Source: Methanofollis liminatans DSM 4140 (GTDB lineage Archaea > Halobacteriota > Methanomicrobia > Methanomicrobiales > Methanofollaceae). Taken from it: a stretch of 64,000 nt of DNA. Positions 1 to 64,000 of the stretch are shown here, piece after piece. Made by a program: the position numbers and the translations under genes. The notes below the pieces were generated by a model. That model was not told where the DNA came from. It worked only from the letters and a program-made list of their open reading frames with translations, and searched no databases. The first letter of the stretch is position 1. Each line of letters starts with the position of its first letter. The DNA is taken from positions 1,515,099 through 1,579,098 of the forward strand of contig NZ_CM001555.1 of assembly GCF_000275865.1 (NCBI RefSeq). The letters run 5' to 3'.

Positions 1-418
1 ACATCAGGTAGTCGCTGGTCACGCGGTTGCAGTGGTCGTTCAGGGCGACCGGCCCGGTGCCCCCCTCGCCAGGAAACGAGTACGGGAGATTGAGGTTCTC
101 GGTGTACTCCCGCTTCCCGGCGCCACCGCCATCGACCGCGACCGTCACTTTCCCATCATAGTTCTCCCGCATATTGCCGCAATAGACCACGACGTAGAGC
201 TGCGCCCACCGCACCGTCGCCCCCGCAGGGAGCGTGAAGGTCTTTGTGGCATCGGTGGCGAAACCAGGATAGGCGTCAATGAACACCCCGCCCGATACCG
301 TCCCGCTCTCCACCGTCGAGAGCGGGATGCCGCCGATATATTCGTCGGCAGAAACCGCAGCGGGGAGCAGGAGAAGCGCAAGCAGGACCAGCCAGATACG
401 ACCCGTATTTACATTCAT
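1..418 (-). CDS. Secreted DUF3344-like surface protein (3' end off window)
   Basis: N-terminal 139 codons of a protein whose 3' end lies beyond the window edge. It starts with a clear signal peptide (MNVNTGRIWLVLLALLLLPAAVSA) followed by EYIGGIPLSTVESGTVSGGVFIDAY, a beta-rich extracellular opening closely like that of the protein at 3250-5031. I assign it to the archaeal DUF3344-type secreted family from this resemblance. ATG at 418 is used because the next ATG (414) runs directly into a stop. It lies 15 bp after the ABC permease on the same strand, so it is probably the last member of the same operon. Role: cell-surface protein; ligand unknown. Confidence 0.75.
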   Translation of the reverse strand, partial: MNVNTGRIWLVLLALLLLPAAVSADEYIGGIPLSTVESGTVSGGVFIDAYPGFATDATKTFTLPAGATVRWAQLYVVVYCGNMRENYDGKVTVAVDGGGAGKREYTENLNLPYSFPGEGGTGPVALNDHCNRVTSDYLM

Positions 419-433
419 TCCATGCATCAATCA

Positions 434-1648
434 TCACCTCCGCGACCGGATCGCCTCCACCGGGTCCTGCCGTGCGGCAATCCGCGCCGGGTAGAGCCCG
501 GAGAGCACAGAGAGTCCGACCGCCGCCACGACCCCGAAGACGAGGAGGAGAGGGGTCACCAGCGTGATGCCGGTCGTCGAGATACCGGCAAAACCCTCGC
601 CCAGGGCGGCGACGATGAAGGGTTTGCCGACGGCGTCGATCAACCATGCAAAGGCGATCCCGAGGGCGTCGCCCAGGATGCCGCCGATGAGCCCGATCAC
701 CGCGCACTCCAGGAGGATCAGGGTGAGCACCTCGCGCTGCGAGGCGCCGACCGCCATGGCGATCCCGATCTCGTGCCGCCGCTCGTAGACCGAGGTGACC
801 ATCGTGGTCATGATCATCAGGGCCCCGACGACCAGGGAGACCGCCGCAAAAAAGGCGAGCACGACGACGACCATATCCATCAGGCGGTTCACCGACTCGA
901 TCTCCTCGAACGAACCGGTCGCCGAGAGGCCGAGGCTCTCGATCCGGTCGACGAGGGGGAAGACGGCGGCAGGCATCGACGCCCTGACCAGGAGGCCGTC
1001 ATAGTGCCCCTCACGCTCCCGCACCGCACCGATGAACGAGATATCGCCGACGACTGCCGTGTCAAAGGCGTCGCCGCGCTCCCGCAGCACCCCGACCGGC
1101 ACCAGGACGATCTTCCTGTCCTCAGGAGAACCGGTGTCGGCGTACGCCCGCACCAGCACCGTCACCGGTTCGCCGAGGCGCACCCCCTCGTAACGCCTGA
1201 GGGTGTCCCAGATATCGGCGCCCAGCACGACCTCATTCGTCCCGGGAGAGAATCCCCGCCCCTGCGCATATGAGGGCGAAAGGACGGCGGAGAAGCCCTC
1301 TGCACCGAGGCCGGTCACCGCCAGGTAGGTCTGCCTCTCTGAGGCGAAACTGTCCCTCACCAGGGGCGCGGCAGCGTCGACGCCCGGCAACCCTGCGATC
1401 GCCTGGGCGCGGGCCCCGGTGACGAGGTGCATCGCCCCGCCCCCTCCACCTGCAGAGACCTCGACGAGGGTGAGGTCTGACTGAGCCTCGATCGCCCCGA
1501 TCGCCTGCGCCCTGATCCCCTCGCCGAGGGAGACGGTCCCGATGACAGCGGCGATCCCGACGGCGATCCCGATGATGGTCAGGACGGCCCGCATCCGCTT
1601 TCTGGTCACCTGTCCGGCGGCATAGGAGAGGAAGTCGAGGAGTTTCAC
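434..1648 (-). CDS. ABC transporter permease, MacB/FtsX type
   Basis: Membrane subunit of a MacB/LolCDE-like ABC exporter, about 404 residues, the usual size. A first TM segment (MKLLDFLSYAAGQVTRKRMRAVLTIIGIAVGIAAVIG) is followed by a large extracytoplasmic MacB_PCD-like domain (roughly residues 45-250) and three C-terminal TM helices forming the FtsX domain, with the conserved ERRHEIGIAMAVGAS region. It starts with GTG at 1648 and overlaps the stop of the ATPase gene by 4 bp (GTGA), so the two are translationally coupled. Family members move lipoproteins, peptides or small molecules across or out of the membrane. Here, being sandwiched between secreted-protein genes suggests handling of surface proteins (inference). 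Confidence 0.9.
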   Translation of the reverse strand: MKLLDFLSYAAGQVTRKRMRAVLTIIGIAVGIAAVIGTVSLGEGIRAQAIGAIEAQSDLTLVEVSAGGGGGAMHLVTGARAQAIAGLPGVDAAAPLVRDSFASERQTYLAVTGLGAEGFSAVLSPSYAQGRGFSPGTNEVVLGADIWDTLRRYEGVRLGEPVTVLVRAYADTGSPEDRKIVLVPVGVLRERGDAFDTAVVGDISFIGAVREREGHYDGLLVRASMPAAVFPLVDRIESLGLSATGSFEEIESVNRLMDMVVVVLAFFAAVSLVVGALMIMTTMVTSVYERRHEIGIAMAVGASQREVLTLILLECAVIGLIGGILGDALGIAFAWLIDAVGKPFIVAALGEGFAGISTTGITLVTPLLLVFGVVAAVGLSVLSGLYPARIAARQDPVEAIRSRR

Positions 1649-2310
1649 GCCACCACCTCCCCGTCGCGCATCTCGATCGTCCGGTCGGCCTCTGCCCCGA
1701 CCTCGGGGTCATGGGTGACGATGAGGAAGGTGGTGCCGCGCTCCCGGTTGATCTGGCGGAGGAGTTCGATCACCCCGGTGCTCGTCCTGGTATCCAGGTT
1801 CCCGGTCGGTTCGTCTGCCAGGATCACCGGGGGATCGGCGATGAGGGCCCGGGCGATCGCCACCCGCTGCTGTTCCCCGCCGCTCATCTCCCGCGGGTAA
1901 TGGTCTGCCCGGTCGGCGAGCCCGACGTCCTCGAGGAGGGTACTGGCCCTTCTGGCCCGCTCGCCCGCGCCCTGGTAGTTGAAGAGGAGGGGGAAAGCGA
2001 CGTTCTCCTCTGCGGTGAGCGAGGGGAGCAGGTTGAAGTCCTGGAAGACGAAACCGAGCGTCTGCCTCCTGAGGGCAACAAGGGCGTTCCCGTCGGCATA
2101 GTCGACCTCGACCCCGGCGATCCCGACCGTGCCCTCGTCCGGGCGGTCCAGGCCCCCGAGGATGTTGAGGAGCGTGCTCTTCCCGCTCCCGCTCCTGCCG
2201 ACGAGAGCGACGAACTCCCCGCGGTCGACCGTCAGGTTCACGCCGCGCAGCGCCTCCACGGCCGGGGGATAGCGCCTCCAGACACCGTGCACCTCGATCG
2301 CCGGGATCAT
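1645..2310 (-). CDS. ABC transporter ATP-binding protein (MacB/LolD type)
   Basis: Cytoplasmic ATPase partner of the permease at 434-1648. It shows Walker A GRSGSGKST (about residues 38-46), Q-loop QDFNLLPSLTAEENV, signature MSGGEQQRVAIARAL and Walker B VILADEPTGNLD, in the order typical of LolD/MacB ATPases; about 221 residues. The start is ATG at 2310, overlapping the stop of the upstream secreted-protein gene (ATGA) and giving the canonical start MIPAIEVHGVWRRYPP. Longer in-frame starts lie inside the upstream gene and look spurious. Confidence 0.93.
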   Translation of the reverse strand: MIPAIEVHGVWRRYPPAVEALRGVNLTVDRGEFVALVGRSGSGKSTLLNILGGLDRPDEGTVGIAGVEVDYADGNALVALRRQTLGFVFQDFNLLPSLTAEENVAFPLLFNYQGAGERARRASTLLEDVGLADRADHYPREMSGGEQQRVAIARALIADPPVILADEPTGNLDTRTSTGVIELLRQINRERGTTFLIVTHDPEVGAEADRTIEMRDGEVVA

Positions 2311-3263
2311 GATGAGTACCTCACCTCCAGGACCGCATTGGAGAGGAGCAGGTAGTCGCCGTTGTCGGTGAGTTCGGCGAGATTGCCCGCGGGGCGGAGC
2401 CATACCGTCACATCCCGGCGGTCGGTCCCCACCTGCCTCGCCTCGTCGGCGTCCAGCACATCGGTCCAGGTCTTCCCGTTGGCTGTGGGAAAGATGATAT
2501 CGAGGATCGCCTGGATAAAGGACGGGAGGCCGGACTCGCCACCCCTATTGAAAGAAAGCGCGTTTTTCTCCGGGACTTCCGTGGAGGTATACCCACCCGA
2601 AGGGGCCGCGATGAAGAGTTCGGCCGAGGCGACGCGGGCCGTGTCGATGGGTCTGTCAAAGATCATTCTGCCGGTCGCCATCTCCGGGGTGATGCCATAG
2701 GCGGCATAGAGCAGATCGGCGCCCTCCAGCACCTGGAACATCGTCTCGGTCGCGCCTGCGTCCGTGTAGACGAGGAGGAGGGCGGCGCCCTGGAGCACAA
2801 AGGTGGCATTGCCGGCGGCGGTGTTCGTCGCGGTGAGCGTGAACGGCTCTGCGCCGGACACGCCGGCATCGAAGGCGTCTAAACCGGAGAAAAAGTCGTT
2901 TTTCGAGACAAAGCCCTTGGTATCGACATAGCGGGCCGCAGATTCGACGGGTGCGCCATCGATCGAGACGGCGATCGAGGGGTAAACGGCCTCTTGCCCC
3001 TGTTTGCTCCACGACCAGTAGAGATAGAGGCGGCCAAACTCGACCGCGGCGCCGTCGGGGAGGAGGGCATCGAACCTGACGGCATAGGTCTCTCCGGGTT
3101 CAAGAGTGCCTGAATAGGTGCTGTTCCCCTGGGAGTAGAGATAGCCCCCATGCAGGGTGCCCGCATAGACAGGGGTGAGAGGTCGGTCCCCCGCATAGGT
3201 GGCGGCGGCCGGCGCCGCAAGCAGGAGAAGGAGCACCAGGAGGGCCGGGCTACAGGAACGCAT
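2307..3263 (-). CDS. Secreted DUF3344-like surface protein
   Basis: About 318 residues with an N-terminal signal peptide (MRSCSPALLVLLLLLAAPAAATYAG) and an otherwise soluble beta-rich extracellular body containing YGGYLYSQ-like and VRFDALLPDGA segments. It resembles its neighbours at 1-418 and 3250-5031 in composition and in phrases such as VEFGRLYLYWSWSKQG, and is provisionally assigned to the DUF3344-like family. No C-terminal anchor is visible. ATG at 3263 was chosen because it opens the signal peptide; it overlaps the upstream gene by 14 bp. It is immediately followed by the ABC ATPase (4 bp overlap), so surface protein and transporter are co-expressed. Confidence 0.8.
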   Translation of the reverse strand: MRSCSPALLVLLLLLAAPAAATYAGDRPLTPVYAGTLHGGYLYSQGNSTYSGTLEPGETYAVRFDALLPDGAAVEFGRLYLYWSWSKQGQEAVYPSIAVSIDGAPVESAARYVDTKGFVSKNDFFSGLDAFDAGVSGAEPFTLTATNTAAGNATFVLQGAALLLVYTDAGATETMFQVLEGADLLYAAYGITPEMATGRMIFDRPIDTARVASAELFIAAPSGGYTSTEVPEKNALSFNRGGESGLPSFIQAILDIIFPTANGKTWTDVLDADEARQVGTDRRDVTVWLRPAGNLAELTDNGDYLLLSNAVLEVRYSS

Positions 3264-5031
3264 ATTCTCCCTCCCGGATATTGTCGGCCGGGTTCTGGTC
3301 CTTCTCGCCCTGGGGGACCAATGCGACGACGCGGAGGGTGTGCGTCCCCTCCGCTGCCTGTATGGGGACGTCATGGCGCTTCACCGCTCCTGCTCCCAGT
3401 CCGCCGTCAAAGGGGATCACCGTCGCCTTCTCCCCGTCTATGAAGACAGAAACCGAGAACGGTGCGGCATCGCTGCCGCCGGTGTTGCTGACGGTCACCG
3501 GGAGGGTATAGTCGGCAAGGCTGCCTGCAGCGCATGCCGGGGCGATGGCACAGGCGGCAAGGACCAGGGCGACCATGATGAAGGCAGCAGCCGAACGTCT
3601 CGATCGACCTGCGGCAAGGGCGCCGATGCCCATCGCCACAAGGGCGGCGGTCAGGGGGAGCGGCGATGCGGTCGGGGCAGGCGTATCACCCGACCGCACC
3701 GGGGCCCCGACAGAGACGACGATGTCAGGGAGCGATCCCACGGTGACCGTCCGGCTCAGGGCATTGTCTCCGGCATTCCGGTCACCGGGCGCGTCCACCC
3801 GGACGCCGATCTCGTGGGCACCTTCGACCGCGGGCCATTCGGCGGTGGCGGTCTGCATGCCGCTCCCTGCGGGGGCGAGGCGGTCTGTCGCCACGGGCGT
3901 GCCGTCGACGGTCCAGGTGACGGTCATCGCCGACGGCCTGGTGCCGCGGTTATCGATCCGAACCGAGAGACGGGCGGTCTCGCCGGCATAGGCACCGCTC
4001 ACCGTGAGATCCTGAAGGGAGATATCGGGTGCGGCGACGCTGCTTTGGGGGCGAAGCACGAGGACGGCACAGACCGGGTGGATATAATCCTCGCCCTCTG
4101 GATCGGATCCGGTCGTCGAGATCGAGCCGTCGCCGTCGGTGTCCCGGCCACGCTCGAAGGTGAGCAGGTTGTCGCCGCCCAGATACGACGTCACATCGAA
4201 GGTCTCGGCATCGGTATAGCGGGTCGGCGTGCCTGCGCCGCCGTCGGCGTTGAAAGAGCGTTCGTCGCCGATATCGTCGCCGACGCCGAGGTCGTGGCCG
4301 TTGAAGACGACATAATCGGGCTGGCCGCTCTGGGTCGCCAGAAGAAGGAGCGTGAGGAGCGCACTGTCTATGCGATCCCCGACGCTGCCGAACGCAACAG
4401 AGGCCGAATCTTTTCTGGTCTGGAGGGTGCCGGCCCATCCTTCGCCGTGGAGGTTCTCATTTCCTTCGGCGATCACGTAGCGCGTGAGGGGCCGCGTCCG
4501 GTCCTCCACCGCCGCAACCACGCCGGCGGCATAGACCCGACCGTCCAGCCTGTTCCCTTCCTCCCCCCGGGACGTCGTTATGGTGATGGTATTCTCGCCG
4601 GCAACGAGGAGATCGGCGACCTCGACGGCGACCCAGTAGACCCCGTGCCCTGATGCATAGACTTCCTCCCCCGAATCGCCTTTTCCTCCGAGGAGGATAC
4701 GTTGCGGGGTATGGCCGTTCACCGAGATCTCAGCCCACCCGGTGTACATCTCATTGCCTCCCCAGACCCCGCAGAAGGCGCGCGCGTACGACGGGGAGGA
4801 GTTCAGGGGGAATGTAACCGTGACAGGAGGATTGGCGAGACCATACGAACCGTACATGAACACGTCGCCATAGATCTCTCCTTCTGCCACACTGTCCAGA
4901 GGGATTCCCTCGAAATCATAGTGGGCCGCGGCGGTCGGGACCATGACGGCGCAGAACACCATGAAGAATATGAAGGGGCGGCACCCTGCATAACACATGC
5001 GGCATAATAAGCAGCATAAGGTGTTATGCAT
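3250..5031 (-). CDS. Large secreted DUF3344/CARDB-type surface protein
   Basis: About 593 residues. After a hydrophobic leader (…PFIFFMVFCAVMVPTAAAH) comes a DUF3344-like region (roughly residues 40-330) with the motif PLTRYVIAEGNENLHGEGW, then a CARDB-like beta-sandwich (VSGAYAGETARLSVRIDNRGTRPSAMTVTWTVDG, roughly 345-435). A hydrophobic helix follows (PLPLTAALVAMGIGALAAG, about 455-475), then RSRRSAAAFIMVALVLAACAIAPACAAG and a final CARDB-like stretch. The internal helix and second signal-like segment before the last domain suggest a fusion of two secreted genes. The true start is uncertain: ATG at 5031, 4998 or 4962 all precede the leader. First gene of the leftward operon that includes the ABC transporter. 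Confidence 0.8.
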   Translation of the reverse strand: MHNTLCCLLCRMCYAGCRPFIFFMVFCAVMVPTAAAHYDFEGIPLDSVAEGEIYGDVFMYGSYGLANPPVTVTFPLNSSPSYARAFCGVWGGNEMYTGWAEISVNGHTPQRILLGGKGDSGEEVYASGHGVYWVAVEVADLLVAGENTITITTSRGEEGNRLDGRVYAAGVVAAVEDRTRPLTRYVIAEGNENLHGEGWAGTLQTRKDSASVAFGSVGDRIDSALLTLLLLATQSGQPDYVVFNGHDLGVGDDIGDERSFNADGGAGTPTRYTDAETFDVTSYLGGDNLLTFERGRDTDGDGSISTTGSDPEGEDYIHPVCAVLVLRPQSSVAAPDISLQDLTVSGAYAGETARLSVRIDNRGTRPSAMTVTWTVDGTPVATDRLAPAGSGMQTATAEWPAVEGAHEIGVRVDAPGDRNAGDNALSRTVTVGSLPDIVVSVGAPVRSGDTPAPTASPLPLTAALVAMGIGALAAGRSRRSAAAFIMVALVLAACAIAPACAAGSLADYTLPVTVSNTGGSDAAPFSVSVFIDGEKATVIPFDGGLGAGAVKRHDVPIQAAEGTHTLRVVALVPQGEKDQNPADNIREGEYAFL

Positions 5032-5147
5032 TTCGATATTTGTAAAATAAAAAAATACGGTATTTTTTGGTTATCATACGTGTTATTTGCACAGGATATA
5101 AAGATGAGGCGATAGGTGCTCTCATTCAGATTCGAATGGACGTGCTT

Positions 5148-5684
5148 TCAAAGGGTCGCATACTGCTTTTTAATGAGCCACATCCCTCCTTCTTCAAGAT
5201 AGTTGTCGAGCAGTACGTTCTGCACGAGTTCCCATCCTTCCAGTTCGGTATCCTCCCGTTCAGTCGGGAAATAGAGCCACATGTGGTCTTTTCCGATCCT
5301 GAACAAACAAAACCGTTTTCCTTCTTTGTAGAAGGTTACAAGGCCTTTCCCGGTTCTTGAAAGAGGCGGAGTCAGTGGATCGCAGCCGATGGTGAACGAG
5401 ACGGTCTCTCCCAGCGCGAGCGTCTGGTTAAGGAACGTAGTTGCCACGTTCCTGTAGACCTTCGACTCAGGAAGAGTGAGTTCCCGTTCCAGATCTGCCG
5501 GGTCCCTGGAGTGAACGCCGGAAGCGTAGGCCTCATAAAAATCGAGCAGACGCCCGATCACATCTGAGAAGGACTCCCCTCCCATGACGATAGCCGTAAG
5601 GCGATCGTATTCCGTTTCCCTCAGGGTCAGGGCCCTCATTCCCGCATTACTCCCGGGATGGAGCATTTCGATTGTACCTGTCAT
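5148..5684 (-). CDS. Hypothetical protein with VapB/DUF217-like N-terminus
   Basis: 178 residues, function unknown. Residues about 16-55 (RALTLRETEYDRLTAIVMGG then ESFSDVIGRLLDFYEAYASG) strongly resemble archaeal VapB/DUF217-type antitoxin N-termini, where a short strand and two helices bind DNA. The remaining 120 residues (SKVYRNVATTFLNQTLALGE onward) match nothing I recognise and contain an alpha/beta pattern ending in WLIKKQYATL. No toxin (PIN) gene adjoins it. ATG at 5684 has a strong purine-rich ribosome-binding site (GGGGGAAGTC). An AT-rich promoter-like stretch lies at 5725-5760. Confidence 0.75.
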   Translation of the reverse strand: MTGTIEMLHPGSNAGMRALTLRETEYDRLTAIVMGGESFSDVIGRLLDFYEAYASGVHSRDPADLERELTLPESKVYRNVATTFLNQTLALGETVSFTIGCDPLTPPLSRTGKGLVTFYKEGKRFCLFRIGKDHMWLYFPTEREDTELEGWELVQNVLLDNYLEEGGMWLIKKQYATL

Positions 5685-5789
5685 GACTTCCCCCTGGCAC
5701 CATACGATGCCTGATCATCCATCATCGTCAGGTAATAAAAAATTATCTATTCGTAATACAATAGCACATTAAATAGAAATAAAGTATCA

Positions 5790-7829
5790 TCAGATCTGCA
5801 AATTGCTCGGCATAGCCGCATACCCTGTTTCCGGATCGACGGATAATCCCTGTTCCAGCCTGACAATCGCACCTATGCCCCCGGCTGTCAGGTCGGAAAG
5901 CCGATAATAACTCCCACCCGCATGCTCGGCGATCGTGCGGCCGAAGCCCAATGAAAGCGGAACAAGAGACGAGGAAGATGCTTCCGTGTCGATCACCACC
6001 GCCCTGATCCCGCACTCGCCCAGGAGCGTGGACGCCTGCACCACCTCCTCCCTGATCGATCCGCCAAGCCCCACATTGGGGCGGCAGTCGCTGATCAACA
6101 CGAGCAGCGGGACGAGATCGGGATATTTCTTCCGTTCAGAAAGGAGCACCTCCATGCCCTTCAGGAGGGCGGGCACAAGCGGCGTCTTTCCGCCGGTCGG
6201 CATCCCGTCAAGACGCAGCACGGCGCTATCGACGGCATGGGTCATAGGAAGAAGAAGATCAGCGCCGCTCCCCCTGAAGGCCACCAGACCGACGCGATCC
6301 CGGCGGATGTACGACTCAGAGATCAGAGAGAGGACCGCACCCTTCGCACTCTCCATCCGCCGCTCGGCACCCATCGATCCGCTTGCGTCCACGACAAAGA
6401 GCGCACCCACCGGGGCGCTCCCGCGCCTGACCTTCTGCCGCAGATCCCCGCTCTCTACTGCAAGGGCCAGGGCCCCTTTATCTCGCCGGCGCTGGTGCGG
6501 CGCCGCCGCCCGCACCGTCCCCACAAGATCCAGGTCCGACTTTCCCGGACGGGCCGATACCGACCGGCCGCCCTTCCGGGTCAGCACGGGTTTGCGCCGG
6601 CCTGAGGCCTTCCGGATCAGACAGTCTGGCTCTGCCGGCCTGATCGCCCCGGGATCAATGGCATCTCCCGGCGAGAAGACCTGCTCTCTCCCCTTCCCGG
6701 TGCGGCCGGACTCGCCGCCTCCGTCACCTCCGCCTGAAGAGGGACCTTCGTCCGGTTCTCCGGCCTCGCCCTCCCCTTCAGGGGCTTTATCTCCACCGAT
6801 AAGAGAGTCCAGCATTTCGGGTTCGAGTTTCGGCTCCTCGAAGGGGCGTTTTCGCATCCGGTGCGGGAGGGCGAGGGCCATCGCCCGCTTCACGTCCTCA
6901 GCCGAGACCTCCTCCCGCCCTTCGAGGGCGGCGATCGTTCGCGCCGTTCTGATCACCGTCAGCTCGGCCCGATGGGTCATGACGCCGAGAGAGATGCACG
7001 CCGCGACGATCTGCCTGGTCAGGTCGCGGCCGATGGTGACGGCCGGGAGGAGGGCACGCGCACGGACTATCGCCCGGCGGAGGCGCTCCTGCTCGGGCTC
7101 CCACATCTTCAGGAATCCGTCGGGATCGGCCTCGAAAGCACCGACCGCCTCGACGACCCGCAGCCTCTCCTCGAGATCGGTGATGCCGCCGACCGTCACC
7201 TGGAGGCCGAACCGGTCGAGAAGTTGCGGGCGGAGTTCTCCTTCTTCGGGGTTCATCGTCCCGATCAGGATGAAGCGCGCCGGGTGGGCGAGGGATATGC
7301 CCTCCCGCTCGACGATATTGATGCCGGTCACGGCGGCGTCGAGGAGGATGTCCACCACATGGTCGTCGAGGAGGTTCACCTCGTCGATGTACAGGATCCC
7401 CCGGTTTGCCGCGGCGAGAACCCCTGGTTCGAGGGCGCATATCCCTTCCCTGATCGCCCGCTCCACATCCACCGTCCCGACGACGCGATCCTCCGTCGAA
7501 CCGAGGGGCAGAGTGACGACACGGACGCGCCGTCGCTCGCGCCCGGCGATCCCCTCGTGTTCATACTGTTCCCGGCAGCGGTCGCACTGCTGTTCGGGAT
7601 CGTCGGGGCTGCAGCCGAAGGGACAGCCTGGAACGACCTCGATCTCCGGGAGCAGGTCGGCAAGCGCCCGCGCCGCCGTCGACTTTGCAGTTCCCTTCTC
7701 CCCTCTGATCAACACGCCGCCGATCGCAGGGTTCACGGCATTGAGGAGGAGAGCGAGTTTCATCTCGTCCTGCCCGATGATCGCAGAAAATGGGAGAATT
7801 TTCCGTTTTAGATGGCTATTTTCGGTCAT
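5790..7829 (-). CDS. Fused magnesium-chelatase-type ATPase ChlI/ChlD (AAA+ plus VWA)
   Basis: About 679 residues. The N-terminal AAA+ domain has Walker [10 protein letters not shown] (residues 43-51), Walker [14 protein letters not shown] and a cysteine-rich insertion ([17 protein letters not shown]) seen in chelatase ATPases paired with CobN. A Gly/Ser/Glu-rich linker follows, then a C-terminal VWA domain with MIDAS motif DASGSMG. This is a BchI-BchD fusion that would power metal insertion by the adjacent CobN. ATG at 7829 was preferred over 7856 because GGAGAAAA precedes it; it overlaps cobN by 14 bp. The metal and tetrapyrrole substrate cannot be told from sequence; cobalt is the default from context. 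Confidence 0.92.
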
Positions 7830-10800
7830 TTTTTCTCCATTCGTCAATATCGGCAAGGGACATCGCAGGGATCGCCCCTCCCTGCACCTCGCTGCCGCTT
7901 CCCATCGAGTCCTCCATCCAGCCTTCCGCCTCCAGATATGCCTCTTTCAGCCCGTCGATCACGTCGTCGTCAGGCTTCCAGAGGCCGCGCCCGTAGGCCT
8001 CAAGAAGCCGCCGCCCGATCTCTTCGAATGCCCAGGGGTTCTCTTCCTCAAAAAACTGTTTCATACCGGGATCGAGGACAAACGTGCGCGTGATCTCGTC
8101 GAAGATCCGGTCATCGACCTCGCCGGTCGTCGCCTCCCATCCATAGACGGTGCCGACACGGCGGGCGATATCGCCGGCACCCTTGTAGCCGTGGCGTTGC
8201 ATTCCCTCGATCCACTTCGGGTTGAGGAGTTTTGTCCTGGTGACCCGCCTCACCTCGTCGGCCAGGCTCCGGATCGCCACGCGATCGGCATCGCGGGTAT
8301 CGCCGTAGTAGGCCGGGACGTCCCTCCCGCCGATGGCTCGGGCCGCCGCGGTCAGGCCCCCATGCGTCCCGAAGTAACAGCAGCAGCCGAGGAGATCGTA
8401 TTCGTCCGTTGCGGTCTTGTTGAAGGTCATGGCGACAGAGGAGAGCTGGCTGGAGAGCCCATCCTCGGAAGAGGCGCCGTAGCGCCCCCTGCCGTAGGCA
8501 TAGCCGTTCCACCGCAGGAAGACGTCTGCAATCTCGGCCTCGTCCTTCCACGCCGATGCGTAGACCGCAAGGGAGACGCCGTTGCCATAGGTTCCGGGCC
8601 TGCTCCCGAAGATCCGGTCGGTGCTCCCTGACGCACGGGTATGCTTGCGCACGTAGTTCACCTCCTCAGGTTCGTTGAGGGCGGCGACCGCACGGACGGC
8701 GTCGTCGATCAATTCGATGCAGGAGTAGAAGTTGTCCCGCAGGATCCCACTCGTCCTGATCGTCACGTCGATGCGCGGCCGGCCCAGGTCCTCGACCGGG
8801 ACGATCCTGAAGGACCGCACCCTCCCCTCCAGCCAGACCGGTTCGCACCCGATCAGGGCGAGCACCTGGGCGCACTGCTCACCGTCCGCCCACATGATGT
8901 CAGAGGCCATCCAGTACATGGCGACGTTCTCGGGGTATGCCCCCTCCTCGTCGAGGTAGCGGGAGAGGAGAAGGTCGGCAAGCCTCGAACCCACCCGCCA
9001 TGCCGCCGGGGTGGGAACACGGAAGGGGTCGAGGGAGTAGAAGTTCCGGCCGGTTGGCAGGACCTCAGGTTTTCCCCGCGTGACAAGACCCGAGGGTCCG
9101 GGGCTGACGAAACCGCCGTCCAGTCCGTGGAGGAGGCTCCTGATCTCGTCGGACGCATCGATCCGCGCCGAGAGATCGCAGACCGTCTCCACCACCGCAT
9201 CCAGAGAAATATCAGAATCGTTCAACCGTTCGCCAAGCGCTCGATGCGCCGCCTCAAGGGGCGCGCACCCCTCGAGGAGGGCATTGACGAAGGCGTCAGC
9301 AGATGCCTCCATCTCCCGGCGAAGAGCGGCATCGGCGGTGTCTGGATCGACGCCGGCCATCCTGCAGAGCGTCTTCACGAGATCGCCGCTGTGGCGCATG
9401 ATCGCGGCGATGTACGACGCCTTTTCCCTCCCTGCCGGCATCTCGCCGAAGATGTGCATCCCGTCCGGGATCCTGGTCTCATAGGTGACCGTCAGGAGGT
9501 CTTCGGCTGCGGCGACGACATCCTCAAAGGGGCGGTCTCCCATCTCCCCGCCAGAACACCCGATCTCTTCGGCCAGGCCTGAAGAGGCGATCAGGTCCCT
9601 GATCGTATGGGTGAGGGCATGGGCGCGGGCGCCGTCGCTCCCCTCAGCCCGGCGGTAATCGGCGATCTGCATCTCCAGTTCTTTCAACGGCCCGTAGAGC
9701 CCGCTCTCCACCATCGCCGCCTGGGCATGATCGACGAGGGTGGCGCAGGCCCGCCTCTTCGCGGCCGTACCTTCGGGCGGGTTATCGGCGTTGTAGATGT
9801 AGAGGTGCGGCACCCGCCCGATGGCGATGTCGGGATAGCACGAGCCCGAGGGGGCGGCACTCTTTCCAGGCAGGAACTCGAGGTTGCCATGGGTGCCGAC
9901 GTGGACGATGGCGTCGGCGCCGAACTCGTCTTCGAGCCAGCGGTAGGTGGCGAGATACTGGTGGGTGGGCGGGATCTCGGGGTCGTGCAGGATGCGGCAG
10001 ACCGTGCCGTCGCACCGGCTCCCGGCACAGCCGCGCTTTGGCTGGACGCAGACGACGGCGTTTCCAAAACGCACGCCGGTGACCACGATCCGCCCCTCGT
10101 AGACCATAGCGGGGGGCACGCCCTCTTTCCCGCCGGGCGGTTCGCCCCACGCATCGTTGACCGCCTGCCTGACGTCGTCCGGCAGGGTGGAAAACCAGCG
10201 CATGTACCGCTCCACCTCGATCAGGTCGAGCGCACCCCCCTTCTCCACGATCTCGCCGACGGCCGTCCACCTGAACTCGGCGATCGCCTTGCGGTCGAGG
10301 ATCGTCCTGATCAGGTCTTCTCCATCGGCAGGAGGAATGACCGCATACCCGGCGGCGGCCATCACCCTGAGGAGGCGCGCCACGCTCTCCAGGGTATCGA
10401 GATGGGCGCCGGCCCCGACCCCTCCTTCGACCGATGCGCAGGGCTTGTTGTGGAGGATGAACGCCACCTTCCGTTCAGACGCCGGCGTGTTCCTGAGCCG
10501 CATCCAGGCCCTGAGGCGGTCAGCCACGCGCCTGACCCGCTCAGGGATGGAGCGGTGGACGCCCGTATCCCCGGCCACGGCAACCCCGACCGGGAGCATC
10601 TCGATCATCCCCTGGAACTCGGGGAGGGCGACGCACCACCCGATCTCGTCGCTTTCCATGCCCTCCCTGGACGAACGCCATTCTTCCTCGGTGGTGTGGT
10701 ACAGCACCAGGGGGTGGACGACCGGACAGTCGAGCCGGGAGAGTTGCTCCCGGTAGGCGTCGGCATCAGAGGCATGGATGAACGATCTGGACTCGACAAG

Positions 10801-11499
10801 GGCATCGATGCCGTCGCCAAAATACAGGTCTATGACCGCCGCCGAGGAGAGGGCGCCGGTCTCCAGGTCGCCGGTGCCGAAGCATAAGACCGGTATGACG
10901 TCGCAGTCCCGCTCGAACTCCCGGATCAGGGCGTCGACCACGGCCATATCCCCTGTGAGCCATGCGGTTCTTGAGAAGAGGAGGCCTACCGACCGGGGAT
11001 GCCGGCGCGGCCGCCAGGCGCGGTACTCGCCTGCAGACGTGAACGGGGCCGGGGCGTCCGGGTGGTAGATCCCCTCCCAGAGAGTCAGTTGTGGCAGGCA
11101 ATAGGGACAGTCGATGCCGAGGAGCTCGTGCACGGCATATGCGAGCATGTTCCTGATATTCTCCCGCCCGCCGAAGAGATAGTAGGCGTTCAGGGTGGCG
11201 ACGACGCCGAGCGGTGCGGTCGAGGCGTCCCAGAAGGCGTCGTTGTAGCCGAAGGTCGCCACAGGCGTCCCGGCGGCGATCCCCTCCATCACCTCGTCCC
11301 ACCAGGGCTCGCTCGAAGGGTGGACGAGGACGAGGTCGGCACGGCCAAGTGCACCCCGGCATTCCTCTCTCAACGACGCATCTCCCTTGAGATCATGAAC
11401 GGCCCATCCCCTCAGCTCCAGTCCGAGTTCAGCTGCTGCCTCCTGAAAGAGAGGGAGTTCGTTCCCCCATGCCATTACCGCAACCGTACTATTCGTCAT
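7816..11499 (-). CDS. cobN: CobN-type cobaltochelatase large subunit
   Basis: 1227 residues, the usual length of CobN/ChlH-family subunits, with the conserved motif [14 protein letters not shown] near residue 540 and the long C-terminal region ending in the [20 protein letters not shown] and [22 protein letters not shown] blocks. The family binds the tetrapyrrole and metal and works with the ChlI/D ATPase encoded immediately downstream. In the aerobic pathway CobN acts on hydrogenobyrinate diamide. Methanogens make cobalamin anaerobically with early cobalt insertion, so the actual role of this archaeal homologue is open (F430-, Co- or recycling-related). ATG at 11499; the upstream region at 11500-11640 contains an AT-rich stretch suitable for a promoter. 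Confidence 0.92.
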
Positions 11500-11703
11500 A
11501 ATCTGATCTCACGCAGATCCGCTGCACCAGCGACGCCGCCTGCATGGGCACAGGATCATACTAAAAATGGTTCAATATGTTAAATGTGTTACCAATTTTA
11601 AAAAAGTATTACTGGCCGGGCTTGAAAATCACACGACGAGAGGGGGGGCAACAACGCCCTCAGATCAGGTTCGAAAAAATATGAGCGGCCATGACCCGAC
11701 ACC
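11500..11703. promoter_or_regulatory. Intergenic region upstream of cobN
   Basis: 204 bp between two leftward genes. The part at about 11556-11625 is AT-rich and, read on the minus strand, contains TTTTTTAAAATTGG and AACATATTGAAC, plausible TATA-type elements for cobN. About 55 bp of GC-rich leader follow before the cobN ATG. I looked for the conserved core of a cobalamin riboswitch (B12 box) and did not find a convincing match. No gene seen. Confidence 0.4.
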
Positions 11704-13149
11704 TCATAGATCGAACCGGCACACCGTATCCCGGTCAGGCAGGACGGTGACGTCATCGCGAGTCTGCGAAGTACCCCCGAAGATTACTTTCAGATCATAG
11801 GTGCCGATCCGCATGTACCTGAAGGTATGCGGGGTCACCTCGCCGGTATCCTTCCCGTGCAGATAGATCATCGCACCTTCTGATTTGCTGGTGATGGTCA
11901 GGGATCCGTACGGGTAACTCTCCAGGACAAAGGAGAGGGCGGCGTCTTCGAGAGGGGTGAGATCGTCTGTGAGGAGAACCCGCTGCTCGGTGGAGATGTA
12001 ACCAGGAGAGGATACGGAGATCAGATGCGGACCGTCCGAGAGGTGTTCAATCGTGTAGGGCGTCGCATACCCGGTGTCGAAACCGTCGACAGAGATCCCG
12101 GCGCCTGCGGGGCTGGATGTCACCCTGACCGAGGCGGTAGCCGGGGCCGGATCGCCGAGCACATATTCGGCCCCGCCGTCGATAAAGTCAGATACCAGGA
12201 AGGAGTAGTAACCGCCATCGTCACGGACAGAGACAAACGAGGAGACACCCGAGATCTCGACCGTCGCCGGAATCTTCTGATCGAGGCGCTTCCCATTCAC
12301 CGACACCTCGGCCTTATCAAATCTTTCGGACTTCAGAGTCACCGAACGGGGATAGCACTGTTCCTGGTTGAACACGACGCCGGTCACAAGACCAGATTCG
12401 ACAAGGCATTTTTTCGTCGAAACGGAAAAGTCAACCCAGCCGTTCTTCACGCTCACCGTATGGACACCGGGTTTGATGCCGGAGACGACATGGGGCGTCT
12501 TCCACTGGAGCGTCTTGCCGTCGATCACGATCGTCGCACCGTCGGGCTTTGAGTCGACGAAGATACTTCCGGTGCCGTCATAGGTCTCGATCTCAACAAG
12601 ACCCTCAGAGAGCGTGTGCGATCCGGTCGAGAGATCGACCGTGAGGGTCTGTTCGCCTGAGAGGGAAAGGGGCTTATCAAAGCGGGCAGACGATCCGTCA
12701 GGAGAGAGAGAAACGGTGTGGATACCTGAAGACAGAGCGGAAAAGGTTGCGGGTGTCGTCCTCCCGGTGTATTCACCGTCGAGGGAGATCAGGGCGCCAG
12801 AGGGTTCTGAGAGAACGGCCAGATCCGCGGTTTTGGAGGATGAGTCATCTTCACCGTCTGTCTGGACAGGATCGGCCTCGGGAGACAGGGGGTCTTCAGG
12901 CGTCAGGAGCGCCTCTTCCGGTTCTGCCGGCATCTCTTCGACCTGAGCGCCGAAAATACCGAAAATTCCCGACCACAGGGATGCTATCCAGTTGTCCCCG
13001 CCAGAGGAAGCCTGTAGTTCTGGGGAGACGTTGCCCCCAATCGTCTCGCCGGATCCGGCAGCGACGCCAGGGACCAGGAGGAAGATCAGCAGAATACCTA
13101 TGACCGGAAAAAAGAGGCGATCGCAGAGGCCATGTACATAGTTCATCAT
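11704..13149 (-). CDS. Secreted PEGA-domain surface protein
   Basis: About 481 residues. A signal/anchor helix (LFFPVIGILLIFLLVPGVAAGSG) is followed by an acidic Pro/Glu/Asp-rich stalk (about residues 75-105) and four PEGA-type beta repeats. Their diagnostic patterns are EPSGALISLDGEYTGRTTPA, KPDGATIVIDGKTLQWKTPH, SPAGAGISVDGFDTGYATPY and KSEGAMIYLHGKDTGEVTPH. PEGA domains are S-layer-associated carbohydrate- or protein-binding modules in archaea. ATG at 13149 is chosen because a GGAGATGAT site precedes it; longer in-frame forms extend through the promoter. Its location between cobalamin genes appears incidental. Confidence 0.88.
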   Translation of the reverse strand: MMNYVHGLCDRLFFPVIGILLIFLLVPGVAAGSGETIGGNVSPELQASSGGDNWIASLWSGIFGIFGAQVEEMPAEPEEALLTPEDPLSPEADPVQTDGEDDSSSKTADLAVLSEPSGALISLDGEYTGRTTPATFSALSSGIHTVSLSPDGSSARFDKPLSLSGEQTLTVDLSTGSHTLSEGLVEIETYDGTGSIFVDSKPDGATIVIDGKTLQWKTPHVVSGIKPGVHTVSVKNGWVDFSVSTKKCLVESGLVTGVVFNQEQCYPRSVTLKSERFDKAEVSVNGKRLDQKIPATVEISGVSSFVSVRDDGGYYSFLVSDFIDGGAEYVLGDPAPATASVRVTSSPAGAGISVDGFDTGYATPYTIEHLSDGPHLISVSSPGYISTEQRVLLTDDLTPLEDAALSFVLESYPYGSLTITSKSEGAMIYLHGKDTGEVTPHTFRYMRIGTYDLKVIFGGTSQTRDDVTVLPDRDTVCRFDL

Positions 13150-13204
13150 ATCATCTCCGTGTGATGGAATGGTCTTTTTTTGCATCTTTGAAGGATGTGC
13201 CAAC

Positions 13205-13230
13205 AGTATTATTACTAATATATAAATTAT
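13205..13230 (-). promoter_or_regulatory. Probable TATA-box promoter of the PEGA protein gene
   Basis: On the minus strand an AT-rich block reads GGGATAATTTATATATTAG, a good archaeal TATA element with a purine-rich BRE-like stretch (GGGAAAAATATATGG) just upstream. It lies about 65-75 bp before the ATG at 13149, implying a leader of roughly 40 nt that contains the GGAGATGAT ribosome-binding site. Confidence 0.55.
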
Positions 13231-13304
13231 CCCATATATTTTTCCCGTGTGAACGGGCAGGGAGACCGGTGCAGAGGAATGGTGTCGGATCATGATCGCA
13301 CCGC

Positions 13305-14255
13305 TCAGAAGACGGCGATCACGATCAGGATCGTGATCACCTTCGCCGCCATGCTCGCCAGATAGGTCTTCGCAACAATGCCGGGCCCCTCTTCGCCGAA
13401 GAGGGAGAGGTAGAGGGGCACAGAGTACTTGAGGTAGATCATCGTGATCACCACCATCGAGCCGGCGATCAGGGTGATCAGCGCCTGCTCAGTCGAAAGG
13501 ACACCGGCCGCCATGAGCGATCCCACCACGGCATAGCCTGCCGAGAAATGGAGGGCCTGCGCAACGATCGCCGCAATGCTCTCACCGGGAACACCGATGA
13601 GCCCGAGGACCGGCGCAACCAGAGCGGCGACCAGATCTACCACGCCCAGGGCATAGAGAGCGAAGAACAGAAGCGTGGCGACGACGGTGATCGGGACGAT
13701 GCGTTTGAGGGAGGAAACGGCCTTTAAACCCCCTGCCCTGAGGGTCCGGCGGTCGAAGTTGATCCGGGACGGTTCTCCCTCTTCTCGAAGAGCGCCTGGA
13801 GTTTTCCCCCTGAACACTTTGAGCCATATTACCGCTCCGGCAGTCTGGATGAGAGTGGAAAGAAGGTTCAGGCCCGTATAGATCCCGCCGATCACCGGAC
13901 CGAGAAGAACGATTGCAGTCGGGAGCTGGACCCGGAAGAGCGATTCACCAAGGACGGCCGGAAAGGTGCCCATCAGGAGCGTCGGGACCACCTCGTCCCG
14001 CCCGACGCGGCCGTCGTGATAGAAGGCGGCGAGCATGGATTTTCCGGCGGTGGCGTCGGCGATCATGGCGACGAGGGCGAGGGACGAGCCGGAGGAGATC
14101 CCGGATACCCGGGAGATCGGATAGGAGAGGAACCGGAGCCGCGAGATGATCCCGGTCTCGGTGATGACATTTGCAAGGACGACCCCGATGGTGATCAGGC
14201 CGACCGCTCTCACAAGATAGCCTGCTGCCGCCGTTGCCGAGAGGGCGTCGGTCAT
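13305..14255 (-). CDS. Nucleoside-recognition (Gate) domain membrane protein
   Basis: About 316 residues with eight or so hydrophobic segments. It has two Gate-like halves: the first contains GIISRLRFLSYPISRVSGIS and GKSMLAAFYHDGRVGRDEVVPTLLMG, the second ALHFSAGYAVVGSLMAAGVLS. The Gate/nucleoside-recognition superfamily includes transport-associated and spore-maturation proteins of mostly unknown substrate. ATG at 14255 follows the cbiA stop by one base (TGAGATG), so it is coupled to cbiA. The placement suggests a role in cobalt, precursor or corrinoid movement, but this is inference only. Confidence 0.85.
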   Translation of the reverse strand: MTDALSATAAAGYLVRAVGLITIGVVLANVITETGIISRLRFLSYPISRVSGISSGSSLALVAMIADATAGKSMLAAFYHDGRVGRDEVVPTLLMGTFPAVLGESLFRVQLPTAIVLLGPVIGGIYTGLNLLSTLIQTAGAVIWLKVFRGKTPGALREEGEPSRINFDRRTLRAGGLKAVSSLKRIVPITVVATLLFFALYALGVVDLVAALVAPVLGLIGVPGESIAAIVAQALHFSAGYAVVGSLMAAGVLSTEQALITLIAGSMVVITMIYLKYSVPLYLSLFGEEGPGIVAKTYLASMAAKVITILIVIAVF

Positions 14256-14256
14256 C

Positions 14257-15579
14257 TCACCGTCCCCGCCGGTAGCGCCCCATCGCCGCCACAAAGGCGT
14301 CGGCGAAGTTACCGGTCAGATAGGCGTGGCTGTAGCCCCCGAGGACGGCGTGCTCAGATAGACCGTCCTTCCCGTCCACGATCCCCTTCCCTCGCCCGAG
14401 GTCCAGGGCGAAGCGGGCATCCGGGGCGGTCTCGACCGAGGAGTAATGGAATTCGTGCCCCCTGAAAGAGAGCCCGGCCGGAAGAAGCGGCGATGCCCCC
14501 GTGCTCCGGGCGTCCACGTAGCCGAGGGCCTGGAAACGCCCGTGCATACCGGCCTCGCCTGGCAGGACGCCGGCCATCCTGAAGTCTCCCTCCCCGCAGG
14601 AGAGGCGTTCGCAGAGGTAGAGGAGGCCGCCGCACTCGGCATAGACCGGCAGTCCGTCCGCGGCGGCCGCCCTGATCTCGCGGGTGCAGGGGGAGCGGGA
14701 GAGCGCCCCGGCATGGAGTTCGGGATAGCCCCCGCCGAGATAGAGGCCGTCGACGTCGGGGAGAGCCTCGGTGAGGGGGGAGAAGGGGACGATTTCTGCC
14801 CCGGCCTGACTGAGGAGGTCGAGGTTGTCCTGGTAATAGAAGCAGAAGGCGGCGTCGAGGGCGACGCCCAGGCGGACCGAAGGCTGCTGCCCCTGCCGCA
14901 CCGGCGCGGGGGCAGCAGGCGGCGACGACGACGCCGATCCTATCAGGGCGTCGAGGTCGCAGTGCTCGGCGCACACCTCCCCGAAGGCGGCCATGCTCGC
15001 CTCGCCGGCCATCGCAAGCCCGAGGTGGCGGCTCCCGACGCTCTTTTCCCGCTCGGTCGGCACCCACCCGAGGGCAGTAATGGAGAGGTATTTTTCGATC
15101 ATCTGCCGGTGCCGCGGGCTCCCGACGCGGTTGAAGATCACCCCGGCAAAGCGGACGGCGGGATCGAAGGCGGTGTAACCGCCGACGAGCGCATGGGCGC
15201 TCCTCGACATCCCCTTGATGTCGGCGACAAGGACAACCGGGGCGCCCAGGATCTTCGCCACATGCGCCGTGCTCCCGGTCTCTTCGCCCTCAAGGCCGTC
15301 GTACATTCCCATCACGCCTTCGACGACGGCGATGTCCGCACCTGCCGAGGCCGAGATGAAGGTCCTGACCACGCCGTCTGTACCCATCATGTAGGGATCG
15401 AGGTTTCTCGACGGGCGGCCGCAGATGGCGGTGTGGTGGGAGGGGTCGATGAAGTCAGGGCCGACCTTGAAGGGCTGGACGACAAGACCCCGCGCCCGCA
15501 GCGCCGCCATGACGCCGCTGGCGATGGTGGTCTTGCCGCAGCCCGAGTGGGTGCCTGCGATGACGATTGCCGGGATCAT
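14257..15579 (-). CDS. cbiA: Cobyrinate a,c-diamide synthase
   Basis: 440 residues. The N-terminal dethiobiotin-synthetase-like ATPase has the P-loop GTHSGCGKTT and VGPDFIDPSHH. The C-terminal class-I-like glutamine amidotransferase domain carries GGGYPELHAGAL and the nucleophile region YAECGGLLYL. It amidates the a and c side chains of cobyrinate using glutamine and ATP. A paralogue, CfbB, does the same on Ni-sirohydrochlorin for F430, and the two are hard to separate by eye; the cobalamin context favours CbiA. ATG at 15579 has no obvious ribosome-binding site. The gene is separated from the cbi operon by repeat array A. Confidence 0.9.
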   Translation of the reverse strand: MIPAIVIAGTHSGCGKTTIASGVMAALRARGLVVQPFKVGPDFIDPSHHTAICGRPSRNLDPYMMGTDGVVRTFISASAGADIAVVEGVMGMYDGLEGEETGSTAHVAKILGAPVVLVADIKGMSRSAHALVGGYTAFDPAVRFAGVIFNRVGSPRHRQMIEKYLSITALGWVPTEREKSVGSRHLGLAMAGEASMAAFGEVCAEHCDLDALIGSASSSPPAAPAPVRQGQQPSVRLGVALDAAFCFYYQDNLDLLSQAGAEIVPFSPLTEALPDVDGLYLGGGYPELHAGALSRSPCTREIRAAAADGLPVYAECGGLLYLCERLSCGEGDFRMAGVLPGEAGMHGRFQALGYVDARSTGASPLLPAGLSFRGHEFHYSSVETAPDARFALDLGRGKGIVDGKDGLSEHAVLGGYSHAYLTGNFADAFVAAMGRYRRGR

Positions 15580-15793
15580 CGGTCGAGTATTGATCGGCAG
15601 GATGGATGAAGATTGGGTTTTCCCGCTCTCTTGAAGCGCTCACCTCCAACGCCGATCGAGAACACGTGACGCTGCACTGGCGAGGGTATCGTAGGTCGTC
15701 CCTTTATCGTGGAACCGGGCGATGAGATGACCTGTAAGAAACCATTCGCCCGGCAGTTTTCGGGATCACATGGGGGATCTGTGCACCGCAAAA
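15580..15793. other. Intergenic stretch between cbiA and repeat array A
   Basis: 214 bp without a supportable gene. It should hold the cbiA promoter if cbiA has its own, but I see only a weak AT-containing stretch around 15705-15715 (CCTTTATCG on the plus strand) and no convincing TATA box on the minus strand. The open frames crossing it continue into the repeats and are judged spurious. Confidence 0.4.
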
Positions 15794-16410
15794 TTGCGAT
15801 TGGTGCGGGGATGGACAAAATACCCCGGCACGCCCACCCATCATTTTTCATCGTTAGATGTTCCTCCCGTCCGTCCCTGCATGTCCAGGGCAATCCACCC
15901 CAACGGGGTGCAACCCCCGGCGCGAGGCGGGTGTTGTGTGCGGGTACGGGAAATCGAGCAGCCCCTTGCCGGGGGGGCCTGCTGTCCCCCGACCCCCCCC
16001 GCCGAGTGTGATTGGGGGCAGGAACCCGTAAAACCGCCCCGCCCTGGCCATCCAGAATTTTTCATCGAGAGGCGCAACGCCCGCCCGTCCTCCGCACATC
16101 CAGGGCAATCGCATGCGGGGGTCCGGGGGTGCAACCCCCGGGCGGTGTCCGCTCCACTCATCAGATCTCTTTCCACATCCTCGCGCTGAGAACATGAGGG
16201 TTCCAGAAACGAGGGTAGACACCACCCGGGGGGCTGGCTGCCCCCCTACCCCCCCGCCGAATGCGATTGGGGCAGGAACCCACAAAACCCTCCGGCACGA
16301 CCATCCTGAATTTTTCATCGAAAGGCTCTCAGCCCTGCCTTTCCCCGCACATCCAGGGGCAATCGTGCGCGGGGGTCCGGGGGTGCAACCCCCGGGCAGA
16401 GGCATCCAGA
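15794..16410 (+). repeat. GC-rich repeat array A (three tandem units)
   Basis: Three imperfect units, about 15794-16005, 16006-16260 and 16261-16410 (the last truncated). Each begins GCGATTGGGGCAGGAACCC-like and continues with CATCCAGAATTTTTCATCGA, a CCAGGGGCAATCG block and a palindromic GGGGGTGCAACCCCC. Unit 2 then carries tail type I (TCCGCTCCACTCATCAGATC … GAGGGTTCCAGAAAC) and unit 1 tail type II (GTGTTGTGTGCGGGTACGGG). Both tails end with a G-run/C-run inverted repeat of the form GGGGGGCTGGCTGCCCCCC and then CGCCGA. Related copies lie at 32882-33350 and 46040-46380. The array runs opposite to the flanking cbi genes. Confidence 0.9.
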
Positions 16411-16439
16411 AATGTGAAGGTTTTTACAGAGCCAGTTTT

Positions 16440-17012
16440 TCAGAGATCACCAGCCACCACGACGAAGAGCCCGCTTTCAGGAACCGGCGGCGCTCCCGCC
16501 GTCCCGAGGGCGATCCGCTCCTGCGGGTAGCCGAGGTCCTCGCAGACGGCGATCCGCACCTCGGGAGGCAGGGCCGCCGCAAGGTCGGGGACCGAGAAGG
16601 CAGGGTCGGCGATGAGAAAGACCACCCGCCCGCGGGAGACCTCCAGGGCGGCGTCGGCGATCGCCGCCGCGTGATCCTTCCCGTGGGCGGTGACGACCGC
16701 GCTCTTCACCAGCGAGATCCCCAGACGGGCGAAGGCAACCTGCATCGAGGAGATGCCCGGGATCACCTCGCCCCCGAGATAACCGAGCCCCGCGAGCATG
16801 GGGTCGCCGGTCGAGAGGACGACCGCATCGTCAGGGAGCGACCGGAGGCGTTTGTAGTCGGTGATCTCGTGCACCGCCGCCCCCTCGCGGATATAGGGGC
16901 GGGCGAGGTCGATGGCGCGATCTGATCCGTAGATGACCGCCGCCCCGGCGATCGCCGCCGCCGCTGCCGCCGTGATCATGCCGGGGCCGCAGCCCACACC
17001 GACGATCTTCAC
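16440..17012 (-). CDS. cbiE: Cobalt-precorrin-7 (C5)-methyltransferase
   Basis: About 190 residues, a tetrapyrrole (SUMT-like) methylase. Visible motifs are VGVGCGPGMIT at the N-terminus, LSTGDPMLAGLG (the GDP loop) and VIPGISSMQVAFARLGIS, which are characteristic of CbiE/CobL-N. It uses SAM to methylate C5 of cobalt-precorrin-7; the companion C15 methylation and decarboxylation is done by CbiT at the other end of the operon. It starts with GTG at 17012, overlapping the cbiD stop by 4 bp (GTGA). It is the last gene of the cbi operon and is followed within 30 bp by repeat array A. Confidence 0.92.
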   Translation of the reverse strand: MKIVGVGCGPGMITAAAAAAIAGAAVIYGSDRAIDLARPYIREGAAVHEITDYKRLRSLPDDAVVLSTGDPMLAGLGYLGGEVIPGISSMQVAFARLGISLVKSAVVTAHGKDHAAAIADAALEVSRGRVVFLIADPAFSVPDLAAALPPEVRIAVCEDLGYPQERIALGTAGAPPVPESGLFVVVAGDL

Positions 17013-18028
17013 CCTGAGTCCCCCATGACGCCGCCGTCCCTGTCCACGATCACGACCCTGACGCCCGGACGGTCGGCCCTGAAACGCGTAAACGCCCGCG
17101 CCATGATCCCGGGCCACGCCGGCGTCGCCGTCAGTTCCTCGACGGTACCGCACCCGGTGCCTTCCAGGATTGCAGGGTCGATGAACTTCATCACAAGACC
17201 GGGCAGGGCGCAGATCACCGCCTCCCCCCCGACCTCGTCGAGCGCCCGCCCGAGGTTCACCCCGACGAGCACGGCCTCGTGGTCAGGGAAGAGGAGACGG
17301 GAGTAACGCAGCCCGATCCTCCCGGTGGTGAGCACCACCCGCTCTGCCCCCCTGATCCGCTCGAAGGCCGACTCGGAGAGGTGGTCGTCCCAGGGCTCGA
17401 CGAGCCCGGTCGAGCCCAGGACCGAGATCCCGCCCTCGATCCCGATGCGGGGGTTGAGGGTCTTCCCGGCGATCGCCGCCCCCTCAGGGATGGAGAGGCG
17501 GACCCGCACGCCCGGAAGCCCGATCGCTGCCATCGCGTCCCTGATCCCTTCCAGGATCGACCGCATCGCCGTCTCGCTGATCGCCGCCGCACCGGCGCGA
17601 AACCGCGGTGTGTCCCTGGCGAAACGCCCGATCCCCTCGCCCGCCTCAAAAATGAGACCGGCAGGGGCACGTTCTGCGGTCGCCACAAAGAGCAGGCCGG
17701 CCGTGACGTCGGAGGGATAGTCCCCGGCGTCTTTTCTCGCCGACCCGGTGCCGTCCCTCCCCTCTGCCGGGACCGTAAATACAAGCCCGCAGGGGAGCGT
17801 GACGGCGACCGCCGAGACCGGCCCTCTCAGGGAGAGCACTGCCGCCGTTGCCGCCGCGGCGGCCGTCGTTCCGGTGGTAAAGCCGCGGCGAAGCACCGCA
17901 CCCGAAGCGGTGAGCACCCCGAGCCCGGAGGCGGCGAGGTCAAGCCCATCCGGGCTTGCGCACCGCGCCGCCCACTCCTCTGGATAGACATAGCCGGTGA
18001 CCGGATCGACGACCGCCTCACGCCGCAC
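17009..18028 (-). CDS. cbiD: Cobalt-precorrin-5B (C1)-methyltransferase
   Basis: 339 residues with the CbiD hallmark RRGFTTGTTAAAAATAAV near residue 48 and further family blocks DYPSDVTAG, GGISVLGSTGLVEPW and PGLVMKFIDPAILEGTGCGT. CbiD methylates C1 in the anaerobic pathway after loss of the C2 unit as acetaldehyde by CbiG, so its presence together with cbiG marks this as the oxygen-independent route. The start is GTG at 18028, overlapping the cbiC stop by 11 bp. Confidence 0.95.
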   Translation of the reverse strand: MRREAVVDPVTGYVYPEEWAARCASPDGLDLAASGLGVLTASGAVLRRGFTTGTTAAAAATAAVLSLRGPVSAVAVTLPCGLVFTVPAEGRDGTGSARKDAGDYPSDVTAGLLFVATAERAPAGLIFEAGEGIGRFARDTPRFRAGAAAISETAMRSILEGIRDAMAAIGLPGVRVRLSIPEGAAIAGKTLNPRIGIEGGISVLGSTGLVEPWDDHLSESAFERIRGAERVVLTTGRIGLRYSRLLFPDHEAVLVGVNLGRALDEVGGEAVICALPGLVMKFIDPAILEGTGCGTVEELTATPAWPGIMARAFTRFRADRPGVRVVIVDRDGGVMGDSG

Positions 18029-18644
18029 GCTGCTGCTCCACGAATATCGTGACGATCTCGTTCATCGCCGCCACCGCGGGCGGCGTCCCCCCGCGCGTTC
18101 CCTGCGTGGTGATCGAGGGGATATCGAGGCCGCGGAGTTCTTCCTTCGACTCGGCGGCGTTCACGAAGCCGACCGCCATCCCGATCACGAGCGCCGGGCG
18201 CACCCCTTCCCTGATCATCGTGCAGAGGGAGAGGAGTGAGGATGGGGCGTTGCCGATCACGACGATCGAGCCCTCCAGGCTGTCGCGCAGGGCGAGGAAA
18301 CCCGCAGATGAACGGGTGATCCCGCGCTCGGCCGAGATCTCGGCCCCGAAGTCGAGGGCGCAGAGCACCTCTGAGGTGTGCTCCTTTTTCCTGATCCCCA
18401 TCTGCACCATATGGATGTCGGTGACGATCGGCGCCCCCCGTTCGAGGGCCGCAAGCCCGGCGGCGACGGCGTCGCCCCTGAACCTTACCAGATCGGCCAT
18501 CACGAAATCCCCGACGGCGATCGCGCACCGCTGCCTGATCCGGTCTTCGACCGTCCTATCGCCGATCACCTGCCTGGCAAGGGCGCGGCTCGTCCGCGAG
18601 ATCTGATACCCCTCAGGGGTGTCGGCGCCGGGATCAATATACAT
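18018..18644 (-). CDS. cbiC: Cobalt-precorrin-8 methylmutase
   Basis: 208 residues. Family motifs are visible: YQISRTSRALARQVIGD at the start, then VMADLVRFRG, VTDIHMVQMGIRK, GNAPSSLLSL and a methylmutase C-terminal block PALVIGMAVGFVNAAESKEEL. It moves the methyl group from C11 to C12, giving cobyrinic acid. ATG at 18644 follows a strong GGAGGAAAT site; the longer in-frame extension lies inside cbiH and is not credible. It overlaps cbiH by 11 bp. Confidence 0.95.
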   Translation of the reverse strand: MYIDPGADTPEGYQISRTSRALARQVIGDRTVEDRIRQRCAIAVGDFVMADLVRFRGDAVAAGLAALERGAPIVTDIHMVQMGIRKKEHTSEVLCALDFGAEISAERGITRSSAGFLALRDSLEGSIVVIGNAPSSLLSLCTMIREGVRPALVIGMAVGFVNAAESKEELRGLDIPSITTQGTRGGTPPAVAAMNEIVTIFVEQQRAA

Positions 18645-19422
18645 ATTTCCTCCTGTAACCTCTCGGCGTGAGCATTCCGCCGTTTTTCGTCGGGACCGTC
18701 TCTTTTCCTCCGACAAAGACCACCGTGTGCATATCGACGGCCGAGGTGTCGGCGGCGAGGGCGCCGAGCGTGGTGACCGACGTCGCCTCCCCCTCCCGGC
18801 AGGCATTCCGCACGAGCCCGATCGGGGTTTCGGGCGAGGCGTGGCGGAGGGCGATCGCGAGGGCGCAGGAGAGGTTCTCGGGTCTGCCGCGGCTCTTCGG
18901 GTTGTACAGCGCCACGGGCACGCCCATCGCGAAGGCGCAGTCGAGACGGTGCTCGATCTCCTCCCAGGGCGTGAGCAGGTCAGAGAGGGAGAGGGTCACA
19001 TGGTCGCCGGTGAGCGGCGAACCGAGGAGTGAAGCGCCGGCACAGGCGGCGGTGACGCCGGGGACCACCTCGACCTCCACCGCAGCGTCCGATCCCTCCA
19101 GCACTTCAAGGACAATCCCGGCCATCCCGTAGACGCCGGGATCGCCGCCGCTCACCATGGCGACGCGGTGCTCACGGGCGAGGTCGATGCACCGGCGCGC
19201 ACGCTCGACCTCCTTACCCATCGAGCTCCTGATCACCGTCTTCCCCTCGAGGAGGGCTTCTATCTGTTCGAGATAAAAGGCGTTTCCAATGACATACTCC
19301 GCCTCCCTGATCGCCTCGGCGGCCCGTCCGGTCATCCAGGCGGCCCCGCCAGGCCCGGTGCCAACAATATAGAGTTTCCCTGATTTATCGTCCGATTGCA
19401 ACTGTAACATCCCCATAGACAC
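18634..19422 (-). CDS. cbiH: Precorrin-3B C17-methyltransferase
   Basis: About 258-262 residues, SUMT-like methylase with LYIVGTGPGGAAWMTGRAAEAI, MVSGGDPGVYGMAG and VVPGVTAACAGASLLGSPL, the CbiH/CobJ signature set, plus VALYNPKSRGRPENL in the C-terminal half. It contracts the ring and methylates C17. The first codons contain three in-frame ATGs (19422, 19416, 19410), all inside the end of cbiG, so the exact start is unresolved. The overlap with cbiG is 26-38 bp, the longest in this operon. Confidence 0.93.
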   Translation of the reverse strand: MSMGMLQLQSDDKSGKLYIVGTGPGGAAWMTGRAAEAIREAEYVIGNAFYLEQIEALLEGKTVIRSSMGKEVERARRCIDLAREHRVAMVSGGDPGVYGMAGIVLEVLEGSDAAVEVEVVPGVTAACAGASLLGSPLTGDHVTLSLSDLLTPWEEIEHRLDCAFAMGVPVALYNPKSRGRPENLSCALAIALRHASPETPIGLVRNACREGEATSVTTLGALAADTSAVDMHTVVFVGGKETVPTKNGGMLTPRGYRRKYVY

Positions 19423-20257
19423 GTTTTTTCAGCACCAGTTCGCGCCGCTGCGCAAGGGCGAGGACCGCGGGTTCGGCCACGCCGGAGAGCCCGATCAACC
19501 CGGCCCGCGAGGGCGAGGGCGGCGTCTCCCGGTTCAGGACGGCGTCGGGCAGGAAGACCAGCACCCCGCCGAGGTCCGCGACCGCCCGGGTCAGACCCAC
19601 CTCGTCCCGTTTCTTCTCCGTCGTCGCATAGACGAGCACGTCGCCCGCCGCGATCCCGGCCTCACCGAGCGCCGACATGATCGCAGAGACGACACTGTCG
19701 GCAGAGGCGCCGCGCCGGCATCCCACACCGACGACATAGCCCCCGCCGCGGGCGAGCACCGAGACCGCCGGTCCGGCCACCACCACGGCCGGACCGCCCA
19801 CGGTATAGACCGGCACGTCGGTATCGAGCATCGCGGCGTTCACCGGGAGGGTGGAGGCCGGGTTTGCAACCTGCGTCCCCGTAGCGGCGGCGATCCCCTC
19901 CACGCAGGGGCGCCCGAGCGCCTCGGTCGCCGTCGAGATCACGGCCACCGCCCCGGTGGCAGCGGCGATCTCGCGGGCGAGATCGTTTGCGCCGTGGTGG
20001 CCGCCGACAAGAGGGACGGCGAAACCGAGGCCGGGGCTCACCACGACCACCGGGGGATCGCGCCACTTGGAGGTGAGGAGGGGGGCGATGGCGCGCACGG
20101 CGATCCCGGCGGACATCAGGGCGACGATCCGGTCGTAGCCCTCGAACGCCCGTTCAAAGACGCCGGGGGCATAGGGGAGATACTCCCCGCCGACGACCGC
20201 CGCAAGCCGCTCTGCATCCCCGGCAAAACGCCGGAGAGAAATCACCGCCGTCTTCAT
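19385..20257 (-). CDS. cbiG: Cobalt-precorrin-5A hydrolase
   Basis: 290 residues. The N-terminal domain has YDRIVALMSAGIAVRAIAPL and PLVGGHHGANDLAREIA; the C-terminal domain has GYVVGVGCRRGAS and ATTEKKRDEVGLTRA. These are the CbiG N and C modules. It opens the delta-lactone and releases the C2 fragment, the step specific to anaerobic synthesis. ATG at 20257 overlaps the cbiF stop by 4 bp (ATGA), fixing the start. Confidence 0.94.
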   Translation of the reverse strand: MKTAVISLRRFAGDAERLAAVVGGEYLPYAPGVFERAFEGYDRIVALMSAGIAVRAIAPLLTSKWRDPPVVVVSPGLGFAVPLVGGHHGANDLAREIAAATGAVAVISTATEALGRPCVEGIAAATGTQVANPASTLPVNAAMLDTDVPVYTVGGPAVVVAGPAVSVLARGGGYVVGVGCRRGASADSVVSAIMSALGEAGIAAGDVLVYATTEKKRDEVGLTRAVADLGGVLVFLPDAVLNRETPPSPSRAGLIGLSGVAEPAVLALAQRRELVLKKRVYGDVTVAIGR

Positions 20258-20970
20258 CCGTATAAATCCGAATTGACGTAGCCCGATCTGGCGGCGTCCA
20301 CCACCCCGCCGATGATGATCAGGGCCGAGCGTTCGATCCCGGCGGCACGCGCTTTTGCGGCGATATCGGCGACCGTGCCGACGACCACCTTCTGGTCGGG
20401 CCAGGTGGCATGGTAGACGACGGCGGCCGGCGTCTCGGGCGGGCACTCGGCCTTCGCCACCACCGCTTCGAGGTGCTCGGTGCCGAGGAAGACGACCATC
20501 GTGGCGCCGGAGCGGGAGAACTCGGCGATCATGTCCTTCTCCAGGGTCGCCCCGGCCGGACGGGTGACGATCACCGATTCAGATACGCCCCTGAGGGTGA
20601 ACTGCGTCTTCAACGCCGCGGCGGCGCCGAACATCGAGGAGACGCCGGGCACCACCTCGACAGCGATCCCGTCGCGCTCCAGTTCGGCGATCTGCTCGAC
20701 GATCGCCCCGTACAGCGAGGGGTCGCCGGAGTGGAGGCGCACCACGCGTTTTCCCGCCAGTGCGGCCTCGCGCATGAGCGCCACCATCTCAGGGAGCTTC
20801 ATCCCCCAGGAATCGTACTTCTCCGGGGCCGGGGAGCGGGCGACAAGATCGGGGTTCACGAGCGACCCTGCGTAGATGAGCAGGTCGGCCCGCATCAGGA
20901 GATTGTTTCCCTTCACCGTGATCAGGTCGGGATCGCCCGGACCTGCACCGACAAAATATATCGTATTCAT
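20254..20970 (-). CDS. cbiF: Cobalt-precorrin-4 (C11)-methyltransferase
   Basis: 238 residues, SUMT-like methylase with IYFVGAGPGDPDLITVKG, the LIYAGSLVNPDL block and YDSWGMKLPEMV, which distinguish CbiF/CobM from its relatives, plus RLHSGDPSLYGAI and VVPGVSSMFGAAA. It adds the C11 methyl group. It overlaps cbiL and cbiG by 4 bp each, so translation of the three is tightly coupled. Confidence 0.95.
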   Translation of the reverse strand: MNTIYFVGAGPGDPDLITVKGNNLLMRADLLIYAGSLVNPDLVARSPAPEKYDSWGMKLPEMVALMREAALAGKRVVRLHSGDPSLYGAIVEQIAELERDGIAVEVVPGVSSMFGAAAALKTQFTLRGVSESVIVTRPAGATLEKDMIAEFSRSGATMVVFLGTEHLEAVVAKAECPPETPAAVVYHATWPDQKVVVGTVADIAAKARAAGIERSALIIIGGVVDAARSGYVNSDLYG

Positions 20971-21581
20971 TCGTTTTTCCTCGCAAACAGCACGCTGAAA
21001 TAACTGCTCTCCTCGGGAAGGTCGTCACCGCGGCAGATCCGCTCCCCCTCCATGTACATCCGCTCGACGAGGACGAACTCGTCGAAACCCTCCTCCCTGA
21101 GACGCTCGGCCGTCTCTTTCGGCCGTTTCACCTTCAGGAGAAGGCGCGAAGACTCGGGGGAACCGTCGCTCACCCCGACGCCGCCGGCAACAGAGACGCC
21201 GGCGGCCGAGGCGAAGGCGGTGATCGCCGATATCCCGGGCACCGTGGTGCAGGTGATGTCGGGGTGGCGATCGGTGAGCACGGCCGTCAGGCGGGAGAAG
21301 GTGCCGTAGAAGTTCGGGTCGCCGAGGATGCAGAATACAGAGAGGCCGGATCGGGCGTGCGGGGCGATCGTCTCGGCGTTCTCCTCAATGCACCTGGAAA
21401 TATAGTCCTCGTCGTCGGTCATCGGAAAAGAGAGCACCTGCACGTCGGTGCGGTACGGGGCGATGATCGCCGCCGCCACCCGCCCGGGGACAAAGACCGC
21501 ATCGGCCTCCTTGATCAGCCGCACCGCACGCACGGTCAGGAGTTCGGGATCGCCGGGGCCGATGCCAACGCCGACGAGCAT
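20967..21581 (-). CDS. cbiL: Cobalt-factor II C20-methyltransferase
   Basis: 204 residues, SUMT-like methylase with VGIGPGDPELLTVRAVRLI, CILGDPNFYGTFSRL and TTVPGISAITAFASAAGVS, plus the CbiL-type ending EESSYFSVLFARK. It performs the first committed peripheral methylation (C20) of the corrin branch; factor II is also the precursor of F430 and siroheme, so this enzyme directs flux into B12. ATG at 21581 is directly adjacent to the stop of cbiT. Confidence 0.94.
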   Translation of the reverse strand: MLVGVGIGPGDPELLTVRAVRLIKEADAVFVPGRVAAAIIAPYRTDVQVLSFPMTDDEDYISRCIEENAETIAPHARSGLSVFCILGDPNFYGTFSRLTAVLTDRHPDITCTTVPGISAITAFASAAGVSVAGGVGVSDGSPESSRLLLKVKRPKETAERLREEGFDEFVLVERMYMEGERICRGDDLPEESSYFSVLFARKNE

Positions 21582-22112
21582 TCAGGCCGCCTCCCCGATG
21601 ACGAGCCAGACCGGGTTTGCCGGGGCCATCATCAGCCCGCTCCCGAGTGTGCGGGAACGGGCGACCTGGAGCGAGACGACCTCCCTGAAGATCCCGAGGC
21701 GCTGCATCGTCTCCACCGCACGGTGGAGGGTGCCGAGAAGGACGCAGTCGACGACGATCCGCCCGCTCACCTCGTCGGCGAGAACACCGAGCACCGCCTC
21801 GAGGTCCCGCGACCCGCCGACAAAGGCGGCATCGATCGGGCCCGCACCCCTGAGGACATCGGCCGCTTCGCCGCAGATGACCTGGATGTTCCGGGCAAGA
21901 GCCACGCTCGCGGCCTCTTTCGTGCATGCAGCCGCCTCAGGGCGGCGATCCACGGCGATCACCCGGCCGGCCGTGCATGCGGCGGCCACCGCGATCTTCC
22001 CGGTCCCGCAGCCGACGTCGGCGACGGTGCACCCGGCTCTCAGGCGGAGGTGCCAGAGCGCCACCGCCGCAACCTCGTCCTGTGTCGGGCCGCCAGAAAG
22101 TCCCTTCTCCAT
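21582..22112 (-). CDS. cbiT: Cobalt-precorrin-6B C15-methyltransferase (decarboxylating)
   Basis: 176 residues, a class I Rossmann methyltransferase rather than a SUMT-like one. It begins GGPTQDEVAAVALWHLRLR, the CbiT entry motif (normally PMTKxEVR), followed by SAM motif I VADVGCGTGKIAVAAA and the AAFVGGSRDLEAVL loop. It methylates C15 and decarboxylates the C12 acetate, the partner reaction of CbiE. First gene of the leftward cbi operon. The 92 bp separating it from the divergent PadR-type regulator contain a 12-bp perfect palindrome. Confidence 0.93.
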   Translation of the reverse strand: MEKGLSGGPTQDEVAAVALWHLRLRAGCTVADVGCGTGKIAVAAACTAGRVIAVDRRPEAAACTKEAASVALARNIQVICGEAADVLRGAGPIDAAFVGGSRDLEAVLGVLADEVSGRIVVDCVLLGTLHRAVETMQRLGIFREVVSLQVARSRTLGSGLMMAPANPVWLVIGEAA

Positions 22113-22156
22113 GTAGGTAAAGGTGACCTGCCACGGCTAATTAACTCTTGTTTTTC

Positions 22157-22168
22157 TAAACGCGTTTA
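22157..22168. promoter_or_regulatory. Perfect 12-bp palindrome between cbiT and the PadR-type regulator
   Basis: TAAACGCGTTTA is a perfect inverted repeat, extendable to TTC-TAAACG / CGTTTA-A-GAA with one inserted base. It sits 45 bp upstream of cbiT and 37 bp upstream of the divergent regulator, where it would overlap core promoter elements of either gene. This is the expected form and position for a winged-helix regulator's operator; binding is inferred, not shown. Confidence 0.5.
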
Positions 22169-22204
22169 AGAAGGTATTACTACTCACCTGCATCACCATA
22201 GTAT

Positions 22205-23032
22205 ATGCGTGACCCTGAGCTGGAGATCCTCGCCGCCCTCGACACCGCGCCCTCCCATGTGTACGGGCTGAAGTTCCGCCTCGAAGAGCGCGGTCTCCAC
22301 AAAAGTCACAGCGATCTCTACAAAATGATCAATTCCCTCGAACGAAAGGGGCTTGTCTCCTATGTCAGGGAACCAAGCGGGATCGGACCGGAGAGAAAAG
22401 TCTACTCTGTCACGGATGCCGGGCGGCAGGCCCTGCTCGACGCCCGCAAAAGCGGGATCGGGCTGATCATCGAAGACTATTACCGCTTCATCGCCGCCGC
22501 CTTTCAGGATCTGATGGTGGCCGAGTTCGAGAGCGAACGCCCCCTCGAGCGGATCGCACTCCTCACCGAGCCCTTCAAAGGCGAGCAGGCGGCCCTCTTT
22601 GCGGCGGCGACCGCCGACCTGACCGGCGATATCCCGGAGCGCTGGCTCGTCAGCAGGGAAGGAACGATAAAGGAAGGGTTCCTTCCCGTTGCCGCAAGGC
22701 AGGAGCGCCTCCCCTTCAGGGATCAGACCTTCGATCTGGTCATCGCCCCGGCCCTTGCCGGGGCCGACCTTGCGGCAGTCCTGCCCGAGATCGCGCGGCT
22801 CCTCGCCCCTGGAGCGCAGCTCGTCACCTTCCTGCCGCTCACCAGGGAGATGACCGACACATCCCTCATCGGCGGGTTTCTCCTGAGAGAGATCGCCGCC
22901 TTCATCCCTGAGATGCAGATCTGGCGGCAGGTCGATTTCCTCAGGGAGCTCGACGCTCACTTCGATGTCATGAGCGTCAACTATCTGGAGTTCTCCCTGA
23001 TATTCTGCCGGCCGAAAGATGCGGGCCTGTAA
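22205..23032 (+). CDS. PadR-type winged-helix regulator fused to a methyltransferase-like domain
   Basis: 275 residues. Residues 1-85 are a PadR-like winged helix (ILAALDTAPSHVYGLKFRLE, YKMINSLERKGLVSYVREPS, VYSVTDAGRQAL). After a helical linker, residues about 145-270 resemble the second half of a class I SAM methyltransferase (LPFRDQTFDLVIAPALAGAD … EIARLLAPGAQLVTFLPLT … FLREL) but no glycine-rich SAM motif I is visible. The domain may therefore be a sensor rather than an enzyme. It is divergent from cbiT across 92 bp holding a palindrome, so it is the best candidate regulator of the cbi operon. No strong ribosome-binding site; possibly leaderless. Confidence 0.8.
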   Translation: MRDPELEILAALDTAPSHVYGLKFRLEERGLHKSHSDLYKMINSLERKGLVSYVREPSGIGPERKVYSVTDAGRQALLDARKSGIGLIIEDYYRFIAAAFQDLMVAEFESERPLERIALLTEPFKGEQAALFAAATADLTGDIPERWLVSREGTIKEGFLPVAARQERLPFRDQTFDLVIAPALAGADLAAVLPEIARLLAPGAQLVTFLPLTREMTDTSLIGGFLLREIAAFIPEMQIWRQVDFLRELDAHFDVMSVNYLEFSLIFCRPKDAGL

Positions 23033-23059
23033 AAAAGGGCACGGGCGTTCGCCCCCGGC

Positions 23060-23578
23060 TCACGCCCCGGAATATTTCTCTGAAAAAACGATATCGTCAA
23101 GGTCTTTCTTCGCGGCCAGGGTGACCTCCTTCGGGTAGCCTGCCGGCACCAGGGAGACGAGGGTGTAGTCCTCAGGGACGCCGAGGAGGGTGCGGACGGC
23201 GTCAGCATACTCTTTCTTCTCCCCGGCAACCCAGCAGGAGCCGACGCCGTAGGCCCAGAGGCCCAGGATCAGCTGGGTCGTGGCGGCCGAACAGTCCTCA
23301 AGATAATATTTTGCGTCTCTTTTCCCGAAGACCGCAAAGCAGATCGGTGCGCCGGAGATGAACCGCCCGTGATCGGCGAGAGCGGCGATCTGGGAGAGCG
23401 TCTCCTTCTTCGTGACGACACCGAAAAGCCACGGCTGCTCGTTCCTTGCCGACGGGGCGAGGTGGGCGCAGTCGAGGGCGTTCCTGACAATCTTCTCATC
23501 GATCGGGTCCTCTTTGTAGCTCCTGATCGAGTGGCGCGTCCTGATGATGGTAAGCCCAAGATTCGGACCAATATGCAT
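23060..23578 (-). CDS. Nitroreductase-family flavoprotein
   Basis: 172 residues, one nitroreductase domain. Visible motifs: TRHSIRSYKEDPIDEKIVRNALD (FMN phosphate-binding RxSxR region), APSARNEQPWLFGVV and YGVGSCWVAGEKKEY, followed by ALVPAGYPKE-like LVSLVPAGYPKEV near the end. Such proteins bind FMN and reduce nitro, flavin or quinone-like substrates; a BluB-type role in lower-ligand synthesis cannot be excluded but no BluB-specific feature is seen. ATG at 23578 follows GAGAGGAGC; upstream in-frame ATGs are rejected because they have no family sequence. Confidence 0.85.
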   Translation of the reverse strand: MHIGPNLGLTIIRTRHSIRSYKEDPIDEKIVRNALDCAHLAPSARNEQPWLFGVVTKKETLSQIAALADHGRFISGAPICFAVFGKRDAKYYLEDCSAATTQLILGLWAYGVGSCWVAGEKKEYADAVRTLLGVPEDYTLVSLVPAGYPKEVTLAAKKDLDDIVFSEKYSGA

Positions 23579-23699
23579 GCTCCTCTCTGGGAAGGGAAAG
23601 AGGATAATAGTTGCGAAGGGGAGGAGACGAGATCCCCCGGCCCGGACCGGACCGGGATTCCTGTGTCCATACGATGAAAAATAAGCCTGAAAAAAGAGA

Positions 23700-24902
23700 T
23701 CAGAATGAGAACAGGCCGCCAAGCCATCCGATAAAGTTCGAGAAGCCCATTGGAATGATCACCGTCGGATCGATCCCGAGGATCGGCGAGATGAAGGCGA
23801 AGTACGCGATCGTCCCCAGGGTCGAACCCACATTCGCAAGCGCCGCCACCAGCACGACCCGAAAGATCGGCACCTTCCGCATCTGGGAGAAGTCCTCGGC
23901 GTCCATGATCCGCTGGAAGTCCGAGGCCGAGGGCTTTCTGACCTTCGCCTCCACGGCGGCCGCAAACCATCCGGCCGCCATCAGGGGGTTGAGGGAGGTG
24001 AGCCAGGCCACCGCAAAGGCCGTCGCCGCCGAGAGAGGGTGGCCGCCTGCCGCAAGGGTGAAGACCGCCGCGAGAACGCCGTTGATCAGCACCCAGTACA
24101 GGATCGCCCAGCCGAGCACCTCAAAGCCGACCCCGGAAAACGCCAGGGATATGATGAGGAACGCAAACATTGCAATGAAGGCGCCGCCGACGATCGTACC
24201 CCAGGGATAACTTTTTGGCCGGGCGACGAGGTCGGCCTCGGGCGGGAGGAGTTCGGGAGAACTGAGATAGCGTTCGACGCCCCTGACATGGCCGGCGCCG
24301 ATCACCGCCATCACCCGGTCGTAGCGGCCGGAGAGGTCGAGGATACGGCGGGCAAGATAAGCATCCCGCTCGTCGATGAGTGCCCGCGCCCCGTTCGGCG
24401 AGAACTTCCTGAACTCGTCGAGGGCCGCCGAGACGACGTCCTGCCTGGTGAGGGCGTCGATGTCGATCTCATCGCCCTCGACACCGCCCACCGAGAGGGC
24501 AAGTGCATAGACCATCTTCACCTTCTCCCAGAGGCTCATCCCCTCCCAGAAACGGGCAAGGGTGATCCTGATGTCCCGGTCGATCAGGGCCAGGGGCAGA
24601 CCGCGCCCCTCGACCTCCTCGATCGCCGCCACCATCTCGGCGCCGGGTTCGACGCCGACGTCCATGCCGATCTTTCGCTGGAGATAGGCAAGGGTCCACT
24701 GAAACAGAAGCTGCGAAAAGTTGCCGGCCTTCAGGACGTCTTCGACCTTCGGCGGGGCCTGTTCATGCCTGAGGGCGTTGTAGCGTCCGGGATCGAGTTC
24801 GACACCGACGATGCCGGGCTGGAACTCCTCGATTGCGGCTCTGACCTCGGCAACGCTCTTCTCCGAGACGTGCGCCGTCCCCACAAGTCTGATCTCACCC
24901 AT
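23700..24902 (-). CDS. TraB/PrgY-family membrane protein
   Basis: About 400 residues. The N-terminal TraB domain (1-230) has the conserved LVGTAHVSEKSV, IVGVELDPGRYNAL, ALIDRDIRITLAR and MAVIGAGHVRGVERYL motifs with the GxxH/E/H residues of the family. The C-terminal third has five or so TM helices. PrgY, a relative, lowers peptide-pheromone activity in enterococci, and a TIKI-like metalloprotease fold has been proposed for the superfamily; the archaeal role is unknown. ATG at 24902 overlaps the upstream YkgJ gene by 8 bp. Confidence 0.88.
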   Translation of the reverse strand: MGEIRLVGTAHVSEKSVAEVRAAIEEFQPGIVGVELDPGRYNALRHEQAPPKVEDVLKAGNFSQLLFQWTLAYLQRKIGMDVGVEPGAEMVAAIEEVEGRGLPLALIDRDIRITLARFWEGMSLWEKVKMVYALALSVGGVEGDEIDIDALTRQDVVSAALDEFRKFSPNGARALIDERDAYLARRILDLSGRYDRVMAVIGAGHVRGVERYLSSPELLPPEADLVARPKSYPWGTIVGGAFIAMFAFLIISLAFSGVGFEVLGWAILYWVLINGVLAAVFTLAAGGHPLSAATAFAVAWLTSLNPLMAAGWFAAAVEAKVRKPSASDFQRIMDAEDFSQMRKVPIFRVVLVAALANVGSTLGTIAYFAFISPILGIDPTVIIPMGFSNFIGWLGGLFSF

Positions 24903-25437
24903 GGACCGGCCAGACCCCCTCGGAATCGACAACGGCACAGGTCTCAACCGGCACGGCCGTCGACGCCAGCACCGATCGTATCCCCTCTTCTTCGGCCTCT
25001 TCGGCCTCCTGCCGCCCGATGAGGAGGGCGGCGAGCAGGCGGGCCTCTTCCCGGCTCATCTCCGCACCGAGCCCGGGGCACTCGGAGACGGCCAGACGGT
25101 CGCCGTCGAGCATGAAGGGATAGGTGCGGCAGATCCAGGGGCGCGCCCCGTAGACGGTGCACCGCCCCTCTTCGAGAAAGAGGCAGCGACCGTCTTCCCG
25201 CCTGAGAGACCAGTCGAAGGTGTACCTGGCCCCGTCTTCCCCCTCGATAAAATCGGGATAGGGTTCGGCAACGCCGTCGAAGGTACGCCCGGCCGCATCG
25301 GCCACAGCCCTGGCCTCGGCCGGGGTGACCATGACGAGATTCGAGCCTGGCGATACCTCCCTGCAACAGGCGCCGCACCCGGTGCAACGAAAACCGGTCG
25401 CCATGATCTCATCGGCGAGAGCGTCTAGAGTCCGCAT
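24895..25437 (-). CDS. YkgJ-family cysteine-cluster protein
   Basis: 180 residues. Near the N-terminus is the cluster FRCTGCGACCREV (CxxCxxCC), and a second pair of cysteines occurs in CLFLEEGRCTVYGARPWICRTYPF, the standard YkgJ/FliB-type layout thought to bind Zn or Fe-S. Function unproven; relatives are annotated as Fe-S oxidoreductases or methylation-linked. It overlaps guaAA by 13 bp upstream and traB by 8 bp downstream, so the three are co-translated. Confidence 0.88.
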   Translation of the reverse strand: MRTLDALADEIMATGFRCTGCGACCREVSPGSNLVMVTPAEARAVADAAGRTFDGVAEPYPDFIEGEDGARYTFDWSLRREDGRCLFLEEGRCTVYGARPWICRTYPFMLDGDRLAVSECPGLGAEMSREEARLLAALLIGRQEAEEAEEEGIRSVLASTAVPVETCAVVDSEGVWPVHG

Positions 25438-25979
25438 ATCCTCTCGAAGTTGCGGAAGACGAGGTCGCCGTTCTCGGTATGGCTCACCTCAGGATGCCAC
25501 TGCACCCCGTACAGCCGCTCTTCCGGGCGCCCCATCGCCTCGACCGGGCAGATATCGGAAGCGGCATAGACCGAGAAGCCGGCCGGCACCGCCTTCACCT
25601 CGTCGGCATGCGAAGCCCAGACCCGGATCTGTTCCGGGTAACCGGCAAGGATCTCGCTCTCCTGTGCGATCCGGACACAGACTCCACCGTAACCCCCGTG
25701 AGATCCCGGCCCGACAGAACCGCCCCGCGCCGTAGCGATGATATGGAGACCAAGGCAGATGCCGAGCACCGGCAGCCCGAGGTCAAGGTATTCGGCGCAG
25801 TTGCCGGCGCGCTCAAGGGATGGCCCGCCCCCCAGGATGATCCCGCGGCACCCGCTCGCCACCTCGGACGGAGGGGTGGTGTTCGGGACCATCTTCACCT
25901 CGATCTCCATATCCCGGAGTTTGCGGTGGATAAGGTGGTTGAATTGCCCATGGTTGTTCACGACAAAAATGGGAAGCAT
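25425..25979 (-). CDS. guaAA: GMP synthase, glutamine amidotransferase subunit
   Basis: 184 residues, the stand-alone amidotransferase typical of archaeal two-subunit GMP synthases. Nucleophile elbow GICLGLHII (Cys75) and the His-Glu of WHPEVSHTENG complete the triad; IILGGGPSLERAG forms the oxyanion strand. It supplies ammonia to the ATP-pyrophosphatase subunit GuaAB, which is not in this window. ATG at 25979 has no clear ribosome-binding site, and a GCTATTAC element about 25 bp upstream suggests a leaderless transcript. Confidence 0.93.
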   Translation of the reverse strand: MLPIFVVNNHGQFNHLIHRKLRDMEIEVKMVPNTTPPSEVASGCRGIILGGGPSLERAGNCAEYLDLGLPVLGICLGLHIIATARGGSVGPGSHGGYGGVCVRIAQESEILAGYPEQIRVWASHADEVKAVPAGFSVYAASDICPVEAMGRPEERLYGVQWHPEVSHTENGDLVFRNFERICGL

Positions 25980-26015
25980 TAAAAAAGTATGGTAGTATCA
26001 GGGTAATAGCCTTTG

Positions 26016-27026
26016 TCAGCGGAATGAGAGCACCGTCGAGAGGATCGCCGACCTGATCTCCTCGTCGGTGCGGCCCATGAGGCGGGCAAGGAACATGGCC
26101 CCGCCCGCACCCATCCCTTCCTTCACCTCGCCCTCGCAGTAGCGCGCAAGCCCGGCATCGCCGATGGTGTCGAAGCCCGGGTCCACATAATAGGCCCTTG
26201 CCCCGACAGCCGCCGCCACCGCCTCGAAGTTCGCCGAGGGGTCGGCGCGCACGTAGGCCGTGGTGACGAGCGGGGCCATCTCTTTTCCCAGCCCCTTTAA
26301 GATTGCATCGACGGCGAGCATCTGCGTGCCGCCCGCCAGCACCACCGCTCCGGAAAAGGCGCTTACAATCCCGGCGGCGACCGGCATCATCGGATCGCCG
26401 CCGATACGCACCACGTCGAGGGGATCGGTGATCCCGGCATCATCCACGCGGCCCTGCACCGCCCGGCAGACCTCTTCCTTCAGCGCAACCGGGTTGTTCA
26501 CAAAGCTGCTCGAGACCCGGGCGTCGTAGCCGAGGGCGCGCAGGACGCAGAGGGCCGTCGTCGTCCCGCCGGGGACGCACTCCGCGAGCACCAGGAGGTC
26601 GGCGCACCGCGAGAGGTGGCGGCCGACCCCTTCGCCGGCGGCAAAGAGCGCCCGCGCCTTCGGCACCGCATCAGTCTCGCGGGGGTCGGCGCCGGGTTCG
26701 CCGTAGACGTCCAGGCAGGGGACAGTCGGGCGGTTGTACATCCCGGCGTTGATGAAGACCGGATCGATCCCGCAGAGGGTCGTCATCGAGCGGGTGATCA
26801 CCGCCGGCGTCGGGCAGTTCGTCGGGGTGTTGGGCTTGTAGCCCATCGAGTGGATCGCCCCCTTCGTGATCAGTTCGGCGTCCAGGATCGGGGTGAAGAC
26901 GGTCCGCGCAGGCGTGGACCCGGCCCCTGAGATGCCCGGGACCATCGAGAGGGCGGTGTTTCCGAGAACGGCCGCAAAGAGCGGCCGCGTGAACTCGAAC
27001 GAGGGATTGTCGGAGAGAAATGCCAT
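26016..27026 (-). CDS. cobT: Archaeal CobT-like nicotinate-nucleotide phosphoribosyltransferase
   Basis: 336 residues of the archaeal CobT-like (TIGR00303/UPF0284) family: GISGAGSTPARTVFTPILDAE, DVYGEPGADPRE, LVLAECVPGGTTTALCVL and VRIGGDPMMPVAAGI are recognisable blocks. The enzyme transfers the phosphoribosyl group of nicotinate mononucleotide to the lower-ligand base, giving an alpha-ribotide for CobZ and CobS, encoded just across a 38-bp divergent promoter. ATG at 27026 was preferred over 27053, which lies within the promoter. Which base it uses in this organism is not visible. Confidence 0.9.
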   Translation of the reverse strand: MAFLSDNPSFEFTRPLFAAVLGNTALSMVPGISGAGSTPARTVFTPILDAELITKGAIHSMGYKPNTPTNCPTPAVITRSMTTLCGIDPVFINAGMYNRPTVPCLDVYGEPGADPRETDAVPKARALFAAGEGVGRHLSRCADLLVLAECVPGGTTTALCVLRALGYDARVSSSFVNNPVALKEEVCRAVQGRVDDAGITDPLDVVRIGGDPMMPVAAGIVSAFSGAVVLAGGTQMLAVDAILKGLGKEMAPLVTTAYVRADPSANFEAVAAAVGARAYYVDPGFDTIGDAGLARYCEGEVKEGMGAGGAMFLARLMGRTDEEIRSAILSTVLSFR

Positions 27027-27064
27027 ATCAATGTATATAGAGGATAGACCCAAAAAATTTCCTT
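27027..27064. promoter_or_regulatory. Compact divergent promoter, cobT / cobZ-cobS
   Basis: Only 38 bp separate the two ATGs. On the plus strand GTATATAGA (about 27033-27041) lies some 25-30 bp before the cobZ ATG. On the minus strand AAATTTTTTGG (about 27050-27060) lies about 25-30 bp before the cobT ATG. Each TATA-like element is therefore at leaderless distance from its gene, and the two core promoters interleave. Confidence 0.5.
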
Positions 27065-27508
27065 ATGTTTGAGATCGAGGAGCGGCTCGAAAAAAAAGGG
27101 ATCACGACCGACGCCATCGTCGAAGCCGGGATGGCCCTGTACGTGCCCCACGGCATGAGCCCTGAAGCGGCGCGGGAACGGCTGTGGGAGCGGATCGCCG
27201 CCTCGTACCTGGACCCGAACATCTCGTCACTCCTCCTCGGCGCCGTTCTCCTCGAAGAAGAACTCTATGACCGCAGGAAGAACTCGGAGATCGCCGACGA
27301 CCCGGTCTTTCTCCTCTCAGACGAGATCATCGGAATGGCGATCGCCGAGATTATCGGCGGGATCTACGCCCGTTTCGAGTTCACCAGGTACGACCAGAAA
27401 AAGCCCGGCATCCTGGGCGAACTCGGACCCTTCCTGGACGACGCCGTCGCCGGACTGATCGCAGGGAATACATCGAGGCTGTACTCAGAATGTTTCTCGA
27501 ACCTGTAA
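27065..27508 (+). CDS. cobZ: Alpha-ribazole-5'-phosphate phosphatase, CobZ type (PgpA-like)
   Basis: 147 residues. The C-terminal half (FLLSDEIIGMAIAEIIGG then GELGPFLDDAVAGLIAG) carries the acidic pattern of the PgpA phosphatase fold, as in Methanosarcina CobZ, a non-orthologous replacement of bacterial CobC. It would dephosphorylate the alpha-ribazole phosphate made by CobT. Supporting context: it overlaps cobS by 19 bp and is divergent from cobT. Likely translated from a leaderless mRNA. Confidence 0.85.
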   Translation: MFEIEERLEKKGITTDAIVEAGMALYVPHGMSPEAARERLWERIAASYLDPNISSLLLGAVLLEEELYDRRKNSEIADDPVFLLSDEIIGMAIAEIIGGIYARFEFTRYDQKKPGILGELGPFLDDAVAGLIAGNTSRLYSECFSNL

Positions 27509-28203
27509 GAGCGCTGCTGCAGTTCTGCACCGTCCTCCCCCTCGGACGGCCGGCAGATTTCGACGCCTTCGCCAGGCACACCTGGCTCTACCCGCTGGCC
27601 GGCTGGGTCACCGGCGGCGTCGCGGCAGCCATCGCCCTCCTCCTTTCCGGCCACCCCGGCATTGCTGCCGCTGCCGCCGTCGCCGCCGCCATTATCATCT
27701 CGGGAGGAAACCACTTCGACGGCCTCCTCGACCTCGGGGACGGGCTGATGGCCCATGGGAGCCGGGAAAAGCGGATCGCCGCACTGACTGACCGCCAGAT
27801 CGGTGCCGGCGGCGTCGCCTGCGGCATCCTCATAACGATGCTTGCAGTCGTCGGCCTCGGGGAGGCGTGGAGCGTCGGCCTCGCCGTCCTGACCGCAGAG
27901 GTCTGCGCAAAACTGGCCATGGCATGGATCACCGCGCTTGGCGCGCCGTTCCACGACGGGATCCACGCATATCTCCACGGTTTTTCCCGGCCGCACTTTA
28001 TCCTGCTCGCACTGCTGCCCGTCCTTCCGCTCCTTCTGCTCATATCCCCGTTCGATCTGGGAAAAGCGATTGCTGCCACCGGCGTCGTCGTCCTGATCCT
28101 GCTGGGAACCGCCCGCCATCTCTTCGGCGGGGTGAACGGGGACGTGGCCGGGGCGTCAAACGAGATCGTCAGGGCCGCCGTCATCATCGCCCTCGTCCTC
28201 TAG
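27490..28203 (+). CDS. cobS: Adenosylcobinamide-GDP ribazoletransferase
   Basis: 237 residues, polytopic membrane protein. FCTVLPLGRPADFDAFARHT at the start and the catalytic metal-binding block GGNHFDGLLDLGDGLMAHGS with DRQIGAGGV are the CobS signature; the end has GVNGDVAGASNEIVRA. It joins the nucleotide loop to adenosylcobinamide-GDP at the membrane, the last main step of B12 assembly. ATG at 27490 lies inside cobZ (19 bp overlap). Confidence 0.96.
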   Translation: MFLEPVRALLQFCTVLPLGRPADFDAFARHTWLYPLAGWVTGGVAAAIALLLSGHPGIAAAAAVAAAIIISGGNHFDGLLDLGDGLMAHGSREKRIAALTDRQIGAGGVACGILITMLAVVGLGEAWSVGLAVLTAEVCAKLAMAWITALGAPFHDGIHAYLHGFSRPHFILLALLPVLPLLLLISPFDLGKAIAATGVVVLILLGTARHLFGGVNGDVAGASNEIVRAAVIIALVL

Positions 28204-28237
28204 GCGCATACACCTTTTTATCATCCGGCCATAGTGT

Positions 28238-29110
28238 ATGGTGATGATGCAGGGAAGGTCCATTCATACGCGCGGCGGTGTGATCACCGAGATCGATCCG
28301 GATTTCTGTGCCATTCGTCTCCGCCTGCCGGCAGGGATTCTCCCGGTCGAAAAGATGACCGGAATTGTGGAGATAGCAAAAAAATACGGCTGCAAGGAGG
28401 TGCATCTTACCACCCGCCAGACGATGGAGATTCCGCACGTCGATCCATCCAGACTTGAAGAGATCGTGAAGGATCTCGAAGCGAACGGCACCCCTCTCGG
28501 TTCGGAACACGAGGAAGTTGTCAATATCATCGCCTGCCCCGGAACGGCGCAGTGCAAGTACGCCAATATCGAGACCTTCGGTCTGGCAAAAAAGATCGAC
28601 GAGCGGGTCTTCGGCAAGGAAACCCCCATACGGGTGAGGATCTCGATCTCAGGCTGCCCGAACGCATGCACAAGCCCGGTGCTCAACGAGATCGGGGTCG
28701 TCGGCCGCATTCGCCCGGTACGGGTCGCGGGCATGTGCACCGGCTGCGGCACCTGTGCCGAGTACTGCAGGGAGAAGGCGATCACCATCAAGAACGGGAT
28801 CTCAGAACTGATCCCCGAACGCTGCGTCCAGTGCGGCATCTGCGTCCAGTCCTGTCCCTTCGACCTACTGAAGTCCGAGTACCGCCACTACCTGATCACC
28901 GTCGGGGGGAGGCGGGGGCGCCATCCGGCGCAGGGACGGGAACTCGTGTGCGTCGAACGGGAAGAAGACGTGGTGGAAGTCATCGACCGGATCGTCTACT
29001 GGATCTACAGAACCGCATGGAGCGGGCGGCACCTCGCCGACCAGCTCGACGATATCGACTTCGAAGCCTTCAGAAAAAAGATCAGGGAAGAGTTCAGCGC
29101 CGGTACATAG
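28238..29110 (+). CDS. Siroheme/4Fe-4S sulfite-reductase-like protein with ferredoxin domain
   Basis: 290 residues. After a short ferredoxin-like half-domain (CAIRLRLPAGILPVEKMTG … TTRQTMEIPHV) comes the siroheme-Fe4S ligand set CPGTAQC (Cx5C) and CPNAC (Cx3C), then two [4Fe-4S] motifs CTGCGTCAEYC and CVQCGICVQSC. This is the layout of the small Dsr-like proteins (Dsr-LP) of methanogens, much shorter than DsrA/B or Fsr. The substrate is unknown; sulfite and nitrite are candidates. A CTTTTTATC element sits about 20 bp upstream of the ATG at 28238; ATGs at 28244 and 28247 are alternative starts. Its 3' end overlaps the convergent small gene by 17 bp. Confidence 0.9.
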   Translation: MVMMQGRSIHTRGGVITEIDPDFCAIRLRLPAGILPVEKMTGIVEIAKKYGCKEVHLTTRQTMEIPHVDPSRLEEIVKDLEANGTPLGSEHEEVVNIIACPGTAQCKYANIETFGLAKKIDERVFGKETPIRVRISISGCPNACTSPVLNEIGVVGRIRPVRVAGMCTGCGTCAEYCREKAITIKNGISELIPERCVQCGICVQSCPFDLLKSEYRHYLITVGGRRGRHPAQGRELVCVEREEDVVEVIDRIVYWIYRTAWSGRHLADQLDDIDFEAFRKKIREEFSAGT

Positions 29111-29396
29111 AGGCAAAACCGGCGCCCGCATCGTCCGAGCACTCGATCGAATCCCCGTCCCGCACAAGGGAGTTGAACATCATGGCGGCGTTGAGGAGGC
29201 TCTCGTCAATCCCGGCCCCGCCGCGTGCGCCTTTCATTGCCTGCTGCTGGGGAGAGGGGAGCACCCTTTTTCCCACCCGCACGCCGGCACAGTGCTTGCA
29301 ATAGGCGCAGTGGCTGTGCACCGAGACCTCCCCCTGTGCGCAGGCGACGGTGACCCGGTCTTTCTCAGTATTGCGGTGAAATTCCAGTGTTTTCAT
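29094..29396 (-). CDS. Small cysteine-motif hypothetical protein
   Basis: 100 residues, not recognised. The first half contains CAYCKHC (CxxCxxC, with HSH just before it), typical of a small metal site, and a further Cys at position 19 and near the C-terminus (SIECSDD). There is no TM or signal sequence. It is convergent with the sulfite-reductase-like gene and overlaps its 3' end by 17 bp. It is upstream and divergent from aEF1A, with about 175 bp between. Codon use looks normal, which supports a real gene, but no family name can be given. Confidence 0.6.
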   Translation of the reverse strand: MKTLEFHRNTEKDRVTVACAQGEVSVHSHCAYCKHCAGVRVGKRVLPSPQQQAMKGARGGAGIDESLLNAAMMFNSLVRDGDSIECSDDAGAGFASMYRR

Positions 29397-29488
29397 AGGT
29401 CACTGAGTGTTTGTACGATCAGACATTTGAGCATGTCGATACTCTTCGATAAACCCTCCATTGCACAGAGAAGAGGCGTATCGAAATG

Positions 29489-29500
29489 ATTTATATAGAT
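29489..29500 (+). promoter_or_regulatory. TATA-box promoter of the aEF1A-S10 transcript
   Basis: ATTTATATAG preceded by the purine-rich TCGAAATG (BRE-like) is the best archaeal core promoter in the window. A second AT-rich element (AATATATGATAC) lies at about 29509-29520. The first predicts initiation near 29515 and a leader of about 55 nt ending in the strong site GGAGGACTATCA before the ATG at 29573. Confidence 0.65.
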
Positions 29501-29572
29501 CGATGCCCAATATATGATACTCGCTTCAATCCGACTGTGTATGCAGTCTCATATTTGAGTGGAGGACTATCA

Positions 29573-30850
29573 ATGGCAACCGAAAAACCACACCTGAACC
29601 TTGCTGTCATCGGGCACATCGACCATGGGAAGTCGACCACCGTCGGCCGCCTGATGTTCGAGACAGGAGCTGTACCGCCCCATATCATTGAGAACTACAG
29701 GAAGGAGGCCGAGTCCAAGGGCAAGGGTTCCTTCGAGTTTGCATGGGTCATGGACAGCCTGAAAGAGGAGCGCGAGCGCGGTATCACCATCGATATCGCT
29801 CACAAGCGGTTCGACACGGCAAAGTACTACTTTACCGTCGTAGACTGCCCGGGTCACCGTGACTTCGTCAAGAACATGATCACCGGTGCCTCCCAGGCAG
29901 ATGCAGCACTCCTCATTGTCGCCGCTCCCGACGGCGTCATGGAACAGACGAAGGAGCACGTCTTCCTCTCCAGGACCCTCGGCATCACGCAGCTGATCGT
30001 CGGCATCAACAAGATGGACGCCGCCGACTACTCCGAGAAGCGCTACAACGAGGTCAAGGAGCAGCTCTCGCAGCTTCTGAAGATGGTCGGCTTCAAGCCC
30101 TCCGAAGTCCCGTTCATCCCGATGTCCTCGTTCGCGGGCGTCAACATCTCGAAGAAGTCCCCGGAGACCCCGTGGTACACCGGCCCGACCGTCCTCGAGG
30201 CGCTCGACCTCCTGAAGGAGCCCGAGAAGCCGACGACCCTGCCGTTCCGTCTCCCGATCCAGGACGTCTACTCGATCTCCGGCGTCGGCACCGTGCCCGT
30301 CGGCCGTATCGAGACCGGCGTCATGAAGAAGGGTATGAAGGTCGCCTTCATGCCGGCAAACGTCAACGGCGAAGTCAAGTCGATTGAGATGCACCACGAG
30401 GAAGTCCCCGAGGCGCTGCCCGGCGACAACGTCGGCTTCAACGTCCGTGGCGTCGGCAAGAACGATATCCGCCGCGGCGACGTCTGTGGTCCGGTTGAGC
30501 TTCCGCCGACCGTTGCCGAGGAGTTCACCGCACAGATCGTCGTGCTCCACCACCCGAGCGCGATCACCGTCGGCTACACCCCGGTCTTCCACTGCCACAC
30601 GTCCCAGATCGCCTGCACCTTCACCGAACTCGTGAAGAAGCTCGATCCGCGCACCGGTCAGGTCAAGGAAGAGAACCCGACCTTCCTCAAGACCGGCGAT
30701 GCGGCGATCGTCAAGATCCGCCCGACCCGCCCGATGGTCATTGAGAAGATCAAGGAGATCCCGCAGCTCGGCCGCTTCGCGATCCGTGATATGGGCGCAA
30801 CCATTGCAGCCGGCATGTGCATCGACATCCAGGCAAAGCAGATGAGATAA
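29573..30850 (+). CDS. tuf: Translation elongation factor aEF1A (EF-Tu)
   Basis: 425 residues, full length. G-domain motifs: GHIDHGKST (P-loop), [19 protein letters not shown] and NKMDAADY; the beta-barrel domains follow, with [15 protein letters not shown] near the end. It delivers aminoacyl-tRNA to the ribosome. ATG at 29573 follows GGAGGACTATCA; the 29 upstream in-frame codons cross the promoter and are not translated. It is 23 bp upstream of S10, the conserved archaeal tuf-rps10 pair. Confidence 0.98.
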
Positions 30851-30873
30851 GTTTGTTGTTGAGGTGAAGGTCT

Positions 30874-31182
30874 ATGCAAAAAGCCAGAATACGCCTTTCG
30901 GGGACAGATTACGACAAAGTCGAGATGGTCTGTGACAGGATACGGGAGATTGCAGAGCGGACAGGCGTCAATCTGGCAGGGCCTATCCCCCTCCCGACAA
31001 AGAGGCTTGTTGTCCCGGTCAGAAAAAGCCCTGACGGCGAGGGGACGGCAACCTGGGATCGCTGGCAGATGCGCGTGCACAAGCGGCTCATTGACATCGA
31101 CGCTGACGAGCGTGCTCTCAGACAGCTGATGCGTATTCAGGTGCCGAAAGATATCGGCATCGAGATCGTGCTGGAGAGTTGA
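30874..31182 (+). CDS. rpsJ: 30S ribosomal protein S10
   Basis: 102 residues, the archaeal length, with the conserved [21 protein letters not shown] and [12 protein letters not shown] segments and the ending [24 protein letters not shown] ribosome-binding site precedes ATG 30874. It is cotranscribed with tuf. A perfect hairpin with a T tract follows 45 bp after its stop, inside the beginning of the next gene. Confidence 0.98.
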
Positions 31183-31186
31183 TGCT

Positions 31187-32782
31187 GTGAGCGGCAGTTC
31201 AGCCGCCGGATTTGCCATTCGAATCCAAAAATCTCTCTCAACAGAGAGATTTTTTTTTTGTATCCTGATCCTCGCGGCGGTCCTGCGGTTCGCATTCCTG
31301 GATTTAAAACTCTTTCACCATGACGAGGCGATCCACGCCTGGTTCTCGTACAAACTCCTGACCACCGGCGTCTATGTGTACGATCCCTCCTTCCACGGCC
31401 CGCTGCTCTACTATGTAACGGCCGGGATGTTTGCCCTCCTGGGCGACGCCGACCTTGTCGGCCGGATCGTTCCCGCATTCCTCGGCACTCTCATCGTCGC
31501 CCTCGTCTATCCTCTCTACCGCCTCGGCTACCTCGATAGCAGGCAGACCCTGGTCGCCGCATTCTTCCTTGCGATCTCGCCGAACATGGTCTATTTCTCG
31601 CGGTTTCTCAGAAACGACATCTTTATTCTGTTTCTGACGTTTGTCCTCCTCCTCGCCCTGATCCTGTACCTGGAGAGAGGACAGGCCAGATATGCCATGA
31701 TCACAGCGGCGGCGGCGGGGCTCGGTCTTTCGTGCAAGGAAAACATGCCGATCGTTCTCGGGATCTTCGGGGTCTATCTCCTCTATCTTCTCTGGGCAGG
31801 AAAAGTCAAACTCCCCGCCCGCTGGAAGCGTGACCTCGCCCTGGGCGTCCTGGTCGCCGCCGGGATCATCGTCGTCTTCTACTCATCCTTCGGCGTCCAC
31901 CCCGACCGGGTGCTCACCTTCATCCCGGACGCCATCGGCCACTGGTGGGAGATGCACGAGCAGCAGCGGCTTGGCGGGCCGTTTTACTTCTACGTTCTCC
32001 TCCTCCTCCTCTACGAGCTCCCGATCCTCGTCCTCGCCATCGCCGGAACAGTCCAGTTCCTCATCGCGGGAAGAAAGGCGGCGAGCGCCGCCGTCCGCAG
32101 CATGCACGAGATCGTCGCGATCTCGCTGCAGCAGATCCGGAGCGTTCTGCCGGCGCCGCCATCCTTCGATAAGAAGGAGGAGTTTTTCCGTTTCTGTATC
32201 GTCTGGATGGCCCTCTCGATCGCGGCATATGCCTATATCGGCGAGAAGGTGCCGTGGCTCCTGATCCACCAGCTCCTGCCCCTGGTCTTTGTCGCTGCGT
32301 ATGCGATGACAGAGAAGAAGACTGTCATCGCCGTCGTCTCGAGCGTCTTTCTGGTCCTTGCCCTCTGGCACGTCGCCTATGTGCCTGCCGATGTGAACGA
32401 GCCGATCATGCAGGTCCAGAACTCCGAAGACATGCGGGAGGTGATGGCGCTGATCGACGGTTCGAACGCCGTTGCCATCGCATCCGACCGTTACTGGCCG
32501 CTGCCGTGGTACTACCGCGGCGACCGATCGGCGAACCTGAGTTATTTCGGCAAGAAGATCGATGAGGGAAGCATCGCGGCAGGAAACTACGATCTGGTCA
32601 TCGCCTCGGACGAGGACAGCTATCCCGCCCTCCCCGGTTACGAGAAGCGGACCTATAACCTCAACTACTGGTTCTCGTGGTACGACAACAAGGACCGCGT
32701 CCTTCAATATTACTTCCTCAGGGACGGGAAGATGGGCAATATGAAGATCGACGTCTTCGTGCCAGAACGGACCTCTGCCTGA
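31187..32782 (+). CDS. Agl23-like membrane protein (TIGR03663 family)
   Basis: 531 residues, 10 or more TM helices. The opening FLDLKLFHHDEAIHAWFSYK and FHGPLLYYVTAGMFALLGD is the DE-containing first loop of GT-C/ArnT-like proteins, and the set matches the TIGR03663 'flippase activity-associated Agl23' family linked to N-glycosylation. It ends with a soluble extracytoplasmic domain (about residues 405-531). The start is GTG at 31187, 4 bp after the S10 stop, with GGAG upstream. No ATG is available before the first TM helix. A terminator-like hairpin (31227-31259) falls within codons 14-25, which is odd. Confidence 0.87.
   Translation: MSGSSAAGFAIRIQKSLSTERFFFCILILAAVLRFAFLDLKLFHHDEAIHAWFSYKLLTTGVYVYDPSFHGPLLYYVTAGMFALLGDADLVGRIVPAFLGTLIVALVYPLYRLGYLDSRQTLVAAFFLAISPNMVYFSRFLRNDIFILFLTFVLLLALILYLERGQARYAMITAAAAGLGLSCKENMPIVLGIFGVYLLYLLWAGKVKLPARWKRDLALGVLVAAGIIVVFYSSFGVHPDRVLTFIPDAIGHWWEMHEQQRLGGPFYFYVLLLLLYELPILVLAIAGTVQFLIAGRKAASAAVRSMHEIVAISLQQIRSVLPAPPSFDKKEEFFRFCIVWMALSIAAYAYIGEKVPWLLIHQLLPLVFVAAYAMTEKKTVIAVVSSVFLVLALWHVAYVPADVNEPIMQVQNSEDMREVMALIDGSNAVAIASDRYWPLPWYYRGDRSANLSYFGKKIDEGSIAAGNYDLVIASDEDSYPALPGYEKRTYNLNYWFSWYDNKDRVLQYYFLRDGKMGNMKIDVFVPERTSA
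31227..31259 (+). terminator. Terminator-like perfect hairpin with T tract
   Basis: AAAAATCTCTCT (31227-31238), loop CAAC, AGAGAGATTTTT (31243-31254), continuing to a run of ten T ending at 31259. The 12-bp stem is perfect. By position it would end the tuf-S10 transcript, yet it lies within the first 25 codons of the following membrane-protein gene if that gene uses its only plausible start (GTG 31187). Confidence 0.6.
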
Positions 32783-32881
32783 AGGTCCCTCCTGGATCTT
32801 TTTTTCGGTTTTGATTTACCCCTCCGGAGTGGAGATGCGGGTCTGGGGGCGGCAGGTGTTGCGGGGGATGTCTGCTCGGAT
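32783..32881 (+). terminator. Short spacer with T-run terminator after the Agl23-like gene
   Basis: GGATCTTTTTTTCGGTTTTGATTT contains a seven-T run at about 32799-32805 and a second T-rich run just after, the usual archaeal termination signal, 17 bp after the stop codon. The remainder (to 32881) is GC-rich with no gene and leads into repeat locus B. Confidence 0.5.
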
Positions 32882-33350
32882 TTCTGGAGCCCTTACGTTC
32901 TCAGTGTGAAGATGTGGAAAATCGCTCTGAAGGTGGAGCGGATACCTCTCGGGGGCTCTTACCCCCCCGGACCCCTGCATGCGACTGCCCCTGGATGTGC
33001 GGGGGAAGGCAGGGCTGAGAATCCGTCGATGAAATATTCTGGATGGTCAGGCCGGGGCGCATTTGTGGGTTCCTGCCCCAATCGTATCCGGCGGGGGGTG
33101 GGTCGGGGGGCAGCCAGCCCCCCGGCAGGTGTCTGCACAGGCGTTCAGGAACCTTCACGCTCTCAGCACGAGGATGTGGAAAGAGATCTGATGGGTGAAG
33201 TGGACACCGCCCGGGGTTGCACCCCCTGACCCCCGTGAGCGAACTGTCCCTGACATGAGGGGACGGGCCGAGCGGTGTAGTTGCTGATGATGATTCTTGA
33301 TGGACGTGCCGGAGCATTTTGTGGGTTCCTCCCCCAATCATACATCTGGA
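32882..33350 (-). repeat. GC-rich repeat locus B (two tandem units)
   Basis: Reverse-complement copies of the family at 15794-16410. Heads begin near 33344 and 33087 on the minus strand, giving a period of 257 bp that matches the 255 bp of array A. Both heads are followed by tail type I; between them lies the GGGGGGCTGGCTGCCCCCC-type inverted repeat (about 33103-33122 on the plus strand). The second unit ends in TCAGAGCGATTTTCCACATC and ACTGAGAACGTAAGGGCTCC. It occupies the gap between two convergent genes. The small open frames across it are repeat-derived. Confidence 0.88.
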
Positions 33351-33413
33351 AAAAAACACCTGAAAAAAAAGAGATTGCGGATTGAACCGCCGGAATGCCG
33401 ACCGGATGGGGGG

Positions 33414-34535
33414 TTATCCCAGTTCGTCCCACTGCTTTTTCTTTCTGATATAGATGATGCCGCCGATGATCAGCACGATCACGATACCCGCACCGATATA
33501 GAGCGGGAGCGAACCGAGATTCAGGGAGAAGCCTTCGCCGATCTCCTCGCGGACCTGGGTGGCAAGGGTCAGCGTGGACTGCGCCTTCTGGTTCGCATCG
33601 ACCCCCTTGATCCTGGCCGCATCATAGTTCTTCGCGTTCATCTGGTCATTGGCCAGGGAGAGGGACTGGGCGGCAAGGTCACGCTGGGTCTTGAGGTTCA
33701 TCACCCGCTGGTCGGTCCCCATGCTCCTGTTAACCTCGAAATAGGTGATGATCCCGTCGATCTGGTTGATCGCCGACTGGGCGTCGTTGATCTCTTTCTG
33801 CGCCTCTGCCTGTACAAGGGCAGTCTCGGCAGCGCTCATTGCATTCTGGGCGGTGGTCAGATCGGCCTTCGCCGCCGCAAAGTCCGATGTGGACGAGGCC
33901 CGGTTGATCGCCGCCTTCGCCTCGTCGTACTTCGCCTGCGCCGCCGTCGTGTCGATGCCTGCCGCAAGTTTCTCGTCGATGCTCGTCTTCAGGGCGGTGA
34001 GGCGGGTCTGGGCGGTGGCGATGTTCGCCTGGACGTCCTGCGGGTTCACGATCGTCCGCTTAATCACGTACTCGCTGTCGTCAACGACATCTTTCTCTTC
34101 ATCCACCTGACGGACACGGATCAGGATCTTCTCCTGTGTCGCCGTCACCGTAGGGGCTGTGCCCTCAACGGCGACCATTAATCTGACGTCGGTATCGGCC
34201 GAATAACTGAGATCAAAGCCGTTGATGGGGAGGTTGCGCGCCGATATCGTGCGCGGCGGGTCGCTACGACCCGCTAGCTCGATGTAATAATTCCAGACGG
34301 GATTGTCGAGGTCGGTGTACAGAGCAAGACTATGATCCGCAGGGAAAGAATAGGAGCCATAGTCCTGGAGTGTCAGAACAACACTGACCTTTACGGCCTG
34401 TCCAGGGGAGAGGTCGCCGGATGATGGGTTCACATCAGGCGTGCCTGTAATCTTGTAGTTCACCGCTGCTGATGCCGCCTGGACCAGACAGAAGATGACG
34501 AGCAGTCCAATAAGTACCTTGATTGCTGATCTCAT
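33414..34535 (-). CDS. Membrane-anchored extracellular coiled-coil protein
   Basis: 373 residues. A signal peptide (VLIGLLVIFCLVQAASA) is followed by a beta-rich domain (about 25-150; GDLSPGQAVKVSVVLTLQDYG). Then comes a long Ala/Gln/Lys/Asp-rich coiled coil (about 165-335; repeated AKYDEAKAAIN, AKADLTTAQNAM, AEAQKEINDAQSAIN), one TM helix (PLYIGAGIVIVLIIGGIIYI) and a short basic tail (RKKKQWDELG). It thus spans the membrane with the coiled coil outside. It lies 6 bp downstream of the CetZ-type tubulin gene on the same strand, so the pair is presumably one operon; a link between cytoskeleton and cell surface is an attractive inference. Family not recognised. Confidence 0.82.
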   Translation of the reverse strand: MRSAIKVLIGLLVIFCLVQAASAAVNYKITGTPDVNPSSGDLSPGQAVKVSVVLTLQDYGSYSFPADHSLALYTDLDNPVWNYYIELAGRSDPPRTISARNLPINGFDLSYSADTDVRLMVAVEGTAPTVTATQEKILIRVRQVDEEKDVVDDSEYVIKRTIVNPQDVQANIATAQTRLTALKTSIDEKLAAGIDTTAAQAKYDEAKAAINRASSTSDFAAAKADLTTAQNAMSAAETALVQAEAQKEINDAQSAINQIDGIITYFEVNRSMGTDQRVMNLKTQRDLAAQSLSLANDQMNAKNYDAARIKGVDANQKAQSTLTLATQVREEIGEGFSLNLGSLPLYIGAGIVIVLIIGGIIYIRKKKQWDELG

Positions 34536-34541
34536 ATGCCC

Positions 34542-35720
34542 TCACTCAAATAACGGATCGATATCCTGGTCGTCAAACATCGAAGCACGCTTCTCCTTCG
34601 ACCTGATGACATCTTCTTTTGTTTCTTTCGCAATTTCAAAGAGTTCGCGCACCCTCGGCGCCTCACCGATCGTCGCAAGCACGACCACGGCTGCAATATA
34701 GTTGCTGTCCACCGGATAATCGCCGCCGCGGACCTCAACCCCTGCGATGTTCTCTTCGACCCAGCTCTTCGCCTTCTCAACGCCTTTCCGGTCCATCTCG
34801 TTCGGGTTGCCGGCGACGAGGACGAGCGCACGCTCTGCAGTCGAGTAGTCGCAGGGAAGGGTAAGACGGCCGAGCATGGCGCGGCGAACGAGGGCGATCA
34901 CCTTTGCAGACTTGTCCTCGCCCATCAGCACCTCTTCCGCCTTCTCTTTCTTTGAAAAGGATTCCTTAAGGCCACCGAAAAAGCCGCGTTTTTGCTTCGT
35001 CCGATCGCTCACGACCTCGGTGACCGCATAGCCGACGCTCGATATGCCACCGCCGCGGAGGGTATTGATGATCTCCGAGGAATCGACGACCATCTCGCCG
35101 ACGCCGGCCTTGCTGACCTCGCCTGCCCTGAAAAGGACACCGAAACGCCTGACGATCTCGTCGTTCAGCCGGGAGTAGGCGGTCTTGACACTCTCGCCCT
35201 CGTTCTTCCAGGCCGAATTGTCGAAGACAAATACGTTGTCGGCCTCATTGACAAGAGTGGACAGGCTACGGGCGGCGTTGTAGGTGTACAGCCGTCCCTC
35301 CTCGGGGGCGGGAAGGAGGCCGAGCACATAGACCGGCTCGCGGTAAATTCTCTTCAGGTGGCGTGCAAGCACCGGGGAACCGCCGGAGCCCGTCCCGCCA
35401 CCGAGACCTGCCACAATCACAAAGGCATCCACGTCATGGGTACCGCGGGTATCGATCGAATTGATGATCGAATCGATCTCGTCCGCGGCGATCCGGGCGC
35501 CGGTGACGTTGTCGGTCCCCACCCCATGACCTTTGACCACAGTCTGGCCGATAAGTATACGGTCTTTGAGTTCGATGTTTTTGAGCCCCATAAGGTCGGT
35601 GCGGGCGGTATTGACAACGATCCCCCTGAAACTGTTCATCCCGGACTTTTTGTCCTGCTCGATGAACATGTCGACAACCTTACCGCCAGCCTGACCGAAT
35701 CCTATGAAAAATACTCTCAT
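34542..35720 (-). CDS. cetZ: Tubulin/FtsZ-superfamily protein, CetZ type
   Basis: 392 residues. N-terminal GTPase domain with FIGFGQAGGKVVDMF (T1), VVNTARTDLMGL (T2/T3) and the tubulin signature GLGGGTGSGGSPVLARHL (T4), followed by the NEADNVFVFDNSAW region and the helix-7/T7 stretch VVDSSEIINTLRGGGISS. The C-terminal domain has the PNEMDRKGVEKAKSWVEENI block, and a charged tail ends DDQDIDPLFE. It differs from bacterial-type FtsZ; CetZ proteins control cell shape and motility in haloarchaea. ATG at 35720; first gene of a two-gene leftward unit. Confidence 0.85.
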   Translation of the reverse strand: MRVFFIGFGQAGGKVVDMFIEQDKKSGMNSFRGIVVNTARTDLMGLKNIELKDRILIGQTVVKGHGVGTDNVTGARIAADEIDSIINSIDTRGTHDVDAFVIVAGLGGGTGSGGSPVLARHLKRIYREPVYVLGLLPAPEEGRLYTYNAARSLSTLVNEADNVFVFDNSAWKNEGESVKTAYSRLNDEIVRRFGVLFRAGEVSKAGVGEMVVDSSEIINTLRGGGISSVGYAVTEVVSDRTKQKRGFFGGLKESFSKKEKAEEVLMGEDKSAKVIALVRRAMLGRLTLPCDYSTAERALVLVAGNPNEMDRKGVEKAKSWVEENIAGVEVRGGDYPVDSNYIAAVVVLATIGEAPRVRELFEIAKETKEDVIRSKEKRASMFDDQDIDPLFE

Positions 35721-35851
35721 TCAGTTACACCATCCAGTCGGCTACCATAAATGCAAGAACGCTCGTAGCTGGTATCTAGCTAATAGTAGAGTTCTCATAA
35801 GAGTTCAAAAACTTTCTTATGCGCTTTGGATGATACACACTATTGCAGATT

Positions 35852-37084
35852 ATGGATATTTGTATCATAGGGGGTGGCCTCACCGGCCTTGCCGCCGCTC
35901 TCCCCCTCACAGAAACCGCCGGGGTCACAATATTCGAGAGCAGACCCCTTCTTGGCGGGTGTCTCGCCTCCTACAAGCGGGATGACTACTGGATTGAACA
36001 TTACTACCACCACTGCTTCGCCGGCGACGAGCGCCTCTTTTCCCTCCTCCGGGACCTTGGCCTCTCGGACCGCCTCGAATGGCTCAGCGGCTCGACCGGT
36101 TACTATGTGGACGGGACGATCCACCCGCTGACCAGCCCGATCGAGATCCTCCGCTACCCTCACCTCTCCCTCGCCGACAAGGTGCGCCTCGGGCTGCTCA
36201 CGCTAAGGGCAAAACGGCTGGACCTTGCAGCGCTGGACGCGGTGCCGGCATCGGAGTACATCAGGAAGAACCTGGGCGAGAGCGTGTACGCCTCGTTTTT
36301 CGAACCGCTGCTGCGGAGCAAGTTCGGCGACCGGCGCGACGAGGTCTCGGCCGCCTGGCTCATCTCCAGGATCGCCATCCGCTCAGACCGCGGGGTCGAG
36401 GGCGAACGACTCGGGTATATGAGGGGCGGGTGGCACGAACTCGTCGACGGCATGGCAGAGGAGGCGCAGAAGAAGGGCGCCGTCATCGAGACCGGCACCC
36501 CGGTCACCTCGATCAGGCGCACCGGGGATGCGTGGGAGGTGAACGGCCGGCGGTTTGACACCGTCCTCGCCACCATCCCGCCGCAGGAGATCGGCCGGCT
36601 CAGCGGCATGGAGGGGTTCGCGGAGATCCCGTACCAGGGTGCGGCCTGCATGACGATCGGGCTCGACCGGGACGTCACCAACGGCATATACTGGCTGAAC
36701 ATGAAAGATACGGCCCCTTACGGCGCCGTTGTCACCCACACCAATTTTGCGCCGCGCGAGCGCTATGGTGGTGAGGAGGTGGTCTACCTCGCCTCCTACT
36801 TCGGGGATAGACCGGCGCCCAACCTGAAAGAGATGATGCTCTCTGATTTCTGCAGGCGCTTCTCCGTCCCGAAGACCGCCGTCCACTGGAGCGAACTCGC
36901 CGTGGAGCGGTTCGCCGGGCCGGTCTATACGACCGGTTTCGCCGACCTCATCCCGGCCTACGAGGAGCACGGCCTGTACCTTGCCGGAATGTTCTCCCGT
37001 CCAAATTACCCGGAGCGCTCGATGGAAGGATCGATCGCCGCCGGGCAGGAGGTGGCGGCACGGATCAGGGGAGCGGTGCAATGA
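35852..37084 (+). CDS. FAD-dependent amine-oxidase/desaturase-like oxidoreductase
   Basis: About 410 residues. Dinucleotide motif CIIGGGLTGLAAALPL at the extreme N-terminus and the second FAD motif LLGGCLASYKRDDYWIEHYYHHCF, as in phytoene-desaturase/protoporphyrinogen-oxidase-like proteins; the final FAD-contact block is YLAGMFSRPNYPERSMEGSIAAG. ATG at 35852 is chosen over an upstream TTG. It begins a four-gene run with overlaps of 4, 17 and 11 bp (GT2, flippase-like, DUF2298), so it probably modifies a lipid carrier or glycan in a surface-glycan pathway. The substrate is unknown. Confidence 0.85.
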   Translation: MDICIIGGGLTGLAAALPLTETAGVTIFESRPLLGGCLASYKRDDYWIEHYYHHCFAGDERLFSLLRDLGLSDRLEWLSGSTGYYVDGTIHPLTSPIEILRYPHLSLADKVRLGLLTLRAKRLDLAALDAVPASEYIRKNLGESVYASFFEPLLRSKFGDRRDEVSAAWLISRIAIRSDRGVEGERLGYMRGGWHELVDGMAEEAQKKGAVIETGTPVTSIRRTGDAWEVNGRRFDTVLATIPPQEIGRLSGMEGFAEIPYQGAACMTIGLDRDVTNGIYWLNMKDTAPYGAVVTHTNFAPRERYGGEEVVYLASYFGDRPAPNLKEMMLSDFCRRFSVPKTAVHWSELAVERFAGPVYTTGFADLIPAYEEHGLYLAGMFSRPNYPERSMEGSIAAGQEVAARIRGAVQ

Positions 37085-37791
37085 ACGGCGTCTCGGTGAT
37101 CCTCCCGGTCTACAACGACCGCACCGCCCTCGAAGAGGCGATCCCTGCATCTATCGCCGCCCTCTCGGCGATCACGGAGACCTTTGAGGTGATCGTCGCC
37201 GAGGACGGGAGCACCGACGGGAGCGCCGAATACGTGCAGGAGTGGCACGAAAAAGACCCCCGCGTCGTTCTCCTCCACGCCGACGAGAGGCTCGGGCGGG
37301 GCCGGGCCCTCAACCGGGCGATCGCCGCGGCGAGGTATGGGATCGTCTGCTATTACGACGTCGATCTCGCAACCGATCTCGTCCACCTCCCCGAACTCGT
37401 CGGGGCGATCAGGGACGGCGCCGATATCGCCACGGGATCGCGGCTGATGCCCGACTCCAACATCGTCCGGAGCGGCGGGCGGGAGATCGCCAGCCGCGGC
37501 TACAACTTCCTGGTGCGCACGATCCTGGGGAGCAGGCTCTATGACCACCAGTGCGGCTTCAAGGCGTTCAGGAGAGATCGGATCCTCGAGTTGATCCCGG
37601 AGATCCAGGCCCCGCACTGGTTCTGGGACACCGAGTCGCTGGTGCGCGGGCAGCGGAAGGGTTACCGGATCGCCGAGTTCCCGGTGGTCTGGCGGCAGGG
37701 GCCGGGCACGACCGTGCGGTTCAAGGACGTTTTCTCAATGGGCTCGCAGATCCTGGGGCTCTGGTGGCAGATCCATGTGGCGAAGAGTTAG
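37081..37791 (+). CDS. Glycosyltransferase family 2
   Basis: 236 residues, GT-A fold: VSVILPVYNDRTALEEAIP, VIVAEDGSTDGSAEYV (nucleotide-binding) and YYDVDLATDLVHLPELV (the DxD). QCGFKAFRRDRILELIPEI and FWDTESLVRGQRKGYRIAEF are typical of dolichyl-phosphate sugar synthases. It likely loads a sugar onto a polyprenyl phosphate. It overlaps the FAD enzyme (4 bp) and the next gene (17 bp). Confidence 0.92.
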   Translation: MNGVSVILPVYNDRTALEEAIPASIAALSAITETFEVIVAEDGSTDGSAEYVQEWHEKDPRVVLLHADERLGRGRALNRAIAAARYGIVCYYDVDLATDLVHLPELVGAIRDGADIATGSRLMPDSNIVRSGGREIASRGYNFLVRTILGSRLYDHQCGFKAFRRDRILELIPEIQAPHWFWDTESLVRGQRKGYRIAEFPVVWRQGPGTTVRFKDVFSMGSQILGLWWQIHVAKS

Positions 37792-38746
37792 CGCCGTCGT
37801 CATCCCGACCCTGATCGCCTGCGGGATCCTGGCGTACATGCTCTGGCGGGTCTGGGACGACCTGGTGGTCACCCTCGTCCACGCCGATCCCCTGTACCTC
37901 GCTATCGCCGTCCTGGTCTGCGCCATCGCCTGGGTCATGCGGGGCTGGCGGTACCGGTCGATCCTGGGCGGGCTTGCCGTCAGGATCGGCCTCGTCTTCT
38001 CCACGGCCTGTATCCTCCTCTCGCAGACGGCGAACCTGATCGTCCCGGCCCGCCTCGGCGACCTGGTCAGGATCTTCATCCTCAAGCACGAGAACCTGGC
38101 GACCTACTCGCAGGGCGTCTCCTCTCTCGTCGTCGAGCGGATCTTCGACGTGGTGACGATCGCCCTTCTCGGCCTCCTGGCCCTCCCGTTCGTCATCGGG
38201 ACCCCCGAATGGTTCCTGCCCCTCATCGCCGTCCCGATCGTCGGCGGGGCGGTCTTCGCCGCTTTCCTCCTCCTGATGGGCGACCGCCATTCCGAGAACA
38301 GATATCTCGGGATCGTCTACCGCATGCTCGCCGAGATCAGGGAGGCCTCCTTGAACGCGAGGGCCCTGCTCGTGCTCGGGGCCTCCTCGATCGCGATCTG
38401 GCTCGCGGATATCCTGGTCTGCGCCGTCGTGGTCCTGATGTTCGGCGAGAGCATCCCCTTCATGGTCGTCGTGCTCGCCATCGTCATCGGCAACCTGGTC
38501 AAGGCCGTCCCGATCACCCCGGGCGGCGTCGGCACCTACGAGTTCGCCCTCGCCGTCACCTTCGAGCTCGCCGGCACGGCCCCGGCGACGGCCACCGTCA
38601 TCGCCGTCGTCGACCACCTGATCAAGAACCTGGTCACCCTCGTCGGCGGGATCGGGTCCCTCTACTACTTCGGCGACTGGTCGGTGCACCTGATGAAGCG
38701 CTCGTTCCACGAGGGGCTCTCCAGGGAGGAACTGCGTGAGCCCTGA
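37775..38746 (+). CDS. Lysylphosphatidylglycerol-synthase-TM / flippase-like membrane protein
   Basis: 323 residues, about eight TM helices, UPF0104/YbhN-like. Conserved elements: WVMRGWRYRSILGG, TANLIVPARLGDLVRIFILKHE, SSLVVERIFDVVTIALLGLLALP and VPITPGGVGTYEFALA. Archaeal members are found next to dolichyl-phosphate GT2 enzymes and are sometimes fused to them (AglD-like), consistent with lipid-linked sugar handling. ATG 37775 lies inside the GT2 gene. Confidence 0.9.
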   Translation: MWRRVSAVVIPTLIACGILAYMLWRVWDDLVVTLVHADPLYLAIAVLVCAIAWVMRGWRYRSILGGLAVRIGLVFSTACILLSQTANLIVPARLGDLVRIFILKHENLATYSQGVSSLVVERIFDVVTIALLGLLALPFVIGTPEWFLPLIAVPIVGGAVFAAFLLLMGDRHSENRYLGIVYRMLAEIREASLNARALLVLGASSIAIWLADILVCAVVVLMFGESIPFMVVVLAIVIGNLVKAVPITPGGVGTYEFALAVTFELAGTAPATATVIAVVDHLIKNLVTLVGGIGSLYYFGDWSVHLMKRSFHEGLSREELREP

Positions 38747-40712
38747 GGCGCAGGTCCTCATGGTCGTCTCCTGGATCGTCCTGATCAAGGCGATCCAGTG
38801 CGCCCTCTGGCCGCGCCTCACCCCCGCGCTCGGGGAGTTTGCTTACCCTGCGGCATACCCGCTCTCCATCCTCCTCTTCGGGGCCGCATCCTGGTACCTC
38901 GCCCTCGTCCACCTCCCGGTGCAGGCCGCCCTCCTGCCCTTTGCCGCCCTGGCGGCATACGCACTCTGGCGGCGTGAATACACCGTCGAGGAGTTCAAAC
39001 GATTCGCACACTGGGACGCCGTCTTCCTCGTCTTTTTCACCTCGATGCTCCTCTTCCGCTTCGTCAACCCGACGGTCTCGTTTGCCGAGAAGTTCATGGA
39101 CCACGCCTTCCTCGCCTCTATCATGCGCGAACCGGTCGTCCCGCCCCTCGACCCCTGGTTTGCCGGGGGCACGCTCGACATCTATTATTATCTGGGCTAC
39201 TGGACGCTTGGAGCGCTCGGGATCACGACCGGGGTGCCGTCCGGGGTCGTCTTCAACCTCGGCCTCCCCACCGTGCTCGGGGCGGCGGCCGTCATGGCCT
39301 ATGCGACCGGGCGCCTGCTCGTCCCGAAGGCCGCATGGATCCCCCTCCTCATCTTTCCCCTGGTAAACCCGGCCTTCCTGTGGGAGACGCTCTCCGGTAC
39401 GCCGGTACAGACGCTCCTCTGGAACAGCACGCGGGTGATCGAGGGGACGATCAACGAGTACACCATGTTCTCCTTCCTCTGGGGCGACCTGCACCCCCAC
39501 GTGCTCGGGATCTTCGGCCAGTTCCTCCTCATCTTCCTCCTCTGCTACGCCCTGGCGAGATGGGAAGGCCTCAGCCGAAACGCCCGTATCGGGGTCATCG
39601 CCTGCACCGTCGTCAGCCTGGGCTCGATACCGCCGATCAACTCGTGGGACATCCTCCTCTACGCCCCCCTTGTCGTTGTTGCAGGGCTCCTGATCTGGCG
39701 GCGGCACGGCGATCCGCTCTTCCTCGTCGCCGTCCCGCCCCTTTCGATCGCCCTGTACGCCCCCTATTACCTCCAGTTCGCCGGCGCGGGGGTCGAAGGA
39801 GCAGGAATTGTGACCGCACCCACCGATCCCGTCCAGTTCCTCCTCGTCCACGGCTTTTTCCTCGCCGTGCTCTATGCCGCCTCTGCCCGCGACGTCCTCT
39901 CCCGTCCCTGGCTCCTTGCGGCGCCAGCGATCCTTGGCCTGGCCGGATACCTCGCCGCCGGGATCGCCGCCCTGCCGCTCGCGGCGATCCTCTCGCGCCG
40001 CCGCCTCTCGCCGATCGACCTCCTCTGCGCTGCCGGCCTCGTGATCATCATCATCTGCGAGTTCTTCTACCTGAAGGACAACATGGGAGGCGCGTATTAC
40101 CGGCTGAACTCTGTCTTCAAGTGCTACTCGGTCGCCTGGATCCTCCTCGGGACCGGCGTGCTGCTGATGCTCGGCGAGCGGATCGCCGGGACCGGTCTGG
40201 CAGACCGGATCGCAGGGAAAAGGAAACAGGCCCTTGCGGCCGTCGCCGCCCTCGCCCTGATCATCGCCCCCCTTACGATCGACCTCGACTTCGGCTACGC
40301 CTCGCGCTCCCTGGACGGTCTTGCCTGGCTTGATACCCAGCACCCCGGCGACGCCGCCGCCATTGCGTGGCTCCAGGCAGAGGAGGGGAGCCTCATTCTC
40401 GTCGAGGCGGTCGGCGGCGACTACACCTATGCCGGCCGCGTCTCGGCCTTCACCGGCATCCCGACAGTCCTCGGCCAGCCATTCCACGAACAGATGTGGC
40501 GGAGCGATTGGGACGCGATATCCAAACGTAAAGCTGACGTGCAGGCGATATACGAGAACCCGGCAGAGTGCCTCGCCCTCATGGACAGATACGGCGCCGA
40601 CCTGATCTATGTCGGCGACCTCGAAGAGGAGACCTACCTGATCGACCTCCCGGCGGACGGGCTCGTGACGGTGTACAATGCCGCCGGCGTAACGGTCTAC
40701 AGGCGCACCTGA
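38736..40712 (+). CDS. DUF2298-family membrane protein
   Basis: 658 residues, a dozen or more TM helices. The FVNPTVSFAEKFMDHAFLAS, PPLDPWFAGGTLDIYYYLGYW and EYTMFSFLWGDLHPHVLGI blocks, plus DNMGGAYYRLNSVFKCYSVAW, identify the DUF2298 (Chlor_Arch_YYY, TIGR03662) family, believed to be GT-C-type glycan enzymes. A soluble C-terminal domain (about residues 535-658) resembles that of the Agl23-like protein at 31187. These two families usually sit side by side; here 6 kb separate them. GTG start at 38736 overlaps the flippase-like gene by 11 bp. Confidence 0.9.
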   Translation: MSPEAQVLMVVSWIVLIKAIQCALWPRLTPALGEFAYPAAYPLSILLFGAASWYLALVHLPVQAALLPFAALAAYALWRREYTVEEFKRFAHWDAVFLVFFTSMLLFRFVNPTVSFAEKFMDHAFLASIMREPVVPPLDPWFAGGTLDIYYYLGYWTLGALGITTGVPSGVVFNLGLPTVLGAAAVMAYATGRLLVPKAAWIPLLIFPLVNPAFLWETLSGTPVQTLLWNSTRVIEGTINEYTMFSFLWGDLHPHVLGIFGQFLLIFLLCYALARWEGLSRNARIGVIACTVVSLGSIPPINSWDILLYAPLVVVAGLLIWRRHGDPLFLVAVPPLSIALYAPYYLQFAGAGVEGAGIVTAPTDPVQFLLVHGFFLAVLYAASARDVLSRPWLLAAPAILGLAGYLAAGIAALPLAAILSRRRLSPIDLLCAAGLVIIIICEFFYLKDNMGGAYYRLNSVFKCYSVAWILLGTGVLLMLGERIAGTGLADRIAGKRKQALAAVAALALIIAPLTIDLDFGYASRSLDGLAWLDTQHPGDAAAIAWLQAEEGSLILVEAVGGDYTYAGRVSAFTGIPTVLGQPFHEQMWRSDWDAISKRKADVQAIYENPAECLALMDRYGADLIYVGDLEEETYLIDLPADGLVTVYNAAGVTVYRRT

Positions 40713-40716
40713 GGAA

Positions 40717-40726
40717 GGTTTATCAG
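40717..40726 (+). promoter_or_regulatory. TATA element of the L7Ae-S28e-L24e-ndk transcript
   Basis: GGTTTATCAG with upstream purines (GAGGAA) lies 5 bp after the DUF2298 stop. It predicts initiation near 40745, leaving a leader of about 60 nt before the L7Ae ATG at 40809. Confidence 0.5.
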
Positions 40727-40763
40727 TTTTCCTGTAGATTTCATATGGCTACTCAATCACAAC

Positions 40764-40805
40764 TGATGATTGATGAAGGAGAGGCTACGCTCCTGAATGA
40801 GGTGA
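40764..40805 (+). promoter_or_regulatory. K-turn-like element in the L7Ae mRNA leader
   Basis: TGATGA occurs at 40764-40769 and 40771-40776 and CTGA at 40793-40796. Stem AGGAG (40777-40781) / CTCCT (40790-40794) is flanked on the 5' side by GAT-GA and on the 3' side by GA. This gives tandem sheared G-A pairs with a three-base bulge, the core of a kink-turn, the motif L7Ae binds. The outer helix is weak. TCAC (40757-40760) can pair with GTGA (40802-40805), part of the ribosome-binding site. Autoregulation is inferred. Confidence 0.4.
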
Positions 40806-40808
40806 ATC

Positions 40809-41177
40809 ATGGCAAAGGTATACGTAACATTTGAAGTTCCGGAAGAGATCCAGAACAAAGCGCTTGAATCGCTCGAAATCGCCCGCGACACCGGCAAGAT
40901 CAAGAAGGGTTCCAACGAGGCCACCAAGTGCATCGAGCGCGGCACCGCCCAGCTCGTCCTGATCGGCGCCGATGTCCAGCCTGAAGAGATTGTGATGCAC
41001 CTTGCACCCCTGTGCGAGGAGAAGAAAATCCCGTACATCTTCATCAGCAAGCAGAACGAGATCGGCGCGGCAAGCGGCCTGAACGTGGGATCCGCTGCAG
41101 CAGCCATCGTCAAGCCCGGCAAGGCAAAGGAACTCGTCGAAGAGGTTGCCAAGCAGGTCGGCGAACTGAGGGCCTGA
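40809..41177 (+). CDS. rpl7ae: Ribosomal protein L7Ae
   Basis: 122 residues, full-length archaeal L7Ae: [27 protein letters not shown] (K-turn-binding loop) and [18 protein letters not shown]. It binds kink-turns in 23S rRNA, box C/D and H/ACA guide RNAs and RNase P. It starts with ATG at 40809 after GAGGTGAATC. It opens the conserved archaeal cluster L7Ae-S28e-L24e-ndk. Confidence 0.98.
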
Positions 41178-41190
41178 GGGGGTATTCCAG

Positions 41191-41397
41191 ATGGCAGACG
41201 GAACACCCGCAGAGGTCATTGAGGTCATCGGCAGCACCGGGATGCACGGCGAAGCCATGCAGGTGAAGTGCCGGGTCCTTGAAGGGAACAACAAGGGCCG
41301 GATCATCACCCGCAACACCGTCGGCCCCATCCGCGAGGGCGACATCCTGATGCTCCTCGAGACCGAGCGCGAAGCGAAGAAACTTTCGAGGCGGTAA
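41191..41397 (+). CDS. rps28e: 30S ribosomal protein S28e
   Basis: 68 residues, canonical: [44 protein letters not shown], ending KKLSRR. It follows L7Ae by 13 bp with a GGGGGTATTCC ribosome-binding region and precedes L24e by 5 bp. Confidence 0.98.
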
Positions 41398-41402
41398 AGA
41401 GA

Positions 41403-41594
41403 ATGGTTGAGACCTACAAGTGCAGCTTCTGCGGCGAGATGATCGAGCCCGGTACAGGGAAGCTCTTCGTCCGCAAGGACGGCGCGCTCTTCTACTTCTG
41501 CTCGACGAAGTGCCAGAAGAACTACAAGCTCAAGCGTGTCCCCCGCCGGGTCACCTGGACCGAAGCCGGCCGCAAGGCACTCGGGAAGGAGTGA
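41403..41594 (+). CDS. rpl24e: 50S ribosomal protein L24e
   Basis: 63 residues with the four zinc-ligating cysteines in [16 protein letters not shown] and [15 protein letters not shown], followed by [17 protein letters not shown]. Five bp downstream of S28e and 5 bp upstream of ndk. Confidence 0.98.
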
Positions 41595-41599
41595 GCCTG

Positions 41600-42049
41600 A
41601 TGGACCGGACCTTTGTGATGATCAAGCCCGACGGTGTCCAGCGCGGCATCATCGGGGCTGTCATCTCCCGCCTTGAGGCAAAAGGCCTCAAGCTCGTGGC
41701 GGCAAACCTCACCATGATCTCCGAGGAGAAGGTGATGGAACACTATGCCGAGCATGTTGCAAAGCCGTTCTTCCCCTCGCTCAAGGAGTATATCATGTCC
41801 GGCCCGGTGGTCGCCATGGTCTGGGAAGGCAAGGGCTCGGTCGCCATCGTGCGGAAACTCGTGGGCGCCACGAACCCCGCCGACGCCGCTCCAGGAACGA
41901 TCAGGGGCGACATGGCGATGGAAACCGGCAAGAACGTGATCCACGCCTCGGACTCAGACGAGAGTGCGGCGCGCGAGATCGCCATCCACTTTGCAAACGC
42001 CGAATTCGTCGCCTATGCACGGCTCGACGAACCGGCTCTGTACGAGTGA
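41600..42049 (+). CDS. ndk: Nucleoside diphosphate kinase
   Basis: 149 residues. [46 protein letters not shown] and the active-site His in [16 protein letters not shown] identify NDK, which equalises NTP pools. ATG 41600 lies 5 bp after L24e. In many methanogens infB follows ndk; here a T-run terminator and marC follow instead. Confidence 0.98.
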
Positions 42050-42124
42050 ATCGTCGGGGATAACCCCGGACTTTTTTTTCCTGCCTCGAAAGGCATTAAC
42101 CAGAAGAAGACCTAAAAAGTCTGC
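42050..42124 (+). terminator. T-run terminator after ndk
   Basis: TTTTTTTT at 42072-42079, 22 bp after the ndk stop, is a typical archaeal termination signal. The remaining 45 bp before marC hold AT-containing sequence (GGCATTAACC, CCTAAAAAGT) that could serve as its promoter. Confidence 0.55.
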
Positions 42125-42781
42125 ATGAATGGCGAACTGCTGAGTTTCGTCCTGCTGAGCATCACCTCCATCCTCATCATCACCAACCCGCTCGCAGCGA
42201 CGCTGCTCTTCGTCTCCCTGACCGAGACGATGGAGCACGTCCAGCGCATGGCAGTCGCCGCGATCGCCTGCAAATACGCCCTGGTCATCCTGCTCACCTT
42301 CGCGATCGCCGGGGGCGTGATCCTCCAGCTCTTCGGGATCACCCTCGAGGCCTTCAGGATTGCCGGCGGTCTCCTGCTCTTCGGGATCGGCATGGAGATG
42401 GTCTATGCAAAGACCTCCAGGACGAAAATCTCGGCGACCGAGAAGTACGAGAGCCAGGATACCGACGAGGTGGCGGTGATGCCCCTCGCCGTCCCGATGA
42501 TCGCCGGGCCCGGTGCGATCACGACGGTGATCGTCCTCACCAACGAGGCGACCGCCATTCACCCGGTGGCGATCGCCGTCGTCATCGCCGCCATCGCCCT
42601 TGCGATCGGGGTCACGTACCTGATGTTCTCCCGCTCGGAGATGATCGTAGGGCGGATCGGTCACCGCGAGTACCGCGCCGTGAACAGGCTGATGGGTATG
42701 ATGCTCATCGCCATCGCCGTCCAGTTCATCATCGTCGGGGTCAAAACGGCTTTCCCGATGCTGGCAGGAGCAGGATTGTGA
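42125..42781 (+). CDS. MarC-family integral membrane protein
   Basis: 218 residues, six hydrophobic segments. LIITNPLAATLLFVSLTE, FRIAGGLLLFGIGMEM and the MPLAVPMIAGPGAITTVI block are diagnostic of the MarC/UPF0056 family. Despite the name no drug-resistance role is established. It overlaps the nitrilase start by 4 bp (GTGA), so the two are coupled. Confidence 0.92.
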   Translation: MNGELLSFVLLSITSILIITNPLAATLLFVSLTETMEHVQRMAVAAIACKYALVILLTFAIAGGVILQLFGITLEAFRIAGGLLLFGIGMEMVYAKTSRTKISATEKYESQDTDEVAVMPLAVPMIAGPGAITTVIVLTNEATAIHPVAIAVVIAAIALAIGVTYLMFSRSEMIVGRIGHREYRAVNRLMGMMLIAIAVQFIIVGVKTAFPMLAGAGL

Positions 42782-43524
42782 AGGTCTGCTGCTGCGGGAT
42801 GGCGCCGCCCCCCTCGGTCGAGAGTGGGCTGAGAGAGGCAGAAGAGGCCGCGGCTGCTGCGGCGGCGGAGGGCGCCGACCTCATCCTCTTCCCCGAGCAG
42901 TTTGCCACCGGCTGGAAACCGGACGAACCCCGCCCGGATCCTGCCATTCTCCCGGCACTTTGTCGCATCGCCGCCGAGTACGGGATCTGGGTCGTGGGCT
43001 CCTGCTGGAGGGGCGCACCGCGTCCTCTGAACCTGACCTCTGCCGCCGGCCCGGACGGAAGAGTGCAGGCGACCTATGCGAAGATCCATCTCTTTTCTCC
43101 CGGCGGCGAGGACCTGACCTGCACCCCGGGCACAGAACCGGCGGTCTTCGACGCCGGCGGGATCAGATTCGCCCTCGCCGTCTGCTACGACCTTCGTTTC
43201 CCGGAACTCTTCGTCCATTATGCGGCGTGCGGCGCCGAGTGCGTCCTCGTCCCGGCAGCGTGGCCCGCAGAGCGCCTCGACCAGTGGGAACTGCTGCTCC
43301 GCGGGCGCGCCCTGGACGCCGAGTGCTATATTGCCGGGGCGAACGCATGGGGGCGCTCATGCATCGCCGGGCCTGACGGCAGCCTCCGGGAAAAAACAGA
43401 TCAGGGCCATATCATCGGCGAGATCCGCAAAGAAGAGGTGCAGAGAATGCGCGCCGCCCTCCCGGTCATGCAGGACCGACTGCCCGACCTCTATGCACGA
43501 TGGAGAGACGCCTGTGAACGGTGA
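42778..43524 (+). CDS. Carbon-nitrogen hydrolase (nitrilase superfamily)
   Basis: 248 residues. Catalytic triad visible: Glu40 in LILFPEQF, Lys102 in YAKIHLFSPGGED and Cys136 in LAVCYDLRFPELF. The last motif is typical of omega-amidase/NIT2-like members, so an amide rather than a nitrile substrate is likely. The start is GTG at 42778, overlapping marC; the gene overlaps the downstream DUF457-like gene by 11 bp. Confidence 0.92.
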   Translation: MKVCCCGMAPPPSVESGLREAEEAAAAAAAEGADLILFPEQFATGWKPDEPRPDPAILPALCRIAAEYGIWVVGSCWRGAPRPLNLTSAAGPDGRVQATYAKIHLFSPGGEDLTCTPGTEPAVFDAGGIRFALAVCYDLRFPELFVHYAACGAECVLVPAAWPAERLDQWELLLRGRALDAECYIAGANAWGRSCIAGPDGSLREKTDQGHIIGEIRKEEVQRMRAALPVMQDRLPDLYARWRDACER

Positions 43525-44227
43525 CGAGCACCTTTCCATCAGCCTTGCAACCGCCGCCGTCGTGCTGGTGCCGTGGGTCTCCGTCCTCCCGCCCGAATGG
43601 CTGGTCGCCGCCCTTTTCGGGGTGTTTATCGGGGCGCTCGCCCCGGACGCCGACGCCAACGACTCGGCGATCTTTCATACCCGTATTCCCGGCGGGAAGG
43701 GGAAACGACTCATTGTGCTGCCGCTCTTCGGCTACGCCATCCGCTATCTTGTCTACTACCCGATCTCCCTCCCCTTCATCGCCCTGCTCGGTGAACGCGG
43801 GATGCCCCGCCATCGCGGCGTCCTCCACTCGGCGATCGGGGTCGTCCTGATGACCCTCCTCCTCGGCGCCTATGCATGGGCGATCGGGACGATCGGCCTT
43901 CGTATTCCCTGGGACATAGGCTATACCGTCTTCCTGCTCGGTTTCCTGGGGGGGGCGGTCGGCCACCTCCTCGAGGACTCGTGCACGCGCAGCGGCGTGG
44001 CATGGCTCTTCCCCCTCTCAGGACACCGGACGCGCGGGGCGATCACCACCGGCAGCGGCGACCCCAGACCGACGATCTACGCCGCCGTGATGGCCGTCGC
44101 CGCCGGCGGGCTCTTTGCCGCCGGTAAAGTTGAGGCCGTTCCCGCCGCTCTCTTTCCCTATGCCGGCATCGCCGTTGCCGCCGCCCTATGGGTCATCTTC
44201 CTCCTCGCCGCCCGCCCCCGGCGGTAG
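43514..44227 (+). CDS. Metal-dependent-hydrolase-like membrane protein (DUF457/YdjM type)
   Basis: About 237 residues with four to six TM segments. GVFIGALAPDADANDSAIFH, MPRHRGVLHSAIGVV and GGAVGHLLEDSCTRSGVAWLFPLS carry the conserved D, H and HxxxD-type residues of the YdjM/DUF457 family, a membrane phospholipase-C-like fold of unknown function. GTG at 43514 with a GGAGAGACG site is the preferred start; ATG 43493 in frame is the alternative. Confidence 0.83.
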   Translation: MNGDEHLSISLATAAVVLVPWVSVLPPEWLVAALFGVFIGALAPDADANDSAIFHTRIPGGKGKRLIVLPLFGYAIRYLVYYPISLPFIALLGERGMPRHRGVLHSAIGVVLMTLLLGAYAWAIGTIGLRIPWDIGYTVFLLGFLGGAVGHLLEDSCTRSGVAWLFPLSGHRTRGAITTGSGDPRPTIYAAVMAVAAGGLFAAGKVEAVPAALFPYAGIAVAAALWVIFLLAARPRR

Positions 44228-44268
44228 GTTCACGAATTTTCATCTACCACAAGGACCAATATCACCCT

Positions 44269-45480
44269 ATGTACCATCTCGCGTGCATCCACTGCGGTGC
44301 CGAATACGCGCCCGGCGAGATCATCTATACCTGCCCGAAGTGCGGGCACCTGCTCACCGTCGACTATGATCTGGACGCAATCAACGTCTCGAGAGAGGCA
44401 TGGAACCGTCGCCCGATCTCGGTCTGGCGCTATCGTGAAATCCTGCCGGTCACCATACCTCCGGTCACCCTCCAGGAGGGCGGCACACCACTCTACCACC
44501 TCGAACGCCTCGGGGCAGAGATGGGGCTGCCGCACCTCTATGCAAAGCATGAGGGGATGAACCCGACCGGTTCGTTCAAGGACCGCGGGATGACCGTCGG
44601 CGTCTCGATGGCCGTCCAGCTCGGGATGAAGAGCGTGGCCTGCGCCAGCACCGGCAACACCTCGGCAAGCCTTGCCGCCTACGCCGCGAAGGGTGGGATC
44701 CCCGCGGTCGTCCTCCTCCCGGCCGGCAAGGTCGCCCTCGGCAAGGTCGCCCAGGCCCTGATGCACGGCGCAAAGGTGATCGCCGTCAGGGGCAACTTCG
44801 ACCGCTCCCTCGAGATGGTCAGGGATCTCTGCCTGAAGCACGGGATCTATCTCCTGAACTCGGTGAACCCGTACCGGCTCGAAGGCCAGAAGACGATCGG
44901 GTTCGAGGCGGTCGACCAGCTCGGCGACGTCCCCGACCGCCTGGTGCTGCCGGTGGGCAACGCGGGCAACATCTCGGCCGTGTACAAAGGGCTGCGGGAA
45001 CTCGAAACCCTGGGATTCATCGACCGCCTCCCGATGATGACCGGGATCCAGGCGGCCGGATCGCAGCCGCTCGTGCAGGCGATCCAGGGGAGCCTCCCCG
45101 CGGTCGTGCCCGAGGCAAACCCGGAGACGGTGGCGACCGCCATCCGCATCGGCGCGCCGGTCAACGGCGAGAAGGCGCTGATCGCCATCAGGGAGACCGG
45201 CGGCACGGCGGCCTCGGTGACCGACGAGGAGATCCTGGCGATGCAGCGCGACCTTGCACAGAAGGAAGGGATCGGTGTCGAGCCCGCATCGGCCGCATCG
45301 GTTGCCGGCATCAAGAAACTGGTTGAAGAAGGGCGGATCGACCGGGACGAGCGGATCGTCTGCGTGGTGACCGGCCACCTTCTCAAAGACCCGGAAACAG
45401 TGATCAGACAATGTCCACCTCCGATCGAGATCGACGCTACCGAGCAGGCATTGCTCTCTGTGCTGCACTTGTCCTCCTGA
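44269..45480 (+). CDS. thrC: Threonine synthase
   Basis: 403 residues. A zinc-ribbon-like start (CIHCGAEYAPGEIIYTCPKCG), then the PLP-binding lysine in NPTGSFKDRGMTVGVS, the phosphate-binding loop STGNTSASLAAYAAKGG, and EPASAASVAGIKKLVEEG near the end. It converts O-phosphohomoserine to threonine. ATG 44269 begins exactly at the zinc ribbon; longer starts have no family sequence. The last 70 bp overlap the next gene in another frame. Confidence 0.95.
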   Translation: MYHLACIHCGAEYAPGEIIYTCPKCGHLLTVDYDLDAINVSREAWNRRPISVWRYREILPVTIPPVTLQEGGTPLYHLERLGAEMGLPHLYAKHEGMNPTGSFKDRGMTVGVSMAVQLGMKSVACASTGNTSASLAAYAAKGGIPAVVLLPAGKVALGKVAQALMHGAKVIAVRGNFDRSLEMVRDLCLKHGIYLLNSVNPYRLEGQKTIGFEAVDQLGDVPDRLVLPVGNAGNISAVYKGLRELETLGFIDRLPMMTGIQAAGSQPLVQAIQGSLPAVVPEANPETVATAIRIGAPVNGEKALIAIRETGGTAASVTDEEILAMQRDLAQKEGIGVEPASAASVAGIKKLVEEGRIDRDERIVCVVTGHLLKDPETVIRQCPPPIEIDATEQALLSVLHLSS

Positions 45481-46028
45481 CGGTGCAGGCAGCAGCCTAT
45501 AACGCAACGGTGACCGTACTGCCGGATGGGGAGACCTATATCGGCGAGGTCACCCTCACCGGCGCAGAGGAGTACACCTTCTGGGAGGCCGGGATGCTCG
45601 GCGAGAAGTTGCCCCTCACGGTGAAAAACATCACCGTCTCAGGCGAATGCGGCGATAACTGCAGTTATACCCAGAAGGACCGGAACACCATCGCCTTTGA
45701 GAGGGGGAACGTCACGGTCAGTTACGAGGCCGAGATCGCTTTGAAAAATCTTCAGGTCCTCCTCCAAGAACCATCGGCGATCGCCGTCACCCTCCCTGAG
45801 GGGCTCAACGTGCACAACCCCCTGCTCGGCCGGGTAAGCGAGGGGGGGACGATCTCACAGGAGGGCAACGCCACCGTGATCCGCTGGGACGGGACCAGGT
45901 TTGTGGAGGTCCGCTTCTATGATTCAGGCCAGGAGCGCCTCCTCCTGATCTTCGGTGCCGTCTGGTTCACCGTGGCGGCGGTGCTGCTCGTCCCGTTCCT
46001 GCTGATGCGGCGGCGACCGGGGCAGTAA
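45411..46028 (+). CDS. Secreted/anchored archaeal protein of unknown function
   Basis: 205 residues. Signal peptide (RAGIALCAALVLLTVQAAA), an extracytoplasmic beta-rich domain with several N-glycosylation sequons (NATV, NITV, NCSY, NVTV, NATV), then one TM helix (LLLIFGAVWFTVAAVLLVPFLLM) and a basic tail RRRPGQ. The topology resembles the DUF5803 class of archaeal membrane proteins, but I am not sure of the family. The start ATG 45411 is inside thrC; no later ATG precedes the signal peptide, so the 70-bp overlap appears real. Confidence 0.75.
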   Translation: MSTSDRDRRYRAGIALCAALVLLTVQAAAYNATVTVLPDGETYIGEVTLTGAEEYTFWEAGMLGEKLPLTVKNITVSGECGDNCSYTQKDRNTIAFERGNVTVSYEAEIALKNLQVLLQEPSAIAVTLPEGLNVHNPLLGRVSEGGTISQEGNATVIRWDGTRFVEVRFYDSGQERLLLIFGAVWFTVAAVLLVPFLLMRRRPGQ

Positions 46029-46039
46029 CCCCTGTCACT

Positions 46040-46380
46040 CCTTTTTTCCACACCCGTTGGCAGCAGGTTGCCCCGGCAGAGGCTGCTCGATTACCCGTAC
46101 ACGCACACAACGCCCACCCCGCACCGGGGGTTGCACCCCCGGACCCCTGCACACGATTGCCCTGGCCATGCGAGGAAGGCCCAGGCGGCGCACTGGTCGA
46201 TGAAAAATTGATGGATGGGCGTGCCGGCGTGGTTGTCCATCCCTGCCCCAATCGCAATCGGCGGGGAACCGGGGGGCAGCCAGCCCCCCAGCAGGTGTCT
46301 GCCCTGGTTTTCTGGAACCCTCACGTGCTCAGCGCGAGGATGTGGATATCGCTCTGATGGGTGGAGCGGATACCGCCCGT
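46040..46380 (-). repeat. GC-rich repeat locus C (one and a half units)
   Basis: Minus-strand copy of the family at 15794-16410. From the right: tail type I (GCGGTATCCGCTCCACCCATC, about 46343-46377, to GAGGGTTCCAGAAAACCAGG), the GGGGGGCTGGCTGCCCCCC inverted repeat near 46275-46293, and the head starting near 46258 (GCGATTGGGGCAGGGATGGAC). Next come CATCAATTTTTCATCGACCA, the CCGGGGGTGCAACCCCCGG palindrome, and tail type II (GCGTTGTGTGCGTGTACGGG, about 46090-46115). Unit 1 of array A is its closest relative (GGATGGAC head variant plus tail II). It fills the gap between convergent genes. Confidence 0.88.
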
Positions 46381-46447
46381 ACCTTCAGGCGTTCTCGGGG
46401 GGGGGAGAAGCGTCTGGCGGAAAAAAAGTGTATCCGGGTGAGCGCCC

Positions 46448-47344
46448 TTATTTCTTCAGCACAACATCGATCCCGAACTTTTTGGCGTTGCGGTCGGCGA
46501 TCGCCTGGATCTTGGCGATCTCCTCCTCGTTCCGACCGGGCCTGAAAAGGTGGCGGAAACGCTTCTGGGCCTTGAGGTACTCCTCGACCGGTTTCCTGTT
46601 CACGATCTTCTTTGCCTTCTCCAGTTCGCCGTCCACAATCTCGTAGTTCACCCAGAGCCCGGTCTCGATGGCAAGCCTGCCGAGCGCCATCGTATCGGCC
46701 CCGTCAAAGCCCCAGCCGGTGCAGCACGGGGTGTGGACCTGGATATAGCACGGCCCCTCGGTGTTCACCGCCCGCTCGACCTTCTTCACGAGATCGTTCG
46801 GGTAGGCAATCGAGGCGGTGGCGACATAGGGCGAGCCGTGAGCCACCAGGATCGCCGGGAGGTCCTTCTTCGGCCGGGCATTCCCGGTCGAGCACTTTCC
46901 GGCCGGGCTCGTCGTGGTGTCGGCGTCGTAGGGCGTCGCACCCGAGCGCTGGATGCCGGTGTTCATGTAGGCCTCGTTGTCGTAGCAGATGTAGGTGATA
47001 TTGTGCCCGCGCTCGAAGGCGCCCGAGATGCAGAGCATCCCGATATCGAAGGTGGCGCCGTCGCCGCAGATGCAGATGACGTGCTCGTTTCTGCCCTGCT
47101 TCTTGAGGGACGCCTCGATCCCCGATGCCACCGCGGCGGCGTTCTCGAAGAGGGAGTGAATCCAGGGCACTTTCCAGGCGGTCTCCGGGTAGGGCGTGGA
47201 GAAGACCTCCATGCACCCGGTGGATGCAACAACGATCGTGTTCTCGCCAGAGCCCTTCATGATCAGCCGCGCCGCGAGCGCCGGGCCGCATCCGCCGCAG
47301 GCGCGGTGGCCTGCATCAAAGAGTTCAGGGGAATTTTCGGCCAT
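46448..47344 (-). CDS. porB: Pyruvate:ferredoxin oxidoreductase, beta subunit
   Basis: 298 residues. [18 protein letters not shown] and [26 protein letters not shown] hold Fe-S cysteines and the ThDP-binding GDG motif; [21 protein letters not shown] is typical of PorB. It carries ThDP and a [4Fe-4S] cluster. In methanogens Por runs reductively, fixing CO2 onto acetyl-CoA to give pyruvate. Last gene of the leftward porCDAB operon, one base after porA. Confidence 0.97.
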
Positions 47345-47345
47345 T

Positions 47346-48500
47346 TCAGAGCACCTCCGTTCTCAGCCCGTAAAACATATCGCCAGTCCCCTTTTCGGCG
47401 AGATCGACGATTTTTGCGATGTCCTTCTTCCTGATGTCGCGCCCGCCGAGCGCAACGATATAGTCGAGCACCGTGATGCCGCTGCCGTAGAGGGCGTCCT
47501 TCACCTCGAGGGCGACGGCGCCCTTTGCGCCGAGCGAGATGTTCTTGTCGAGGACCGCGACGGTGCTCGCCCCCTTCAGGGCGGCGGCGACCTCGTCTGC
47601 CGGGAATGGGCGGTACGAACGGATCTTCAGGAGGCCGACACGCTTTCCTTCGGCCCGCATCTCGTCGATCGCGTCCTTCACCGTGCCGCAGATCGAGCCC
47701 ATGGCAACGAGAGCGGTGTCTGCGTCTTCGAGCCGGTAGCCCTCTATAAGCCCCGAGTAGTCGCGGCCGAACTGCTCGGCAAACTCCTTTCCGGCGTTGG
47801 CAAAGGCCTGTTTCGCCCGCTTCATCGCCTCGTCGATCTCGTAACGGAACTCCATATAGTAGTCCGGCGTGGCGTACATCCCAAGAGACATCGGTTTCTT
47901 TGCATCAAGGGTGTTGTAAGGCTTGAACGGTGGGAGGAAGGCGTCGATCCCCTCCTGCGACGGCATGTCCACCGGTTCGTAGGTGTGGGTGAGAATGAAA
48001 CCATCGAAGCAGACCATGGCTGGAAGCAGCACATTGTGATCTTCGGCCACCTTGTAGGTGATGAAATGCAGGTCGGTCGCCTCCTGGTTGTCCTCGGCAT
48101 AGAACTGCATCCATCCTGCGTCCCGGAGGGAAATCGAGTCCTGCTGGTCGTTCCAGATGTTCAATGGGGCGCCCATGGCCCGGTTTGCAATCGTCATCAC
48201 GATGGGCAGGCGCATGCCGGCGGCGTTGAAGCAGACCTCGAACATCAGGGCAAGGCCCTGGGAGGTGGTCGCAGAGTAGGTCCTCGACCCGGCGGCGCTC
48301 GCGCCGACACACCCGGAAAGGGCGGAAAATTCGCTCTCCACACAGATGTATTCGGCATCCAGTTCGCAGTCGGCGACCATGCTGGCGAGGGCCTCGACGA
48401 TATGGGTCTGGGGGGTGATCGGGTATGCGGAGATCACCTGCGGGCGGCAGAGTTTCACCGCTTCAGCGACAGCGTGAGACCCTTCGACAATTTTCATCAT
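47346..48500 (-). CDS. porA: Pyruvate:ferredoxin oxidoreductase, alpha subunit
   Basis: 384 residues. [52 protein letters not shown] and [18 protein letters not shown] segment [20 protein letters not shown] are conserved PorA features; it forms the pyrimidine side of the ThDP site and the substrate channel. Located 2 bp after porD. Confidence 0.97.
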
Positions 48501-48502
48501 AG

Positions 48503-48763
48503 TTATTTCTCCTCCTGCACCATCTCGATGTCATCTGCCGGGCACTCTTTCGCACAGAGGCCGCAGCCCTTGCAGTAGTCCAGGTCTGGTGTGAAAAAGC
48601 CGTCTTTATCTTCTTTCACACACCCTTCGGGACATATGGTCTCGCAGAGTCCGCATTTCGTGCAGGTTTCGTGCTTGAAGACCGGCTTGAAGACCCGCCA
48701 CGATCCGGTCCTGTTGTCCCGCGCCCGTCCAGGGGCAGCAGCGCATCCCACGTTGAGCGCCAT
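48503..48763 (-). CDS. porD: Pyruvate:ferredoxin oxidoreductase, delta (ferredoxin-like) subunit
   Basis: 86 residues with two [4Fe-4S] motifs, CTKCGLCETICPEGC and CKGCGLCAKECP, which relay electrons between PorB and external ferredoxin. Directly abuts porC and lies 2 bp before porA. Confidence 0.97.
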   Translation of the reverse strand: MALNVGCAAAPGRARDNRTGSWRVFKPVFKHETCTKCGLCETICPEGCVKEDKDGFFTPDLDYCKGCGLCAKECPADDIEMVQEEK

Positions 48764-49306
48764 TCAGGCCTCACCCCTGACCAGGTTGTAGGCGTGCACG
48801 GCCGCTTTTACGTTCTTCTCCCCGAGCGATCCCGGGAAACGGGCTCTCAGGGCTTTTTCCAGTGCAGGCAACTCGATCTCCCCGGTTGCGGCCGCAAAAG
48901 CACCCATCAGCGTCGTATTCGTGATCGGGACGCCAAGGATCTCGAGGGCGATCCTGGTGGCGTCGAGGGCGATCAGTTTCACGCCTTCGGGAACGGTGGC
49001 AGCGATGGACTTTTCAGTGTTGACGATGGCGATGCCGCCCTCCTTCATCCCCCTGAACACATCGACGTCCCTGATTAAGGTGCTGTCCTGGACGATGATG
49101 TAATCGGGTTCGTACACCTGGCTCCGCAGGCGTATCTTCTCGTCGCTGAACCGGACGAACGCCTGCACGGGGGCACCGCGTCGTTCGACTCCAAATGCAG
49201 GAAAAGCCTGCGAATAGACGCCGCCCTCAAACGCAGCAACGGCGATCAGTTCGGCAGCAGTGACAGAGCCCTGTCCGCCCCTGCCATGGATGCGTAACTC
49301 TCTCAA
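48764..49306 (-). CDS. porC: Pyruvate:ferredoxin oxidoreductase, gamma subunit
   Basis: 180 residues: [45 protein letters not shown] and [21 protein letters not shown], the PorC signature. The start is TTG at 49306 after TGGGGTATTC; no ATG or GTG lies at the right place. AATTTATG at about 49323-49330 (minus strand) is a plausible TATA box very close to the start, so the leader is very short or absent. Confidence 0.95.
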
Positions 49307-49508
49307 TCAGAATACCCCACATAAATTATCATGATGAATCGTTAAGAACATTGTGCCGGAGACCAAACCCAAAAACTGTCCGGGAATGCAACAGGGAGCA
49401 TCAGGCATCAAGGATCTGACAATAATTTGATTCCAAAGGCCCGGCAGCTACCATGCAGGGTGACGGTGCATATGGTGAACCGCCGCCCCCCCATGATCAG
49501 GAACCGGA
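49307..49508. other. Intergenic region between porC and the peptidase-like cassette
   Basis: 202 bp between two leftward units. It holds the por promoter (AT-rich 49318-49345) and, further right, only a non-coding stretch; TTTTTGGG on the minus strand near 49365-49375 could be a weak terminator for the 49509 gene. No gene, repeat or RNA recognised. Confidence 0.4.
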
Positions 49509-49841
49509 TCAGTCGACGCCTTTCGTCAACGCCAGCCTGAAGAGATCCATCAGGTAACCGACGCCACCGAGGATCGCCGCCCCGATGAACGGCAGTGCGA
49601 TCCACCCGTACTGGATGAACCCCCAACCCAGATCTTCACTGAAGATACTAATAACTCCCTTTATGACGGACAAAACAGATATCAGAGGGTAACTTCCCCA
49701 ATACCCGATTAAACCCGGAGGAGAGGAGGGAGAAAATGAAAAGATGAGGAGATCGCCAACAATACCCCACATCAGTCCGACGAATATCCCCAGTTCCCAT
49801 GTTTTCAGGTGCATTTTCCCGTGCTCCGAAGTGCTGTTCAT
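49509..49841 (-). CDS. Small membrane protein of unknown function
   Basis: 110 residues with three hydrophobic helices (LGIFVGLMWGIVGDLLIFSF, YWGSYPLISVLSVIKGVISIF, YGWIALPFIGAAILGGVGYLM) and a short cytoplasmic-looking end (DLFRLALTKGVD). Not recognised. The ATG at 49841 overlaps the stop of the upstream gene (ATGA), so it is translated with it; ATG 49814 is a possible alternative. Third gene of the cassette starting at 51384. Confidence 0.72.
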   Translation of the reverse strand: MNSTSEHGKMHLKTWELGIFVGLMWGIVGDLLIFSFSPSSPPGLIGYWGSYPLISVLSVIKGVISIFSEDLGWGFIQYGWIALPFIGAAILGGVGYLMDLFRLALTKGVD

Positions 49842-50599
49842 GCGTCTGCTCGCGCATCGACGATGAAATTGCAGGGCATGTTCCCGTTTTCAATCCCCGA
49901 GAAGATCCATACAGGCGTGTACTCCTCCTGGAGCGAGGATATATCTTTTGCATAATACCCGAGTTGGATCTCCCTGATCTCTACGCCCTCCATGGGGGAT
50001 TGCGGTCTATTCAGGATGTTTCCATCGTTGAGCGCCAGTATTGCCTCTTCAACAGGAATGATTTTTGTCTCGCGGGCATATGAAATGTTCCTCCATGCCT
50101 TCGATACTTCAAGCACCTCGCCCCCGTCGCCGAGACTGACCATGATCTCCGCACCCGGGCCTACGACCGGCCTCCCGTCGATCTGCTGCGTGTAGATCAC
50201 CTGTACGCACTGCGGACGTTCTGATATGATCGCCCCATCTGTTGTATTCACTTCTTTGAGACACATAACCCCCATGTCGTGCAGGACGGCGTCGGCAGGG
50301 AGACCCCCGTAGGCAGTCAGCGCTTTTTCTGCAATAACCGGCGCTTCATCCAGAGAAGGAACGCCCTCATGAATGTTCATGACTTCAGGTGTCCCCTCGA
50401 AAAAATCCTGCGTCCCTGTAACTCGATATACCGGTGCAGTATCAACTGCGGCCGGGAATGAAGCGTTTAGAGCAATCGTTCCAATCGAAGACTGCAATAC
50501 CGGAGAATAACCGGGACCGCTATTTTGCTGATCGAACCAGAGCGCCCCGCCCCCTACGACGAGACACGCCATCACCACTACACCAAAGATATAATTCAT
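49838..50599 (-). CDS. Membrane-anchored extracytoplasmic protein, PepSY-like appearance
   Basis: 253 residues: one N-terminal TM helix (MNYIFGVVVMACLVVGGGAL) then an extracytoplasmic body with two similar alpha/beta halves (SLDEAPVIAEKALTAYGGLP … GAEIMVSLGDGGEVLEVSKAW, and VEEAILALNDG … YTPVWIFSGIENG). The 'helix then five strands, VWxF…VDA' pattern recalls PepSY/YycI-like propeptide or inhibitor domains, but I cannot name the family. ATG 50599 follows GGAGTGTG; earlier in-frame starts overlap the peptidase-like gene. The position after a secreted peptidase-like protein makes an inhibitor or chaperone role conceivable. Confidence 0.72.
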   Translation of the reverse strand: MNYIFGVVVMACLVVGGGALWFDQQNSGPGYSPVLQSSIGTIALNASFPAAVDTAPVYRVTGTQDFFEGTPEVMNIHEGVPSLDEAPVIAEKALTAYGGLPADAVLHDMGVMCLKEVNTTDGAIISERPQCVQVIYTQQIDGRPVVGPGAEIMVSLGDGGEVLEVSKAWRNISYARETKIIPVEEAILALNDGNILNRPQSPMEGVEIREIQLGYYAKDISSLQEEYTPVWIFSGIENGNMPCNFIVDARADA

Positions 50600-50622
50600 C
50601 ACAATCACACTCCATTCTTTTT

Positions 50623-51384
50623 TTAGCATTGCCATGTCGAAACATAGACACAATCGTCATCCGGGTATTCATTCGGTGATACGTACCCCTGTCCAGACAG
50701 ATGATCATCGTCCAGCTGTCCCTGGGTATCAAAAATGACTGCCCCAACACAATTAGAATCATAACATGACTGGGAAGCGAGTTTCCAGGCATAAGCAATC
50801 GTATAATCGTAGTCAATAACATAAAGGAAGAAACGATCAGGAAGCTCCGTACTTGTCATTTTCGAGGAGGCAAATCCCAGAATCCCATGAGAATACTTTA
50901 ATGCTCCACCCCACTGTTCATCTTCAAGAACATGACAGGCATCAACGATAACCCACTTGTTTGTACTATCCCACTTTTTGTACACCTCATCACGAACAAC
51001 GGCTTCGTGCTGTAATAGTTGCCAATGGGCAAGTTGTATTTCTGTACCAACACCCGCATTACAACCATGGCCGAAGTGATAATGGAGATATGCTCCGTCC
51101 AGGCCCTGATAGCCGGAGTTCTGGCTCCCAAAGTCTGTTTCATCAACATTACCATCAGCAGCGCAGAAACTCTGGGACCAGCCAGCACCGTTTAACCGGC
51201 TTTGAACTACATCTCTCACAGCGGTTCCCCAACCGATCATGTCCATCTGCTGAAGGTCATAATCCTCAACATAGGAAATCGAATAACTATACGCTAACGA
51301 GGGAGCAGGCACTACCAGGGCGAATATTAAGATTACAAATATTGCCAGATAGATTCTGCAACTCTGGCTCTGCAATAACATCAT
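50623..51384 (-). CDS. Secreted caspase-like (clan CD-like) putative cysteine peptidase
   Basis: 253 residues. A signal peptide (IYLAIFVILIFALVVPAPSLAYS) is followed by a compact domain. A hydrophobic strand with YLHYHFGHGCNAG (His106-Gly) is followed 44 residues later by KWVIVDACHVLED (Cys150 after a hydrophobic strand, preceded by Asp-Ala). This HG … DAC order and spacing is that of clan CD peptidases (metacaspase, legumain, gingipain). SHGILGFASS follows. Several extra cysteines could form disulfides. The gene is clearly more AT-rich than its neighbours. First gene of a three-gene unit; no substrate known, and the catalytic assignment is inference from motifs only. Confidence 0.78.
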   Translation of the reverse strand: MMLLQSQSCRIYLAIFVILIFALVVPAPSLAYSYSISYVEDYDLQQMDMIGWGTAVRDVVQSRLNGAGWSQSFCAADGNVDETDFGSQNSGYQGLDGAYLHYHFGHGCNAGVGTEIQLAHWQLLQHEAVVRDEVYKKWDSTNKWVIVDACHVLEDEQWGGALKYSHGILGFASSKMTSTELPDRFFLYVIDYDYTIAYAWKLASQSCYDSNCVGAVIFDTQGQLDDDHLSGQGYVSPNEYPDDDCVYVSTWQC

Positions 51385-51562
51385 TTCCGATTTTCACCTC
51401 AAACAAGCCCATTCGATCAAAGAGAAGCACTTGATCGCCCGGACAAAAGAGCATCAGCACATGGAGATTAATATTCAAATAAAATCTTAGAAAAATTACT
51501 AAAATAATAGAAATCAATAAATATTATTTCGATACGAAAAACTAGAGTCGCAGATCATCTAG
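51385..51562. promoter_or_regulatory. AT-rich intergenic region upstream of the peptidase-like cassette
   Basis: 178 bp, strongly AT-rich at 51466-51545 (many TATT/AATA runs), in contrast with the GC-rich surroundings. On the minus strand several TATA-like elements (AATATTTATTG, ATTATTTTAG) lie 90-150 bp before the peptidase-like gene, giving a long leader. No gene recognised. Confidence 0.45.
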
Positions 51563-52063
51563 TCATACTAATTCAACCTCTGCAAGCGTCCTTCTCCACC
51601 CCACCATCGCAAAAAACCATAGAACAATCGAGAGCAACAACAGCACCAGACTGATCACGCAGAGGTCAGGTGACCACTGACCGTCCTGGAACGGCACCCC
51701 GCCATCACTCCCGGGCAGGATAAAATAGAGACACCCTGCGCAGATCCCGGCAACCATCGCCGCGGCCCCGGCAAAGGAAAGCAGAATAACGACCTTCAGA
51801 TCAGGGGAGGCCCGCATCACCGCCAGCCCGGGATCGGTCAGTTCATAATATTTCCATCGATGGCCGTCTTCTTTCAATGCAACCAGTCCGGCAGCTGTCA
51901 GGTGTTCGAGATGCTTCAACACCGTCGGGGGTGCAAGATCAAGCATGCCGGACAGCTCGGACAGGGTCATCCTGCGCCGATCAAGACATTTCAGGATCTC
52001 GATCCTTCTCTCAGATGCAAGGGCCTTGAGGATCTGGAGATCGAGAGAGAGGACCGTCATCAT
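51563..52063 (-). CDS. Membrane-anchored ArsR-type HTH regulator
   Basis: 166 residues. The N-terminal winged helix is ArsR-like: LDLQILKALASERRIEILKC, MTLSELSGMLDLAPPTVLKH, LTAAGLVALKEDGHRWKYYELT. Two TM helices follow (VVILLSFAGAAAMVAGICAG; LCVISLVLLLLSIVLWFFAMVG) with a short external loop. A DNA-binding domain tethered to the membrane suggests sensing of envelope conditions. Targets unknown; the adjacent secreted-peptidase cassette is an obvious candidate. Confidence 0.85.
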   Translation of the reverse strand: MMTVLSLDLQILKALASERRIEILKCLDRRRMTLSELSGMLDLAPPTVLKHLEHLTAAGLVALKEDGHRWKYYELTDPGLAVMRASPDLKVVILLSFAGAAAMVAGICAGCLYFILPGSDGGVPFQDGQWSPDLCVISLVLLLLSIVLWFFAMVGWRRTLAEVELV

Positions 52064-52094
52064 TCAATCGATTGACTTCGATCGCACAAATAGG

Positions 52095-52967
52095 TTAGCG
52101 GTCCACGGGGAGCCCCAGGATCGGCCCGCCGACCGTGAATACATCCCGCGCGATCCTGGCCAGCCCCCGCGCCGCACACCACTCGTCGTACACCGCGACC
52201 TTCCGCCGAAGCAGCCCTTCCACCTCGCCGGCGACGACCGGCGCCTTCGATCCGGCGAGGGCGACCTTCGCCCCGGGGTTCAACAGGAGCATGGCGGCGC
52301 ACTCCATCGCCGCGAACAGGGCGATCGTGCGGTCCTGCTCGGCCGGCGGGAGGGTGTGGGTGACCCCGGCGTGGAGGAAGGCATCGTTCGCCGTCTGGAG
52401 GCCGGCGTCGATCCGGCGGATCGCGTCCACGTCCAGCGCCCCGTGCTGCGTGCCCGGGGCGAAGATGCAGGCGTCGAAGGCGCCCACAATTCTTCCCCCG
52501 GAGACGAGGGTCGTCACCGTGTTCGAGGAGATGTCAGAGACGACCGCGTCCGGGCCCAGGTCGTGGCAGGCCTCGTAGGCGATGCCGATCTTCTCAGGGC
52601 TGGTCTGGTGGGAGTATGCCTTGAACCTGGGATCGGTCGGCGATCCCCGGTGGATCCCCGGGATCACCACGGCGGGCAGGCCGCTCCTCGCGATCTCGTC
52701 GTAGACATGGGTGCCGCCACCGATGTGCTTGCCCGCGCCCTCCCGCGAGACGACGCCGCGGTTCGCCACCTTTCCGATACCGGTGATCGCCGCGATCCCG
52801 TCGCCCATCGAGTAGCAGACCGCAATCCCCTCGATCTCCTCGAGGGGACAGAGGCGTTCGAGGTCGCCGACAACGAACTCCCGCGCCGCCTCGCGCGAAA
52901 TTTTGAAATGCCCTTCCTCAGACGAAAAGCGCATGGCCGTCGTGCCATGATCGATCCCGATGAACAT
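52095..52967 (-). CDS. Methanogenesis marker protein 12
   Basis: 290 residues with an ASKHA/sugar-kinase-like opening (MFIGIDHGTTAMRFSSEEG) and the methanogen-specific blocks MGDGIAAITGIGKVANRGVV and GIHRGSPTDPRFKAYSHQTSPEKIG, then GAFDACIFAPGTQHGALDVD. These match the methanogenesis-marker-12 family (TIGR03281), found only in methanogens and relatives; its biochemical role is unproven. ATG 52967; divergent from the epimerase with 33 bp between. Confidence 0.9.
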   Translation of the reverse strand: MFIGIDHGTTAMRFSSEEGHFKISREAAREFVVGDLERLCPLEEIEGIAVCYSMGDGIAAITGIGKVANRGVVSREGAGKHIGGGTHVYDEIARSGLPAVVIPGIHRGSPTDPRFKAYSHQTSPEKIGIAYEACHDLGPDAVVSDISSNTVTTLVSGGRIVGAFDACIFAPGTQHGALDVDAIRRIDAGLQTANDAFLHAGVTHTLPPAEQDRTIALFAAMECAAMLLLNPGAKVALAGSKAPVVAGEVEGLLRRKVAVYDEWCAARGLARIARDVFTVGGPILGLPVDR

Positions 52968-53000
52968 ACCAGTATTCCTATAGCATTGGAAGGCTATTCA

Positions 53001-53939
53001 ATGGTAATGTTCTGCATTGTCACAGGCGGTGCCGGGTTCATCGGCTCGCATACCGTGGACGCCCTCGTCGCACGCGGCGACGAGGTGGCGGTCATCGACA
53101 ACCTCAGCGCGGGAACCCCTGACAATATCGCCGCGCACCTGAAATCCGGGAAGGCGCGGCTCATTAAGGCCGACCTCCTCGACGACGGCTGGCAATCGGT
53201 CTTTGCCGGGGCCGGCCGGGTGTACCACATCGCCGCCGACCCGGACGTGCGCGGGAGCGCACAGGCGCCGGGCGCACAGGTCAAAAACAACATCGTGGCA
53301 ACCCAGCGGGTGCTCGACGCCATGCGCGTTCACGGCGTGCCCGAGATCGTCTTCACCTCGACCTCCACCGTCTACGGCGAGGCGGCGACCATACCGACGC
53401 CGGAGGACTACACCCCCATGCTCCCGATCTCGGTCTACGGGGCGTCGAAACTCGCCTGCGAGGCCCTGATCTCGGCCTACGCCCACTCGTTCGGCATGAC
53501 CGCCTGGATCTTCAGGTTCGCCAACATCATCGGCGAGCGCAGCGGCCACGGCGTGATCACCGACTTCATCAGGAAGTTGCATGAGAACCCGGCCGAACTC
53601 GAGATCCTGGGCGACGGGCGGCAGACGAAATCGTACCTCGACGTCAGGGCATGCGTCGCCGGTTTCGAGTACGCCGTGGCGCACTCCCGCGAGACGGTCA
53701 ACACCTTCAATATCGGCTCTGAGGACTGGATCGACGTCGTCGCCATCGCCGACATCATCACGGCGGAGATGGGGCTCTCGGGCGTGAAATACCGGTTCAC
53801 CGGCGGCGCGCGCGGCTGGGTCGGGGACGTCCCGCGGATGCAGCTCTCGGTCGGGCGGATGAAGGCGCTGGGCTGGACGCCGGCGATCGGCTCGGAAGAG
53901 AGCGTCAGAAAGACCGTCCGCGCCATGCTGCAGGGATGA
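53001..53939 (+). CDS. NAD-dependent nucleotide-sugar epimerase
   Basis: 312 residues, extended SDR. NAD motif VTGGAGFIGSHTVDAL, then VYHIAADPDVRGS, the catalytic Ser/Thr in TSTSTVYGEA and YxxxK in VYGASKLACEAL, and SGHGVITDFIRKLHENP with the substrate-domain ending. Similar to UDP-glucose 4-epimerase/UDP-glucuronate epimerase types; the exact sugar is not visible. ATG 53001 after GGAAGG is preferred; 53007 is possible. One base before the next gene. Confidence 0.93.
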   Translation: MVMFCIVTGGAGFIGSHTVDALVARGDEVAVIDNLSAGTPDNIAAHLKSGKARLIKADLLDDGWQSVFAGAGRVYHIAADPDVRGSAQAPGAQVKNNIVATQRVLDAMRVHGVPEIVFTSTSTVYGEAATIPTPEDYTPMLPISVYGASKLACEALISAYAHSFGMTAWIFRFANIIGERSGHGVITDFIRKLHENPAELEILGDGRQTKSYLDVRACVAGFEYAVAHSRETVNTFNIGSEDWIDVVAIADIITAEMGLSGVKYRFTGGARGWVGDVPRMQLSVGRMKALGWTPAIGSEESVRKTVRAMLQG

Positions 53940-53940
53940 T

Positions 53941-54420
53941 ATGGACCTGATCGCAACGATCCTCCTGGCCGTCCAGAGCGCCCTGCCGTTCTGGGAGTCG
54001 CGGTATGCGATCCCCCTCGCCATACAGGGGGGCTACCCGCCGGCGCTGGCGTTTGCCGTCGGGTTTGCGAGCAACCTCGCCGTCGTCGTCGTGCTCCTTC
54101 TCCTGCTGGAGCCGGTCTCGGGCTTCCTGAGTGCGCATTCGAAGATTTTTGAGCGGTTCTTCGACTGGCTCTTTGCCAGGACGCGCCGGCACACCGAGCG
54201 GTTCGAGCGCTGGGGGGCGCTTGCCCTCGTCCCCTTCGTCGCCGTGCCCATCCCGGTGACCGGGTCGTGGACCGCCTGCGCGGCGGCGTTCGTCTTCGGG
54301 ATCCGCTTCCGCTACGCCCTCCCCGCGATCGCCGCCGGGATGATCGTTGCCATCACCATCACTACCATTACCATGCTCGGGATCACCATTATACAGGGAA
54401 TACCTGGAGGATACCCATGA
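53941..54420 (+). CDS. COG2426-type small membrane transport protein
   Basis: 159 residues, four or five TM helices. The opening SALPFWESRYAIPLAIQGGYPPALAF, the central RHTERFERWGALALVPFVAVPIPVTGSW and the end AAGMIVAITITTITMLGI match the 'putative small multi-drug export' (COG2426) family. Function unproven. It overlaps apgM by 4 bp. Confidence 0.88.
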   Translation: MDLIATILLAVQSALPFWESRYAIPLAIQGGYPPALAFAVGFASNLAVVVVLLLLLEPVSGFLSAHSKIFERFFDWLFARTRRHTERFERWGALALVPFVAVPIPVTGSWTACAAAFVFGIRFRYALPAIAAGMIVAITITTITMLGITIIQGIPGGYP

Positions 54421-55592
54421 AATACATCGTCGTTCTCGGGGACGGGATGGCCGACGAGCCCATTGAGGAACTCGGCGGGAAAACGCCCCTTGAATATGCA
54501 GATACCCCCAATATGGACCGGGTGGCGCGGGAAGGATCCTGTGGCCTTTTGCGCACGGTAAAAGACGTCTACGAGCCTGGCAGCGACGTCGCCAACCTCT
54601 CGGTGCTCGGCTACGATCCCGGCACCTGCTATACGGGCCGGGGCCCCCTCGAAGCCGCCAGCATGGGCATCGACCTCGCCCCGACCGATTATGCGTATCG
54701 CTTCAACCTGGTCACGGTGCGCAGGGGCGTGATGGAGGACTTCAACGCCGGGCACATCACCAGCCAGGAGGGGGCCGCCCTCATTGCCTCATTGCAGGGG
54801 AAGGTGCCGGGCGTCGAGTTCCACCCGGGCATCTCGTACCGGAACCTGATGGTCGTCCACGGCGCAAAGGGGTCGGTGACCACCCCGCCCCACGATATCG
54901 TCGGGCAGGAGACGGCGCCGCACCTTCCTGACGGCCCGGACGCACCCCTGCTCTCCCGGTGCATGGAGGCGGCTACGGCGGCCTTCGCCGACCACCCGGT
55001 AAACCGGGCGCGCATCGCCGCCGGAAAACTCCCGGCTACGACGATATGGCCGTGGAGCGGAGGAAAGCGGCCGTCCATCCCCGCGTTCCATGAGCGTTGG
55101 GGGCTCTCGGGCGGGATGATCTCGGCGGTCGATCTCCTCAACGGCATCGCCCGCTACGCGGGGATGGAGGTGATCCAGGTCCCCGGCGCCACCGGTTTCC
55201 TGGACACCGACTACGCCGCAAAGGCCCGGTACGCCCTGGAGGCGATCGAGCGTCTCGACTTCGTCTACGTCCACGTCGAGGCGCCGGACGAGGCCGGGCA
55301 TATGGGGAGCGTGGAGGAGAAGGTGCGGGCGATCGAGGGGGTCGACGGGATCGTCGGCACGATCCTGGACCACTTCGACGGCACGGTCGCCGTCCTCCCC
55401 GACCACCCGACCCCGATCAGGCTGAAGACCCATACCCGCGACCCGGTGCCGTTTGCGATCCGCGGCCGGGCGCGGGACGGAACCGCCGTCTATTCGGAAC
55501 GGGAGGCGGCGAACGGCGCCTTCGGTCTGGTCGAGGGGCCGGATTTCCTCTCCCTCCTCTTCGGGAAGAAACCCTTCGAACAGAAGGAATAA
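54417..55592 (+). CDS. apgM: 2,3-bisphosphoglycerate-independent phosphoglycerate mutase, archaeal type
   Basis: 391 residues of the alkaline-phosphatase superfamily: IVVLGDGMADEPIEELGGKTPLE, NLSVLGYDP, GPLEAASMGIDL, YVHVEAPDEAGHMG and VAVLPDHPTPIRLKTHT hold the metal ligands and phosphorylated Ser/Thr region. It interconverts 3- and 2-phosphoglycerate in gluconeogenesis. ATG 54417 overlaps the upstream stop (ATGA), which decides the start. A six-T run follows at about 55603-55608. Confidence 0.95.
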   Translation: MKYIVVLGDGMADEPIEELGGKTPLEYADTPNMDRVAREGSCGLLRTVKDVYEPGSDVANLSVLGYDPGTCYTGRGPLEAASMGIDLAPTDYAYRFNLVTVRRGVMEDFNAGHITSQEGAALIASLQGKVPGVEFHPGISYRNLMVVHGAKGSVTTPPHDIVGQETAPHLPDGPDAPLLSRCMEAATAAFADHPVNRARIAAGKLPATTIWPWSGGKRPSIPAFHERWGLSGGMISAVDLLNGIARYAGMEVIQVPGATGFLDTDYAAKARYALEAIERLDFVYVHVEAPDEAGHMGSVEEKVRAIEGVDGIVGTILDHFDGTVAVLPDHPTPIRLKTHTRDPVPFAIRGRARDGTAVYSEREAANGAFGLVEGPDFLSLLFGKKPFEQKE

Positions 55593-55761
55593 CAAAAAAC
55601 TCTTTTTTGAAAAGCGGTTGCGGCATCAGCACCCTGCTTCATCACCGATCAGTGGGGGTAACTCTCATCATCTGCCGCAGTGGACCCTGTATGGTTCCAG
55701 AGAATATTATATTGGTGAGCCCCGGTAATTATTGTTCGTAACTGCCACCAGAGAGAAGACC
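55593..55761 (+). promoter_or_regulatory. Intergenic region with T-run terminator and promoter
   Basis: AAAAAACTCTTTTTTG (about 55594-55609) can terminate apgM. Further right, AATATTATATTGG (about 55703-55715) is a good TATA element some 47-58 bp upstream of the ATG at 55762. The TAATTATTG at about 55726-55734 is a weaker alternative. No gene between. Confidence 0.5.
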
Positions 55762-57315
55762 ATGGCACCATTCAGCATCGCCAGCACGATCCGGGAGATC
55801 GAAAGAGAGGTCGGCACCCTCTCGCCGATGCAGAAGATCCTGCTCGGGACAGACGGATCCGTGACCGCTATCCTGGAAAACGTGCTCGGATGCCGGGTAG
55901 AGGTCGCCACCCTCCTGCAGCGGATCGTCCCGGCAGACGAGAAGGTTGCGGCAGACCTCGACATTCCCGCAGGGGAAGAGGTCAACCACCGCATCGTGAC
56001 CCTGAACAACGGCGATACCGGGGAAACGCTCATGTACGCCGTCTCGGACACGCCGCTCAGCAGGCTCGACCCGGCGTTCAGGCAGGACCTCATGCGGGCC
56101 GACATCCCGATCGGCCGGATCATGCAGATGCACCGGATCGAGGCGCGCAGAGAACTCAAGGAGGCCGGCGTCGTCGCCGCCGATACCGAACTCAGCCGGA
56201 TATTCGGAATATACCGCCACGAACCCCTCCTCTCCCGGAAGTACCAGATCATCAACCGGGGAAAACCTCTCATCGCCATCAACGAGACCTTCCCGTACGG
56301 GACGTTTGCCGACGATACCCGGGTGGTCGTGGAGGCCCCGGCACGGATCCACATGACCCTGATCGATATGAACGGGAGTTCGGGGCGCGTCGACGGCGGG
56401 ATCGGGATCTCTCTCGAAGAGCCGACGATCGTGCTTGAGGCGAGGCGGAGCGAGGAGATCGCGGTCCACGGCGATCAAGAGAGTGCGGAGACGGTAAAAA
56501 AGACGGCCGAGCAGGTGCTCAGGGCGATGGGCGTGAACGGCGGCGCCGATATCACCCTGCGGCACACATATCCCAGGCATGCCGGCCTCGGGAGCGGCAC
56601 CCAGCTCGCCCTCGCCACCGCCCGGGCGCTTGCCGAACTCTACCGGCGGCCCGCACCCGGCGGCGCGCCCCCCTGCACAAGAGAGATTGCAGCCCTCGCC
56701 GGGCGGGGCGGCACATCAGGGATCGGGACGGCGGCCTTCGAGTCGGGCGGGTTTGTCCTTGACGGCGGGCACAGTTTCGGGGCGTCGGGAGAGAAAAACG
56801 ACTTCAGGCCATCGGCGGCGTCCCGCGGGATCAGGCCGGCGCCGGTGGTGCTCAGGCACGCCTTCCCGACAGACTGGCAGATCCTCCTTGCCACCCCGAA
56901 GGTCGGCGCCGGGGTCAGCGGGCAACAGGAGAAGGACATCTTCAGGGACCACTGCCCGGTCCCCCTCGGGGAGGTGCAGGCGCTCTGCCACACGATCCTG
57001 ATGCAGATGCTGCCCGGGATCGTCGATCGCGACCTCGACCTCTTCGGGTCTGCGGTGAACACGATCCAGGAGATCGGGTTCAAACGCGTCGAGCACAGCC
57101 TCCAGCCGCCCCGGACACAGGAACTGATTGCGGCGCTGAGGAGCACAGACGCCGCATGCGTGGGCCTGAGCTCCTTCGGGCCGACGGTCTATGCGATCGG
57201 CGACACCGGGATGATCGCGGCCGAGCACGCCGCAAAGGAGGCGATGGGAGGGTGTGGAGGGACGACGGTCCTCACCCGGGCGCGCAACCGCGGGGCAGAG
57301 ATCAGGACGGCATAA
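55762..57315 (+). CDS. Fused DUF98 chorismate-lyase-like / beta-RFA-P synthase
   Basis: 517 residues, two enzymes of one pathway. Residues about 15-185 are a DUF98/UbiC-like chorismate lyase domain (SPMQKILLGTDGSVTAILEN, GEEVNHRIVTLNNGDTGETL, FRQDLMRADIPIGRIM), expected to make 4-hydroxybenzoate. Residues about 190-517 are a GHMP-type beta-ribofuranosylaminobenzene-phosphate synthase (VEAPARIHMTLIDMNGSSGR, RHAGLGSGTQLALATARA, RGGTSGIGTAAFESGGFVLDGG). The latter condenses a para-substituted benzoate with PRPP at the start of methanopterin synthesis. ATG 55762 is preferred over TTG 55732. Confidence 0.92.
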   Translation: MAPFSIASTIREIEREVGTLSPMQKILLGTDGSVTAILENVLGCRVEVATLLQRIVPADEKVAADLDIPAGEEVNHRIVTLNNGDTGETLMYAVSDTPLSRLDPAFRQDLMRADIPIGRIMQMHRIEARRELKEAGVVAADTELSRIFGIYRHEPLLSRKYQIINRGKPLIAINETFPYGTFADDTRVVVEAPARIHMTLIDMNGSSGRVDGGIGISLEEPTIVLEARRSEEIAVHGDQESAETVKKTAEQVLRAMGVNGGADITLRHTYPRHAGLGSGTQLALATARALAELYRRPAPGGAPPCTREIAALAGRGGTSGIGTAAFESGGFVLDGGHSFGASGEKNDFRPSAASRGIRPAPVVLRHAFPTDWQILLATPKVGAGVSGQQEKDIFRDHCPVPLGEVQALCHTILMQMLPGIVDRDLDLFGSAVNTIQEIGFKRVEHSLQPPRTQELIAALRSTDAACVGLSSFGPTVYAIGDTGMIAAEHAAKEAMGGCGGTTVLTRARNRGAEIRTA

Positions 57316-57469
57316 GCGAGATTCGGGTCCGGTCGAAGACCCGGCCTGAAACACGGACCCCATTTCCCCTGAGAAACATCCCTGCAGCGTTCACCCGGAT
57401 GTCCGCAATCCGGTTCCCTGAAGAGTATCCAGCGCATATTAGATATCAGACCACCATCTATCTGTGATC

Positions 57470-58054
57470 ATGACGCCGACAAAAAAGACACTCACTCTGG
57501 GTATCACCGTCAACCTGGACAACTACGAGAATATCCGCCTTGAAATCACGGGCGAGGTCGGTTCGCCCGAGGAAGCCGACGGCCTCGCGGGCTTCCTCGA
57601 CGCCACCCTTGCCCGTCTCGGGCGCGGCGACGAGGCGACGGCAGAACGTGTGGACACCTATCGAAAACGTGTGTTCTCGATGAAGGCGACGGAAAAACAC
57701 CCCGAACCCGGGGTGCAGACGGTGCTGACGCCTGTTGCCGTGGAAGCGCCCCAGGAACCCGTGGCGAAGCCCGTACCGGAACCGGCCGTTGCAAAGGATC
57801 AGCCAGAGCCGGCCCGGGCAACGGCAGAACCAGAACCCACAACGACGCCCGGCCCTGCGGCGGCAATGGCAAAACCTCTCGCCCATGCACCGGAAACACC
57901 GGCGAAAAAGGCGCCTGAACCTGCTGCAGCGACACCAGACCTCTGCGAAGAGTGCAAAGCCGCCGTGACAAAGACCCAGAAGCAGATGAGCCAGCTCTTC
58001 CTGAACCGGACGCTCTGCAAGGCCTGCATGGACCGGCTGACCCACCCGCGGTGA
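57470..58054 (+). CDS. Hypothetical zinc-motif protein with Pro/Ala-rich linker
   Basis: About 194 residues, unrecognised. Residues 1-70 form a predicted alpha/beta domain (LTLGITVNLDNYENIRLEIT, EADGLAGFLDATLARLG, TYRKRVFSM). Residues 75-150 are a low-complexity Pro/Ala/Glu linker. The last 40 residues carry CEEC and CKAC pairs (LCEECKAAVTKTQ … LCKACMDRLTHPR), a treble-clef-like zinc site. No signal or TM, so cytoplasmic. It precedes orc1/cdc6 by 64 bp on the same strand. ATG 57470 is preferred over GTG 57464. Confidence 0.75.
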   Translation: MTPTKKTLTLGITVNLDNYENIRLEITGEVGSPEEADGLAGFLDATLARLGRGDEATAERVDTYRKRVFSMKATEKHPEPGVQTVLTPVAVEAPQEPVAKPVPEPAVAKDQPEPARATAEPEPTTTPGPAAAMAKPLAHAPETPAKKAPEPAAATPDLCEECKAAVTKTQKQMSQLFLNRTLCKACMDRLTHPR

Positions 58055-58118
58055 GACAACGGCGCAGGAGACGCACGGCGTCCAATATAATATATAGGCC
58101 CGGCACGAGGGATCAATA

Positions 58119-59243
58119 ATGAAACGGGACCTGCTCATGTGGGACGAAACGCTCTTTCGAGACCCCGAGGTGTTTGAAATCGACTACGTCCCCGAGCAGT
58201 TCGACTACCGCGAGACCCAGATGCGGGAGCTCGCCTTCCAGATCAAACCCGGCCTGCGAGGCGGCCGCCCCCTGAACACGATCTGCAGGGGGCTTCCCGG
58301 CACCGGCAAGACGACAAGCGTGCGCAAACTCTTCACCCAGATCGAGGAGGCCACCAGAAAACTCATTCCGGTGTACATCAACTGCCAGATCGACAACACC
58401 AAGTTCGCCATCTTTGCCCAGATCTATCATAAACTCTCGGGTCATCTCCCGCCGACCTCGGGCACCTCGTTCAAGCAGATCTTCGACGCCATCTGCCGGA
58501 TCCTCCTGAAGGAGGAGGCAGTCCTCCTCGTCGCCCTCGACGACGCCAACTACCTCCTCTACGAAAATGAGATCAACCGGGTGCTCTACGCACTCCTCAG
58601 GGCGCACGAGTCCTATCCGGGCACCAGAATAGGGGTGATCACGATCATCTCCGATCTGAGCGTCGACCTCTCGCGTGAGGTCGACCCGAGGGTCGCCTCG
58701 GTCTTCCGGCCGACCGAGATCTATTTTCCACCCTATTCGGCAGACGAGGTCAGGCACATCCTCACCGAGCGGGTGCTCACCGGCCTCTACCCTGGCGTGC
58801 TCCCTGATACGATGCTCGACCTCGTCATCGAGCAGACCATGAAGAGCGGCGACCTGCGGGTCGGGCTTGACCTGCTGAAGAGGGCGGCTTTAAACGCCGA
58901 AAAGGATGCACGCCGGCGGATCGAGGAGGACGATGTCTGCCGCGCATACCAGATCTCGAAGTACCTCCACCTCACCTTCACCCTGCGGACCCTGAAAACC
59001 GAGGAGAAAAATCTGCTCAGGACGATCGCCACAATGAGCGTCGGCGGCAATGAGATGAACGCCGGCGAGGTCTATAAGCATGCAAAACAGGAAGCAAAAC
59101 TCGGTTACACCCGTTTCCACGAGATCGTCAAGAAGCTTGACGCAATAAGGCTGATAAACCTCGATTACCGGGAGGGACGGGGCCGGACACGGGTGATCAC
59201 GCTCAGGTACGAGCCGCAGCGCGTCCTCGAACTGCTGGACTGA
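58119..59243 (+). CDS. cdc6: Orc1/Cdc6-family replication initiator
   Basis: 374 residues. AAA+ ATPase with Walker A GLPGTGKTT (58-66), Walker B LLVALDDANYLLYE, sensor-1 region GVITIISDLSV and sensor-2 MKSGDLRVGLDLLKRA. A C-terminal winged helix follows (LKTEEKNLLRTIATM … YTRFHEIVKKLDAIRLINLDYREGRGRTR). It binds origin repeats and loads MCM. The N-terminus (MKRDLLMWDETLFRDPEVFEIDYVPEQFDYRE) is typical of methanogen Cdc6. A TATA-like CCAATATAATATATAGG lies just upstream. No origin-recognition repeats were seen nearby, so the gene may not mark an active origin. Confidence 0.94.
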   Translation: MKRDLLMWDETLFRDPEVFEIDYVPEQFDYRETQMRELAFQIKPGLRGGRPLNTICRGLPGTGKTTSVRKLFTQIEEATRKLIPVYINCQIDNTKFAIFAQIYHKLSGHLPPTSGTSFKQIFDAICRILLKEEAVLLVALDDANYLLYENEINRVLYALLRAHESYPGTRIGVITIISDLSVDLSREVDPRVASVFRPTEIYFPPYSADEVRHILTERVLTGLYPGVLPDTMLDLVIEQTMKSGDLRVGLDLLKRAALNAEKDARRRIEEDDVCRAYQISKYLHLTFTLRTLKTEEKNLLRTIATMSVGGNEMNAGEVYKHAKQEAKLGYTRFHEIVKKLDAIRLINLDYREGRGRTRVITLRYEPQRVLELLD

Positions 59244-59305
59244 GCGATCGATTGGCAAGTCTTATCTATTCTCTTTGCGTTGTTTATGTGAACGGTGATA
59301 TTTCC

Positions 59306-60250
59306 ATGCTGAGCGTGAACGAACAGGCCCTTGATATATTTAACGACATCTTCGAATATCCTGAAGACTACAATGCCGCCGCCCACGAACTGGACAACGG
59401 TGCGCGGATCGTCGATGCGGGCGTAAGCGTAGAAGGTGGATACCGGGCAGGACGCGTCTTCACGGACATCTGCCTCGGCGGTCTCGCCGAGATCAACTTC
59501 ACCATGGGACAGATCAAGGGGATCCCGATGCCCTTCATCGAGGTCTCCACCGATTTCCCGGCGATCGCCTGCCTCGGCGCCCAGAAAGCAGGATGGACCG
59601 TCAAGGTCGGCAACTACTTTGCGATGGGATCGGGACCGGCACGCGCCCTCTCCCTCAAGCCGAAGCACACCTATGAGGTGATCGGCTACGAGGACGAGTG
59701 CGATACGGCCGTGATCTGCCTGGAGAGCGACCACCTCCCCAACGGCGAGGTCATGCAGAAGATCGCCGAGTCCTGCAAGGTTGACGTCGCCAACACCTGC
59801 GCCATCGTCGCCCCGACCTCCTCGATCGTCGGGTCCATCCAGGTCGCCGGCCGCTGTGTCGAGACCGCCGTCTACAAGCTGAACGAACTCGGGTTCGACA
59901 CCAGAAAGATCATCTCCGGCTTCGGCACCGCACCGATTCCGCCGGTCCGCGGCCCCAAGCTCGCGATGGGTGTCACCAACGACGCCACCATCTACCACGG
60001 CCAGATCTCCCTGACGATGAAGGCGCCCGAGATCAAGGACTACCTCGAGAAGATTCCGTCCTGCACGTCGCAGGGCTACGGCAAGCCTTTCAACGAGATC
60101 TTCAAGGAGGCGGGCTACGACTTCTACAAGATCGACACCTCGCTCTTCTCGCCGGCAGAAGTGATCATCAACGAGCTCTCCGAGGGCGTCATCTACCGCG
60201 TCGGCGGCGTGAACCCCGAAGTGACCCTGAAGTCCTTCGGGCTTCAGTGA
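59306..60250 (+). CDS. mch: Methenyltetrahydromethanopterin cyclohydrolase
   Basis: 314 residues. GGYRAGRVFTDICLGGLAEI, STDFPAIACLGAQKAGWTV, GSGPARALSLKPKHTYE and GYGKPFNEIFKEAGYDFYKID are conserved Mch blocks. It converts formyl-H4MPT to methenyl-H4MPT in CO2-reducing methanogenesis, in the cytoplasm. ATG 59306 follows a GGTGATATTT ribosome-binding site; the 18 upstream codons are leader. An eight-T run at 60256-60263, six bp after the stop, is the terminator. Confidence 0.98.
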   Translation: MLSVNEQALDIFNDIFEYPEDYNAAAHELDNGARIVDAGVSVEGGYRAGRVFTDICLGGLAEINFTMGQIKGIPMPFIEVSTDFPAIACLGAQKAGWTVKVGNYFAMGSGPARALSLKPKHTYEVIGYEDECDTAVICLESDHLPNGEVMQKIAESCKVDVANTCAIVAPTSSIVGSIQVAGRCVETAVYKLNELGFDTRKIISGFGTAPIPPVRGPKLAMGVTNDATIYHGQISLTMKAPEIKDYLEKIPSCTSQGYGKPFNEIFKEAGYDFYKIDTSLFSPAEVIINELSEGVIYRVGGVNPEVTLKSFGLQ

Positions 60251-60255
60251 ATACG

Positions 60256-60263
60256 TTTTTTTT
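60256..60263 (+). terminator. T-run terminator after mch
   Basis: Eight consecutive T immediately after the mch stop codon, preceded by no stable hairpin; a typical archaeal intrinsic termination signal for a highly expressed gene. Confidence 0.55.
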
Positions 60264-60301
60264 AGAGAATTGAGAGGGGGAGGAAATGATCCTCCCCGCG
60301 A

Positions 60302-60883
60302 TTATCTGACCCAGTCGATCTCGGGTTCGCGCCGCGGCGGTTTTTCAGGAATCTCCTTCGGGTAGCCCAGGACGATCGGCGCCACGATCATCCAGCCTTC
60401 TGGCACCTTCAGGGCCTTCATCAGGTCGGGGTTGTCGGCGACCGGGCCCGCAGCCCCGATCCAGCAGCTCCCGACCCCGAGCGCATGGGCGGCAAGCATC
60501 ATGGTCCCGGCGCAGAGCGTGCAGTCATAGGTGCTGAAACGGTTTTTTTCGTCCCCGAGAACGAGGACCAGGACCGCCGCACCATAGAAGATGTTGAACT
60601 CCTTTGAAGCGAGCAGTTTTTTCTGCTCCACGGCTTCGGGAGCGGTCATATCCTTCAGGCTGAGGAGGAGGATTGGTTTGCAGTAGTCGGAGATCCTCTT
60701 CATCAGGTCGTGGTCGCGGACGACGACAAAACGCCACGGCTGGAGGCCGAGCGTTGTCGGGGCATGGATCCCCGCATGGATGATCGAGAGCACGGTCTCG
60801 TCGTCAAGGTAGCGGCCCTCATAGGCGCGGATGCTCCGCCTCCCCATGATGGCGTCCATGACTTCTTCGGTATGTGGTGGCAT
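60302..60883 (-). CDS. Nitroreductase-family flavoprotein
   Basis: 193 residues. FMN-binding pattern MGRRSIRAYEGRYLDDETVL, GIHAPTTLGLQPWRFVVVRD, ALGVGSCWIGAAGPVADNP and IVLGYPKEIPEKPPRREPEIDWV are standard. It is a second member of this family in the window but not a close duplicate of the one at 23060. ATG 60883 is preferred to 60901: a TTTATTAT box only about 10 bp before the latter would put the transcription start near 60885. Confidence 0.9.
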   Translation of the reverse strand: MPPHTEEVMDAIMGRRSIRAYEGRYLDDETVLSIIHAGIHAPTTLGLQPWRFVVVRDHDLMKRISDYCKPILLLSLKDMTAPEAVEQKKLLASKEFNIFYGAAVLVLVLGDEKNRFSTYDCTLCAGTMMLAAHALGVGSCWIGAAGPVADNPDLMKALKVPEGWMIVAPIVLGYPKEIPEKPPRREPEIDWVR

Positions 60884-61002
60884 AGGAACGCCTTCTTGCA
60901 TACCGGCATAATAAAGGTTCGTTGGGGTTCAGGGCAGGGGGCACCCGGCACATGGATTGATGAGGTTCGGCGTCGATTAACGGGTACAGAGGTTGAAGCG
61001 TC

Positions 61003-61596
61003 ATGTCTGAAGAAATCACTATTGGAAAGGAGTTCAAACCGGCCCCCCGGTTCAGGGCCTATTACTTCCTTTCTCTGATCATCGTTATCGTTTTTCTGGT
61101 CGCCTTTGCGATCCTCCCGGCCATTTTCGCCGGCGCCCCCCTCCCGGTGATACTCGGGATCGCCCTCGTGATCTCGGCGATCGCCGTCTTTGTCGGCGCA
61201 TGGATCCCGATGTACTACCAGAGCATCCTCTACCACCTGACGCCGACCGAGATGACCTGGCGGCGGGGCGTCTGGTTCAGGCAGACCGGGATCGTGCCCT
61301 ACAACCGGATCACAAACGTCGATATCATCCAGGGGCCGGTGATGCGCTATTTCGGCATCTCTGACCTCCGCATCCAGACCGCCGGATACTCGGCGCAGCA
61401 GCAGGCCGAGATCAAACTGATGGGCATCGAGGAGCCCGAGCCCCTCAGGGAACTGATCATGGCGCAGGTGAGGGGACGAGCGCCGGTGGCGGCGGCGACC
61501 GGCGGTGCAGAGACGTCCGGGGAGGAAGGCGACGTGATCGCGGAACTGCGGGCGATCAGGCGCCTGCTCGAAGGGATGGCCGGGGAAAAACGCTAG
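61003..61596 (+). CDS. PH-domain (YdbS/bPH2-like) membrane protein
   Basis: 197 residues. Two TM helices (YYFLSLIIVIVFLVAFAILP; ILGIALVISAIAVFVGAW) are followed by a bacterial-PH domain (YHLTPTEMTWRRGVWFRQTGIVPYNRITNVDIIQGPVMRYFGISDLRIQ), in which the RxG-ITNVDI-QGPxxR pattern is diagnostic. A flexible tail ends in an amphipathic helix (VIAELRAIRRLLEGM). Function in archaea unknown. Confidence 0.9.
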   Translation: MSEEITIGKEFKPAPRFRAYYFLSLIIVIVFLVAFAILPAIFAGAPLPVILGIALVISAIAVFVGAWIPMYYQSILYHLTPTEMTWRRGVWFRQTGIVPYNRITNVDIIQGPVMRYFGISDLRIQTAGYSAQQQAEIKLMGIEEPEPLRELIMAQVRGRAPVAAATGGAETSGEEGDVIAELRAIRRLLEGMAGEKR

Positions 61597-61728
61597 CGGC
61601 ACCGGGTGATCGCCGCCCCCTCCCCTCCTGCGGGGCGGTGCAATCGGAGTGTTCCAGCCCTGCCAGAGAGAGAACCGGGAGGGCAACAGAGATATATGAT
61701 CCAAGGTGCAACAATAAACGGTATTTCG
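61597..61728 (+). promoter_or_regulatory. Upstream region of tRNA-Val
   Basis: 132 bp without a gene. GAGATATATGATC (about 61690-61702) is a TATA element about 30-35 bp before the mature tRNA 5' end, the right place for its promoter. Confidence 0.5.
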
Positions 61729-61802
61729 GGGCTTGTGGTCTAGTCGGTTATGACGTCGCCCTTACACGGCGAAGATCCCCGGTTCGAGTCCGGGCAGGCC
61801 CA
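61729..61802 (+). tRNA. tRNA-Val (anticodon TAC)
   Basis: 74-nt cloverleaf. Acceptor GGGCTTG pairs with CAGGCCC (one G-T pair); anticodon arm TCGCC-CTTACAC-GGCGA gives anticodon TAC; T arm CCCGG-TTCGAGT-CCGGG is canonical; discriminator A. CCA is not encoded (A is followed by TGGG). No intron. A seven-T run at about 61807-61813 terminates it. Confidence 0.95.
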
Positions 61803-61808
61803 TGGGTT

Positions 61809-61982
61809 TTTTTGATAAACTGCGAATAAAACAGGGCAGATTCTAGTTTTAGAAATCAAAAGTAGCAAATCGATGAACCGAGAAGCATTCGGGACCGATT
61901 CCCGTAAGAATTCATCCGCCTCACGCGAGAGCGCGATGTGTCTGGCAACCATTTTTCGCACGTAATTCTTTCCTTTTGCCAT
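61809..61982 (-). pseudogene. Remnant of a ribbon-helix-helix/antitoxin-like gene beside tRNA-Val
   Basis: Fifty-eight codons from ATG 61982: MAKGKNYVRKMVARHIALSR … EADEFLRESVPNASRFIDLL. The RHIALSREADEFL and VPNASRFID patterns match short archaeal RHH/CopG-type DNA-binding proteins. The reading frame then degenerates and runs on through the tRNA gene, stopping only at 61740 within it, so no normal C-terminus exists. Best explained as a truncated remnant, perhaps left by insertion or excision at the tRNA 3' end. A short intact protein cannot be excluded. Confidence 0.5.
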
Positions 61983-62129
61983 TTTACCATCGTCTCTATC
62001 CAATTACCTCCTGTAGCCACAGATGGCCATCAGAGGTCACGCTTCACATTCAAAACGGCCGCAGCCTGCACAAAACTACCGGTTAATATACTCCCGATAC
62101 CATACGTACATGAGAGACGGTACACAGAG
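61983..62129. other. Intergenic region before the PhoU/TrkA_C gene
   Basis: 147 bp; TTAATATACTCC at about 62083-62095 is a TATA-like element some 35-45 bp upstream of the ATG at 62130. Nothing else recognised; the in-frame extension of the downstream gene through this stretch lacks any conserved sequence. Confidence 0.4.
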
Positions 62130-63323
62130 ATGATGGAAGTCGAGTATCAGCCGACCAGCCTCAAGGATGTCCTCATCGAGATGAAGGACATCTCCGAGCT
62201 GATGGTTGACCTTGCCTATTCTGCGATCCTCTTCGAGAGCCGGGAGATCGCCGGCGAAATCGAGAACCTCGAAGAGATCATGAACCGCCACACCTACCAG
62301 GCGCGCATCTCCGGGATGCTCGGTGCCAGAAGGGTCGAAGAGGCGGAATCGATGAGCGGGCTCCTGCAGATCGCCGAGTCGGCTGAACGGATCGCCAACT
62401 CGGCCACCGAGATCGCACGGATCATCAGGAGAGGGGCAAAGTTCCCGCAAAAACTGCGCGAAGCCCTTCCCGAGGCCGAAGAGGTGACCGTGCGGGTCGA
62501 GGTCGCCCCCCACGCCCTGCTCGACGGAACGACCCTCGGCGAGGTGAAACTCCAGAGCCGTTCAGGGATGCGGGTGATCGCCATCAGGCGCGGAAACGGC
62601 TGGATCTACGATCCCGACAAACGCTCCGTGATCAGAGGCGGGGACATCCTCCTTGCAAAGGGGATCGGTGCCGGCGTGGCGCCGCTCCATACGATGGCCG
62701 GAGCCACCCCCGAGCCCCACCGCGAATGGGCGCGGGCCGGGTGCGTCGACGATCTCGACCGGGCCGTCGCCCTGATGATCGAGATGAAAAACCTCTCGGA
62801 ACTCGCCGTTGGTCTCGCCTACACCGCCCTCCTCTTCACCAACGAAGACCTCGCACGTGAGGTCAGAGCCCTTGAAGGGCGGATGGAGGATATGCGCTAC
62901 CAGTTCGACCTCTGGGTGCTGGAAGCAGCGAAACGCATCGAGAACGTGGAGTACCTCAGGGGCCTCCTCCACCTCTCCTCATTCGCAGAGACGATCGCAG
63001 AAGCGGCGTCTGCAATCGCCGACGTTCTCCTCCGCGATATCGAGATCCCCCCGGTGTTCAGGATGATCGTTCGGGAGTCCGACGAGATCATCACCCGTTT
63101 CGAGGTGGAAGAAGGATCAGCGCTTGCGAACCGAAGCCTGAAAGAGATGTCCCTCGCTACCGTCACCGGCATGGTCGTGCTTGCGATCAGGCGCGGCGGA
63201 GAGCGCTGGACATACAGGCCGGGCAGAGACGAGCGCCTCTTCGCCGGCGACCTCATCGTCGCGAAGGGGCGGCGGGACGGCGAAGAGCAACTCGCAACCC
63301 TCTGCTCGGGTAAAAATACATAA
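62130..63323 (+). CDS. Tandem PhoU/TrkA_C potassium-channel-accessory protein
   Basis: About 397 residues made of two similar halves. Each half has a PhoU-like helical bundle (LIEMKDISELMVDLAYSAIL … AESAERIANSATEIA; MIEMKNLSELAVGLAYTALL … SFAETIAEAASAIA) followed by a TrkA_C (RCK_C) domain (TLGEVKLQSRSGMRVIAIRR … RGGDILLAKG; SLKEMSLATVTGMVVLAIRR … FAGDLIVAKG). It is an internal duplication of a regulatory unit usually found with archaeal potassium channels. No TM segments; no channel gene is adjacent in the window. ATG 62130 (or 62133) chosen. Confidence 0.88.
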   Translation: MMEVEYQPTSLKDVLIEMKDISELMVDLAYSAILFESREIAGEIENLEEIMNRHTYQARISGMLGARRVEEAESMSGLLQIAESAERIANSATEIARIIRRGAKFPQKLREALPEAEEVTVRVEVAPHALLDGTTLGEVKLQSRSGMRVIAIRRGNGWIYDPDKRSVIRGGDILLAKGIGAGVAPLHTMAGATPEPHREWARAGCVDDLDRAVALMIEMKNLSELAVGLAYTALLFTNEDLAREVRALEGRMEDMRYQFDLWVLEAAKRIENVEYLRGLLHLSSFAETIAEAASAIADVLLRDIEIPPVFRMIVRESDEIITRFEVEEGSALANRSLKEMSLATVTGMVVLAIRRGGERWTYRPGRDERLFAGDLIVAKGRRDGEEQLATLCSGKNT

Positions 63324-63349
63324 GCATTATCATTCAAGAGAGTACGAAG

Positions 63350-64000
63350 ATGGCGAATCAAGAAGATACGATAATCTATTCCCTCGGCCCGAACTGCGGG
63401 ATCGGGGAGATCGAAGAAGGGAAAACCTATGCAGGGACCGTTCAGGGCTTTGCAAACTTCGGAACCTTCGTCCAGTTGAACGCCCGGCTCAAGGGACTGA
63501 TCCACAAGAGCAACATGGTCCAGGAGCACCAGGAGCGCGAGCAGATCTTTGTAAAGGTCATCAATATCAGGAACAACGGGAACATTGACCTTGCAGAGGT
63601 CCTGCCCCGGGTGTACCGGCTCGAGACCGTCACCAGGCAGGTTCGTGTGACAAAAATGGGCGATCTCTCATCGCAGGTCGGCAGGAGCGTCACCCTCGAA
63701 GCCTCGGTCGCCCAGATCAAGCAGACGAGCGGGCCGACGATCTTCACCCTCGTCGACGAGTCCGGGAGCGGCAACGCCGCCGCCTTCATCGAGGCCGGCG
63801 TCCGGGCATATCCAGAGATCGAACTCGGAAGCACCGTGATGGTCAGCGGAGAGGTGATGCGCCGGCAGAACCAGCTCCAGATCGAGGTCAGCTCCATGGA
63901 GGCGCTCACCGGCGAGGACGCACAGAGGGTGCACGACCGGATCGAGGCAGCCCTCGACGCCCGCGCCGAACCCGCAGATATCCCCCTCCTGATCGAGAGC
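63350..64000 (+). CDS. S1/OB-fold nucleic-acid protein, probably DHH phosphoesterase (5' part)
   Basis: 217 codons to the window edge with no stop. Residues about 24-75 form an S1 domain (GKTYAGTVQGFANFGTFVQL, GLIHKSNM, KVINIRNNGNIDLAE). Residues about 105-185 form an OB-fold (SVTLEASVAQIKQTSGPTIF, LVDESGSGNAAAFIEAG, GSTVMVSGEVMRRQNQLQIE). This S1-OB architecture begins the large archaeal DHH-family (RecJ/GAN-like) phosphoesterases of methanogens; the DHH part would lie outside the window. ATG 63350, 26 bp after the upstream gene. Confidence 0.8.
   Translation, partial: MANQEDTIIYSLGPNCGIGEIEEGKTYAGTVQGFANFGTFVQLNARLKGLIHKSNMVQEHQEREQIFVKVINIRNNGNIDLAEVLPRVYRLETVTRQVRVTKMGDLSSQVGRSVTLEASVAQIKQTSGPTIFTLVDESGSGNAAAFIEAGVRAYPEIELGSTVMVSGEVMRRQNQLQIEVSSMEALTGEDAQRVHDRIEAALDARAEPADIPLLIES

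Follow-up and report, generated by a model that had tools for sequence, protein, structure and literature searches.

The tandem GC-rich array in the cobalamin region of Methanofollis liminatans DSM 4140 is very probably the core of a non-autonomous MITE, whose modular core is expandable and whose family derives from a Methanofollis IS5-family insertion sequence (IS). Five observations carry this assignment: the two arms are distinct and end in inverted repeats, target duplications measure 8 bp, relatives have empty sites, the left arm corresponds to an IS copy with a deletion, and the Y and X modules form an array of variable composition. The window, i.e. the whole stretch of DNA that was analysed, is 64,000 nucleotides long. 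Genomes are designated by G numbers (G000, the own genome; G003, a sister species) and loci by L numbers.

Organization of the window element

The limits of the element were obtained with module HMMs and with a search for its ends and target duplications (TSDs). The following features were assigned, the modules with the same HMMs.

14257-15579, minus strand: cbiA/cobB, neighbour of the array
15616-15623: left TSD copy GGTTTTCC, identical to the right copy at 6 of 8 positions
15624-16433, plus strand: whole modular MITE, LA-Y-X3-Y-X1-Y-RA, 810 bp
15624-15793, plus strand: left arm (LA), starting with the degenerate TIR CGCTCTCTTGAAG
15795-15895, plus strand: module Y, copy 1
15905-15918, no strand: palindrome A, copy 1, GGGGTGCAACCCCC
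15920-15956, plus strand: module X of type X3 (match core)
15971-15990, no strand: palindrome B, copy 1, GGGGGGGCCTGCTGTCCCCC
16007-16123, plus strand: module Y, copy 2
16125-16139, no strand: palindrome A, copy 2, GGGGGTGCAACCCCC
16142-16222, plus strand: module X of type X1, holding the box ATCAGATCTCTTTCCACATC
16228-16246, no strand: palindrome B, copy 2, GGGGGGCTGGCTGCCCCCC
16262-16377, plus strand: module Y, copy 3
16379-16393, no strand: palindrome A, copy 3
16402-16433, plus strand: right arm (RA), shortened, ending in the TIR TTTTTACAGAGCC at 16421-16433
16434-16441: right TSD copy AGTTTTTC, overlapping the cbiE stop codon region
16440-17012, minus strand: cbiE, cobalt-precorrin-7 methyltransferase, neighbour of the array
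32869-33340, minus strand: second window member, Y and X1 modules, between convergent genes, no TIRs found
46076-46376, minus strand: third window member, X1-Y-X3, no TIRs found

The element is larger than the extent 15794-16410 given in an earlier note on this DNA, which had cut off the TIRs and the target duplication. In this copy the ends are degenerate and the 8-bp duplication is imperfect (6/8). The positions of the flanking genes agree with the earlier statement that the array separates cbiE from cbiA, two co-directional genes; among named relatives, the closest to the adjacent CbiA comes from an uncultured Methanofollis (78% identity). No transposase gene was found over the window element, where coding-potential scoring made no coding call.

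A palindromic core, GGGGTGCAACCCC, had been noticed in three units, and it is indeed present at 15905, 16126 and 16380. The AT-containing box ATTTTTCATCG likewise occurs once per unit, at 15843, 16057 and 16310. The second AT-containing box, ATCAGATCTCTTTCCACATC, has a single copy in the array (16160), its other window copy lying at 33173 on the opposite strand, and the second inverted repeat, thought to end every tail, is found in two copies rather than three (GGGGGGGCCTGCTGTCCCCC and GGGGGGCTGGCTGCCCCCC). As this palindrome and this box are missing from some units, the earlier description was partly right. Repeated units were also recovered, but not with the uniform length of about 255 bp that had been proposed: their spacings are 221 and 254 bp. 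The cause is a difference in the segments lying between the shared modules: X3 occupies the first interval and X1 the second.

A family of modular arrays in the chromosome

The chromosome is a single contig of 2.475 Mb. Searching it gave 68 matches falling into about 39 arrays, in line with the expectation of copies beyond the three window loci; one further array was recovered through its arm, for a total of about 40. The own genome was read around the matches and over ten 20-kb control stretches. Reading the flanks of single-unit copies revealed larger defined ends, GGCTTTGTTGAAAAGCTCC... on the left and ...TGATGATTTCTACAAAGCC on the right.

Profile searches with six modules showed that nearly all arrays follow one grammar, LA - Y - (palA - X - palB - Y)n - palA - RA, where palA and palB stand for palindromes A and B. 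The modules counted were 93 Y (about 115 bp), 75 X (about 50-90 bp), 16 LA and 17 RA, the X modules being of three interchangeable types (32 X3, 23 X2 and 20 X1). Element lengths span 371-1062 bp. LA-Y-RA is represented by L036 (371 bp), LA-Y-X1-Y-RA by L067 and LA-Y-X3-Y-RA by L035, L038, L041, L065, L046a and L125. One or both arms are missing in the majority of arrays. The family arms were found in the genomes of other species too.

One 1062-bp element with a perfect duplication (L039, G000:C1:616500-620600) shows, between X1 and Y, part of a further left arm. This suggests recombination of an arm with an X module.

Insertion as a unit

Perfect 8-bp duplications flank five of the eleven own elements that have both ends (L035, L036, L039, L046a and L068), and they abut the TIR boundaries exactly. 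In a pooled survey of own elements and short sister-species elements, 24 of 38 flank pairs (six of the 38 being re-counts of own elements) matched at 7 or more of 8 positions, as compared to 1.2 after shuffling of the right flanks.

Empty sites, which the earlier note had proposed to look for, exist in relatives. When the flanks were joined without the element, they aligned unbroken in the sister species G003 at three loci (L035, 96%; L039, 92%; L038, 97%). At the window locus, 860 bp separate cbiE from cbiA; in two relatives (G011 and L174) the gap measures only 53 bp. G003 and G007, which are the closest relatives, have no array in this gap (L271 and L272) but a TnpB-like gene, which at L271 matches PF07282. 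Unrelated mobile elements have therefore struck this gap in different species.

Relationship to an IS5-family parent

The TIR GGCTYTGTWGAAA is common to the family and to autonomous IS5-type elements in G003, G005 and G009. In eleven related genomes of the genus, exact copies of this 13-bp TIR number 2 to 357 per genome (G001, 357; G002, 222; G009, 78; G005, 76; G004, 49), with 0 for the reversed-pattern controls. The TIR also occurs, less often, in other families of the order. G003 holds three intact IS of about 1 kb that have ends of this type and perfect 8-bp duplications, and intact IS of this sort were also found in G005. In G009, a 954-bp IS has such TIRs, a perfect 8-bp duplication and a frame-broken transposase. 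The G003 transposase matches NCBIfam NF033579 (transpos_IS5_2, IS5 family) at 4.4e-69 with 233 bits, the cut-off being 140, and also PF01609 at 6.2e-21. The parent may belong to the ISH1 subgroup of the IS5 family; an 8-bp duplication was seen. An IS6-like mobiliser had been our first idea, from the 8-bp duplication and the GGCTTTGTTG end, and was discarded since the transposase is of the IS5 family.

The LA consensus of the family aligns to both ends of the G003 IS: bp 1-67 to the left end (score 43, shuffle maximum 23) and bp 67-120 to the right end (score 46, shuffle maximum 27). Translated on the reverse strand, the first part of the arm (...AISIVVGGELFNKA) is similar by eye to the C-terminus of the transposase (...AIVVLVVVEGFNKA). 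Sequence comparison shows the left arm of the family to have arisen by internal deletion from an IS5-family IS of about 1 kb, which sister species still carry intact. The left arm of the window copy itself gave no alignment to the IS at the BLAST settings used and is linked to it through the family LA consensus, to which it is 80% identical. Overall, a non-autonomous mobile element, one of the options raised earlier, draws strong support from the IS5-family TIRs, the duplications, the empty sites and the origin of the left arm.

Within the own genome, the search found a sole relative of the IS5-type transposase (L259, G000:C1:1702087-1705425). It is 46% identical over the query, and both of its ends read TGC where the family TIR has GGC. 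Comparison of the left arm with this diverged IS gave only very short or weak matches. Because the only own IS5-type transposase found is diverged and has a slightly different TIR, the present mobilising enzyme is uncertain; the element family may be inactive in its own genome.

Sister species carry short relatives of 96-336 bp. A distinct MITE of 95-96 bp, which combines these TIRs with perfect 8-bp duplications, was seen at L286 (G000:C1:1291800-1292900), L172 (G006) and L293 (G003), and TIR pairs at this spacing were listed in G029 and G034, from another family of the order. Judging by their exact TIR ends, G001 and G002 should each hold roughly a hundred short MITEs or more, a very heavy load for a prokaryote; the search used found no close transposase relative in either. 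In G009, the IS5-type element with a frame-broken transposase at L158 (G009:C1:1588500-1591000, 416-1952) is followed by a third TIR about 580 bp downstream and looks like a nested or composite unit.

Genomic setting and module turnover

The setting of the 40 arrays with callable neighbours was compared to a background made of the ten 20-kb control stretches and the window. Twenty-five arrays lie between convergent genes, a setting that holds 24% of intergenic bases (p about 2e-7), and only two lie in divergent gaps, which hold 29% (p about 2e-4); both figures are approximate, the home-made codon-usage gene caller having missed short genes such as cbiE. Convergent placement was commoner among arrays without both arms.

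Such a bias would be expected if harmful insertions are removed, and it is compatible with the arrays later serving as boundary elements. It could also be read as the mark of domestication, the arrays now acting between convergent genes as a bidirectional terminator, an insulator or a protein-binding site, with a mobile origin that is history only; several end-less arrays are indeed kept at orthologous places in G003. However, selection against promoter insertions gives an equal bias, a T-rich tract was seen by eye already upstream of the array in some loci, and the window copy lies between co-directional genes. Orthologous arrays also differ in module number, as described below. We regard a domesticated site as unlikely. 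Similarly doubtful is the version in which selection has turned end-less arrays into boundary elements, be it a bidirectional terminator, an insulator or a site for an architectural protein, with module number tuning their strength. A protein-binding or nucleoid element, the third option of the earlier note, would draw on the same convergent enrichment, which avoidance of damage to promoters would equally produce.

Eight orthologous arrays could be compared between G000 and G003, and they differ in module number and type. Pairs included Y-X3-Y-X2-Y versus Y, Y-X2-Y versus Y, and Y-X2-Y-X2-Y versus X2-Y-X3-Y. Part of these differences may be due to weak modules that were missed; the inter-anchor lengths of the arrays differ as well.

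Palindromes and predicted RNA structure

Palindrome A was found at 71 of 83 joints. Its loop is mostly TGCAA, with TAAGAA, TAAGAG, TGGCAA and others also seen, and its G/C arms stay paired while the loops vary. The predicted folds are stable, with z = -2.2 for 421 nt and z = -3.3 when the opposite strand of the whole element is folded. Both observations would suit a structured non-coding RNA family with hairpins selected as RNA, which the earlier note had listed among its options. The comparative data do not favour this. Among 54 aligned Y modules, 5 pairs of columns showed two-sided changes as compared to 4.2 expected, and 211 of 500 shuffles reached 5, so that the covariation check that had been suggested came out no higher than shuffling; of the three conditions for refutation named in the earlier note, this alone gave a negative result. 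The RNAalifold consensus energy is weak, only -4.6 kcal/mol, and neither the whole-window scan nor a permissive scan of Rfam gave a family at threshold. Moreover, orthologous loci change module order and number. An RNA family is therefore very unlikely, and the palindrome arms were possibly kept through homogenisation among copies or through hairpin-driven recombination.

A local satellite or minisatellite expansion, or an assembly artefact, with no mobile element involved, would agree with the head-to-tail modules and with the differences in module number between species. It is refuted by the dispersed copies, which share arms, TIRs, 8-bp duplications and empty sites, and by the presence of the same arms in genomes of other species; such an expansion would not yield a mosaic module order either, and we see hardly any chance that it applies. 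A protein-coding repeat gene, as open frames of 139-183 aa spanning the array might suggest, can be dismissed with near certainty, since unit lengths of 221 and 254 bp, not being multiples of three, shift the reading frame between units, and no gene was called over the array by coding-potential scoring.

Discussion

The data point to the following course for the MITE family. An IS5-type transposase acting in trans would recognise the GGCTYTGTWGAAA ends and carry the element as a whole into gaps between genes. Once inserted, the array would gain, lose and swap modules by recombination or slippage between them, an exchange that hairpin-forming palindromes may help. Copies that have lost their ends would then remain chiefly in convergent gaps, the setting in which they do the least damage.

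The family has IS-matching TIRs and target duplications, lacks a transposase of its own, is multicopy and intergenic, and shows presence/absence in relatives. Its architecture recalls BOX (boxA-boxB(n)-boxC) from Streptococcus pneumoniae and S. suis, where a boxB array of variable length sits between boxA and boxC and the TIRs resemble those of ISSpn2 (PMC3049150). Both are MITE-like, with distinct end modules, a variable internal tandem array, TIRs resembling an IS of the same host and predicted stem-loops; module number varies between strains for BOX and between species here. The comparison is one of architecture. The present family has an archaeal host, a GC-rich core and longer modules. 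Y and X take turns in the array, the two kinds of joint carry different palindromes, and X comes in three interchanging types; the partner of the family is an IS5-family element with 8-bp duplications.

BrickBuilt of Porphyromonas gingivalis is a MITE with a leader, a tail and a minisatellite, present in 19 copies in one strain (PMC4596501). It shares with the present family the intergenic location and the leader/tail-type ends enclosing a tandem array, but its unit is a single 23-nt repeat without spacers, whereas a two-module mosaic of roughly 220-255 bp is repeated here. Ordinary IS5-derived MITEs, which are internal-deletion derivatives, share with our family the TIRs and 8-bp duplications of an IS5-type element, and the left arm of the family is likewise made of two fused IS ends; an expandable core is added in our case. 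Archaeal satellites, such as the 45- and 51-bp families of Methanoculleus marisnigri, are also dispersed non-coding tandem repeats for which transposition is suspected (PMC6749651). That work concerns other repeats and does not mention Methanofollis, whereas a transposition route is worked out here. The family is therefore filed as a MITE of the modular kind, a member of neither BOX nor BrickBuilt. The novelty lies in the archaeal family, in the parent traced for it and in the alternating mosaic with two palindromes; the kind is already known from bacteria. Our literature search found no paper combining 'Methanofollis' and 'MITE' and no description of MITEs in the genus.

Differences in modules from locus to locus may serve as strain-typing markers. 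Across a dozen Methanofollis genomes, the autonomous parent of about 1 kb can be set beside its 120-bp deletion derivative, short MITEs and composites whose core is expandable. The genus thus offers a clean system for studying how a transposon turns satellite-like in a prokaryote, and it also lets one ask whether such arrays gain a role between convergent genes. If the boundary-element reading were true, the arrays would represent a satellite-like archaeal regulatory system grown out of a MITE.
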